From NCBI GenBank assembly GCA_016219005.1, contig JACRCN010000057.1:1-37985 (forward strand): a DNA stretch of 37,985 bases, in the 5' to 3' direction. The notes below the pieces were generated by a model that worked only from the letters and a program-made list of their open reading frames with translations, was not told the origin of the DNA and searched no databases. Below, one piece after another: positions 1 to 37,985 of this stretch; the first letter of the stretch is position 1; every line of letters begins with the position of its first letter. The DNA comes from Deltaproteobacteria bacterium. Its GTDB lineage: Bacteria > Desulfobacterota > Desulfobacteria > Desulfobacterales > SpSt-501. The translations under genes and the position numbers were made by a program.

Positions 1-993
1 CAGGAGTTTCTCGATTTGGTAGGGGCCACCAACCTGATCCCCGGCCCAAATTCCACCGAGATGGCCATTCACATAGGATTTCTGCGTGCAGGGTGGCCCG
101 GCCTGATTGTCGGGGGCGCATGTTTCATAGTCCCAGCCATGCTTATTGTGCTGGCGCTTGCTTACGCATATGTTCGCTTCGGCTCGGCCCCCCAGGCCGA
201 GTGGCTGTTGTACGGGGTCAAGCCCGTGGTCATCGCAATCATTGTGCAGGCGCTCTGGAGCCTGGGGCAGAAGGCTGTAAAGGATTTCCTGATGGCGTTT
301 GTCGCCTTGCTGGTCGTCGCACTCTACTTTCTGGGCTTTAATGAAATTCTCATACTCTTCGCCGGGGGTTTGGTGGCGATGCTCGCCAAGAATTTCAGAC
401 GGCTCCGAAGCCGAAGCATGGGGGCTTTTCTCGTTCCTATTGCGGGAGTGGCGGTTCTACCCCAGGTTTCAGTCTCATTCAGCCTTCTTCATTTGTTTCT
501 TACATTTTTAAAAATCGGCTCTGTACTTTATGGAAGTGGGTATGTTCTACTGGCTTTCCTGCGGGCAGATTTCGTTGTCCGCCTCGGCTGGCTTACCGAT
601 CAGCAGTTGCTTGATGCCATCGCCATCGGCCAGATCACGCCCGGCCCCGTGTTCACCACAGCGACATTCCTCGGCTTCCTCCTTGGCGGAACATCTGGTG
701 CGCTGATCGCCACTCTTGGGATCTTTTTGCCTTCTTTCATTTTCGTTGCTGTTTCAAACCCGCTGATTCCCCGGATGCGAAAGTCGGTATGGATCGGATG
801 CCTCTTAGACGGAGTCAATGTCGCTTCGCTCGGGCTGATGGCCGCCGTGAGCTGGCAATTAGGACGAGTCTCGTTGGTTGATCCCTTGACGATATCTCTT
901 GCAGTTGTTTCTTTGGCCTTGCTGGTGTGGCTAAAAGTCAATTCCACTTGGCTGATAGGGGGCGGTGCGCTACTGGGGTTGCTCAGTAGTTAG
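1..993 (+). CDS. chrA: Chromate transporter ChrA, 5' end cut by window
   Basis: Membrane transporter of the CHR superfamily, which in characterised members exports chromate. The reading frame is open from base 1 (QEFLDLVGATNLIPGPNSTE), so the true start lies upstream of the window; a TTG at 16 is only an internal codon. The visible 330 residues hold the end of the N-terminal CHR domain, with the family motif around NLIPGPNSTE, and the whole second CHR domain with the mirrored motif QITPGPVFTTATFLG. About ten hydrophobic segments are visible, consistent with the long (about 400 residue), two-domain form. The gene ends at TAG 991-993. No operon partner is evident downstream. The family is clear; whether chromate is the physiological substrate cannot be told from sequence. 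Confidence 0.9.
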   Translation, partial: QEFLDLVGATNLIPGPNSTEMAIHIGFLRAGWPGLIVGGACFIVPAMLIVLALAYAYVRFGSAPQAEWLLYGVKPVVIAIIVQALWSLGQKAVKDFLMAFVALLVVALYFLGFNEILILFAGGLVAMLAKNFRRLRSRSMGAFLVPIAGVAVLPQVSVSFSLLHLFLTFLKIGSVLYGSGYVLLAFLRADFVVRLGWLTDQQLLDAIAIGQITPGPVFTTATFLGFLLGGTSGALIATLGIFLPSFIFVAVSNPLIPRMRKSVWIGCLLDGVNVASLGLMAAVSWQLGRVSLVDPLTISLAVVSLALLVWLKVNSTWLIGGGALLGLLSS

Positions 994-1122
994 TTGCGAT
1001 GAATTTCCTCACCGGGGCTATCCCTGTCTGACGCTCGATGCCAACATGGCTATCCTCTTAGAAAGCTCACAGCCTGGCGCAGCTGTCATGCCGGTGTCCA
1101 AAGAACGTAATGTGGTTACGCC

Positions 1123-1611
1123 ATGTTCTTTATTCGTTCTCCCGCAAGGCTGTTAGGGCCTCTTGCAGTTGCGGTTATAGCCTTAGCCATGGGTGGCTGC
1201 TCTGCGCGCACTGAATTCGGGCCATCAAGGGCTCCCTTGCCTGGGGCTGTCACCGGGATGCACCACCTGCTCTTAACGGTTACAGAACTGTCACGCTCTG
1301 TGCATTTCTACCAAGACGTTCTTGGAATGCGGCTCGAATATAGCATGCCCCACTTCGTCATGCTGCGGGCAGGAGACTTTGGCGTGGCATTGAGTACGCA
1401 TCCTGGGGACTTCGAAAAAAAGGGCGAGCCCAAGGGGATCGGAATGATCCCTCACTTCACGACTCCCAACATGGATGAATTCACGGCGCGCCTCAAAAAA
1501 AACGAGGTATCATGGCTCCGCGCACCGATTCGCGAATCCTTCGGAATAGAGGCCTTCATCTTAGATCCTGACGGCTATCAGTGGGCCATTCTTGCTCCCC
1601 TGGAGCCGTAG
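1123..1611 (+). CDS. VOC-fold (glyoxalase/bleomycin-resistance family) lipoprotein
   Basis: A 162-residue protein with an N-terminal hydrophobic stretch ending in AMGGC around residue 26, which looks like a lipoprotein signal with a non-canonical lipobox, followed by one vicinal-oxygen-chelate domain: start MHHLLLTVTELSRSVHFYQDVLGMRLEY and end ILDPDGYQWAILAP. In metal-dependent members the residue after DPDGxxx is a ligand Glu; here it is Ala, so metal-dependent catalysis is doubtful and a binding role is possible. A secreted VOC protein is uncommon, most are cytosolic. No strong ribosome binding site precedes the ATG at 1123; ATG 1189 is an alternative start that would remove the signal. It stands alone between the chrA end and a long non-coding stretch. 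Confidence 0.75.
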   Translation: MFFIRSPARLLGPLAVAVIALAMGGCSARTEFGPSRAPLPGAVTGMHHLLLTVTELSRSVHFYQDVLGMRLEYSMPHFVMLRAGDFGVALSTHPGDFEKKGEPKGIGMIPHFTTPNMDEFTARLKKNEVSWLRAPIRESFGIEAFILDPDGYQWAILAPLEP

Positions 1612-2036
1612 CACCCAAGTCCGTAGATCATTTTAGTCGATAGTTGTTGCTCTCGTCACAACGCACTTTGTCGATCAGCAAATTTGAAATGATTGAGATA
1701 ACCGCAACCTACCCCAAAGGCTGGTTTACGAAAAAGCGCCGCCAGCCTGAATTAAATCTGCAATTTCCTAAACCGCCACCTTTGATCTGTTAATCGCAGA
1801 TTCCTTCAGCCCGGATTAAGATTCGTTGCAGGCAATCCGAACGCTAGGGTGCAGGTGAACGAATAAGCTTTGCATGGCCAAATAACCTTTGAAACCCAGT
1901 TCAAGATGGACAGACCGTCTGCACGAGCTTAAAGAAAGGGTTTTCTGATCTACCCCATTTCTGCAACGCTGCTACCATTTGTGAATGTGTAGCTTTTGGT
2001 AATTATTTGGCATTCCTGGTATTTCTATTTATCTTA
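1612..2036. other. Non-coding stretch, nothing recognised
   Basis: About 425 bases between the VOC lipoprotein gene and the promoter-like element ahead of the tungstate operon. Composition becomes AT-rich toward the right. I see no plausible coding frame, no RNA gene and no convincing terminator in it. Confidence 0.5.
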
Positions 2037-2066
2037 TTGACAAAAAAAGCTGGAAGTTCCTAATTA
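2037..2066 (+). promoter_or_regulatory. Possible sigma-70 promoter upstream of tungstate operon
   Basis: TTGACA at 2037-2042, an 18-base spacer and TAATTA at 2061-2066, in an AT-rich segment. A start near 2073 would give a long leader running through the regulator remnant to tupA at 2373. Prediction only. Confidence 0.4.
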
Positions 2067-2115
2067 TTATATTTTCGCGTCTCTTCTGCAATGTCTCTCC
2101 CATTTGTTGGACTGA

Positions 2116-2360
2116 CCATGTCTCTCGGGAGAGGCCGACGCGGGGACCGCCACGGTGACCGTCTTACTGCTCATGGGTCTTCAGCTAATCCCCGTCACCC
2201 GGGAAAACTTCAACATGGTCCTGGAGCAGCCCACCTGTTTCAGCAAAGGCATGCAGGCCCTCATGGAAGTTTTAGAACCCCTGGCTTCCGCGAGCGCTTC
2301 GAACATCTCGGCGGCGATGGATTCGAGGATTCGGGGAAAATCCTTTACTCAAACATCTGA
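2116..2360 (+). pseudogene. C-terminal remnant of a substrate-binding-domain (PBP-like) transcriptional regulator
   Basis: Translating 2116 onward in frame 1 gives GEADAG, GLQLIPVTRENFNMVLEQ and GMQALMEVL, which matches the C-terminal part of the PBP-like domain (PF12727 type) found in molybdate/tungstate-associated HTH regulators (pattern ADAG ... GLDFIPxxxExxDLVI ... ALLELL). The natural continuation, RTPGFRERFEHLGG and DSGKILYSNI then stop, lies in the neighbouring frame from about 2269 to 2360, so a single-base deletion near 2266-2270 broke the gene. The HTH and most of the PBP domain are missing upstream, where stops interrupt the frame. Its place directly before tupA is where such a regulator is expected. 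Recognition is from memory of the family, not a search. Confidence 0.65.
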
Positions 2361-2372
2361 AGGAGAAAAAAC

Positions 2373-3224
2373 ATGATAAAGCGGTGGCTGTCGGTGCTGT
2401 TGAGCTTCTTTTTCCTCGTACCCGGACTCTGCTGGGCACAGAAAGGAGGCTTTGTCTTCATGGCCAGCACCATTGGTCCCATCGACTCGGGGATCGTGGG
2501 GGCCCTGGAGGATCAATTCGAAAAGGAAACGGGTATCCGGGTCCGCCACGTCGGGGCCGGCACCGGCGCTGCCCTGAAAATCGCCGAGAAGGGTAATATC
2601 GATCTGGTCATGGCTCACGCCAAATCCCTGGAGGAGAAATTCATTGCCGGGGGCTACGGAACCGAGCGAGTCCCCCTGATGTATAACGACTTTGTCATCC
2701 TGGGCCCCGCGAGCGATCCCGCCGGGATCAAGGGGATGAAATCGGGTGCAGAGGCCCTGAAGACCATCGCCGCAAAGCAGGCCCTCTTCATCACCCGCGG
2801 TGACAGATCCGGGACCCACGTGGCCGAGATGGATATCTGGGGGAATGAGGGAATCAAGCCCGCCGGGTCCTGGTACGTCACCTACGAGAAGGGTACCGAA
2901 GGAAACGTCCCCACGACCCGATTTGCCGATTCGAAAGGGGCCTATGTTTTTATGGATAGGGCGACCTATCTCGCGCTGCAGAAGGAGATCAAGCTCGTCA
3001 TCCTCGTGGAGAACGACGAGGCCCTGCTGAACTACATATCGATCATTCCCGTGAACCCGAAAAAGTTTTCCCGCGTGAACCATGCCGACACGATGACGTT
3101 CGTGAAATGGCTCACCGATCCCGCGAAAGGGCAGAAGATCATAGCGGAATTCGGCAAAGACAAATACGGCGCGCCCCTCTTCTTCGCCAACTCGAAGGAG
3201 TGGCAGGCTGCTCACAAGAAATAG
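2373..3224 (+). CDS. tupA: TupA-like periplasmic tungstate/oxyanion-binding protein, copy 1 (divergent)
   Basis: Periplasmic binding protein of a tungstate-type ABC importer. The 283-residue product starts with a Sec signal (MIKRWL...GLCWA, cut near residue 22), then a two-lobe binding protein with TRGDRSGTH around residue 140 and a C-terminal DKYGAPLFF, both family hallmarks. It differs from the next gene at the N-terminal anion-binding loop: MASTIGPIDSG replaces the usual TTTSTQDSG, and VGAGTGAA replaces VGSGQAM. The start ATG has AGGAG nine bases upstream. It is followed 36 bases later by a second tupA, so the operon carries two binding proteins for one permease. The altered loop suggests changed affinity or a different ligand; that is inference. 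Confidence 0.85.
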   Translation: MIKRWLSVLLSFFFLVPGLCWAQKGGFVFMASTIGPIDSGIVGALEDQFEKETGIRVRHVGAGTGAALKIAEKGNIDLVMAHAKSLEEKFIAGGYGTERVPLMYNDFVILGPASDPAGIKGMKSGAEALKTIAAKQALFITRGDRSGTHVAEMDIWGNEGIKPAGSWYVTYEKGTEGNVPTTRFADSKGAYVFMDRATYLALQKEIKLVILVENDEALLNYISIIPVNPKKFSRVNHADTMTFVKWLTDPAKGQKIIAEFGKDKYGAPLFFANSKEWQAAHKK

Positions 3225-3260
3225 ACGAAAGCGTCTACCCGGACAAGAAGGAGGCATACC

Positions 3261-4118
3261 ATGAAACGAAAGAAATTCATTCTCTGTCTGTTACTCGCAC
3301 TTGCCATGACCGTATCCATGGCGAGTACCGCCGCGGCGCAGCCTGCACAGAAAAACATCATCATGGCTACCACGACAAGCACCCAGGACTCAGGGCTTCT
3401 CGATTTCCTGCTGCCTATTTTCGAGAAGAAGACGGGCTATTTTGTGAAGACGATCGCCGTGGGCTCCGGCCAGGCCATGACCATGGGCGCCAAGGGCGAG
3501 GCCGACGTGCTGCTCGTGCACTCGCCTGCTGCGGAGAAGAAGTTCATGGCCGATGGCAACGGTGTGGAGCGCAGGCTCGTCATGCACAACGATTTCATCA
3601 TCGTAGGCCCGCCCAATGACCCGGCCAAAATCAAAGGTATGAAAAGGGCCGCAGAAGGCTTCAAAAATTTCGCCGGGACGGCCTCCCTTTTTGTTTCCCG
3701 AGGCGACAACTCGGGCACCCACGCGAAGGAGAAGGAAATCTGGACGGCCGCTGGGATCGACCCCGTAGGGCAGAAGTGGTACCAGGAGACGGGGCTCGGC
3801 ATGGGGCAGACCCTTGGCATGGCGGCCGAGAAGAAAACCTACACGCTGGCCGACCGGGGCACTTACCTGGCCCTGAAGAAGAACATGGGCCTCGACATCC
3901 TGGTCGAGGGCGACGGCATCCTGCTTAACATTTACCATGTCATCGAAGTGAACCCGAAGAAGTGGCCCAAGGTCAACTTCACCGGCGCAAAGGCCTTCGG
4001 CGACTTCATGATTTCAAAGGAAACCCAGGACATCATCAAGACCTTTGGCGTCGACAAGTACGGCTCGGCGCTCTTCTTCCCCGATGCCGGCAAGAAAGAG
4101 GAGGCCCTGGGCAAATAA
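3261..4118 (+). CDS. tupA: Tungstate-binding protein TupA, copy 2 (canonical)
   Basis: Binding protein of the high-affinity tungstate ABC importer TupABC. The 285-residue precursor has a signal peptide ending AAA about residue 27, then the classical tungstate-binding motif ATTTSTQDSGLLD at the mature N-terminus, SRGDNSGTH in the middle and DKYGSALFF near the end. A strong ribosome binding site (AAGGAGG, 3249-3255) precedes ATG 3261. It follows the divergent copy 1 and precedes the permease gene, which begins one base after its stop codon. With the downstream aldehyde:ferredoxin oxidoreductase in the same window, tungsten is a plausible cargo, although TupA-like proteins may also bind molybdate. 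Confidence 0.92.
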   Translation: MKRKKFILCLLLALAMTVSMASTAAAQPAQKNIIMATTTSTQDSGLLDFLLPIFEKKTGYFVKTIAVGSGQAMTMGAKGEADVLLVHSPAAEKKFMADGNGVERRLVMHNDFIIVGPPNDPAKIKGMKRAAEGFKNFAGTASLFVSRGDNSGTHAKEKEIWTAAGIDPVGQKWYQETGLGMGQTLGMAAEKKTYTLADRGTYLALKKNMGLDILVEGDGILLNIYHVIEVNPKKWPKVNFTGAKAFGDFMISKETQDIIKTFGVDKYGSALFFPDAGKKEEALGK

Positions 4119-4119
4119 T

Positions 4120-4818
4120 ATGGATATCATTCTTGAAGGCATCCGGCAGGCCTTCATCCTGCTTGTCACCTTTGACTCCGAGGTCCTGGGGATCACGTGG
4201 TTTTCACTGAAGGTCTCGGGCACGGCGACATTGATCAGCCTCCTTATCGGGATGTCCATCGGGACCGTCGTCGCCCTGACGCAGTTTCCCGGCCGCAGGT
4301 TCGTGGTGAGCCTCATCAACACTGGGATGGCCCTGCCCCCCGTGGTGGTGGGGCTTTTCGTCACGATCTTTTTATGGCGAAACGGTCCCTTGGGTTTTCT
4401 CGAAATCCTCTACACCCCCACGGCCATGATCCTCGCCCAGGCGGTTATCGCCACACCCATCGTGATGGGGATTTCGCTCGCGTCGATGCAGCAGCTGCCG
4501 AAAAAGCTGCGCCTGCAGATCCTTGCCCTGGGGGCCACGCGCCTGCAGATGGTCCGGATTCTCATCCGCGAGGCGAGACTCCCGCTGCTGGCCGCCGTCA
4601 TGGCCGGGTTTGGCGGCGTTATCTCCGAGGTCGGCGCCTCCATCATGGTGGGCGGCAATATCAAGGGATATACCCGCGTCCTCACGACGGCCACGGTCAT
4701 GGAAACGAGCCGGGGCAATTTCGATATCGCCATCGCCCTGGGGATCATCCTGTTGTTTTTCGCCTACCTGATCAATCTCGTCCTCACAACCGTCCAGCAG
4801 CGGGAGAGGCCGAGATGA
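4120..4818 (+). CDS. tupB: Tungstate ABC transporter permease TupB
   Basis: Inner-membrane permease, 232 residues when started at ATG 4120, one base after the tupA stop. Five to six hydrophobic segments are visible and the cytoplasmic coupling (EAA) loop reads LGATRLQMVRILIREARLPLLAA, as in molybdate/tungstate permeases. An upstream in-frame extension to 4045 exists but would overlap tupA and lacks membrane character, so 4120 is preferred. The 3' end overlaps the ATPase start (ATGA at 4815-4818), indicating translational coupling. It forms the transmembrane channel that accepts oxyanion from the TupA proteins. Confidence 0.93.
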   Translation: MDIILEGIRQAFILLVTFDSEVLGITWFSLKVSGTATLISLLIGMSIGTVVALTQFPGRRFVVSLINTGMALPPVVVGLFVTIFLWRNGPLGFLEILYTPTAMILAQAVIATPIVMGISLASMQQLPKKLRLQILALGATRLQMVRILIREARLPLLAAVMAGFGGVISEVGASIMVGGNIKGYTRVLTTATVMETSRGNFDIAIALGIILLFFAYLINLVLTTVQQRERPR

Positions 4819-5951
4819 AAAACATCCTCGAAGCGAAAGACCTGAAGACGATCCGCGGGGGAAGTTTGCTGGTCGATGTCCCCGACTTGGGGATCTTCGA
4901 GGGGGAGACCCTCTCGATCATCGGGCCCAATGGGGCGGGAAAGACAACGCTCCTGCAGGCGCTGTCCTTCCTCATGAAGCCTTCTGCAGGAGAGATCCTT
5001 TTCCGGGGGCAGGCGGTGGGCGCAGAGCAGCGCGTCTTGGAATACCGCCGCAGGCTTGCCATGGTCTTCCAGGAGCCGCTGCTTTTCGACACGACCGTCT
5101 TCGGCAACGTAGCGTCGGGGCTAAAGATCCGCGGCATCGGCGGCGCGGAGGTCCGGCGCATCGTGGAGGCACAACTCGAACGTTTCGGCATTGCATCCCT
5201 GCGGGACCGCTCAGCAAAGACGCTCTCCGGCGGTGAGGCCCAGCGGGCCAGCCTTGCCCGGGCCTTCGCTATTTCGCCGGAAATCCTCTTTCTCGACGAG
5301 CCCTTCGCAGCGCTTGACCCGCCGACACGGGAGGCCATCGTCACGGACCTGGAAAAGGTCCTTGCCGAGACGAAGACCACCACGGTCATGGCCACCCATG
5401 ACCGCAACGAAGCCCTGCGTCTCTCCAACCGCATCGCCGTCATGGAAGGGGGCCGGATCGCCCAGATCGACCGACCGGCCGTCGTCCTGAACCAGCCCGT
5501 CGACGAGTTCGTCGCCTCCTTCGTGGGAACGGAGACAATCCTGGAGGGGCAAGTCCGGGACGTCAACGAAACAGCCATGATCGTAGGGGTGAACGAATCC
5601 GAGATCGAAGTCGTGGGCAGTGCGAAGCCCGACGAACGCGTGGTTCTCTGCATCCGCCCCGAAAACGTCACCCTCACCGTTGCCGATGGAAACGGGAAAC
5701 CAAGCGCACAAAATGTGTTCCGGGGGCGGATATTGAGGATCATCCCTCTGGGGTGCTTCCACAAAGTCGAAATCGCCTGCGGGTTCGCCCTGGTAGCCTA
5801 CATCACGACGCAGGCACTGGAGGATCTGGCGCTGCGGGAAGGGGTTGAGGTGGCGGCCGCCTTCAAGGCTACGGCCATTCATGTCATCCGCAAAAGCGGC
5901 TTGTGTGCTTGCTCTGAAAAGCCTTTACGAAAGCTTCATAAACCCGGGTGA
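4815..5951 (+). CDS. tupC: Tungstate ABC transporter ATP-binding protein TupC with C-terminal regulatory domain
   Basis: ATPase subunit, 378 residues from ATG 4815 overlapping the tupB stop. Visible motifs: Walker A GPNGAGKTT near residue 40, Q-loop VFQEP, signature LSGGEAQR, Walker B ILFLDEP and switch ATHDRNEA. After about residue 240 a second region (ETILEGQVRDV ... VVLCIRPENVTL ... GRILRIIPLGCFHKVEI) has the TOBE-like appearance typical of oxyanion importers, which in relatives can bind the anion and feed back on transport. Last gene of the tup operon. The final 25 residues (CACSEKPLRKLHKPG end) look like run-on sequence beyond the usual family end. Confidence 0.92.
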   Translation: MKNILEAKDLKTIRGGSLLVDVPDLGIFEGETLSIIGPNGAGKTTLLQALSFLMKPSAGEILFRGQAVGAEQRVLEYRRRLAMVFQEPLLFDTTVFGNVASGLKIRGIGGAEVRRIVEAQLERFGIASLRDRSAKTLSGGEAQRASLARAFAISPEILFLDEPFAALDPPTREAIVTDLEKVLAETKTTTVMATHDRNEALRLSNRIAVMEGGRIAQIDRPAVVLNQPVDEFVASFVGTETILEGQVRDVNETAMIVGVNESEIEVVGSAKPDERVVLCIRPENVTLTVADGNGKPSAQNVFRGRILRIIPLGCFHKVEIACGFALVAYITTQALEDLALREGVEVAAAFKATAIHVIRKSGLCACSEKPLRKLHKPG

Positions 5952-6061
5952 CCTCCTTCATTGTCACTATCCGACAACCTTCCAATAAAAAGACATTCAA
6001 GCCGGTTTGAAGGAGCTTTGGCCGTAAAGAAAAATTTCTCTTGACAACTGCTTGTAATTTA

Positions 6062-6098
6062 TGGAACATATGTTCCAAAATATATAATTATCTGGAAC
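6062..6098. promoter_or_regulatory. Perfect 16-bp palindromic operator plus third half-site, upstream of rpiR-type regulator
   Basis: TGGAACATATGTTCCA at 6062-6077 is a perfect inverted repeat. The half-site TGGAAC recurs at 6093-6098, 31 bases (three helical turns) further on. A perfect TATAAT at 6083-6088 lies between them and a TTGACA at 6041-6046 lies just before, so a bound protein would cover the promoter. The likely binder is the adjacent RpiR-family regulator (autoregulation), which is inference. Confidence 0.7.
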
Positions 6099-6109
6099 AG
6101 AGGTTGCAA

Positions 6110-7009
6110 GTGGCAGGAGAAAAAAACCTTTTTGATCGGATAATGGACTTAAAGAGCCTCACGAAAAGTGAGGCGAAGATAGTAAATTTCATTAATCATG
6201 CACATTCAAGGATTGCGTTTGAAAAGGTTACATCAATCGCCCAAAAAGCAGATGTTGGCAAAGCATCGGTTGTTCGCTTCATCTCCCGTTTAGGGTTTGA
6301 TTCTTTCAAGGACTTCCAGAAGTGCGTTCAGGAGGAAATCAATGATCGCCTTGAAAAACCGATCGAGCGCTTCTTGTTACACGAGAAATCGGGTAATTAT
6401 AGGGACGGCGATTCAGACATACTAGAGCAGAGTATCGCCCAAATCATTAAAAATTTACAAGGAGCTCATGATCGTATAACACCAAAGCATTTTAAAAAAG
6501 CCGCTCAACAGTTGTCGCAAACCAGCGGAAGCCTTTACGTGGGAGGGAATCTCGCTTCATTTGGTTTGGCTTATTTTTTCTGGCTATACGCACGCTATTT
6601 ACGGGAGCGCGTTCATCTCATCAATAACCTTGGCTCCGTCCTTCCCTATCAGCTTTTGGATGTAAAAGCCAAAGACACGCTTTTTGTGATCACCCATCAT
6701 CTTTATTCAAAGCAAACTCAACTCATAGTCGAATTCTTCGCTAAACAGGGCGCCAAAATAATCATGCTGACCGATACAGAGATTAACCCCTTTTCCCATC
6801 TTGCAGATATTGCACTGGTTGCGCCGTGTGAATCCAGTTCTCTATTCGATAGCTCCGCCGCATTGCTTGCCGTGATGGAGGCGCTCATTGCAAAGATGGA
6901 ACGGGAGTTGAAGCCGAGCATCTATAAGCGATTCAAGGCAGCTGAAGATCTTTTTGGCCACTTGGATGTTTTTGCTCCCAGCCACTCCATGAAAAAAAGA
7001 CAAACATGA
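6110..7009 (+). CDS. MurR/RpiR family transcriptional regulator with SIS domain
   Basis: A 299-residue regulator if started at GTG 6110, which is preceded by AGAGG; a longer frame opens at TTG 6041 but that codon is part of a TTGACA box. Residues about 10-85 form the RpiR helix-turn-helix (LTKSEAKIVNFI, ADVGKASVVRFISRLGFDSFKDFQ). The rest is a SIS phosphosugar-isomerase-like sensor domain (GGNLASFGLAYFFW, LFVITHHLYSKQTQLIVEFFAKQGAKIIMLTD). RpiR proteins usually sense phosphosugars, but members beside amidohydrolase/ABC operons exist. It heads a co-directional operon with an M20 hydrolase and a complete HAAT importer and probably controls it through the palindrome at 6062-6077. Confidence 0.88.
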   Translation: MAGEKNLFDRIMDLKSLTKSEAKIVNFINHAHSRIAFEKVTSIAQKADVGKASVVRFISRLGFDSFKDFQKCVQEEINDRLEKPIERFLLHEKSGNYRDGDSDILEQSIAQIIKNLQGAHDRITPKHFKKAAQQLSQTSGSLYVGGNLASFGLAYFFWLYARYLRERVHLINNLGSVLPYQLLDVKAKDTLFVITHHLYSKQTQLIVEFFAKQGAKIIMLTDTEINPFSHLADIALVAPCESSSLFDSSAALLAVMEALIAKMERELKPSIYKRFKAAEDLFGHLDVFAPSHSMKKRQT

Positions 7010-7079
7010 ACCAAGTGACGCTTCTGATATGTACCTTTGTTTGAGCACGACTTCTTGAAATATAGAGGGGATCAAAAAG

Positions 7080-8366
7080 ATGAGCCGAATGAGTGTAGCT
7101 GAGGCGGCCCGCAGAATTGGATCGGCAGTGGATAGCATGGCTGATGAGTTAATCGAGTTCCTATGCGAAATCGTAAGAATACCGACCGAAAACCCTCCCG
7201 GGAAGAACTATCCCGAATGTGCAGCGGCCATCGGCCGAAAAATGGCCGACGCGGGTTTGTCGGTCGATTATATCGATGTGCCCAATGAGCTGCTCTCCAC
7301 GTTGGCTCCCCACGGGGAGGGATTGCCTCGACCGAGCGTCTTGGGAAAATATGTTTGCTCAAACGATCGTCCGGCACTCCATTTCACGGGGCACTATGAT
7401 GTCGTTCCGGCGGGTGAAGGATGGGACGTAGATCCCTATGCCGCGATCATTCGTGACGGCAAAATCATTGGACGCGGGTCTTCGGATCAAAAATCGGGAA
7501 TTGCAGCCCAAATTTTTGCCATTAAGGCCCTGCAGAGAGCTGGATTAGAAATGTCCGGCACCATTGTTTCAAGCGCCACCCCCGACGAAGAAACCGGCGG
7601 ATTTGCCGGAATAGGGTACCTGGTAGATCAAGGCATCATCTCGCGCGACAACACCGATTTTTGCGTCATAACCGAATGCCTGGATGTGGACCGGATTTGT
7701 TTGGGACACAGAGGAACGATGTGGCTCGAGCTTGAAACGCACGGGCGCCAGTGCCACGGATGTACGCCATTTGAAGGGGTTAATCCAGTAGAGAAAATGC
7801 TTGATCTGCTAAATGCGGTCAGGGCCGAGATCCTGCCAAACCTCGACACAGTTTCTCAATACCCGATTATGCCACCCTCTTGTCGAAAGAGCACCTTCAC
7901 TGTCACTATGATGCAGGCAGGAATCAAAGCCAATATGGTACCTCCAACCTGCCGGGCGACGATTGACTGGAGGCTCATCCCCGAGCAAAGTGTCGCCGAA
8001 GCGAAAAACTCACTCATCGCACTTTGTAGAAAACTCGAGGAGAAGGATCCTTCATTCAAGTGTAGTGTGAAAGAGATCATGGTCGTAGACCCGACACTGG
8101 TGCCAAATGACACGGACGTAGTGAAGGCATTCCACGAAGCTGGAGGCGTGATCCTCGGGAAGGCCCCGGAATTTTCCGTCAGCCCGGGAAGCGACGACCA
8201 GAAATTCGTGGTGCAAACGGCAGGGTTGAAGCAGTGTATCGTCTATGGGCCTGGACCTTTGGCCATCGCACATCAAGCCAATGAATTCCAACCAATCGAT
8301 GCACTGGTAAATGGAACCAAAGTGATGGCTCTTGGTGCGTGGAAGCTGCTGGGTAGGGATAAATAG
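7080..8366 (+). CDS. M20 family metallopeptidase / deacylase (ArgE/DapE/ACY1-like)
   Basis: Cytosolic di-zinc hydrolase of peptidase family M20, 428 residues. The metal ligands and catalytic residues are all visible: His105 and Asp107 in HYDVVP, bridging Asp136 in GRGSSDQKSG, general base Glu170 and Glu171 in TPDEETGG, an acidic residue in VITECLD and His in AIAHQANEF near the C-terminus. The dimerisation (lid) domain lies between about 215 and 330. Family members cleave N-acyl amino acids, dipeptides, carbamoyl or succinyl amides. Position between an RpiR regulator and an ABC importer suggests it hydrolyses the imported compound. GAGG-type ribosome binding site at about 7064-7068. The precise substrate cannot be assigned. 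Confidence 0.9.
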   Translation: MSRMSVAEAARRIGSAVDSMADELIEFLCEIVRIPTENPPGKNYPECAAAIGRKMADAGLSVDYIDVPNELLSTLAPHGEGLPRPSVLGKYVCSNDRPALHFTGHYDVVPAGEGWDVDPYAAIIRDGKIIGRGSSDQKSGIAAQIFAIKALQRAGLEMSGTIVSSATPDEETGGFAGIGYLVDQGIISRDNTDFCVITECLDVDRICLGHRGTMWLELETHGRQCHGCTPFEGVNPVEKMLDLLNAVRAEILPNLDTVSQYPIMPPSCRKSTFTVTMMQAGIKANMVPPTCRATIDWRLIPEQSVAEAKNSLIALCRKLEEKDPSFKCSVKEIMVVDPTLVPNDTDVVKAFHEAGGVILGKAPEFSVSPGSDDQKFVVQTAGLKQCIVYGPGPLAIAHQANEFQPIDALVNGTKVMALGAWKLLGRDK

Positions 8367-8392
8367 GTCGAAATTATGCGAAAGCGGTCGAC

Positions 8393-9148
8393 ATGCTCGA
8401 AATCACTGGATTGAGCAAATCCTTTGGAGCGCTGCAGGCGCTGGATCGGGTTGATCTCCGTATCCAACAGGGTCGCATTCATGGCATCATCGGCCCCAAT
8501 GGATCGGGAAAGACTACGCTCTTCAACTGTATCACCGGTATGCTCAAGCCAGAGGCCGGGTCCATTCGCTTTGAGGCCAATGACATCACCGGCTGGAAAC
8601 CCGAGGTCATCGCTAATCGCGGAATCCGACGAACCTTTCAGGCGGGTAAGCTCATTCCGGGCATGACGGTGATCGAGAATGTTATGTCAGGGGTCAATGA
8701 TCCGGTCGGCCAGGTGGCCCGGGACGCGGCCTTCCGGCTCCCATTTGTCCCCTCTCGGCGCGAGTCCGAGATCGAAGACCGGGCGCGGCGAATTCTTTTA
8801 ATGGTGGGATTGGAGTTGTCAGCAAGCCGCTGGGCGAGCGACTTGGTCTGGGCCGAACGCCAGCTCGTACAGATCGCCCGCGCGCTTATTGCCGAGCCCC
8901 GGCTTCTTCTCCTGGATGAACCAGCCTCCGGCATGGGCACCAAGGAGATGGAGAAGGTCGAGGAGATCATCCGCAAGGTTCGGGAGATGGGCGTCACAGT
9001 GGTCGTGGTGAGCCATGACGTCAAGATGCTGATGAACTTGTCGGATTGGGTAACTGTACTCAACTTCGGGGAGCGAATTGCCGAGGGGGTCCCGGAGCAG
9101 ATCCAGAAGGATCCCCGCGTGCTGGAGGCTTACCTTGGCATCGAATGA
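8393..9148 (+). CDS. livG: HAAT-type ABC transporter ATP-binding protein (LivG-like)
   Basis: ATPase subunit of a branched-chain-amino-acid-type importer, 251 residues. Walker A GPNGSGKTT near residue 35, the LivG-type Q-loop region GIRRTFQAGKLIPGMTVIENV, a degenerate signature (DLVWAERQLVQIARAL, where most relatives have LSYGxQR), Walker B LLLLDEPASGM and switch VVSHDVKML. The LivG subfamily extension after the Q-loop is present (RLPFVPSRRESEIEDRA). The signature departure from LSxGQ is unusual and may lower ATPase activity; the partner LivF has a normal one. It starts 26 bases after the M20 gene and is overlapped by livF. Confidence 0.88.
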   Translation: MLEITGLSKSFGALQALDRVDLRIQQGRIHGIIGPNGSGKTTLFNCITGMLKPEAGSIRFEANDITGWKPEVIANRGIRRTFQAGKLIPGMTVIENVMSGVNDPVGQVARDAAFRLPFVPSRRESEIEDRARRILLMVGLELSASRWASDLVWAERQLVQIARALIAEPRLLLLDEPASGMGTKEMEKVEEIIRKVREMGVTVVVVSHDVKMLMNLSDWVTVLNFGERIAEGVPEQIQKDPRVLEAYLGIE

Positions 9149-9881
9149 CCAGACTCGAGCTCATGCGGATTCGCAGCAGGCCCTGCTCACCATCGAAAAC
9201 CTATCCGTATCTTACGGCCACGTGAATGCGCTAAAGCATGCGAATCTACAGGTGTTCAAAGGTGAGATTGTTGTGCTGATCGGTGCCAACGGCGCAGGCA
9301 AGACCACTCTTCTGGAAACGGCCCTGGGCATCAACACCCCGCTTTCGGGCGCCATTCGCTTTAAGGGTAAACCCATCGGGGGAGCTGCAGTGGACCGCAA
9401 CGTGCGTGCTGGCATCTGCCTGGTGCCCGAGGGCCGAGGCGTCTTCGCCTCCATGAGCGTGCTCGACAATCTCTTGCTCGGGGCGCACAACAACATGAAA
9501 AACGTGGGCAAACACCTGCAGAGGGTCTATGAGTGGTTCCCGATTTTGGAGAAGCGCCAGGACCAAATCGCCCGCACCCTCTCGGGCGGGGAGCGCCAAA
9601 TGCTCGCTATCGGGAGGGCCCTCATGTCGTCGCCTGAACTCATCATGGTGGATGAGCCGTCCATTGGGTTAGCCCCAATCGTCGTGAACGACATTTTCAA
9701 CATCCTCCGCATGCTCAATCAGGAGGGCTACACCATCCTGCTTTCCGAGCAAAACGCCAACAAGGCACTGAAATGCGCCCATCGGGGGTACGTGCTCGAG
9801 ACCGGAACAGTTACCCTCAGTGGCACCGCGGCACAACTACTCGACGACCCGGGGGTTCGGGAAGCGTATCTGGGGGCATAA
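9135..9881 (+). CDS. livF: HAAT-type ABC transporter ATP-binding protein (LivF-like)
   Basis: Second ATPase of the importer, 248 residues from TTG 9135. That start is chosen because GGAGG at 9124-9128 sits six bases upstream and no in-frame ATG lies near the domain start; it overlaps the end of livG by 14 bases. Motifs: Walker A GANGAGKTT, Q-loop region ICLVPEGRGVFASMSVLDNLLLG typical of LivF, signature LSGGERQML, Walker B LIMVDEPSIGLAP and the C-terminal GVREAYLGA. It forms the LivG-LivF heterodimer that drives the two permeases encoded next. Confidence 0.9.
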   Translation: MASNDQTRAHADSQQALLTIENLSVSYGHVNALKHANLQVFKGEIVVLIGANGAGKTTLLETALGINTPLSGAIRFKGKPIGGAAVDRNVRAGICLVPEGRGVFASMSVLDNLLLGAHNNMKNVGKHLQRVYEWFPILEKRQDQIARTLSGGERQMLAIGRALMSSPELIMVDEPSIGLAPIVVNDIFNILRMLNQEGYTILLSEQNANKALKCAHRGYVLETGTVTLSGTAAQLLDDPGVREAYLGA

Positions 9882-9884
9882 GAC

Positions 9885-10769
9885 ATGGAAGTGTTCATCG
9901 CCCAGGTCATCAACGGGATCTCCCTCGGGAGCATTTATGTGCTCCTCGTCACCGGGTTCAACCTGCTGCTCCTGGTGGCTATGATCATCCACTTTGCCTA
10001 CCCCCAGGTGGTGGTCTTCTCCATGTACATCATCTGGCTGGTCCTCGAAGTTACCGGGAACAACCTTATCCTTGGGGCCTTGGCGGGGGTCACCTCGTCC
10101 ATCCTGCTCAACTTGATCTCGGCGCCGCTGTTTCAGAAAGTGATGGAAAAACGCGGGGAGGTGGACATCAACAGCACCATGGTTATGTCCATGGGCATCG
10201 GGATGATCATCACCGACGTGCTTTCCCATGGCTTCAACAAGGGGCATCCCATCGCCTTCCCAGATACGCTCGCGGGTGGCGAAGCGATCCTGCGGGTCGG
10301 TTTGATCAGCATCCTCCCCGGCCAGGTTTCCGCCTTCGTGGTGGGGGTCATTGCCGTGTCTGGTTTTTTCCTGCTTCTTTACAAGACACGGCCGGGCCGC
10401 GCTTTCCGCGCCATCGCGGAGGACCCCAACGGCGCCCGTCTAGTGGGTATTCCGCTCCTGAAGACGGGACTCCAGAGCTATGCGCTCTCGGGCCTGTTGG
10501 GCGGCCTCATCGCGCTGCTCCTCGCGGCACTTATAGGATCGGCCTCGTCGGGGCTGGGTGAGCAGGTGGCGCTCAAGGTGATCGCTGTGTCGATCATCGC
10601 TGGTTTAGGCAACTTGGTGGGCGGGCTCGTGGTGGGGCTGTCCCTAGGAATCTTAGAGGCAATCGTTCAGGGCTACATTTCAGGGACCTGGTCGAACGCC
10701 ATCGCCTTCGTAATCATGCTGCTGGTAATTCTGGCTAAGCCTACGGGGCTTTTCGGCCTTAAGCTATAG
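9885..10769 (+). CDS. livH: HAAT-type ABC transporter permease (LivH-like)
   Basis: Integral membrane subunit of 294 residues with eight or so hydrophobic segments. LivH hallmarks are visible: N-terminal INGISLGSIYVLLVTGFNLLL, the cytoplasmic loop GRAFRAIAEDPNGARLVGIPLLKTGLQSYALSGLLGG and the C-terminal ILAKPTGLFGLKL. It starts three bases after the livF stop and pairs with the LivM-like protein to form the channel. Confidence 0.92.
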   Translation: MEVFIAQVINGISLGSIYVLLVTGFNLLLLVAMIIHFAYPQVVVFSMYIIWLVLEVTGNNLILGALAGVTSSILLNLISAPLFQKVMEKRGEVDINSTMVMSMGIGMIITDVLSHGFNKGHPIAFPDTLAGGEAILRVGLISILPGQVSAFVVGVIAVSGFFLLLYKTRPGRAFRAIAEDPNGARLVGIPLLKTGLQSYALSGLLGGLIALLLAALIGSASSGLGEQVALKVIAVSIIAGLGNLVGGLVVGLSLGILEAIVQGYISGTWSNAIAFVIMLLVILAKPTGLFGLKL

Positions 10770-10779
10770 GGGGGACGAG

Positions 10780-11691
10780 GTGTCGCTACCTCTTTATTAT
10801 TTTCTGGCAATTACCGCCGTCAATATCCTCATGAGCTGGGCGTTGTACGTACCCTACCGGATGGCCCACCTCCATTTCCTCATCGTGGCCAACATGGCCA
10901 TCTCGGGCTACACGGCTGCCTATATGGTCCTGAGCTTACACCTTCCCTTCGGGCTGGCGCTCCTTGCGGGGTTTGTGCTCGGCGCGGTCATCGGTTTCGC
11001 TGTGGCCCTTTTCATCGGAGACGCCCCCACTTTCGCAGTAGTCATCGTGGGCTTCACCTTCATCTATATTACGCGGACGGTCATCGAAAATACCGAGGCC
11101 GTCGGCGGGACGATGGGCCTCTTCGGACTGCCCAATATCGGGGGCAGCCCGTCCGTGCACCGGTGGACGATCCTCGCGATCCTCTATGGGTTGGTTGCAT
11201 TGGTGGGCTTCCTGATTCACCGCTTCGACCATTCCCAACTGGGACGAGCGGCCTCGGCCGCCTTCATTGACAAGGACCTCACCACCTCTCTGGGAATCGA
11301 TATCAAAAAAATGGGAATTCTCCTGCAGACCTTCAGTTGCACACTGGCCGGAGGATGCGGGGTCCTCTACGGCTTCATCTACAAGAGCTTCCACCTCGAC
11401 TACTTCACCTTCCACGTGGTCGGCATTCTCATGACCGTTATCTTCGTGGGCGGCTACACGACCCTGTGGGGGACATTGCTCGCCGCGCCCGTGCTCTATG
11501 GCGTGCCGCTGCTCTTTCCGCCTGAGGTAGCTTCATGGCGCATCGTGATCTACGGTGCCCTTCTCATCATTGTGCTGGTACTGAAGCCTGAAGGTTTTAT
11601 CACTACCCGATTCGTTTATGGCATCGAATCATTTTTATCGCGTAAGCGAGGGAAACGAACCCCCCTAACCAAACCACAGGAGGACGTATGA
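10780..11691 (+). CDS. livM: HAAT-type ABC transporter permease (LivM-like)
   Basis: Second permease, 303 residues from GTG 10780 with GGGGGGACGAGG just upstream. The protein has about eight to nine membrane segments, with the coupling-loop region RAASAAFIDKDLTTSLGIDIKKMGILLQTFSCTLAGGCGVLYG and the usual C-terminal LKPEGFITTRF. Its stop codon overlaps the start of the binding-protein gene (ATGA at 11688-11691), an arrangement in which the binding protein is last rather than first in the operon. Confidence 0.9.
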   Translation: MSLPLYYFLAITAVNILMSWALYVPYRMAHLHFLIVANMAISGYTAAYMVLSLHLPFGLALLAGFVLGAVIGFAVALFIGDAPTFAVVIVGFTFIYITRTVIENTEAVGGTMGLFGLPNIGGSPSVHRWTILAILYGLVALVGFLIHRFDHSQLGRAASAAFIDKDLTTSLGIDIKKMGILLQTFSCTLAGGCGVLYGFIYKSFHLDYFTFHVVGILMTVIFVGGYTTLWGTLLAAPVLYGVPLLFPPEVASWRIVIYGALLIIVLVLKPEGFITTRFVYGIESFLSRKRGKRTPLTKPQEDV

Positions 11692-12860
11692 AAAAGATGA
11701 TGGCGGTAGGAGTGCTCGTAACAATGCTCTTTGCAGCAAGCACAGGGATAGCCCAAGACAAAGTGGTGGTCACCGAATGGCAAATACCTTTCCTCAACTG
11801 TCTGACGGGGCCCCTTGCAAGCCATGGATCCATGTATCAGTGGAGTACAAATCAGGCAGCTGCTGACATCAACAAAGCGGGTGGGATCGCCGGTAAACCT
11901 GTAAGGGTCATCGGCGTCGACACAGCAAATGACCCCCAAAAGGGGACCGTTGAGATGGCGCGCATTGTCAAGGAGTCGCTGGTAGCCCTTGGCCCCGTGC
12001 CCGAGCCGGTTATCATGGCGGCTATGCCAATCGCCGTAGAAAACCAGATGCTCTCAATAACGGGTACTACATCCTATGAGTACGCAAGCAAGTTCTTTCC
12101 TTGGAGTGTTGCATGGTTTCCTCCTTACCCGAAGCGGTTTCCACCTCTGGCAAAAGCTTGGGCACAAGAATTTAGTGATATGAAGCAGGTCATCCAGTTC
12201 GTCGAACCCTACGGACCTTGGCCGATGATGGCAGACGCCCATGTAGCCGGTTTGAAGGAGGCGGGGGCTAATGTTTTAAAGCCTATTGAGGTTCCTTCCG
12301 ATGCTGTCACTTTCGGCCCTCTGGTCGTGAAAGCCCTGGAACAAAAACCGGATGGGATCATCTTTGCCTGTAACGCTGAAAAAATAGCCAAAATGATTAA
12401 GGAACTAAAAAGCAGAGGATGGAAAAAAATGGACCATCTTCTTGTTTTTAGTAGTGGCGATGATGCCCCGCTATACACCGTAGGCGGTGAGGATATTAAT
12501 GGAATCCAGGTTTATAACTATGTAAACCCTGATACCGATAGCCCGCGCTGGAACGCCTTTAAAAGCGCATTCATGAAAGATCATAATGGCATGCCCCCAT
12601 TCAGCCTCTCTACAAATTACTACGATGCCCTATTTATGATTAAAGAGGCGATTGAAAAGACAGGGGTTACCGGGGATCCCAGCAAACTCAAGGAGGAACG
12701 CAAAAAGATTGCAGACTATTGTGCGAATGTAAAAAAATTCCAGGGTCTCATGTTTAATTGGGATATGAAGGATGGCGTTCCGACAAACAAGCCTCTTTAC
12801 ATTTTTGAAATTCAAGGGGGCAAGAAAAAGCTTGTTAAAGAAATCAAATTAGCTGGTTAG
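11688..12860 (+). CDS. HAAT-type ABC transporter periplasmic binding protein (LivK-like)
   Basis: Periplasmic ligand-binding protein of 390 residues, family Peripla_BP_6. A clear signal peptide (MKKMMAVGVLVTMLFAASTGIAQD) is cleaved near residue 22. The mature part begins with VTEWQIPFLNCLTGPLASHG and contains ADINKAGGIAGKPVRVIGVDTANDPQKG, the normal first-lobe ligand region. A consensus ribosome binding site (AGGAGG) precedes ATG 11688. It closes the RpiR-M20-ABC operon. Ligand is likely an amino-acid derivative or amide that the M20 enzyme processes; this is inferred from context only. Its codon use is more AT-rich than the permease genes before it. Confidence 0.9.
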   Translation: MKKMMAVGVLVTMLFAASTGIAQDKVVVTEWQIPFLNCLTGPLASHGSMYQWSTNQAAADINKAGGIAGKPVRVIGVDTANDPQKGTVEMARIVKESLVALGPVPEPVIMAAMPIAVENQMLSITGTTSYEYASKFFPWSVAWFPPYPKRFPPLAKAWAQEFSDMKQVIQFVEPYGPWPMMADAHVAGLKEAGANVLKPIEVPSDAVTFGPLVVKALEQKPDGIIFACNAEKIAKMIKELKSRGWKKMDHLLVFSSGDDAPLYTVGGEDINGIQVYNYVNPDTDSPRWNAFKSAFMKDHNGMPPFSLSTNYYDALFMIKEAIEKTGVTGDPSKLKEERKKIADYCANVKKFQGLMFNWDMKDGVPTNKPLYIFEIQGGKKKLVKEIKLAG

Positions 12861-12900
12861 CAAGATATTGGACGTCTGAAATGATGAAGAAATGAGAAAA

Positions 12901-12939
12901 GTGGCGCCTACGCAAGTGATTGTTGGGCGTAGGCGCCAC
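12901..12939. terminator. Perfect 13-bp inverted repeat, probable transcription terminator between convergent genes
   Basis: GTGGCGCCTACGC at 12901-12913 and its exact reverse complement at 12927-12939 enclose a 13-base loop. It lies 40 bases after the binding-protein stop and before the convergent BKACE gene. No U-run follows on either strand, so it is not a textbook intrinsic terminator; an mRNA 3'-end-stabilising hairpin is equally possible. Confidence 0.55.
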
Positions 12940-13190
12940 GCTATTATCGAGAGAATCAAAAAGCGAAGCGTACATATCGGCGATTATATCCAATCGTTGG
13001 CGTTTTGATGGTTTTCATCTGCTAACCGCAATGCAACAGCTCCTAAAAAGTATGGGCACCATCATTTTCATGACCGAACAAGAAATGGGTTTTCCCGCGC
13101 CGGCCCCCCCGCAGCGTAAATAGTTTCCAAACTAAATCGGTGAAACCGGATCTTCGGATTCGACAGGCAATGGGCCAGCGCGCGCACGGG
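12940..13190. other. Convergent intergenic stretch
   Basis: Lies between the hairpin and the end of the BKACE gene. A short open frame exists (12920-13123) but has no ribosome binding site, starts inside the hairpin and has no recognisable family, so I do not call it. Confidence 0.4.
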
Positions 13191-14009
13191 CTAACGCGCT
13201 TTCAAGCTCATGATCCTCCGCGCCTCTTCCGGCGTTGCCACTCCCCGGCCGAACTCGGCTGCCATCTTCACCATCCGCTCGACAAAGCGCTCGTTCGACG
13301 CCAGCTCTCCCTTGCGGAAGTAGATGTTGTCCTCCAGCCCGATGCGCGCGTGCCCGCCCATGAGGATGGCATGCGTGTTCATGATCAACTGGGCCGGCCC
13401 GATTCCGGCTACGGTCCAAGTGGACCCGGCCGGGAGGCTGTGCTTCAGGTGCACCAGGTTTTCGATGGTTGCGGGGATCGCACCCTTAAGCCCCATCACG
13501 AAATCGAAGTGCAGCGGTGTGTCCGCCAGGCCTTTTTCCGCGAGCTCGACGGCGTTGCGGATCATGCTCACGTCGAATATCTCCATCTCCGGCTTGATCC
13601 CCAGGTGCTTCATGTCGGCGGCCAAGCGTTCGATAAGCTCCGGGCTGTTGGCGTAAACCGAGTCCGCGAAATTCACCGAACCGGTGGTGAGGCTCGCCAT
13701 CTCGGGCTTAAGCGAAAGCCGCTCGCTGCGCTGCTCGTAGGCCATTCCGGCCCGGCCGCCGGTGGAGATCTGGATGATGAGGTTCGTGCGCTCCTTCAAG
13801 CCGTGATAGATCTGCTCGAAGATCTTGAACTCCGTCGACGGCGACTCATCCGCCGGATTGCGCGCATGCACGTGGATGACGGCAGCACCCGCCTGCTCGC
13901 AGCGCACCCCAGCCTCCACGATCTCGGCGGGTGTGATCGGAACATGCGGGGTTTTCTTCCGGGTGGGCAGCGATCCGGTGACGGCGGCGGTGATGATCAG
14001 CTTCTCCAT
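13191..14009 (-). CDS. BKACE family (DUF849) beta-keto acid cleavage enzyme
   Basis: TIM-barrel zinc enzyme of 272 residues. The BKACE family, founded by 3-keto-5-aminohexanoate cleavage enzyme Kce, condenses a beta-keto acid with acetyl-CoA and releases acetoacetate plus a new CoA ester. Family features visible: N-terminal LIITAAVTGSLPTRKKTPHVPITPAEI, metal-binding AAVIHVHARNP near residue 47, LIIQISTGGRAG, MEIFDVSMI, DFVMGLKGAIPAT, TWTVAGIGPAQL and HARIGLEDNIYF. Start ATG 14009 is preceded by AAGAGGTGAAAC. It is divergent from a second HAAT importer operon, which may bring in the precursor of its keto acid. Substrate specificity within the family varies widely and cannot be read here. Confidence 0.9.
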   Translation of the reverse strand: MEKLIITAAVTGSLPTRKKTPHVPITPAEIVEAGVRCEQAGAAVIHVHARNPADESPSTEFKIFEQIYHGLKERTNLIIQISTGGRAGMAYEQRSERLSLKPEMASLTTGSVNFADSVYANSPELIERLAADMKHLGIKPEMEIFDVSMIRNAVELAEKGLADTPLHFDFVMGLKGAIPATIENLVHLKHSLPAGSTWTVAGIGPAQLIMNTHAILMGGHARIGLEDNIYFRKGELASNERFVERMVKMAAEFGRGVATPEEARRIMSLKAR

Positions 14010-14164
14010 GTTTCACCTCTTGATAGCGATGTAGCCCCCATGCCGGTTGACGCCGGCAGCTTTATCGGACTATAGGTGAGGCCGGTTTTCAAGTCAATTA
14101 TCCAGCGCCGACGGGTCCTTGTGGAGGCCATTGACAGGCGCATGGAATTGGGCAATACATAGAG

Positions 14165-14183
14165 CCTTTCACAATCTGAAAGG
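14165..14183. promoter_or_regulatory. Inverted repeat in divergent promoter region, possible operator
   Basis: CCTTTCA at 14165-14171 and TGAAAGG at 14177-14183 form a perfect 7-bp inverted repeat with a 5-base spacer, in the 239-base gap between the divergent BKACE and binding-protein genes. The half TGAAAGG recurs at 14232-14238 as part of the ribosome binding site region. Role as an operator is a guess. Confidence 0.35.
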
Positions 14184-14248
14184 GCGTTCACACCGAAGCC
14201 GCTGCGACAGCGGTATCGCAAACCCCATCACCTGAAAGGAGGCTGCTC

Positions 14249-15424
14249 ATGAAGTTGAATCGAAGGATCGTCACGGGTGCCGTTGCCCTGCTGCTGCTCT
14301 GCAGCAGCGCCTGGGCGCAGGGTGTCATCAAGGTCGGCATCGTCGGGCCCCGCACGGGAGCCGCCGCAGCCACCGGACAAGCGTTTGACGAGGGCATCAA
14401 ACTGGCCACCGAGTATGTCAACTCCAAGGGCGGTGTTCTCGGCAAGAAGCTTGAGGTCGTTTTCGAAGACACGGCCGCCGTGGACAAGGCCGCCTCCGGC
14501 TTCGAACGCCTGGTCACCCGCGACATGGTCGTGATGGTGCTGGGCGAAAGCCAATCCTCCTCCGCCCTGGCCGAAATCGAAGTGGCCAATCGCCTGAAGA
14601 TCCCCTTTGTCGTGGCGGAAGCCTGGGCGGACGACATCACGGCCAAAAACTACCCCTACGTGTTCCGGGCCGGCCCCTCCAACTCCGGCGTGGTTTCCCA
14701 GAGCATAGCGAAGTGGGTGCAGTTCGAGAAGTTCAAGAAAGTCTTCATCATCGCCGAGAACACCGACTGGGGCATCGGCATCGGCAAGCTGACCGAAAAT
14801 GCCATGGCCAAGGCCGGGGTTCAGTTCGAGTCCATGATCACCGAGCGCAACAGCCAAGACCACTACGTCGAGCTGACCAAGATCAAGGCCTACAAGCCGG
14901 ATGCGATTCTGGCGTACATCTACGGGGTCGGGCTGCACTACTTCGTGGCCCAGGCCGGGGAAACCGGGGTAAGCCCCAAGGCCGTGATCCTGGACGGCGC
15001 CGGCCCCCCCAGCCTTTGGCCGGACTACTGGAAGAACGTGGGCGACTACGGCAACCTGGAGTGCTTCGCGTCCTCCATGCACGAAAAAGTCGAGCTGACC
15101 GACCTCGCCAAGTACTTCCGCGAATCCTACGTCAAGACCTTCGGCAAGGCGCCCACGGACTACAAGTCCCGCTCCATTTTCGATGCCATCCTGATCGCCG
15201 CCGACGCCATCAACCGCGCCAAGAGCACGGATCCGACGAAACTCATCGACGCGCTTGAAAAAACCAACCTCAAGACCACCCGCGGGATGGCCAAATTCGG
15301 TATGGAGAAAGGCAGTCCGCGGTACCATCAGTGGGACCCGCCCATGCTGGTCATCCAATGGCAAAAAAAGCAGCAGGTGGTGCTCTATCCGCCCGAAGCG
15401 GCCACCGGCAAGCTGATGCGGTAA
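14249..15424 (+). CDS. HAAT-type ABC transporter periplasmic binding protein, second operon
   Basis: A 391-residue Peripla_BP_6 protein with signal peptide MKLNRRIVTGAVALLLLCSSAWAQ. The mature N-terminus VIKVGIVGPRTGAAAATGQAF and AEWL-like NSKGGVLGKKLEVVFEDTA are standard for LivK/amide-binding relatives. AAAGGAGG is positioned seven to eight bases before ATG 14249. It is first in an operon with two permeases and two ATPases and is separated from them by a GC-rich hairpin, which would fit higher expression of the binding protein. Divergent to the BKACE gene. Ligand unknown. Confidence 0.92.
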   Translation: MKLNRRIVTGAVALLLLCSSAWAQGVIKVGIVGPRTGAAAATGQAFDEGIKLATEYVNSKGGVLGKKLEVVFEDTAAVDKAASGFERLVTRDMVVMVLGESQSSSALAEIEVANRLKIPFVVAEAWADDITAKNYPYVFRAGPSNSGVVSQSIAKWVQFEKFKKVFIIAENTDWGIGIGKLTENAMAKAGVQFESMITERNSQDHYVELTKIKAYKPDAILAYIYGVGLHYFVAQAGETGVSPKAVILDGAGPPSLWPDYWKNVGDYGNLECFASSMHEKVELTDLAKYFRESYVKTFGKAPTDYKSRSIFDAILIAADAINRAKSTDPTKLIDALEKTNLKTTRGMAKFGMEKGSPRYHQWDPPMLVIQWQKKQQVVLYPPEAATGKLMR

Positions 15425-15441
15425 GGATGCTCTGAATCGAC

Positions 15442-15486
15442 AGGGCCGGCCGGGAGATACGGTAATAACGTCTTCCGGCCGGCCCT
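15442..15486 (+). terminator. GC-rich hairpin between binding-protein and permease genes
   Basis: AGGGCCGGCCGG at 15442-15453 pairs exactly with CCGGCCGGCCCT at 15475-15486 (12 bp, 21-base loop), followed by TTGTT. It can act as a partial terminator or processing/stability hairpin, giving more binding protein than membrane components, an arrangement well known for ABC operons. Confidence 0.6.
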
Positions 15487-15587
15487 TGTTCGATCAACGC
15501 GCCTGAACTGGGTATTAATAACAGCGCCTGAGGCCGTGATCCGGCGTTGTGCGGCTCTTGTAAATGCTCACATTCGGAGGCCATCCC

Positions 15588-16445
15588 ATGTTTGCCATTT
15601 CGCTCATGAACGGTCTGGTGATGGGGGTCATCTACGCCTTGGCGGCCTTGGGCGTTTCCCTGGTGGTCGGGATCATGAATGTGGTCAACTTCGCCCACGG
15701 GGAGCTCTACATTCTGGCCGGCTATTTCAGCTACCTGTTTGCCTCCGCCCTGGGGGTCAACTTCGTGCTGGCCATGGTCATCGCCGTGGGGCTGGTGTTC
15801 TTCCTTGGGCTCCTGATCGAGTACCTGCTCATCCGTCCCACCTACGGCAACGACATGTATTCGCTCATCCTGACGTTCATTCTTTCGATCGTCCTGCAGA
15901 ACGCCTACCTCCTGATCTTCGGGCCTTACCCCAACAAGCCGCCCCTGTGGGTGCAGGGCGCCACCGACGTCTTCGGGCTCTTCCTCTACGGCAACCAGCG
16001 CCTGGCCGCCCTTGCGGCCGGTGCGGCCTTGATCGCCGTCATCTTCGTCATCATCAAGAAGACCTGGTTCGGCCGCATCATTCGCGCCGCCAGCCAGGAT
16101 CGCGAGATGGCGGAGCTGAACGGGGTCAACACCACGCGGCTCAACATGCTGAGCTTCGGCCTCGGCTGCGCCCTGGCGGCCGCCGCCGGCGTGATCCTGG
16201 CCCCGGTGTTCCCCGTGACCCCCACTGCAGGGGTGCCTGTCGCGCTCACCGCCTTTGTCGTGGTGGTGCTGGGCGGTATGGGATCCCTGTGGGGCTGCGT
16301 CGTCGGCGGGCTCACCCTGGGGCTGGTCGAGAACTTTGGCGCCGCTTTCATCTCCTCGGGGTATAAGAACGTCTTCGGATTCATGATCCTGATCCTGGTG
16401 CTGCTGGTCCGGCCCTCCGGGCTTTTCGGGCGCGCTAAAATTTAA
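15588..16445 (+). CDS. livH: HAAT-type ABC transporter permease (LivH-like), second operon
   Basis: Membrane permease of 285 residues. ATG 15588 is preferred over ATG 15564 because GGAGG at 15576-15580 is correctly placed for it and the protein then starts with the typical MFAISLMNGLVMGVIYALAALG. Other hallmarks: VVGIMNVVNFAHGELYILAGY, the coupling loop GRIIRAASQDREMAELNGVNTTRLNMLSFGLGCALAAAAGV and C-terminal LLVRPSGLFGRAKI. Approximately eight membrane segments. Works with the LivM-like protein encoded 53 bases downstream. Confidence 0.93.
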   Translation: MFAISLMNGLVMGVIYALAALGVSLVVGIMNVVNFAHGELYILAGYFSYLFASALGVNFVLAMVIAVGLVFFLGLLIEYLLIRPTYGNDMYSLILTFILSIVLQNAYLLIFGPYPNKPPLWVQGATDVFGLFLYGNQRLAALAAGAALIAVIFVIIKKTWFGRIIRAASQDREMAELNGVNTTRLNMLSFGLGCALAAAAGVILAPVFPVTPTAGVPVALTAFVVVVLGGMGSLWGCVVGGLTLGLVENFGAAFISSGYKNVFGFMILILVLLVRPSGLFGRAKI

Positions 16446-16498
16446 TACCTGACGAGGGTCAGCCTCTCGATTTTATTTTGAAAACAGGGTACCGAATA

Positions 16499-17446
16499 AT
16501 GACTGGGAAAAGACTGGGTTTCATTTCGGCACTGATCCTGGCCGGCATGTGCATCCTGCCGCTGGGGCTCGGAATTTACCCCCAGCACGTGCTCATCGTG
16601 AGCCTTTTTTATGTCATGATGGCCTCCAGTTGGAACCTGCTGGCCGGCTACACGGGTCAGGTTTCCTTCGGACACGCGGCCATGGCAGGGATCGGCGCCT
16701 ACACCTCCGGCATCTTGGCGGTCAAGGCGGGGATCGACCCCTGGATAGGGGTCTGCGCCGGAACGGCCATCGCCGCGCTGCTGGGCCTGGGGCTGGGCGC
16801 GCTGTGCCTTAAGATGGGCGGCATCTATCTGTCGCTCACGACACTCGCCTTTTCGCAGATCCTGCACATCGTGATCGTCAATGAATACGATGTCACGCGC
16901 GGCACCATGGGGCTGCAGGTCCCGGGACTCATGGCCGAGTATTCCAAGATCACTTATTACTACATCATGCTGGCAGCCGCGGTTCTGACGCTCGCGATTC
17001 TGTACCGGATGATCCACTCCAACCTGGGGCTGAATTTCCGGGCCGTGCAGAACGACGAGGTGGCGGCCAAGTCGATCGGCGTCAAGGTCCTGCAGGTGCG
17101 GGTCCTGGCCTTCACCGTGGCGAGTGCCATGGCGGGCTTCGCTGGCGGCCTCTACGGGCATTACCTGCTGCTGATCACCCCGGAGATCCCGTCCCTGGAC
17201 CTGCAGTTCAACGTGCTCGCCATGACCGTGATCGGCGGGATGGGTTCCTTCATCGGCCCGGTCATCGGCGCCTTCGCCCTGAACATCCTGGCCGAAAAGA
17301 TCCGCGACTACGGCGAATACCACGTGCTGGTGTTCGGCCTGGTCGCCCTGGTCGTGGCGCGGTTTGCCCCGAACGGGCTGTTGGGGATTTGGCGCAGGTT
17401 TCGGACCCGGCCACACGCCCGCTCGTCAAATAGGCTTCAGGACTGA
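16499..17446 (+). CDS. livM: HAAT-type ABC transporter permease (LivM-like), second operon
   Basis: Membrane permease of 315 residues from ATG 16499 (a TTG 21 bases upstream is in frame but has no ribosome binding site). LivM hallmarks: YVMMASSWNLLAGYTGQVSFGHAAMAGIGAYTS, the loop NLGLNFRAVQNDEVAAKSIGVKVLQVRVLAFTVASAMAGFAGGLYG, VIGGMGSFIGPVIGAF and the terminal FAPNGLLGIWRRF. The last dozen residues are basic and probably cytoplasmic. Confidence 0.92.
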   Translation: MTGKRLGFISALILAGMCILPLGLGIYPQHVLIVSLFYVMMASSWNLLAGYTGQVSFGHAAMAGIGAYTSGILAVKAGIDPWIGVCAGTAIAALLGLGLGALCLKMGGIYLSLTTLAFSQILHIVIVNEYDVTRGTMGLQVPGLMAEYSKITYYYIMLAAAVLTLAILYRMIHSNLGLNFRAVQNDEVAAKSIGVKVLQVRVLAFTVASAMAGFAGGLYGHYLLLITPEIPSLDLQFNVLAMTVIGGMGSFIGPVIGAFALNILAEKIRDYGEYHVLVFGLVALVVARFAPNGLLGIWRRFRTRPHARSSNRLQD

Positions 17447-17496
17447 ATTGGCTCGGGGTCAAAAAAACATATATCGCAGCGGATGGGAATCGAGTC

Positions 17497-18216
17497 ATGG
17501 CGTTATTGGAAGGTCGAAAAATCTGCAAAGCGTTTGGAGGCGTACAGGCGCTGCGCCAGGTGGATTTCGTTGTCGAGCCGGGAACGATCGTCGGCCTGAT
17601 CGGACCCAACGGCGCCGGTAAAACCACCTTGTTCAACGCCGTCGCCGGAACCTTCAGACCGACTTCCGGCAAGATCATCTTTGACGGGGCCGACATCACC
17701 GGCCTTCCGGCCAACGCCGTCTGCCGCCGGGGGATGGCCCGCACCTTCCAGGTCACCCGGCCGTTTGCGGCCATGACCTGCCTGGAGAACGTCATGGTGG
17801 CCGCCATCAACCGGCACCCCGAAAAGCCTCGGTCCTTCATCGAGTCCTTCGCCCACGAAAAATTGAGTTTCGTCGGGCTGGACGAGATGGAGGGGTTCGA
17901 GGCCCGCCACCTGAACGTGATCCAGAAGAAGCGCCTCGAAATGGCCCGGGCGCTGGCGACAGAGCCCAAGCTGTTGATGCTCGATGAGGTGCTGGGCGGG
18001 CTCAACACCCAGGAGATCGGTCAGGCGGTGGAGTTCATCCGCAGCCTGCGGGACCGGCTGGGACTCACCGTCTTGTGGATCGAACACGTCATGGGGGCGA
18101 TCATGAAAGCCGCCGAACAGGTGATTGTGCTGGACCAGGGTCAAGTCCTCATGGCGGGAACCGCCGCCGAGGTGGTCACCGACCAACGGGTCGTTCAAGC
18201 CTATCTGGGAGAATAG
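17497..18216 (+). CDS. livG: HAAT-type ABC transporter ATP-binding protein (LivG-like), second operon
   Basis: ATPase of 239 residues. Walker A GPNGAGKTT, LivG-type GMARTFQVTRPFAAMTCLENVMV, Walker B LLMLDEVLGGLN with Val in place of the usual Pro after the catalytic Glu, and switch LWIEHVMGAIM. The canonical LSxGQ signature is replaced by HLNVIQKKRLEMARAL, so this subunit, like LivG of the first operon, carries a degenerate signature. The C-terminal VQAYLGE is standard. The gene ends two bases before the livF start. Confidence 0.9.
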   Translation: MALLEGRKICKAFGGVQALRQVDFVVEPGTIVGLIGPNGAGKTTLFNAVAGTFRPTSGKIIFDGADITGLPANAVCRRGMARTFQVTRPFAAMTCLENVMVAAINRHPEKPRSFIESFAHEKLSFVGLDEMEGFEARHLNVIQKKRLEMARALATEPKLLMLDEVLGGLNTQEIGQAVEFIRSLRDRLGLTVLWIEHVMGAIMKAAEQVIVLDQGQVLMAGTAAEVVTDQRVVQAYLGE

Positions 18217-18218
18217 CA

Positions 18219-18929
18219 ATGCCTGCGCTGCTGGAAGTGTCGCATATCGATCTTTACCGGGGTGAAACCCAGGTGCTGTGGGACATCTCTCTCGCCCTCG
18301 ACCCGGGGGAACGGGTCGCCATCCTAGGCAGCAACGGCGCGGGGAAGTCTTCGTTTCTGGCGGCTGTCACCGCCGCCCTCACGCCCGTCCGGGGGGAGAT
18401 CCGCTTCAACGGCCACTGCCTGGTTGGCAATCGCCCGCACGAGGTCACCGGGCTCGGCATCGCCCTGGTTCCCGAAGGCCGGCGGGTATACAAGGACATG
18501 TCCGTCAGGGAAAACCTGGAGATGGGCGCCTTCCCCAAGAGCGCCCGCGGCCGGCTGAAGGAGACCCTTGAACGCGTCATGGGGCTCTTCCCGATCCTGG
18601 GCCAGCGCAAGGGCCAGCCCGCCGGCACCCTTTCAGGTGGAGAGCAGCAGATGCTCGCCATCGGCCGCGCACTGATGAGCCGGCCCAAGCTCCTGCTGGT
18701 GGACGAACTCTCGCTGGGGCTGGCTCCATTGATCACCAAGTCGATCTACCGCACCCTGGCCGAACTCGGGACGGACATCACCATCCTGCTGGTCGAGCAG
18801 AACGTGGAGCAGGCGCTGAACTTCTCCCGGCGCGCTTATATCCTCGAAAGCGGCCGCATGACCCGCTCCGGCAACTCCGCCGACCTCATGCAGGATGCCG
18901 ACATCCGCCGGGCCTATCTCGGCATGTAG
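18219..18929 (+). CDS. livF: HAAT-type ABC transporter ATP-binding protein (LivF-like), second operon
   Basis: ATPase of 236 residues from ATG 18219, two bases after livG. Motifs: Walker A GSNGAGKSS, LivF-type IALVPEGRRVYKDMSVRENLEMGAF, signature LSGGEQQML, Walker B LLLVDELSLGLAP and the terminal DIRRAYLGM. Last intact gene of the second HAAT operon; directly followed by a degraded sensor-kinase remnant. Confidence 0.92.
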   Translation: MPALLEVSHIDLYRGETQVLWDISLALDPGERVAILGSNGAGKSSFLAAVTAALTPVRGEIRFNGHCLVGNRPHEVTGLGIALVPEGRRVYKDMSVRENLEMGAFPKSARGRLKETLERVMGLFPILGQRKGQPAGTLSGGEQQMLAIGRALMSRPKLLLVDELSLGLAPLITKSIYRTLAELGTDITILLVEQNVEQALNFSRRAYILESGRMTRSGNSADLMQDADIRRAYLGM

Positions 18930-18954
18930 CTGGCTGCCGCTCCAACGGCCGCGC

Positions 18955-19160
18955 GGAAACCGCTTCCGCCGGAACTCTCGATTCTTTCAAGTGTCCGGGG
19001 TGAACGACCGCATATGTGAGATGCTGGGGTATACCGCGGAAGAGCTTGAGGACCGCAGCGCACGCATGCTCTTCTCCACCGATGAGGACTCTGGCTTCGT
19101 CGGAAGGGAAAAATATCGGCACCCTGGCCGGCGGCAGCGCCCACGACTTCAACAACATTC
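18955..19160 (+). pseudogene. Remnant of a PAS-domain sensor histidine kinase
   Basis: One frame reads FFQVSGVNDRICEMLGYTAEELEDRSARMLF and STDEDSGFVGREKY, a clear PAS-domain fragment of the type found in hybrid histidine kinases. After GREKY the sequence jumps frame to IGTLAGGSAHDFNNI, the H-box region of HisKA kinases (usual GTLAGGIAHDFNNIL). The intervening end of PAS/PAC and everything after the H-box are missing. So this is an internally deleted, frameshifted relic; the junction is near 19107-19114. No start codon or ribosome binding site is evident. Confidence 0.75.
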
Positions 19161-19187
19161 CCGAGGAACGAAATCAAGAGGCTGCCA

Positions 19188-19931
19188 TCAGGCGGCTTCG
19201 GGGCCGCCCGCGTCGGCCGCCTGGGTCGCACATTTAGCGCTTGCTCGGTTGAGCAGGAACTTGCTGAGCACGCAGACGAAGACGACGAAAAACGCCATCG
19301 ACGCGTACTCGGCCCACTTGGGCGGGTTCAGCAGCCCGTGGACCCACGGGTCGGTGATCATCATCTCGCCGCCGACCTTTCCGAGGACTGCCGCCCCGAC
19401 CCACAGGATGATCGGGTAACGATCCATCAGCTTGGCGAGCATGGTGCTCATGAGCACCACCATCGGGATGGAGAGAATCAGCCCGAACAACAGCAGGAAC
19501 AGGTTGCCGTGACTGGCCGCGCCGACAGCCAGCATGTTGTCGATGCCCATGCTGAGGTCGGCCACGATGATGATCCACAGCGCCTGCCACAGGCCCTGAG
19601 CTTCCTTGTCCGCACCCGCCTCGGCGGCGGCACCCTGAGTGATCAATTTGACGGCAATCCATATGATCACGGCACCGCCGATCAGCTTGACGAAACTCAA
19701 GTTCAGCAACTGCGCCACCGCGAAGGTGCAGATCACGCGGACCACGACCGCGCCGCCCGAGCCCAGAATGATCCCCATTTGGCGCTGTTTACCGGTCAGG
19801 TTCTTGACCGCCATGGCGATGACCACGGCGTTGTCGCCGGCCAGCACCAGGTCGATCAGAACAATGCTCATGACGGCGATAAGAAATTCCCAAGTGAATG
19901 CAATTTGACCCAGCCAACCCATGTCGATCAT
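19188..19931 (-). CDS. TerC family integral membrane protein (YjbE-type), probable Mn2+ exporter
   Basis: A 247-residue membrane protein with about seven hydrophobic segments and the TerC signature acidic motifs: IVLIDLVLAGDNAVVIAMAVKNL near the N-terminus and IIIVADLSMGIDNMLAVGAASHG in the middle, whose aspartates are thought to bind the metal. The start ATG 19931 has AGGAGGGATT immediately upstream. Upstream sits a yybP-ykoY manganese riboswitch, which in bacteria controls MntP, P-type ATPases and TerC/YjbE-type proteins, so a role in manganese efflux or Mn loading of exported proteins is the best reading. Monocistronic. Confidence 0.92.
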   Translation of the reverse strand: MIDMGWLGQIAFTWEFLIAVMSIVLIDLVLAGDNAVVIAMAVKNLTGKQRQMGIILGSGGAVVVRVICTFAVAQLLNLSFVKLIGGAVIIWIAVKLITQGAAAEAGADKEAQGLWQALWIIIVADLSMGIDNMLAVGAASHGNLFLLLFGLILSIPMVVLMSTMLAKLMDRYPIILWVGAAVLGKVGGEMMITDPWVHGLLNPPKWAEYASMAFFVVFVCVLSKFLLNRASAKCATQAADAGGPEAA

Positions 19932-19956
19932 AATCCCTCCTGCCTGCGCTGCGGGG

Positions 19957-20011
19957 CAAAAAAAAGACCTTTACCCGCGGCATGGTTAAACATGCTGTGA
20001 GTAAAGGTCTT
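19957..20011 (-). terminator. Intrinsic terminator of the manganese riboswitch expression platform
   Basis: On the minus strand AAGACCTTTAC (20011-20001) pairs exactly with GTAAAGGTCTT (19974-19964), with an inner GCATG/CATGC hairpin, and runs into eight T residues (19965-19958). The 5' arm of this hairpin is also the 3' arm of riboswitch stem P1, so the two structures exclude each other. Confidence 0.9.
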
Positions 20012-20114
20012 GCAAGATCCCGATGCAGTCGCGATGCCGCGTCCGGGTGGCATACCCACCGTGCTGACGAAACGCGGCCCGGCGGAACCCCCGCCGGTTG
20101 CTACTCCCCTTTAC
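20001..20114 (-). ncRNA. yybP-ykoY manganese riboswitch (5' leader of the TerC gene)
   Basis: Reading the minus strand, stem P1 is GTAAAGG (20114-20108) paired with CCTTTAC (20007-20001). Right after the 5' arm comes the conserved GGGGAGTAGC, then a GC-rich hairpin, the conserved CGTCAGCACG segment and finally GCAAGACCTTTAC, all hallmarks of yybP-ykoY RNAs. Mn2+ is known to dock the two legs of this RNA and stabilise P1. Here P1 formation sequesters the terminator arm, so Mn2+ would allow read-through into the downstream terC-type gene (an ON switch). Confidence 0.93.
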
Positions 20115-20124
20115 GATTGCTTCA

Positions 20125-20153
20125 TCATTACAAGGAAACCCTGGCGCTGTCAA
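20125..20153 (-). promoter_or_regulatory. Sigma-70 promoter of the riboswitch-terC transcript
   Basis: On the minus strand TTGACA (20153-20148), a 17-base spacer and TAATGA (20130-20125). Transcription would begin near 20118, exactly at the 5' edge of the riboswitch, which supports the call. Confidence 0.8.
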
Positions 20154-20261
20154 GGAAAGAACCGAACAGATATATACGGGTTTTGTCAAATACCATTACA
20201 TTCAAACTTTCGCGTATGATGTGGTGTTTGATTGTTTTTTCCGTTGACGCCGGAGAGGCTT

Positions 20262-21365
20262 CTATCCTTTCTGCTCCTGTTGCTTCTCAACAACACAATA
20301 AATCCCCCCGCCGGCCATGAGCGGCCCACGGCACAGGTTATCTGACAAACACGTCGCCTTCCGCCTGTCCCCCGCAGCCCATCGCGCCACAAGACCCGGC
20401 TCTCGAATAAAAGGTCTGCTCATGGAAAAATAATCGGCATAGCCTTCCTCGTAGAGCTTTTCGGCCAGCGGCAATGAACGAATCCCCCCCACCAGTATCA
20501 CCGGCACCGTCAGTTTTTCCTTGAAAGCTTTGGCCGCTTTGCGCCAATAGGCCTCTTGATCCTCGGAGTCGATATCTTTGCGGCAGTGGTCTCCGGTGAC
20601 GACGGTACCTCCACTCAACTCAATGGCACCGATCCCGGCGGCCTGAAGCATCCGGGCGGCCTGTAATGATTCGTCCACCGTCAGGCCGCCATCCATGAGG
20701 TCCTCGGAGTTCATCTTGATCAAGATTGGGAAGTCGTTGCCTACATAGCTTTTCATTTTCGCGAGGATTTCCAAGACGGCTGCCGTCCGGTTTGCGATGA
20801 CTCCGCCGTATGCATCCGTGCGTTTGTTGAACGCGGGCGAAAGAAATTGGTTGATCAGGAATCCGTGTGCACCATGGATCTGAATTGCGTCGAATCCAGC
20901 CTCTTTTGCCCGCCGGGCCGCTTGCGCAAACGCTTCAATCATCGCCTGAATATCCTCAGCCGTCATGACTCTGCCTTCGGATCCGGCATAGCCATCCACC
21001 TTGGAAAGAACTACAGGCGTAAGCCCCGTCACCTTAGGATTGGATAAAATCCCGGCATGGGAGAGCTCAACGGCCACCCGCCCGTTATGCCGATGAATGG
21101 CATCCGTCATCTCCCGGAGACCCGGAATAAACGTGTCGTCGGATAAACCCAATTGCCGTGGCGAGCCCATCCCATCTCGCCGAACATAGGTATGGCTGGT
21201 GATGATCAAGCCTACACCTCCTTTTGCGAGCTCAACATAGCGTGCTTTGAGCTCAGGCGTACAAGTGCCGTCATCGGCAGCCAAACCCTCCCACGTCGCT
21301 GAACGCACAAATCTGTTGGCAAGCTTCATCCCGATCATTGTGGTCGCCTGAAAAAGCTTAGACAT
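20262..21365 (-). CDS. Old-Yellow-Enzyme-like NADH:flavin oxidoreductase
   Basis: FMN-dependent TIM-barrel ene-reductase family protein, 367 residues from ATG 21365, which is preceded by GAGGAG; a longer frame to 21401 is less likely. Visible: N-terminal NRFVRSATWEGLA, substrate-binding IQIHGAHGFLINQFLSPAFNKRTDAYGG, NSEDLMDGG, phosphate-binding VGGIRSL and YADYFSMSRPFIREP. The C-terminal CLSDNLCRGP ... GIYC segment is a Cys-bearing tail seen in short anaerobe members, without the four-Cys 4Fe-4S motif and C-terminal Rossmann domains of the 2,4-dienoyl-CoA reductase type. It follows AOR by 66 bases at the end of the GntR-TRAP-AOR operon and may reduce an enone/enoate related to the AOR substrate. 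Confidence 0.88.
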   Translation of the reverse strand: MSKLFQATTMIGMKLANRFVRSATWEGLAADDGTCTPELKARYVELAKGGVGLIITSHTYVRRDGMGSPRQLGLSDDTFIPGLREMTDAIHRHNGRVAVELSHAGILSNPKVTGLTPVVLSKVDGYAGSEGRVMTAEDIQAMIEAFAQAARRAKEAGFDAIQIHGAHGFLINQFLSPAFNKRTDAYGGVIANRTAAVLEILAKMKSYVGNDFPILIKMNSEDLMDGGLTVDESLQAARMLQAAGIGAIELSGGTVVTGDHCRKDIDSEDQEAYWRKAAKAFKEKLTVPVILVGGIRSLPLAEKLYEEGYADYFSMSRPFIREPGLVARWAAGDRRKATCLSDNLCRGPLMAGGGIYCVVEKQQEQKG

Positions 21366-21431
21366 GGGCTTCTCCTCTTTAATTTTATTCGCTGATTTCA
21401 AGGCAACAATTGTTGCCGCATGGATGGACGG

Positions 21432-23231
21432 TTACGCCAATCCCAATTCGAGCAGCTTTTGAGCCTCCGGGCGCCCCAGCAGATCCCATCCCCGGGCCTG
21501 GTAGTACATGCGGCGCGCGGCCACAAACCGATCCTTGTCGATCCTGTCGCCCCCCGGCTGCTCGTCCGCCAGGTCCTCGGCAAAGAACCTGGAGGGCAAC
21601 ATGTCCTCTTCCACGCCCTCGCGCAGATTGTAAAGCCGCTCCAGGGTCCAGATCCTCTCGCCGATTCTCTTGAGGTCCTCGATCTTGAGATCGGCGCCGG
21701 TCAACGCATTATGCAGGTCCGTCAGCACCGGCCATGTGTAACCGGCGTTGCGCATTCCGAATTTGCAGGTCAAGAGAGAGTCGGCGATGGCCAGGAAATG
21801 CTCCTTGTCGAGGAGCGTGTCCATGTGAGCCTCAAAACCTTTTTCCTGAAACTCGCCGACAAAAAGCTCATTGACGTAAAGCTGAGCCCGCAAATGGCAG
21901 GCGCCGCGGCTGCTGGTGGCCAGGGAAAATCCGGTTCCGAAGGAGCGCCGTGATTCATAGCCGGGATACTCTTGCTTCTTGGCGTGGATGACCCGGGCCA
22001 GCGCCGACGGGCCCCATCGGGCGGCCGCACGATAGGATCCCTCGGCCAGCAGGTTCCCGATTCCCTGGCGGGCGGCGATTTTGGGGATCAGAGCCAGCAT
22101 GGATTCATGCTGGCCCCATTTCATGGCAGTGCCGTCCAAGTCGTCGGCGGTGATGATTCCCGACTCTTGCAGGTCCATGAGCCAGGCGAAGATGTTGCCG
22201 CAGGTGATGGTGTCCATCCCCAGATCGTTGCACAGGAGGTTGGCCATCAGGATGGATTCAAGGTTGGAGTTGCCGCAGTTGGAGCCGAAGGACATCAGGG
22301 TTTCGTATTCCGGGCCCTCCACCTCTTCCAGCTTGTAAGGCCCGTCCTTCACCTGGTGGACGTTTCCGCACTTCAGCGGACAGGTGAGGCAGCCCCGGTC
22401 CTTGACGAAGTACTTGTCCTTGAGCGCCTGGGCGTTGATCAGGGATCCGTCCGGGAAATGGCCGCCACGGAAGTTTCGTGTCGGCAGGGTGTGCTTGGCA
22501 TTGAAAAAATCAAACGCGATGGAAGAGCCGAACTTGGCAAATGCCTGGGCGACCTCCATTGCCTTCTTGCCGCCCTGACTCGAGATCGCCTTCAGTTTTT
22601 CCTTATTGAAGATATCCGTGCCGATCCTGCCTTTCACGACGATGGCTTTAAGCTTCTTGCTGCCCATCACGGCGCCCACCCCGCCGCGCCCGGCGGCACG
22701 GTGGCTGTTCATGAGGGTCGCGAACTTGACCAGGTTCTCGCCGGCCGGGCCGATGCACGCCACTTCGGCGCCGTCATGATCCGCTTTGAGTTTTGCTTCC
22801 GTGGCCAGGGTTCCAAGCCCCCACAGGTGGTCGGCGTCTTTCAGAGCGGCCCTGCCATTTTCCAAAACCAGGTAACACGGCCGCGCGGCAGCTCCGGTGA
22901 TCACCAGCGCGTCAAACCCGGATCGCTTGAAAGCCGGTCCCCACTTGCCGCCGCAATGGCTAGCCGCCGCCAAGCCGGTCAGGGGCGACTTGGTGGTTAC
23001 GTTGAAAAAGGCGGAAAAAACACCGGACCCGGTGTAAGGGCCGGTCGCCAGGATCAGTGGGTTTTCCGGAGCCAGGGGGTCGACTCCGACCGGCGCCAGC
23101 TTTGTCAATAACGCGATCCCCAAGCCACGGCCGCCCAATACCATCTTGAGCGCTTGGTCGTCCGTGGCCGCCACCGTGGTGGTCCCGCGGGTCAAATCCA
23201 CCCAAAGCGTATGTCCCGTGTATCCGTTCAT
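21432..23231 (-). CDS. aor: Aldehyde:ferredoxin oxidoreductase (tungsten enzyme)
   Basis: Cytosolic tungsten-bis-pyranopterin enzyme that interconverts aldehydes and carboxylic acids with ferredoxin. 599 residues from ATG 23231 (GGCGGCGACC upstream); an in-frame extension to 23267 would start with nonconserved sequence. The family N-terminus GYTGHTLWVDLTRGTT, LGGRGLGIALL, GPYTGSGVFSAFFNVTTKSPLTG and GRGGVGAVMGSKKLKAI are all there. The 4Fe-4S ligands are Cys281, Cys284 and Cys288 (CLTCPLKC) and Cys489 (LLTCKFG). It lies between TRAP transporter genes and an ene-reductase, so an imported organic acid or its aldehyde is the likely substrate. The tungstate importer at the start of the window would supply its metal. 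Confidence 0.95.
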   Translation of the reverse strand: MNGYTGHTLWVDLTRGTTTVAATDDQALKMVLGGRGLGIALLTKLAPVGVDPLAPENPLILATGPYTGSGVFSAFFNVTTKSPLTGLAAASHCGGKWGPAFKRSGFDALVITGAAARPCYLVLENGRAALKDADHLWGLGTLATEAKLKADHDGAEVACIGPAGENLVKFATLMNSHRAAGRGGVGAVMGSKKLKAIVVKGRIGTDIFNKEKLKAISSQGGKKAMEVAQAFAKFGSSIAFDFFNAKHTLPTRNFRGGHFPDGSLINAQALKDKYFVKDRGCLTCPLKCGNVHQVKDGPYKLEEVEGPEYETLMSFGSNCGNSNLESILMANLLCNDLGMDTITCGNIFAWLMDLQESGIITADDLDGTAMKWGQHESMLALIPKIAARQGIGNLLAEGSYRAAARWGPSALARVIHAKKQEYPGYESRRSFGTGFSLATSSRGACHLRAQLYVNELFVGEFQEKGFEAHMDTLLDKEHFLAIADSLLTCKFGMRNAGYTWPVLTDLHNALTGADLKIEDLKRIGERIWTLERLYNLREGVEEDMLPSRFFAEDLADEQPGGDRIDKDRFVAARRMYYQARGWDLLGRPEAQKLLELGLA

Positions 23232-23267
23232 GGTCGCCGCCTTTCGAATACCATAAAATACGTTCAA

Positions 23268-24563
23268 CTATCCCGCGTCCATCATGTTCGGCACAAAAGT
23301 GACGATCTCGGGAAACGCGATGACCAGAGCCGTGACGATCGCCTGCCAAAACAGGAAATAGCACGCCCCCATGAACACCTCGCCGGTGGTCACGCTCGAC
23401 CCGGCCACGGCCTTGACCGTGTAGACGTTCATGCCGACCGGCGGAGTGATCACGCCGACTTCGCACAGGGTAATAACAAGCAATCCGAACCACACCGGGT
23501 CCCAGCGGTACGCCGCAACGATGGGCATGACCGCCGGAAGGGTGATGATGAGCATGGAGACCGGGTCGATCATGCAGCCGAGGACGATATAAAGAGCGAT
23601 GATCAACAGGAGCACGGACAACGGCGAAGCGTTCAACCCCACGACGAATTTCACGAAAGAGTCGATGGCCCCGGACGAGCTGAGAACGAAGGAAAAAAGG
23701 TTGCCGAAGGTGATGATGATCAGCAACGAGCACGAAAGCATGCCGGACTGCAGCAGGGCTTGGTAGAAGACCTTCCAAGTAAAGCGCCGGCGCAGGAGCA
23801 GCACCACGATGGCGCCGCCCGAACCGATGGCACCGGCGGCGGTGGACGTGAACCAGCCCATGAAGAGCCCGCCGATCACGAGCGCGATCAGGAAGAAGAT
23901 GGGGAAAACCCCCTTCAGGGCAATCAGCTTCTCCCGGAAGGGTATTATGTCAGTGTCCGGAGGCGGCAACAGGTGGGGCTTGACCAGGCCCGCCACCTGG
24001 ATTCCCACGCCATAGGCGACCGCGCTCATAATACCGGGCACTACTCCCCCGACCAGAAGCTTGCTGATCGGCTGCGAGGTGATCAAGCCATAAAGGATCA
24101 TCAGGATGCTGGGCGGGATCATGCACGCCAAGGCCCCGGCCGCCACGATGCAGCCTGAGGCCAGATGTCTGTCGTAGCCTTTCTCCAGCATTTTCGGCAG
24201 CGCGATCTTGGTGAATATGGAGGCGCTCGCAATCGTAGACCCCGAGCAGGCCCCAAACAGCGCGCACCCATAATTGGTGGCCAGGAGCATGCCTCCCCGC
24301 ACGCGGCCCAGCCATTTGCTGGCCGCATCGAAAAGATCTCCGCTGATCCCGGCCTGAAACGCCAGTTCCCCCATAAGTATGAACATGGGGACGCAGGAAA
24401 GCGCATAGCTTTCCATGGCGCCGTACAGAATGGTCTTTATGAAGGAGCAGCCGGCTGTCCAATTGAGACTGTATACAATGCCGAAAAATCCAGCCAGTCC
24501 CAGGCTGAAGGCCACCGGAATCGATAGAAGCACCATCGCCATCATAGGCAGAAACCAGATCAT
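23268..24563 (-). CDS. dctM: TRAP transporter large permease (DctM-like)
   Basis: Large membrane subunit of a tripartite ATP-independent periplasmic transporter, 431 residues with about 12 hydrophobic segments. Family features: N-terminal LSIPVAFSLGLAGFFGI, PMFILMGELAFQAGISGDLFDAASKWLGRVRGGMLLATNYGCALFGACSGSTIASASIF, GCIVAAGALACMIPPSILMILYGLIT and VITPPVGMNVYTVKA. It starts seven bases after dctQ and ends 36 bases before AOR. Na+- or proton-driven uptake of a carboxylate is expected. Confidence 0.94.
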   Translation of the reverse strand: MIWFLPMMAMVLLSIPVAFSLGLAGFFGIVYSLNWTAGCSFIKTILYGAMESYALSCVPMFILMGELAFQAGISGDLFDAASKWLGRVRGGMLLATNYGCALFGACSGSTIASASIFTKIALPKMLEKGYDRHLASGCIVAAGALACMIPPSILMILYGLITSQPISKLLVGGVVPGIMSAVAYGVGIQVAGLVKPHLLPPPDTDIIPFREKLIALKGVFPIFFLIALVIGGLFMGWFTSTAAGAIGSGGAIVVLLLRRRFTWKVFYQALLQSGMLSCSLLIIITFGNLFSFVLSSSGAIDSFVKFVVGLNASPLSVLLLIIALYIVLGCMIDPVSMLIITLPAVMPIVAAYRWDPVWFGLLVITLCEVGVITPPVGMNVYTVKAVAGSSVTTGEVFMGACYFLFWQAIVTALVIAFPEIVTFVPNMMDAG

Positions 24564-24570
24564 ACAGGCC

Positions 24571-25116
24571 TCACGAAATGTTATCGGAGATATCGACAGC
24601 AGGGGCAGCCACTGCTGTCTGAGGTTTTTTCCATTCGCGCAGTATTCGAACCAGCTCGATGATCAGCTGTATCGTGACCAGCCCCGTGGCGATGGGGATC
24701 ATGACCTTGGCCGGATACATGGGCACCCCCACGTTGCCGCCCGTGTGCTCCCCGATCCTGACGCTGTGAATGGCTAGCGGAACGCTGAGCCAGGTCAGGA
24801 GACCGAACAGAAAAATTCCACACGGCGGGGTCAACAGCTGTAGAAATACCCGGGCTTTGGGTCCGAGCATGTTGACCATGATATCGATGGCGATGTGGCG
24901 CTTTTTGATCTGGAGGCTCAGCATAAATGCACAGACCGAAATGGGCATGATCGACATGACCAATTCGGTGGCGCCGGGAAACGGCTGGTTCAAGAGCTTG
25001 TCGGCAACCACGTCGGAGACGGTCACCACCAGCATCAACAATAGAACAAAGGCCCCGATTACGCTCATGCCCCAGGCAATTCGATCCATTATCTTATCAA
25101 TCATCTTATCGATCAT
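24571..25116 (-). CDS. dctQ: TRAP transporter small permease (DctQ-like)
   Basis: Small membrane subunit of 181 residues with four hydrophobic segments and the family pattern ATELVMSIMPISVCAFMLSLQIKKRHIAIDIMVNMLGPKAR. The C-terminal tail (WKKPQTAVAAPAVDISDN) is hydrophilic. Ribosome binding site AAGGA at about 25126-25130. Lies after a terminator-like hairpin that separates it from the binding protein gene. Confidence 0.92.
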   Translation of the reverse strand: MIDKMIDKIMDRIAWGMSVIGAFVLLLMLVVTVSDVVADKLLNQPFPGATELVMSIMPISVCAFMLSLQIKKRHIAIDIMVNMLGPKARVFLQLLTPPCGIFLFGLLTWLSVPLAIHSVRIGEHTGGNVGVPMYPAKVMIPIATGLVTIQLIIELVRILREWKKPQTAVAAPAVDISDNIS

Positions 25117-25210
25117 GAGTAGTGTCCTTCTTCAGCCCTCGGGGTCCCGGCGTCAGCGCAGAACTGTGGCCGGCATCAGGGAAGCTGTAAGGTGTCAGCC
25201 GTAAGCAGAG

Positions 25211-25253
25211 AAAAAGGGGTCGGCGTTCTCCGGATAATTTGAAAACGCCGACC
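25211..25253 (-). terminator. Terminator/attenuator hairpin between dctP and dctQ
   Basis: On the minus strand GGTCGGCGTT (25253-25244) pairs exactly with AACGCCGACC (25227-25218), followed by CC and five T residues (25215-25211). It lies 21 bases after the dctP stop. As an intrinsic terminator with partial read-through it would set a high binding-protein to permease ratio. Confidence 0.75.
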
Positions 25254-25273
25254 GCTGATTCTCGCCTGGTTTT

Positions 25274-26314
25274 CTACTTCTTGCGAACACGGCCGATGGC
25301 CTGGTCCCAGAGTTTGATGATTTCCTCGGCATCCTGGCCCATGCCCTTTTTAGCCATATCATCCTTCCACTGTGCGCGGATGTCGGGCAGGCTTTCGATC
25401 CACTTCTGGCGTTCGGGGAACGGGACCAGGGTGATGCCCATGGTGCCGGCCTCCTTGATGGAAGCAGCCTCATAGTCGATGGTGAGCTGTTTGCCTTTCG
25501 CGGGCATCTCCTTCATTACCTGCTCGAACACATTCTTGACATCGTCGGGCAGCTTGTTCCAGCGTTCGAGGTTCATGACGCACATGGGGCCGGTGTTGAC
25601 CCCCAGGTCCACCATGCTGATGTACTTGGCGACTTCGTTCACTTTGGTGGCGAGTCCCATCTGCACCGAGAAGAAGGCGCCGTCGGTCATGTGCTTCTGC
25701 ATCGCCTCGAACCAATCGGCCTGGGTCAGGGTCATCCCTACCGCACCGACCGCATCATACAGTCGCGGCATGTAGGGGCCCCACGAACGGATTTTCTTTC
25801 CCTTGAGTTCTGCGACGGTCTTGATCGGCTGCCAGGACCATAGCTGGTAGCTGGGCAGAACCTGGACGTACATCAACTTCATGTTTTGTTTTTCCAGTTC
25901 TTTCGGGATGGGGCCCTGCCAGTAAATCGTCTTGGCCACCTCAAAGGCCTCCTCGTTGGTCCAGTTGACGAACCACAGCTGGTTTCCGCACTGGGCCAGG
26001 GGGAAGCGTGCCGGATAGTAGCCGGGTACCAGAATGGACATGTCGATGCCGCCTGAGCTTACCAGATCCGGCAGGTCAGGCGTCTTGCCCAGGCTTTCCG
26101 ACCAGAAGATCTTAATTTTGACCTTGCCCTGGGTGCGCTTTTCAATCTCATCGGCGAACCACATCTCCCATGAGGTCAGCGTGGTCAATTTCTCTGTAAA
26201 AGGGTGCCCCAGATTCAAAGTGATCTCCGCGGCCCTGACCGGCGCTGCGGCCAATGCCAGCACCAACCCTAAACACGCCATCGCCAACCATGAAGCCACT
26301 GCCTTTCTTCTCAT
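25274..26314 (-). CDS. dctP: TRAP transporter substrate-binding protein (DctP-like)
   Basis: Periplasmic binding protein of 346 residues with signal peptide MRRKAVASWLAMACLGLVLALAAAPVRAA, cut near residue 29. DctP family pattern: ITLNLGHPFTEKLTT, FADEIEKRTQGKVKIKIFWSESLGKTPDLPDLVSSGGIDM, ELKGKKIRSWGPYMPRLYDAVGAVGMTLTQADWFEAMQKHMTDGAFF. The arginine in KKIRSWG matches the conserved carboxylate-binding Arg of TRAP proteins. GGAGG precedes ATG 26314. First transporter gene after the GntR regulator. Ligand is probably an organic acid; identity not readable. Confidence 0.93.
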   Translation of the reverse strand: MRRKAVASWLAMACLGLVLALAAAPVRAAEITLNLGHPFTEKLTTLTSWEMWFADEIEKRTQGKVKIKIFWSESLGKTPDLPDLVSSGGIDMSILVPGYYPARFPLAQCGNQLWFVNWTNEEAFEVAKTIYWQGPIPKELEKQNMKLMYVQVLPSYQLWSWQPIKTVAELKGKKIRSWGPYMPRLYDAVGAVGMTLTQADWFEAMQKHMTDGAFFSVQMGLATKVNEVAKYISMVDLGVNTGPMCVMNLERWNKLPDDVKNVFEQVMKEMPAKGKQLTIDYEAASIKEAGTMGITLVPFPERQKWIESLPDIRAQWKDDMAKKGMGQDAEEIIKLWDQAIGRVRKK

Positions 26315-26415
26315 GCGAATTCCTCCAGATTTTAAGTTTACCGATCATTGCCTTGGGCACCCATAGATCTCCTCCAAGCGCCGAGATCTATCGCTCCCGT
26401 CCGTTCCGACCCCTC

Positions 26416-27198
26416 TTACATAACCTCCTGTTTGTCGCCTCCGTCTTTGCACTTGACTTGCAACCGGCTGGATTCAGAGATATCTTTTTTCCCGAAAAGC
26501 TTCTCGAGCGCATCGTCGATATGCGTTCGCACCAATTGTTCCAATTCCTGCAGGTCTGTATGCTCTTGCTCGAACAGGTTCAATATCCGTTCATGCACGT
26601 CTAACGCCATTTGGAAATCGAGCTTCTGGTAGCGATAGGATACGAAATACCAAAGGCGGTGCATGCGCAGGTTCTGCAAGATGTCGATCAACAGGCGGTT
26701 GTCTGAGGCTTCGATGAAGACATCGTGGAACTTTTTATGGTTCTCCCGGTAGGCCTCACGGTCCTTATTGCGCCCGGCCCGTTTCATCCCTTCCAGGGCT
26801 GAGCGCATCTTTTCCAGATCCGGCTTGCTCAATTTCCCATGGGCCAAACGGGCAGCCATACCTTCCAGGTTGGCGCGCACGGGAAAATTTTCTTGGACGT
26901 CCCGCGTGGTGATCTCTCGAACGAAGGTACCCCGGCGGGGCAATATGACCACCAGGCCCTTTTTCTCCAGATCGCGAAAGGCTTCCCTCAACGGAGACCG
27001 GCTGATTCCCAACTGCTGTTGCAGTTCCATCTCCAATAATTTCGTGCCCGGCGTTAGGGCCCCATCCAAAATGGCCTCGGCCAGCACCCTCGAGATCTGC
27101 TCAGTGAGAACTTGCGGGTTAAACCCCCGCTTGATGAGCCCTACCCCCGCCCCTTTCAGGGAACTCTCCTTCGCGGTTTCCGGGCGATGCGTCTGCAT
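26416..27198 (-). CDS. GntR family transcriptional regulator, FadR subfamily (FCD domain)
   Basis: A 260-residue regulator. Residues about 28-95 form the GntR winged helix (VLTEQISRVLAEAILDGALTPGTKLLEMELQQQLGISRSPLREAFRDLEKKGLVVILPRRGTFV); residues about 105-225 are the all-helical FCD ligand domain with the metal-coordinating His pattern (RENHKKFHDVF, LQNLRMHRLWYF, VHERILNLF). FCD members typically sense carboxylates or their metal complexes. It heads the minus-strand TRAP-AOR-reductase operon, with its own promoter and a palindrome just upstream, so it is the likely local regulator. GGGAGGCGAGG precedes the start. Confidence 0.92.
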   Translation of the reverse strand: MQTHRPETAKESSLKGAGVGLIKRGFNPQVLTEQISRVLAEAILDGALTPGTKLLEMELQQQLGISRSPLREAFRDLEKKGLVVILPRRGTFVREITTRDVQENFPVRANLEGMAARLAHGKLSKPDLEKMRSALEGMKRAGRNKDREAYRENHKKFHDVFIEASDNRLLIDILQNLRMHRLWYFVSYRYQKLDFQMALDVHERILNLFEQEHTDLQELEQLVRTHIDDALEKLFGKKDISESSRLQVKCKDGGDKQEVM

Positions 27199-27273
27199 GT
27201 CAACCTCGCCTCCCTGATCTTAACCGTGCCTGTCTTTCGATGCATCCAAGTTGCCGCGGACTCATTTTTGTCG

Positions 27274-27311
27274 TTTGTCGACAAATTATTCAAATTAAAA
27301 GGTCAAGTCAA
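27274..27311 (-). promoter_or_regulatory. Promoter and palindromic operator of the GntR-TRAP-AOR operon
   Basis: On the minus strand TTGACT (27311-27306), a 17-base spacer and TAATTT (27288-27283). The perfect palindrome TTTGTCGACAAA at 27274-27285 overlaps the -10 box. FadR-type GntR proteins bind short TNGTNNNACNA-like palindromes, which this fits, so autoregulation by repression is likely. Confidence 0.65.
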
Positions 27312-27356
27312 GAATAATTTTCCGACTTTAGTACTATGGATTTTACCCCACAGCGA

Positions 27357-28328
27357 TCAAGCCGTTTTGATCAGCCGAAACCCCAGCCCGGCACCAAAAA
27401 AATCCTCGGCAAAGCCTAATCGCCGGCTGCAGCGTACGCTCCAGGCGTCGAGGTTCCAGCTGCCGCCCCGGATCACGCGCTCGCCGCCCCCACCCGAGGC
27501 GACGGGGTTGTCCCGAACAAGGCTGTTGAACGCACCTGCGTCGTAGGCGTCGCGGCACCATTCCCAAACGTTGCCGCTCATGTCGCAAAGCCCCAGGCCG
27601 TTGGGTGCCTTGCGGCCAACGGCCTGGGTGGACCTGCCGCTGTTTTCCAAATACCACGCCACGGCCTCAACATTGTCCCCGCCGCTGTAAAGCTCATTTT
27701 TACCGCCGCTGCGGGCGGCATATTCCCACTCCGCTTCGCTCGGCAGGCGAAAATGTTGGCCCCTGGGGGTAAGTGCATTCAGCCGCCGGATAAACTCGGC
27801 GACATCCCCCCAGCTGACCTGCTCGACCGGGTGCAAATCCCCCCGCTTGAAATGAGAGGGGTTTTCCGGCATCACCTTCAGCCACTGGCTCTGGGTCACC
27901 GGGAATTTTGCCATGAAGAAAGCGTCGACCCGCACCTCGTGCACCGGCAACTCGTTCGCCCAGCCGTCCCCGAACAGGTCACCCATCTGGAAGCTGCCGC
28001 CCGGCACGAAAACGAATTCCATGCCGGTGGCCGGTTCGATGAAACCCGCCTCCTCATCCTTGACGCTCGAAGTGTCAGGGGCACACGCCGGGCAGCACAG
28101 ATGGCCGGGGGGAATACGCCGGCCACAGGCGGCGCAGATCAGCCGCGCGCTGCATTCCGGACAGAGCTTCCAGTTCTCCTGCACCGACTTCGCGCAGGCC
28201 GGGCAGACCGGCCGCCCGACGGGGGCTTCGCACACCGGGCACACTTTCCAGGTGCTTTTCAGCGGCTCACCGCAGGCGGGGCAGGCTGTGTCTCGTTGAA
28301 CGTCATGAGGATCGCGCATGGCTGACAT
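27357..28328 (-). CDS. Zinc-ribbon protein with formylglycine-generating-enzyme-like (SUMF1) domain
   Basis: About 323 residues. Residues about 14-85 carry at least six CxxC pairs (CPAC, CPVC, CPAC, CPEC, CAAC, CPAC) arranged as double-zinc-ribbon repeats. From about 100 to the end is an FGE-sulfatase fold: EFVFVPGGSFQMGD, NELPVHEVRVDAFFMAKFPVTQSQW, HPVEQVSWGDVAEFIRRL, FRLPSEAEWEYAAR, NVWEWCRD, VIRGGSWNLD, GLGFRLI. True FGEs use a CxxxxC pair near the C-terminus; here the segment WSVRCSRR keeps only one cysteine, so sulfatase maturation is unlikely and a binding or scaffold role is more plausible. ATG 28328 is preferred to TTG 28334. Stand-alone gene. Confidence 0.85.
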   Translation of the reverse strand: MSAMRDPHDVQRDTACPACGEPLKSTWKVCPVCEAPVGRPVCPACAKSVQENWKLCPECSARLICAACGRRIPPGHLCCPACAPDTSSVKDEEAGFIEPATGMEFVFVPGGSFQMGDLFGDGWANELPVHEVRVDAFFMAKFPVTQSQWLKVMPENPSHFKRGDLHPVEQVSWGDVAEFIRRLNALTPRGQHFRLPSEAEWEYAARSGGKNELYSGGDNVEAVAWYLENSGRSTQAVGRKAPNGLGLCDMSGNVWEWCRDAYDAGAFNSLVRDNPVASGGGGERVIRGGSWNLDAWSVRCSRRLGFAEDFFGAGLGFRLIKTA

Positions 28329-28478
28329 GGGCAAACGCCTTTTTCGGAGTCCGTCTTGAATGCCGGAGATAATATTTCCCAGGTTGTGTTTTACCCGAAT
28401 TAGACCGGATTTTCAATTTGATGCCGGCCGAAAACGGGAGTAGAATATGGGGAGAACACAAATGAAAGGCCGATTATC

Positions 28479-29006
28479 ATGGTTGCCGATTTGAAGATCA
28501 GATATGACGCGCTCGAGGCTAAACGTCAGAGCATTTTCACACTCCTCTATGGTCTAAACGCAGACCAGACCACCTTCCGGGATGGCCCGAGCCGCTGGTC
28601 GATTCTCATGGTCCTGGAGCACGCGGTCATTGCCGAGGAAATGGTGCTGGCGGACATCCGGCGCGCCGATACGGAAGGCACCGCACCCAAGTCACCGGAA
28701 GCCTTCCACATGGTCATCAAGGCCTTCGAAAAGGACATCCCGGTGGAAGTGCCGCTGCCGGAATTGGAACCCACTGGGGGTGTGTTGCTGGACGAGCTGA
28801 TCGTCCGGTGGGAAGCTGCGCGCACAGGTCTGCGGCAGGCACTGATGAAAATCCCGCTCGAAACCCTCAGAGCCCCCATCTGCCACCATCCCGTGGCCGG
28901 GCCCATGGACGCCCGCGAAACCCTCGAGTTCCTCGCAGGACACCTCGATCACCACCTACGCCAGATCAGGCGCATTGGAGAAACGATTGCCAGAACCCGC
29001 ATCTGA
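28479..29006 (+). CDS. DinB-like four-helix-bundle protein
   Basis: A 175-residue protein of the DinB/YfiT-like superfamily, usually metal-binding proteins or thiol-dependent transferases. The expected helix with RWSILMVLEHAVIAEE supplies the first His and the C-terminal helix AGHLDHHLRQIRRI supplies the others, giving the usual three-His nickel/zinc site. Length is typical. Start ATG 28479 is preceded by GAAAGG about ten bases upstream. It has no operon partner; the function in this organism is not predictable. Confidence 0.82.
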   Translation: MVADLKIRYDALEAKRQSIFTLLYGLNADQTTFRDGPSRWSILMVLEHAVIAEEMVLADIRRADTEGTAPKSPEAFHMVIKAFEKDIPVEVPLPELEPTGGVLLDELIVRWEAARTGLRQALMKIPLETLRAPICHHPVAGPMDARETLEFLAGHLDHHLRQIRRIGETIARTRI

Positions 29007-29331
29007 CTTTACCAAGGGTGTTCAAATACGAGCATCAGGCCGTCAGCCAAGGCGTGCGGCGTTTTGGAAAGCGCAGCCTATCCTGAAATTAGGTGTTGCA
29101 TTTACAAGAGCCGCGCAACGCGGGATCACGGCCTCAGGTGCGGTCTTTCAACATCCTTGGTACACCAGGAGCACTCTAACACACCGCAATCATCCTGGCC
29201 TTCAAACGTTCTAAAGACCCTCGAGAAAGAAGTGCCCGCAAGCCCGTGATAGACGCTTCTATCCCTCGCAACAACCGGCGCGGAATTCGGCCCTGACAAA
29301 GGTTCGGAGATTCCCGGCATATACACTAACT
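29007..29331. other. Intergenic stretch, nothing recognised
   Basis: About 325 bases between the DinB-like gene and the regulatory region of the MerR gene. Short open frames are present on both strands but none has a ribosome binding site, family resemblance or codon bias. No RNA structure stood out. Confidence 0.4.
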
Positions 29332-29372
29332 AAAAAGTGGCACTTGACACTTTTTATTTATTTCGTTAAGCT
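29332..29372 (+). promoter_or_regulatory. Inverted repeat and possible promoter of the MerR-type gene
   Basis: AAAAAGTG (29332-29339) and CACTTTTT (29348-29355) form a perfect 8-bp inverted repeat with an 8-base spacer. It overlaps TTGACA at 29344-29349, followed after 17 bases by a weak TAAGCT. It may be an operator over a promoter or a small bidirectional terminator. Confidence 0.35.
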
Positions 29373-29482
29373 TCTCACCAACTGTTTGCCAATCGGCCGG
29401 GCGGCCCGGCGATTCGGGCTTGAGAAAATGCCCCGATCCGGCCGACGGAACAATCGTCCCAGGCGCGCTGGAAGGAAATACC

Positions 29483-30217
29483 ATGACGCAGAGGCATGCG
29501 AAGCCCAAGACGGGGCTTAGAATGAACAAACTCGCGGCGGCCACCGGTGTAGCCAAGTCCACCATTCTGTTTTACGTGAGCGCGGGCCTTCTGCCGGAGC
29601 CGGTGAAAACGAGTCCCAACATGGCCTATTACGAACCGGCCTGCGTAGAACGCATCAAACTCATCCAACAAATGCAGGAACGACATCGCCTCACCCTTTC
29701 TGAAATCAGGAACTGCCTGGACGACACGGATCGAGGGGCCGGGCTCGGGATCTATCTTGAACTCAACGAGGAAGTTCTCGGCCCCGGCGGCCCCAAGCAG
29801 ATGTTGGACGCCAAGGCCTTCTGCCGCGAAACGGGCCTCAACGCAAGCCAACTGGAGGATCTGCAGCAGGCGCGCCTGCTGTTGCCGCTCGAAGCAGGCC
29901 GGTTCGATGCGGAAGACGTCAGCATGGGCCGAATGTACCTGGGGGCGTTCAATCTGGGCATCCGGGCGGAGGACCTGTCCTACTATGCGGATCTGGGAGA
30001 AAAGATCGTGGACCGGGAAATGACCTTGCGCAGCCAGATGACCGGCCGCCCCACCTCTCAGCAGGATGCGGCCGCCACCACTAAAATGGTCAAGAACGCC
30101 CGCATGTGTCGGGCTTACGTCATCGATCGCTTGTTCCAGCACCGGGTCGCGTCCATGAAAAGTCTCAAGGAACAACCGGCACCGGAGCGAGAGGAACGCG
30201 AGCCATGGCTCGACTGA
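29483..30217 (+). CDS. MerR family transcriptional regulator with two MerR-like domains
   Basis: A 244-residue regulator from ATG 29483, which has GGAAGG seven bases upstream. Residues about 16-85 are a MerR winged helix (MNKLAAATGVAKSTILFYVSAGLLPEPVKTSPNMAYYEPACVERIKLIQQMQ). Residues about 110-190 repeat the pattern (KAFCRETGLNASQLEDLQQARLLLP, FDAEDVSMGRMYLGAFNLGIRAEDLSYY), suggesting a second, diverged MerR-like domain instead of the usual coiled coil plus effector domain. There is no Cys-based metal site. It precedes a broken SCP2-type gene. Target and effector unknown. Confidence 0.85.
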   Translation: MTQRHAKPKTGLRMNKLAAATGVAKSTILFYVSAGLLPEPVKTSPNMAYYEPACVERIKLIQQMQERHRLTLSEIRNCLDDTDRGAGLGIYLELNEEVLGPGGPKQMLDAKAFCRETGLNASQLEDLQQARLLLPLEAGRFDAEDVSMGRMYLGAFNLGIRAEDLSYYADLGEKIVDREMTLRSQMTGRPTSQQDAAATTKMVKNARMCRAYVIDRLFQHRVASMKSLKEQPAPEREEREPWLD

Positions 30218-30304
30218 TGCGCCATGTCCCGGTCATGGCATCCCCGGGCTGGATCCTTCCGGCCATCCGACCGGCTGCACCTTATTCAAAAGGAAAAACA
30301 AAAA

Positions 30305-30484
30305 ATGGAAAGCCGCCTCACCATTGAAGCCTTGAACGGGTCGCCCCACGCGGGTGCTGGAAATACGGCGTGGTTGGCGATATCAAGGGGGGAGCTCGAC
30401 GGCCAAACGGCCTTCATGAACGGCAAATTCACCGTCTAGGGGGACCTGACGCTTCTTTTTAAAATGGAAAAGCTGTTTCGTTGA
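30305..30484 (+). pseudogene. Remnant of an SCP2 (sterol carrier protein 2)-type lipid-binding protein
   Basis: The frame from ATG 30305 gives WLAISRGELDGQTAFMNGKFTV, stop TAG at 30437-30439, then in the same frame GDLTLLFKMEKLFR and stop at 30482-30484. This is the C-terminal half of the SCP2 fold (usual pattern NGELDGxxAFMxGKLKVKGDxxLAxKL), with the conserved Lys codon (AAG) changed to TAG. The N-terminal half of the domain is missing, replaced by about 20 unrelated codons. It is called a pseudogene on both grounds. It follows the MerR gene by 87 bases. Confidence 0.7.
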
Positions 30485-30718
30485 TATAAATCCAGGATGA
30501 ACTCATTGGAATGGTATTCAAAAAAAATCCATTGTATGTTAATGTGAGTCAGCATAAAATAGGGAGTTAATCTCAATTTAAAGCCGACCCGAAAAGCGGG
30601 TGCGGGCGGTTGCGCAATAGAAAGCCCGGTTTGCAATCCAGCCGCTTCTTCCAGGAGGAGCGGCTGGTGCACATCAGGCGGCACTGCAATGTAAGTGGGC
30701 GTCGTTGGAGAAAAGCAC
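30485..30718. other. AT-rich upstream region of the synthase cluster with a 9-bp hairpin
   Basis: About 230 bases, markedly AT-rich at the left, where a promoter for the downstream cluster would be expected. CCAGCCGCT (30638-30646) and AGCGGCTGG (30659-30667) form a perfect 9-bp inverted repeat with a 12-base loop; a GGAGGAG lies in its loop and arm. No gene seen. Confidence 0.45.
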
Positions 30719-31141
30719 ATGCGGGAAAGAGACGTGCCCCAGGACGAAGGATTGAACCAGGGGCTGCCGGAGATCACGTACGCGGTCGATGAAAACGGCC
30801 GCTACGTTGGCGTTCCGAGCCTGGGGTGGGAACCCAAGAACATCGCCAATGCCCAGGCATGGGAAGTGATCTCTGAAGATATCAACACCCAAGCCCGTCT
30901 GGGCAGGGATGGCAAACGAAGCCCCCTGGCTTATCATTTGGCCAGGCATCTCATGACGGTCGGCCTGGTCGCCAGTTATGTTCGCCTGCCCCGCTGGCGT
31001 GTGAAGCGCCATCTCAAGCCCTCGGTTTTCAACAGGCTAAAACCGGAGATCATGCAGCGATACGCGGATCTATTCGGCCTTACCCTCGCGGAATTCAAAC
31101 AAATCCCCGCAGCAGAAGTCAATTTACTGGACCAGGAATAG
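30719..31141 (+). CDS. Small conserved protein of unknown function, first gene of the KS/ACP/BtrH-like cluster
   Basis: A 140-residue soluble protein starting MRERDVPQDEGLNQGLPEITYAVDENGRYVGVPSLGWEPKN. It has no signal peptide or membrane segment. The N-terminal part looks like a short beta-rich segment (ITYAVDENGRYVGVPSLGWEP), followed by amphipathic helices and a basic C-terminal segment WRVKRHLKPSVFNRLKPEIMQRYADLFGLTLAEFKQIP that could resemble a small helical nucleic-acid- or protein-binding element. I recall similar small proteins beside BtrH-like genes but cannot name a family. It ends seven bases before the BtrH-like gene, so co-expression is near certain. Start ATG 30719 is chosen over ATG 30695, which has no better site. 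Confidence 0.75.
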   Translation: MRERDVPQDEGLNQGLPEITYAVDENGRYVGVPSLGWEPKNIANAQAWEVISEDINTQARLGRDGKRSPLAYHLARHLMTVGLVASYVRLPRWRVKRHLKPSVFNRLKPEIMQRYADLFGLTLAEFKQIPAAEVNLLDQE

Positions 31142-31148
31142 CCCTGAC

Positions 31149-32156
31149 ATGGAAATACCATTCAACCACCGTCAATCGGCTCACTGCGAAACCGGTGTTC
31201 TCGCGAATTTGCTGGGCCATTACGGGTTGACCATCAGCGAGTCGATGGTTTTCGGCATCGGTTCCGGCCTCTTTTTCGGTTATTTCCCCTTTATTCGCAT
31301 CAACCGCCTGCCCCTTACGGCATTCAGAGTCCGCACGGGCGGCATTATGAAACGGGCCGTCAAACGCTTGGGCGTTTCGCTCGCCTGGGAAAAGTTCAGA
31401 AGCCCTGAAAAAGCGATGGCCGTTTTGGACCAGAAGCTGGTTGACGCGGTTCCGGTCGGATGTCGCACCGGTGCCTATTGGCTCAGCTACTTCCCTCGAC
31501 GGTACCGGTTCCACTTCAATATGCACAACCTGGTCGTTTTCGGAAAACAAAACGGCAGCTACCTCATCAGCGACCCGGTTTTCCCCGAACCCGTTCGCTG
31601 CCCGCATGACGACTTGATGAAGGCACGATTTGCCCGCGGCCCGATGCAGCCCAAAGGCCGGATGTATTATGTGACGCATGTGCCTTTGCAGCCGAACCTC
31701 TCCGGAGCGGTCCGCCAGGGGATTAAAGAGGTTTGCCGCACCATGCTGAAGGCGCCGGGACCGTTTCTGGGCGTAAAGGGCATTCGATACCTGGCAAAAA
31801 ATGTCGAGACATGGCCGCAGAAAATGGAGGCGCGCGAGGCCGCGCTCCGCCTGGGGCAGGTCATCCGCATGCAGGAGGAGATCGGGACCGGCGGCGGCGG
31901 GTTTCGCTTCATCTACGCCGCCTTCCTCCAGGAAGCGGCCGGCTTGCTCAACGATGATCATCTTCAACGGCTCTCCGACCGCATGACCGAGGTGGGGGAC
32001 CTGTGGCGCGAGTTTGCGCTCATTGGGTCGCGGATTTGCAAGCAGCGCGCCGATGAAACGGAGACCTATACCGCATTGGCGGCGATCCTGCGGCAATGTG
32101 CGGACACGGAAACCCGGTTGTACCAGGATCTACTAGCGCGCATGGATCAGGAGTAG
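31149..32156 (+). CDS. BtrH N-terminal domain-like protein, putative ACP-dependent acyltransferase
   Basis: A 335-residue protein whose first half matches the BtrH_N family (PF14399) with a papain/C39-like catalytic set: Cys13 in SAHCETGVLANLLGHYGLTISESMVFGIGSG, His126 in FNMHNLVVFG and Asp142 in LISDPVF. BtrH of the butirosin pathway moves an acyl group from an acyl carrier protein to an amine, forming an amide. The C-terminal half (residues about 185-335) is alpha-helical and matches the DUF4872-type partner region in general appearance. Directly followed by an ACP gene and two ketosynthase-type genes, so it may off-load or condense an ACP-bound acyl chain onto an amine or hydroxyl acceptor. 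Family call is firm, reaction is inferred. Confidence 0.8.
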   Translation: MEIPFNHRQSAHCETGVLANLLGHYGLTISESMVFGIGSGLFFGYFPFIRINRLPLTAFRVRTGGIMKRAVKRLGVSLAWEKFRSPEKAMAVLDQKLVDAVPVGCRTGAYWLSYFPRRYRFHFNMHNLVVFGKQNGSYLISDPVFPEPVRCPHDDLMKARFARGPMQPKGRMYYVTHVPLQPNLSGAVRQGIKEVCRTMLKAPGPFLGVKGIRYLAKNVETWPQKMEAREAALRLGQVIRMQEEIGTGGGGFRFIYAAFLQEAAGLLNDDHLQRLSDRMTEVGDLWREFALIGSRICKQRADETETYTALAAILRQCADTETRLYQDLLARMDQE

Positions 32157-32158
32157 GA

Positions 32159-32425
32159 ATGATCAGCAGCATGACCCTGAAAGATCAGCTCAAGAAACTC
32201 ATCGTGGAAGACCTGAACCTCGAGCATGTCCTTCCGGAAGAAATCGGCGATGACGAGCCGTTATTTGGCGACCGATTCGGGCTGGACTCTATCGATGCCG
32301 TCGAACTGGTCTTCCAGCTCAAGAAACATTTCGGGGTCATCATCAAAAACCAGGGCGAGGGCCGCTCGATTCTTCAAAACGTCAACACCATTTGCGCGTT
32401 TATCGAAAAAGGGCAGGCGGCATGA
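32159..32425 (+). CDS. Acyl carrier protein
   Basis: An 88-residue acidic carrier protein. Ser44 in FGLDSIDAVEL is the expected phosphopantetheine attachment site; helices flank it as in FabF-type ACPs (LKKLIVEDLNLEHVLPEEIGDDEPLFG before, VFQLKKHFGVIIKN after). ATG 32159 has AGGAG six bases upstream and directly follows the BtrH-like stop. Its stop overlaps the ketosynthase start (ATGA at 32422-32425). A dedicated ACP within this cluster suggests a pathway separate from housekeeping fatty-acid synthesis. Confidence 0.93.
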   Translation: MISSMTLKDQLKKLIVEDLNLEHVLPEEIGDDEPLFGDRFGLDSIDAVELVFQLKKHFGVIIKNQGEGRSILQNVNTICAFIEKGQAA

Positions 32426-33615
32426 ACCGCCAACAGCCTGTTTCCGTCAGCGGCATGGGCTGTATCTGCGCTGCCGGAAAGAATCTGCCTGATTGCATGG
32501 AGGCTCTTTTTACCCAGGCCCCGACACCCGCTCCGCCGCGCTCCCTTCCCGGGGCGCAACATCCGGTCTTTGAAGTACCCGATCGGTTTCTGCCGACTTC
32601 CGATTCCAAAAATCCGTCCATGGTCCGAGCCGTTCGCCTGGCCCTGGCGGCAACAAATGAAGCGCTGGCGGATGCGGGGTTGACCCCGGCGGCGCTGCGG
32701 AAGAAACGGGTCGGTGTCGTGATCGGCACCAATGTCGGCAGCGGCGAGAGCAATCGGGCCCTCCAGAGAGACTTGACCGGAATCAATTGCAGCTGTTTGT
32801 CGCCGGCCGAGCGTTTCCTCATCGTCAACCCCTCCCAGTGGCTCGCACGGCATTTCGATTTCTCGGGACCGCATTTGACTATCGTCACCGCGTGCTCTGC
32901 CGGCAGCGATGCCATCGGCGTGGCCGGGACATGGATTCGCTCGGGACGATGCGATGTGGTCATCGCCGGAGGAACGGATGCCCTTTACGAAGTGACGTAT
33001 TACGGTTTCATTGCCCTGTTGAACAGCGACACCGCCGCCTGCAAACCCTTCGATGTTCATCGCAACGGCCTGAACCTGGGCGAGGGCGCCGCGATGATGG
33101 TTCTTGAATCAGAGGCCATGCGGACGAACAGGGGCAAGAAGGGCCGGGCTTTTCTATCGGGCTACGGCACGGCGGCCGATGCCTACCACCTCACCGCACC
33201 GCACCCGGAGGGCTGCGGGCTGCGCGTTGCCGTGCAGGATGCCCTCACTTCTGCCGGTGCATCCCCGTCGGACGTCGCATTTATCAATGCGCATGGGACG
33301 GGCACCCGCGAAAACGATCGGGTCGAATCCTTTTTTTTCCACCAGGTATTTCCGGGCGTTCCGTTCGGGTCGACCAAGGGCTATACCGGCCACACGCTCG
33401 GGGCCGCGGGCGCCATTGAAGCGGCTTTCACCGTCGCCGCTCTCGAACTCCAAAAGATGCCGGCAAACGAGGGGTTTGACGCTCCCGACCCCGATTTGCC
33501 GGTCCATCCTGTCGTGGAGCCCACCGAAATTCGCGGCACAACCGCACTTTCCCAGACATTGGCGTTCGGGGGCAACAACAGTGTGTTGGTTTTCACCACG
33601 GGAAGAGGTGCATGA
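32422..33615 (+). CDS. Beta-ketoacyl-ACP synthase (FabF/KS-alpha-like)
   Basis: Condensing enzyme of 397 residues. The catalytic triad is complete: Cys158 in TIVTACSAGSDAIG, His291 in NAHGTGTREND and His324 in GYTGHTLGAAG. Also visible are the family segments GGTDALYEVTYYGF, CKPFDVHRNGLNLGEGAAMMVLE and C-terminal LSQTLAFGGNNSVLVF. Two FabF-like halves of the thiolase fold cover the entire length. It overlaps the ACP gene upstream and the KS-like gene downstream by four bases each. It probably elongates an acyl chain on the cluster's ACP, in pair with the next protein. No ketoreductase, dehydratase or acyltransferase gene is present in the cluster. Confidence 0.93.
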   Translation: MNRQQPVSVSGMGCICAAGKNLPDCMEALFTQAPTPAPPRSLPGAQHPVFEVPDRFLPTSDSKNPSMVRAVRLALAATNEALADAGLTPAALRKKRVGVVIGTNVGSGESNRALQRDLTGINCSCLSPAERFLIVNPSQWLARHFDFSGPHLTIVTACSAGSDAIGVAGTWIRSGRCDVVIAGGTDALYEVTYYGFIALLNSDTAACKPFDVHRNGLNLGEGAAMMVLESEAMRTNRGKKGRAFLSGYGTAADAYHLTAPHPEGCGLRVAVQDALTSAGASPSDVAFINAHGTGTRENDRVESFFFHQVFPGVPFGSTKGYTGHTLGAAGAIEAAFTVAALELQKMPANEGFDAPDPDLPVHPVVEPTEIRGTTALSQTLAFGGNNSVLVFTTGRGA

Positions 33616-34649
33616 AGGCCTTCATCAGGGGAGCCGGCGTCGTCGGGGGGTTCGGCTGCAGGCTGTCAAGCCTGGAAGAAGCCATTCGCAAACGCCCCGC
33701 TCCCGATTCGGATCCCGCGGCCTCAGGTTCGAGCACAGAAGCGTCTGCCGTCTCGACGGCCACGGCGAGAACCGACCTGCTGGATCAGTTGATCCCACCG
33801 CGAACCCTGCGCAGAGTGGACCATTATGCCCGAATGGCCATTCTGGCCAGCCATCTCGCCCGCGAAGATGCGGGGATGGGTAACGGACTGCCGGAAAACA
33901 CAGGTCTTATCGTCGCCACCGGCATGGGCCCGACGGCCAACACGCTGGACCTGCAAGCCGCGGACGTGGCTGCAACCGATCTTGCGCTCTCACCCATTTT
34001 GTTTTCAAATTCGGTGCAGAATGCTGCCGCGGCATACATTTCGATGTTGCTGAAGATCCGGGGGCCCAGCCTCTCGATCAACCAGTATGAGATGGCGGTA
34101 CCGCTCGCTTTTCAAACGGCGATCGATTGGATAGAAGAAGGCCGCACCGAAACGGTTTTAGTCGGCAGCATCGACTGTTTTTCAAAAGCCCTGCACGAGG
34201 CCGCCCTGAACTGCCGGGATTTGAAAAATGGAAACGGCGGCCAACGGGCGGCTCCGGTCGGCGAAGGAAGCTCGTTTTTTATTCTCACCCGGTCAGGGAC
34301 GCAAGACATCCGGTACCCCTTCGTCCGTCATGTCCTTATGGGGGGGACGCGCCGACAAAATGGGGCACCCATCCCGAACACACTGATCCTGCATAACGGG
34401 GCCGGCAGGAACACCGGCTTCATGGGTCATGACCCCGTGCATGCGAATTTCGCACACCTTTACGGGACCTTCCCTACCAGCATGGGCATGGACGTTGCCG
34501 CAGCGATGCTCCTCCTGAGAACCGAGCAGCTCTTGAGTATATCAGTGCCGCAGTTCGAGGCCGGGCCCGCGTTCCCGGAAAATCCCCTGATCTGTTGCCT
34601 GAAAAAAGGGGAGACCGGCGATTGGGGCATGATCGTCATCGGCAGATAA
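33612..34649 (+). CDS. Ketosynthase homologue lacking the active-site cysteine (chain-length-factor-like)
   Basis: A 345-residue thiolase-fold protein related to the preceding ketosynthase but inactive in pattern: the segment GPSLSINQYEMAVPLAFQTAIDWI aligns with GPHLTIVTACSAGSDAIG of its partner, putting Glu160 where Cys158 should be. No HGTGT motif is seen; the later region reads GTFPTSMGMDVAAAMLLL where the partner has GYTGHTLGAAGAIEAAF, so the second catalytic His is also gone. This is the arrangement of type II PKS KS/CLF pairs, although in classical CLFs the Cys is replaced by Gln. Start overlaps the KS stop (ATGA 33612-33615). The name chain-length factor is by analogy. Confidence 0.8.
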   Translation: MKAFIRGAGVVGGFGCRLSSLEEAIRKRPAPDSDPAASGSSTEASAVSTATARTDLLDQLIPPRTLRRVDHYARMAILASHLAREDAGMGNGLPENTGLIVATGMGPTANTLDLQAADVAATDLALSPILFSNSVQNAAAAYISMLLKIRGPSLSINQYEMAVPLAFQTAIDWIEEGRTETVLVGSIDCFSKALHEAALNCRDLKNGNGGQRAAPVGEGSSFFILTRSGTQDIRYPFVRHVLMGGTRRQNGAPIPNTLILHNGAGRNTGFMGHDPVHANFAHLYGTFPTSMGMDVAAAMLLLRTEQLLSISVPQFEAGPAFPENPLICCLKKGETGDWGMIVIGR

Positions 34650-34715
34650 TATCTCTATGCCGCTTTTCTAAGACTGACATGCATTCTGGCTTAGGACCCG
34701 GCCTTGATGAATGAC

Positions 34716-35687
34716 CTACCTCAATCCAAGCTCATGACCTAAAATCCTGGTGACGAAACGTTCACCAAAGTTCTCTCCTGCAACCAGTTCGCGAATACGT
34801 TTGAAGGTTTCAGGTTTGCATCCCGCATTCTCGGCAGCTTTCATGGTGCAATCATAGGCCGCCCGAACATCCAGGCCGGCGATCTCGTAGCCATGGCCCT
34901 CGACCAGCCACCGCAGTGCCGCCACGCCTGCCTCTACGGCGAATCGCGGCCCGGTTTCGGCCATGTCCCAGGCAGCGCGGGTGAGAGTTCTGGGATCGCA
35001 GGGGTTGCGATTTGCCAGTTCAATCGCTTCATCGTACAGTTCTGCCGACTTGGCCGCGGCAAACCACTTGCCCTCGTTGCCCGGTGTGCTGGCAACAAGG
35101 TTTTTCAGAATATCCGCTGGTTTTATGTGTGGATATTTTTTGGCAATACCGCGAAAGGTCGCGAGGCGGGTGGATTTCTGATTGGCCTCGATGGCATAGC
35201 GACTGTAGGCTTCCTCTATCCGGCCGCTTGCCAGCAGGATTTCTTCACAGGCTTCACTGATCTTAAGAGACGGCTCATTCAAGCCCCGGGAGTTCTCGGC
35301 AAAGCGGAGCGCTTCGGCCTTTTTACCGATGGCCAGTAGAGCTTTCACGCCCCATTTCCGATCATGCCAGAACCTGTGAGGCGCACGTTCGAGCAGTTCC
35401 ATGACTTCGGCATTTCGCCCGGCCTTCAAAAGTGCGCTCAGACAGGCGGCGGTGCCCTTGAAATAGCCTCGCAATTCCGGGTTGGGGCTCCATGCCATCC
35501 GCACCACCGCGATGAACTCGTCCGCCCAGTCTGAGGCGCGCTCGGGGGTGGCGCAAAGCTCCCCCCAATGGTCGGGAAGTACATCGAGGCAGGGGATGCC
35601 GTCGTCCTCCACGGCCTGCCAGAGGCGTTCCAGCCACTTGTCCCGCTGCCTGTCACTCGCCGGCGCATTGGCGATGATCGTCACCAA
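34716..35687 (-). CDS. Helical-repeat protein of unknown function, 5' end at a cassette junction
   Basis: A 323-residue soluble protein, entirely helical in appearance (TPR/HEAT-like repeat pattern: LSALLKAGRNAEVMELLERAP, LLAIGKKAEALRFAENSRG, CEEILLASGRIEEAYSRYAIEA, AKSAELYDEAIELANRN). It resembles a family of bacterial hypothetical proteins beginning with ALDALI..IANAPASD; I cannot give a function. The only available start is TTG 35687, without a Shine-Dalgarno sequence, and the frame stays open upstream to the TAA of the preceding gene, 18 bases away. Since the conserved AIDALVTIIANAPASD begins right at the half attC core, the native 5' end has probably been lost or replaced. Translation may depend on coupling to the upstream hydrolase gene. 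Confidence 0.65.
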   Translation of the reverse strand: MVTIIANAPASDRQRDKWLERLWQAVEDDGIPCLDVLPDHWGELCATPERASDWADEFIAVVRMAWSPNPELRGYFKGTAACLSALLKAGRNAEVMELLERAPHRFWHDRKWGVKALLAIGKKAEALRFAENSRGLNEPSLKISEACEEILLASGRIEEAYSRYAIEANQKSTRLATFRGIAKKYPHIKPADILKNLVASTPGNEGKWFAAAKSAELYDEAIELANRNPCDPRTLTRAAWDMAETGPRFAVEAGVAALRWLVEGHGYEIAGLDVRAAYDCTMKAAENAGCKPETFKRIRELVAGENFGERFVTRILGHELGLR

Positions 35688-35701
35688 TGCATCGATGGCA
35701 T

Positions 35702-35708
35702 GTTAGGC
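35702..35708 (-). other. Half attC core (R'' box) without its partner
   Basis: GCCTAAC on the minus strand overlaps the TAA stop of the YcaC-like gene, as the R'' boxes of the other cassettes do with theirs. No matching GTTRRRY core occurs within 150 bases downstream; the helical-repeat gene follows at once. It reads as a truncated attC at the end of the array. Confidence 0.55.
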
Positions 35709-36293
35709 GATTGGTGGAAGTACGTCTTGAAACAGTATGCCAAGCAATTGGCCACCTTCTGGCCGACTCCAATCCTGAGCGAGTTCGGCCATGAGCGTGT
35801 TTGTTGCGGTAAGCACTACTCCCTCGCGTTCCATGCGCCGCCGCGACATATCTTCGGAAAGTTCGTATGGCGATCCTGAAGCGTCCATAACTGCCTGTAC
35901 TTGGTAGCCCTCGCGACAGGCACTAATTGCCGGATACACCAAACACACATCGGTGGTCACACCGGCCATGATGAGATTCCTGCGGCCTGTCGCCTCGACG
36001 GCCTTTTTGAAGTGCGGATCTCTCCAAGCGTTAACAATTCCGGCTCGCTGAACCCTGGCAGCAAACGCCTCAGGAACAATTTGTTCGAGTTCCGGAAGCA
36101 ATGGACCCTGAACATTCTGCTCCTGCGAACTCGTAAGGACGACAGGGATGTTCAAAATCTTGGCTGTTTTGGCAAGAGCCAGCGTATTTCGTTTGACCAC
36201 ATCAAGCGGGATGTTCTTGATGAGCTTCATCGTCCCGACTTGATGGTCGATGAGCAACAAGGCACTGTCCGCGGACGAAAACGTACCGATCAT
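35703..36293 (-). CDS. Isochorismatase-fold cysteine hydrolase, YcaC-like (integron cassette gene)
   Basis: A 196-residue hydrolase of the isochorismatase superfamily. Asp16 in LLLIDHQVG and Cys117 in GVTTDVCLVYPAISA are the expected nucleophile system, and AARVQRAGIVNAWRDPHFKKAV corresponds to the third catalytic region of YcaC-type enzymes (pattern ARxGxINAWDN). This sub-family's substrates are largely undefined. ATG 36293 follows AAAGGAGAATCGCAA and lies 24 bases after the attC core at 36317-36323. The stop TAA is embedded in the R'' core at 35702-35708. This start/stop geometry is that of a mobile integron cassette. Confidence 0.88.
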   Translation of the reverse strand: MIGTFSSADSALLLIDHQVGTMKLIKNIPLDVVKRNTLALAKTAKILNIPVVLTSSQEQNVQGPLLPELEQIVPEAFAARVQRAGIVNAWRDPHFKKAVEATGRRNLIMAGVTTDVCLVYPAISACREGYQVQAVMDASGSPYELSEDMSRRRMEREGVVLTATNTLMAELAQDWSRPEGGQLLGILFQDVLPPIA

Positions 36294-36316
36294 TTGCGAT
36301 TCTCCTTTAGGTTTGC

Positions 36317-36441
36317 GCCTAACGTTTGAGCTGAGCCGACCGTGGAGGCATGGGCCTTGGCCGCGAAGCGGATGATATGCATGACCGGTTCGTGGCCAAG
36401 GTGCCATGCCGGAGCGGGTCGGCTCAAGCGAAGGGTTAGGC
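36317..36441 (-). repeat. attC-like recombination site, about 125 bp
   Basis: Core boxes GCCTAAC (minus strand of 36435-36441) and GTTAGGC (minus strand of 36317-36323) bound an imperfect palindrome: GAGCCGACCCG pairs with CGGTCGGCTCAG-type sequence, and inside it GGCATGGCACCTTGGCC-like and GGCCAAGGCCCATGCC-like arms pair again. Long attC sites (up to about 140 bp) have exactly this fold. It separates the SRPBCC and YcaC-like cassettes. Confidence 0.8.
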
Positions 36442-36466
36442 GCCAGCTGGTGACGACCCAAGGCGC

Positions 36467-36874
36467 TCAGCGGCTGCTTTCGACGTGACGCGCAAAGCTG
36501 TTGAGGATGGCCTGCCAACCTTCACGCTGCTGCTCGACAGAGTGCGTGGACTCGGCGTCAAAAGTCTCACGAACGGTCACGCCATCGGGGCCAACTTCGA
36601 ACTCGACCAGTAGTACACGGTCACCGAACGAGGCTTCAATCAACCGATGCTGCAGCACCCTTGTGTAGGTTCCGGCGAAGTCGAATCCCATGCTTCCGTC
36701 TTTGGCTTCCATGCGGGAAGAGAACTCGCCGCCAACGCGCAGGTCAACGGATGCCTTTGTCGTATGCCAGTCGTCAGACGCGGTGTTCCATTGCTTGATG
36801 CCGTCCGGTGTCGTCCAAGCGTGCCAGACAGCCTCAACCGGAGCCTTGACCAGCTTCTCAATGGTGATCTTCAT
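36467..36874 (-). CDS. SRPBCC / AHSA1-like (START-fold) protein (integron cassette gene)
   Basis: A 135-residue protein of the AHSA1/SRPBCC family. Family pattern: MKITIEKLVKAPVEAVWHAWTTPDGIKQWN at the N-terminus, RVGGEFSSRMEAKDGSMGFDFAGTYTRVL in the middle and C-terminal EGWQAILNSFARHVE. These proteins form a hydrophobic cavity and bind ligands or act in stress responses; the ligand is not predictable. AGGAG precedes ATG 36874, which lies 24 bases after an attC core. The stop is 26 bases before the next attC. Such proteins are frequent integron cargo. Confidence 0.9.
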   Translation of the reverse strand: MKITIEKLVKAPVEAVWHAWTTPDGIKQWNTASDDWHTTKASVDLRVGGEFSSRMEAKDGSMGFDFAGTYTRVLQHRLIEASFGDRVLLVEFEVGPDGVTVRETFDAESTHSVEQQREGWQAILNSFARHVESSR

Positions 36875-36897
36875 GCGGCGACTCCTGTGTTTGTGGC

Positions 36898-36954
36898 GCC
36901 TAACGATTTAATCAGCGGCGCGCTCTTTGCGTCTGCTGAATTTATTTGTTAGCC
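36898..36954 (-). repeat. attC-like recombination site, 57 bp
   Basis: On the minus strand GGCTAAC (36954-36948) and GTTAGGC (36904-36898) bound complementary arms (AAATTCAGCAGACGC against GCGCCGCTGATTAAAT, with mismatches). At 57 bp it is the classic short attC length. The stop codon of the GNAT gene lies inside it, as usual for cassettes. Confidence 0.82.
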
Positions 36955-37388
36955 GTTCCCAATTTTCTTTTGAAGCCTTTATATGGTTCAAATTCGTATC
37001 CTAATGATCTATAGAAACGACACGCCTCTGTGCGTTCCGCTTCAGTAACGAAGATCAGCTGACAACAATCGTTTTCAATGGCAATTTTTTCTAATTCTCG
37101 CATGAGATCTGATCCAACACCGCTCCGGCGTTGATTTTTGTGGACGATCAAATCCTCAACCACCATAAACGGTTTGCAATCTCCGTAAAGCTCCCAGCAA
37201 ATAACATCCATGCCGAATCCAACTAGCTTTCCATTCTGCTTTGCAGCCAAAAGGGTGTAAGCTGGGTCATTTGATATCTTCAAAAAAGAGCTTTTCATCC
37301 TTTCAATTGACGATACTTCACCCCAGAATTGGGTGAACAATTCTGCAAGCGAATGTAGATCATATTCAGTTAATCTTGTTATATTCAC
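36942..37388 (-). CDS. GNAT family N-acetyltransferase (integron cassette gene)
   Basis: A 148-residue acetyltransferase from GTG 37388 (AAAGAGA upstream, 15 bases after the attC core); frames further upstream run through the attC and are not credible. Acetyl-CoA-binding motif A is seen at VVEDLIVHKNQRRSGVGSDLMRELEKIA and motif B at EACRFYRSLGYEFEPYKGFKR. The N-terminus NITRLTEYDLHSLAELFTQFWGE resembles aminoglycoside 6'- and related small-molecule acetyltransferases, but no resistance specificity can be claimed. Clearly more AT-rich than the SRPBCC and YcaC-like cassettes, in line with independent origins. Confidence 0.88.
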   Translation of the reverse strand: MNITRLTEYDLHSLAELFTQFWGEVSSIERMKSSFLKISNDPAYTLLAAKQNGKLVGFGMDVICWELYGDCKPFMVVEDLIVHKNQRRSGVGSDLMRELEKIAIENDCCQLIFVTEAERTEACRFYRSLGYEFEPYKGFKRKLGTANK

Positions 37389-37402
37389 AATTGCATCTCT
37401 TT

Positions 37403-37532
37403 GGCCAACGGCGTGCGTTACCCGCTGGTGGGTGGGACGAGACAACGCCGCTTTGCCGGAACCAACTTCGAGCCACGAAAACGGCTTGAAAACGCGGCGA
37501 CTCCCACCAGTCGGGTGCACGCTGTGTTGGGC
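37403..37532 (-). repeat. attC-like recombination site, about 130 bp
   Basis: On the minus strand GCCCAAC (37532-37526) and GTTGGCC (37409-37403) bound an imperfect palindrome: ACAGCGTGCACCCGACTGGT faces CACCAGCGGGTAACGCACGC, and the inner region contains GTCGCCGCGTTTTC and GCAAAGCGGCGTTGTC as nested arms. Lies directly after the DJ-1-type gene stop (37537) and 15 bases before the GNAT start. Confidence 0.78.
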
Positions 37533-37536
37533 GTTT

Positions 37537-37985
37537 TCATTTTTCTTCGAAACCCATTATTTCTCTAATTTTATTTGCATTTTGTCTTGAAGTTAGTAAC
37601 TCCAGTAAGATATACGCTACGTCAATCGCGGTTGAAGGATTCCAACAAGTTATAATATTCCCATCTTGTACAACTGGCTTGTTTTGTACATTTACGCTAA
37701 ATGATCTTAATGTCTCTTGCCTTATAGGTTTCAAGTTGTAGGTTGTTGCGTTTTTGTTTTTTAGCACCCCACTTTTTCCTAAAGCTATTGCTGCTACGCA
37801 AACCGATGCAATTACTTTTCCTTGCCTATCAAATTCTCTGATTAAATTTTGGATTTCATCACTGTACGCTTCTTCCCAAAATCCATACTCTTCAAACCCG
37901 CCGGGTATTGCTAAGGCATCAAACTCGTTAACGTTTATATCTTTTATCAAGTAATCAACTAAAACCCTTTGGTCAAAGCTACTTA
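37537..37985 (-). CDS. DJ-1/PfpI family protein, 5' end beyond window (integron cassette gene)
   Basis: The frame is open to the right edge, giving 148 residues of a DJ-1/ThiJ/PfpI-fold protein; the first 30-40 residues are missing. Family features: LIKDINVNEFDALAIPGGFEEYGFWEEAYSD, nucleophile elbow VIASVCVAAIALGKSGVL with the reactive Cys, and IITCWNPSTAIDVAYILLELLTS near the end. Members act as glyoxalases, deglycases, chaperones or thiol stress proteins; close relatives are eukaryotic-type DJ-1-like. AT-rich, unlike the chromosome-type genes to the left, and followed immediately by an attC, so it is read as a cassette. Confidence 0.88.
   Translation of the reverse strand, partial: SSFDQRVLVDYLIKDINVNEFDALAIPGGFEEYGFWEEAYSDEIQNLIREFDRQGKVIASVCVAAIALGKSGVLKNKNATTYNLKPIRQETLRSFSVNVQNKPVVQDGNIITCWNPSTAIDVAYILLELLTSRQNANKIREIMGFEEK

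Follow-up and report, generated by a model that had tools for sequence, protein, structure and literature searches.

Which product a compact set of genes for a ketosynthase, its Cys-less partner, an acyl carrier protein (ACP) and a putative acyltransferase would help to make is the question raised by five plus-strand genes at 30719-34649 of contig JACRCN010000057.1 from Deltaproteobacteria bacterium GCA_016219005.1. The window, the whole stretch of DNA that was analysed, is 37,985 nucleotides long. Successive genes are separated by 7 bases and 2 bases and then joined by two 4-base ATGA overlaps:

Gene 1, 30719-31141, + strand, 140 aa: DarG-family protein; darD of Azoarcus BH72 by position.
Gene 2, 31149-32156, + strand, 335 aa: DarH, a predicted carrier-protein acyltransferase related to BtrH; called darE in Azoarcus.
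Gene 3, 32159-32425, + strand, 88 aa: acyl carrier protein, DarC-like, phosphopantetheine site Ser44.
Gene 4, 32422-33615, + strand, 397 aa: beta-ketoacyl-ACP synthase (KS), DarJ-like, Cys158/His291/His324.
Gene 5, 33612-34649, + strand, 345 aa: Cys-less degenerate ketosynthase partner (KSbeta), chain-length-factor-like, probably DarK.

An earlier, sequence-only reading had called the same genes as one compact single-strand unit, with the catalytic residues of the KS, a Cys-less partner and a dedicated ACP; coordinates, spacings and strand agree, and all of these residues are present, the partner carrying Glu160 at the Cys position. The genes are real and intact, and they evolve under purifying selection. 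For all five, dN/dS lies at 0.08-0.17 against a genome of the same genus (G004), and the five-gene arrangement, whose conservation that reading had proposed as a check, recurs in 13 of the other 32 genomes of the order that have DarH (several others are cut by contig ends there), so the cluster is not a product of chance. In G149 and G076 the KS and KSbeta frames overlap by hundreds of bases, and the gene ends are unsure there. The organism is related to sulfate-reducing bacteria, and most of the relatives found to share these genes have record titles that read Desulfobacterales, Desulfobacteraceae or Deltaproteobacteria.

The first two genes point to a pathway. The product of gene 1 passes the NCBIfam model NF053536 (132.7 bits, cut-off 70), although it falls below the cut-off of the flexirubin_DarG equivalog (126.1 bits, cut-off 170), and DarH passes the equivalog NF053550 (460.1 bits, cut-off 300). 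The five genes resemble in kind darD-darE-darC-darJ-darK of Azoarcus BH72 and are of a known pathway type. In the arcuflavin (dar) locus of that strain there are likewise a small conserved protein (darD), a BtrH-like protein (darE), an ACP (darC), a KS (darJ) and a further protein (darK); an ABC transporter (darF and darI) and DarB are common to both systems, and in both the polyene genes lie elsewhere in the genome (PMC3949708). The organism studied here differs from that account in that no DarA was found, a B12-radical SAM gene lying upstream of DarB instead, in that the five genes form a compact group on a different contig from DarB and the ABC genes, and in that a PHD/PilT pair is not within the five genes (PMC3949708). 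The sequence-only reading knew of no characterised pathway in anaerobes with exactly these genes, and named membership of a known aryl-polyene or fatty-acid cluster as what would refute it. The first point is not supported, genes 1 and 2 being NCBIfam dialkylresorcinol proteins, and by the second the genes fall in a known aryl-polyene/dialkylresorcinol system.

Further parts of such a system are found elsewhere in the same genome. A ring-forming ketosynthase of the DarB type on contig C77 passes the StlD/DarB subfamily model (503 bits, cut-off 450) and falls below the dialkylresorcinol-specific NF053539 (420 bits, cut-off 550); it adjoins a radical SAM gene and ABC genes. The same contig carries a polyene-type cluster encoding KSs, an ACP, an ApeI-like dehydratase (34.6 bits, cut-off 28.5), MMPL, LolA and LpxL-type acyltransferase proteins, together with a short-chain reductase that was read from the sequence without a family scan, and an ammonia lyase and an AMP ligase stand with two KSs on contig C30. 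A KS, ketoreductase, dehydratase, ACP and exporter, the aryl-polyene set, are thus present together in this genome, and the earlier statement that no ketoreductase or dehydratase is present holds for the cluster but not for the genome. The flexirubin cluster of Chitinophaga pinensis and Flavobacterium johnsoniae has in common dialkylresorcinol and aryl-polyene genes, an ammonia lyase, a ligase, LolA, an exporter and a deacetylase (PMC3992019); here, in contrast, the ammonia lyase and LolA score below the flexirubin equivalogs (FlxA, 299.6 bits, cut-off 700; LolA2, 103.6 bits, cut-off 125), and DarA was not found. The celluxanthene cluster was set aside as a model, as it is described as an iterative type I polyketide synthase (PKS), unlike the five-gene set (PMC12144888).

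Because this genome has DarB, ABC and aryl-polyene-type genes on another contig, the window holds one component of a polyene-resorcinol pathway of the flexirubin type. Our main reading, to which we give a probability of roughly two in three (0.68), is that the five genes supply the accessory module (DarG-DarH-ACP-KS-KSbeta) of a pigment pathway that combines dialkylresorcinol and aryl polyene, like those for flexirubin and arcuflavin, and that is distributed over at least three contigs and works as follows. The KS and its Cys-less partner would carry out one condensation without reduction on the ACP of the cluster, giving a beta-ketoacyl-ACP. DarB enzymes join beta-ketoacyl and fatty-acyl units into a cyclohexanedione, and DarB on C77 would do so with this beta-ketoacyl-ACP and a second fatty-acyl unit. 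The ring would then be aromatised, a step taken elsewhere by DarA and here possibly by the B12-radical SAM protein in its place, while the aryl-polyene genes present on C77 and C30 would supply a polyenoyl-ACP. Cys13 of DarH would take the polyene from its ACP and esterify the resorcinol, and the ABC, MMPL and LolA-like proteins may carry the pigment to the envelope.

The first of these steps draws on genes 3-5, which probably make the beta-ketoacyl-ACP for DarB. The ACP matches PF00550 (36.9 bits, cut-off 20.8), its best NCBIfam model being PRK09184 (61.7 bits, below the cut-off of 70), and the KS matches PF00109 and PF02801, with PRK09185 as its best NCBIfam model (290 bits, below the cut-off of 407); Ser44 and Cys158/His291/His324, respectively, are invariant in 21/21 rows. 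The partner matches PF00109 with 51 bits, and its Cys position is Glu or Asp in 20/20 rows, counting L027, which is partly out of frame, and L177, which is partial. Chain length factors of aromatic type II PKSs carry Gln at this position, unlike the KSbeta proteins aligned here (Gln in 0/20 rows). In the ApeO-ApeC pair of aryl polyenes, too, an active KS is encoded beside a partner that is inactive (PMC8253772). KSbeta was detected at E <1e-40 in only 18 of 33 DarH-positive genomes, and the KS pair is therefore not essential to the pathway.

The third step touches the most unusual feature of the system. A B12-radical SAM gene lies directly upstream of DarB on C77, and a search of the genome with the DarA of a relative, so called by place and length, gave no match at E 0.001. 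The gene owes that name to its position ahead of DarB, which is also where the Azoarcus gene list has it; the family models gave none (no Pfam match, and in NCBIfam only weak flavodoxin-like matches). The gene directly 5' of DarB could be read in 38 cases; it is a radical SAM gene in 20, DarA in 17 and neither in one, a count that leaves out G028 and G089, which were chosen for their radical SAM gene, and record L024, in which a radical SAM gene also precedes DarB. This pattern suggests, from gene position, that the radical SAM gene in the upstream slot of DarB replaces the aromatase DarA, and it offers a clear, testable prediction of anaerobic aromatisation.

The strongest competitor, which we hold possible at somewhat less than even odds, is that the radical SAM protein methylates the cyclohexanedione, or modifies it in some other way, without aromatising the ring, the product being of a new class. 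Most B12-radical SAM enzymes are methylases, and the family most resembled, as scored with the L023 homologue, is that of the hopanoid methylase HpnR (171 bits, below the cut-off of 650; row L129 of the radical SAM alignment is a copy of the query). Against this, the slot occupied is that of DarA, and among 33 genomes both genes occur only in G207, whose DarA-like protein shows 38% identity and is encoded on a different contig; a shared step explains this better. A test of whether the DarB genes linked to radical SAM genes arose once gave a borderline result (AU p 0.044) in a tree that omits fragment G107 and one record duplicated by G298, includes G028 and G089, and scores G251 as DarA despite the separate contig of its DarA gene. 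It is a tentative and somewhat doubtful proposition that anaerobic desulfobacteria and their neighbours have exchanged DarA more than once for an unrelated B12-radical SAM aromatase, a new ring-oxidation chemistry for pigments, with DarH joining the halves.

None of the literature titles among the matches listed links radical SAM enzymes to DarB or flexirubin, which is not proof that the pattern is unpublished, and the literature search found no paper joining three of aryl polyene, dialkylresorcinol, radical SAM and sulfate-reducing. A paper on bartolosides mentions radical SAM once and dialkylresorcinol five times (PMC7081238), and flexirubin, arylpolyene and 'Desulfo' are mentioned together in, for example, PMC7593590 and PMC11834409; clusters in sulfate reducers may thus have been reported. 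A DarA query against a plasmid collection matched three Streptomyces records, in which the matching proteins are annotated 'hypothetical protein'.

For the joining step, we propose that DarH unites the polyene and resorcinol halves. DarH has the Pfam domains BtrH_N and DUF4872, and its Cys13/His126/Asp142 triad is invariant in 50/50 aligned rows. The nearest solved folds, AziU3, CtaG and CcbD, match over nearly the whole length (Z 21-25, 10-17% identity). A single-sequence search of solved structures gave no match, and a profile search gave 13 chains at E values of 1 or less; helical bundles score best among them, and the only likely relatives are the two AziU3 sequences (E 0.013) and a single C39-like peptidase. 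The PDB titles of CtaG name variants C11A, H128A and D144N, which correspond to C13, H126 and D142 of DarH by order and spacing. The BtrH-type assignment of the sequence-only reading is borne out by domain, triad and fold, and acyl uptake from a carrier protein is probable. CcbD and AziU3 are presumably enzymes of the celesticetin and azinomycin pathways, respectively, and the solved relatives with a nameable role are, we assume, amide-forming and act on amines; DarH shares their two-domain fold and differs in its proposed acceptor, a phenol. In PMC3992019 flexirubin is described as an ester of a polyene with a resorcinol, and for arcuflavin such an ester was predicted from mass spectra (PMC3949708). 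The fold, the triad and this ester lead us to regard DarH as a putative esterifying enzyme, with the resorcinol phenol a more likely acceptor than an amine. DarH would then be a second candidate for the joining enzyme, with solved-fold precedents, beside the ligase-like FlxW suggested for the ester-forming step (PMC3992019).

That suggestion also favours a different division of labour, in which DarH loads or edits the ACP, by shuttling acyl groups between carriers or unloading stalled ones, and an FlxW-like ligase joins the halves. Papain-like folds also hydrolyse, and in the fold comparison C39 peptidases and phytochelatin synthase come next; DarH nevertheless retains the two-domain fold and triad of transfer enzymes, and we judge this alternative unlikely. 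In a plasmid collection the DarH query matched 64 records, all at <60% identity.

The assignment of DarH to the pigment pathway is borne out by its distribution. DarB is present in 25/33 DarH-positive genomes of the order and in 15/17 other DarH-positive genomes. It was not found at E 1e-40 in the remaining 8/33, among them G279, in which DarG, DarH and the radical SAM gene are on a single contig. The dar accessory genes stand beside DarB in G004, G030, G076, G125 and G207, among others; in G004, of the same genus, the five genes, DarB, the radical SAM gene and the ABC genes are contiguous, while G121, a single-contig genome, shows the same split of genes as the genome studied here. The self-contained amide pathway of the sequence-only reading, in which the KS pair and ACP would make a short acyl group for transfer by DarH to an amine as with BtrH, CcbD and CtaG, has in its favour the presumed amide chemistry of the solved relatives, CtaG being described as transferring carrier-bound hydroxybenzoate onto a beta-alanine chain, but is quite improbable and not our first choice, as the genes accompany DarB, flexirubin is an ester, and family searches (Pfam and NCBIfam) found no amine-supplying gene among the five.

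The DarG-family protein may be a regulator or an enzyme; considered as an enzyme of a known family, it gave in Pfam just one sub-threshold AraC-type match. Its model (pLDDT 91) has a short beta hairpin, a long helix and a predicted lambda-repressor/XRE-like helix-turn-helix at about residues 62-134, the last matching known folds with Z of about 10 (the best Foldseek E is only 0.0099). This modelled helix-turn-helix-like fold also occurs in enzymes such as HppE.

The first gene of the cluster (30719–34649, plus strand) belongs to the DarG family (NCBIfam, 132.7 bits against a cut-off of 70), and the second encodes DarH, the BtrH-like acyltransferase (460 bits against 300). The genes that follow, for an acyl carrier protein (ACP), a ketosynthase (KS) and its Cys-less partner (KSbeta), match only general or other-pathway NCBIfam models, all below cut-off, and are matched above cut-off by the Pfam PP-binding and ketoacyl synthase models. 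For Azoarcus BH72, Table 1 of PMC3949708 lists darA, darB, darD (conserved hypothetical), darE (BtrH-like), darF and darI (ABC), darC (ACP), darJ (KS) and darK (hypothetical). Set against these gene descriptions, the five window genes match in kind darD, darE, darC, darJ and probably darK, and on that list therefore correspond in kind to its dar genes. The sequence-only reading knew of no characterised pathway with exactly this gene set in anaerobes; that view is not supported, and what it described in the five genes is a gene set of a known kind. The structure model of DarG predicts a helix-turn-helix fold, for which Foldseek support is weak, and the protein may be a regulator or a scaffold. 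Upstream, on the same strand, lies a gene for a MerR-family regulator (29441–30217), and a short frame just 5' of the cluster (30224–30439) resembles, as an impression from the sequence letters, the end of a sterol-carrier-type domain.

The reading frames, spacing and catalytic residues described earlier were all as stated, and all five genes are under purifying selection between this genome and G004, from the same genus (dN/dS: DarG 0.168, DarH 0.082, ACP 0.120, KS 0.155, KSbeta 0.164). The genes are also conserved together: apart from this genome, 32 Desulfobacterales genomes are DarH-positive, and the one-strand order DarG-DarH-ACP-KS-KSbeta recurs in 13 of them (19 loci, six being second copies from genomes already counted), and contig ends interrupt the locus in several of the remainder (e.g. 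G139, G175, G219). The KS catalytic residues and ACP Ser44 are invariant (21/21 rows each), and the Cys position of KSbeta is Glu or Asp in 20/20 rows. KS, KSbeta and ACP would together perform a single condensation yielding a beta-ketoacyl-ACP, which fits a five-gene unit without reduction genes. Beta-ketoacyl-ACP is the substrate of DarB, the ring-forming ketosynthase.

At an E cut-off of 1e-40, DarH was found in 33 of the 291 genomes of the order and in two of the seven genomes of the genus, this one included. Among the 33, DarB occurs in 25, KSbeta in 18 (E < 1e-40, weaker matches being other ketosynthases), a B12-radical SAM gene in 12 (E 1e-60) and the aromatase DarA in 14 (E 1e-20), a count that takes in a fragment in G107 and a 38% identical protein on another contig in G207 (L136:8871-9848), away from the DarB of that genome. 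DarB was also present in 15 of 17 further DarH-carrying genomes reached via named loci (E 1e-30). Most of the 33 related loci (L022 being an 88% match) come from records titled Desulfobacterales, Desulfobacteraceae or Deltaproteobacteria; a few are from others, namely Geobacter, Bacteroidales and Chlorobiota.

The window is one entire contig (C21) of a 5.24 Mb genome in 106 contigs, and DarB of this genome lies on another, C77. It is 79% identical to the L023 homologue and adjoins genes for the radical SAM protein and for ABC ATPase and permease proteins, after which C77 continues into a polyene-type cluster. The genes on C77 and on a further contig, C30, are as follows.

C77, polyene-type cluster: MMPL protein with methyltransferase domain
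C77, polyene-type cluster: polysaccharide deacetylase
C77, polyene-type cluster: dehydratase-phosphopantetheinyl transferase fusion
C77, polyene-type cluster: ACP
C77, polyene-type cluster: ApeI-like dehydratase
C77, polyene-type cluster: short-chain reductase
C77, polyene-type cluster: LolA-like protein
C77, polyene-type cluster: KSs and degenerate partner
C77, polyene-type cluster: LpxL-type acyltransferase
C30: aromatic amino acid lyase, AMP ligase and two KSs
C30 (L124:3671-8311): tryptophanase/tyrosine-phenol-lyase-like protein, beside the aromatic amino acid lyase and AMP ligase

G004 carries the five genes in one contiguous stretch with DarB, the radical SAM gene and the ABC genes, and a pair of frames of 482 and 516 aa similar to the C30 lyase pair lies beside them. 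In the single-contig genome G121, DarH and its four adjoining companion genes lie at 2.62 Mb, and the radical SAM gene and DarB are found together at 5.06 Mb. Separation of the locus is thus not necessarily an artefact of assembly. The G121 radical SAM gene (L131:7340-8640) reads as two overlapping frames and so may be broken or mis-sequenced.

The new element is a pattern located outside the window, the occurrence of the radical SAM gene in place of DarA. The gene directly 5' of DarB was read in 25 genomes of the order and 15 others. In the order it was the radical SAM gene in 10, DarA in 12 (in G139 as a fragment where the contig stops), neither in one (G251, which carries its DarA on a different contig) and lost to a contig end in two (G107, G285); in the others it was the radical SAM gene in 10 and DarA in five, giving 20, 17 and one neither among 38 readable cases. 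Searched across the 291 genomes, the radical SAM protein was found in 16, 12 with DarH and four without; in the latter it adjoins DarB (G028, G089) or the contig ends just past it (G133, G152), as it likewise does in G084. The exception is single-contig G279 (L127, G279:C1:3938000-3957000), where the DarB-type radical SAM gene stands immediately before DarG-DarH and the search for DarB gave no match at E 1e-40. In the copy from our genome, Pfam recognises B12-binding and radical SAM domains above cut-off, and all 19 aligned rows share the CxxxCxxC motif. A tree of 41 DarB rows requires at least three changes between the two states, a single origin of the radical SAM-linked DarBs being rejected only at p 0.044. 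We infer that the radical SAM protein is an exchanged partner enzyme of DarB, probably performing the same oxidation step as DarA; the main rival for its role is methylation. Since the order includes genomes of the DarA type as well, an anaerobic lifestyle does not by itself account for the exchange. In L035, L036, L044, L046, L052 and L053, what follows DarG-DarH is not the ABC genes or ACP but another kind of radical SAM protein, about 445 aa long (in L052 the frame is 565 aa).

The AlphaFold model of DarH (pLDDT 93) aligns almost from end to end with CtaG, AziU3 and CcbD (Foldseek E 2e-11 to 8e-8; Z 21–25), the next matches, C39 peptidases and phytochelatin synthase, being well lower (Z < 14). 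Cys13, His126 and Asp142 are invariant in 50/50 rows and parallel in order and spacing C11, H128 and D144 of CtaG, as named in PDB titles. CtaG is described in PMC6772006 as transferring hydroxybenzoate from one carrier protein onto a beta-alanine chain on another. In flexirubin, by the account in PMC3992019, a polyene acid is esterified to a resorcinol, and PMC3949708 predicts a polyene-resorcinol ester for arcuflavin; we therefore propose that the acceptor of DarH would be the resorcinol hydroxyl. FlxW, rather than DarH, has been suggested for the ester step, as put forward in PMC3992019. A remote DarH-like (BtrH_N) protein occurs in 64 records of a plasmid collection, 45 of them from Acinetobacter, and among the matches listed three of the Acinetobacter proteins are 28% identical to DarH.
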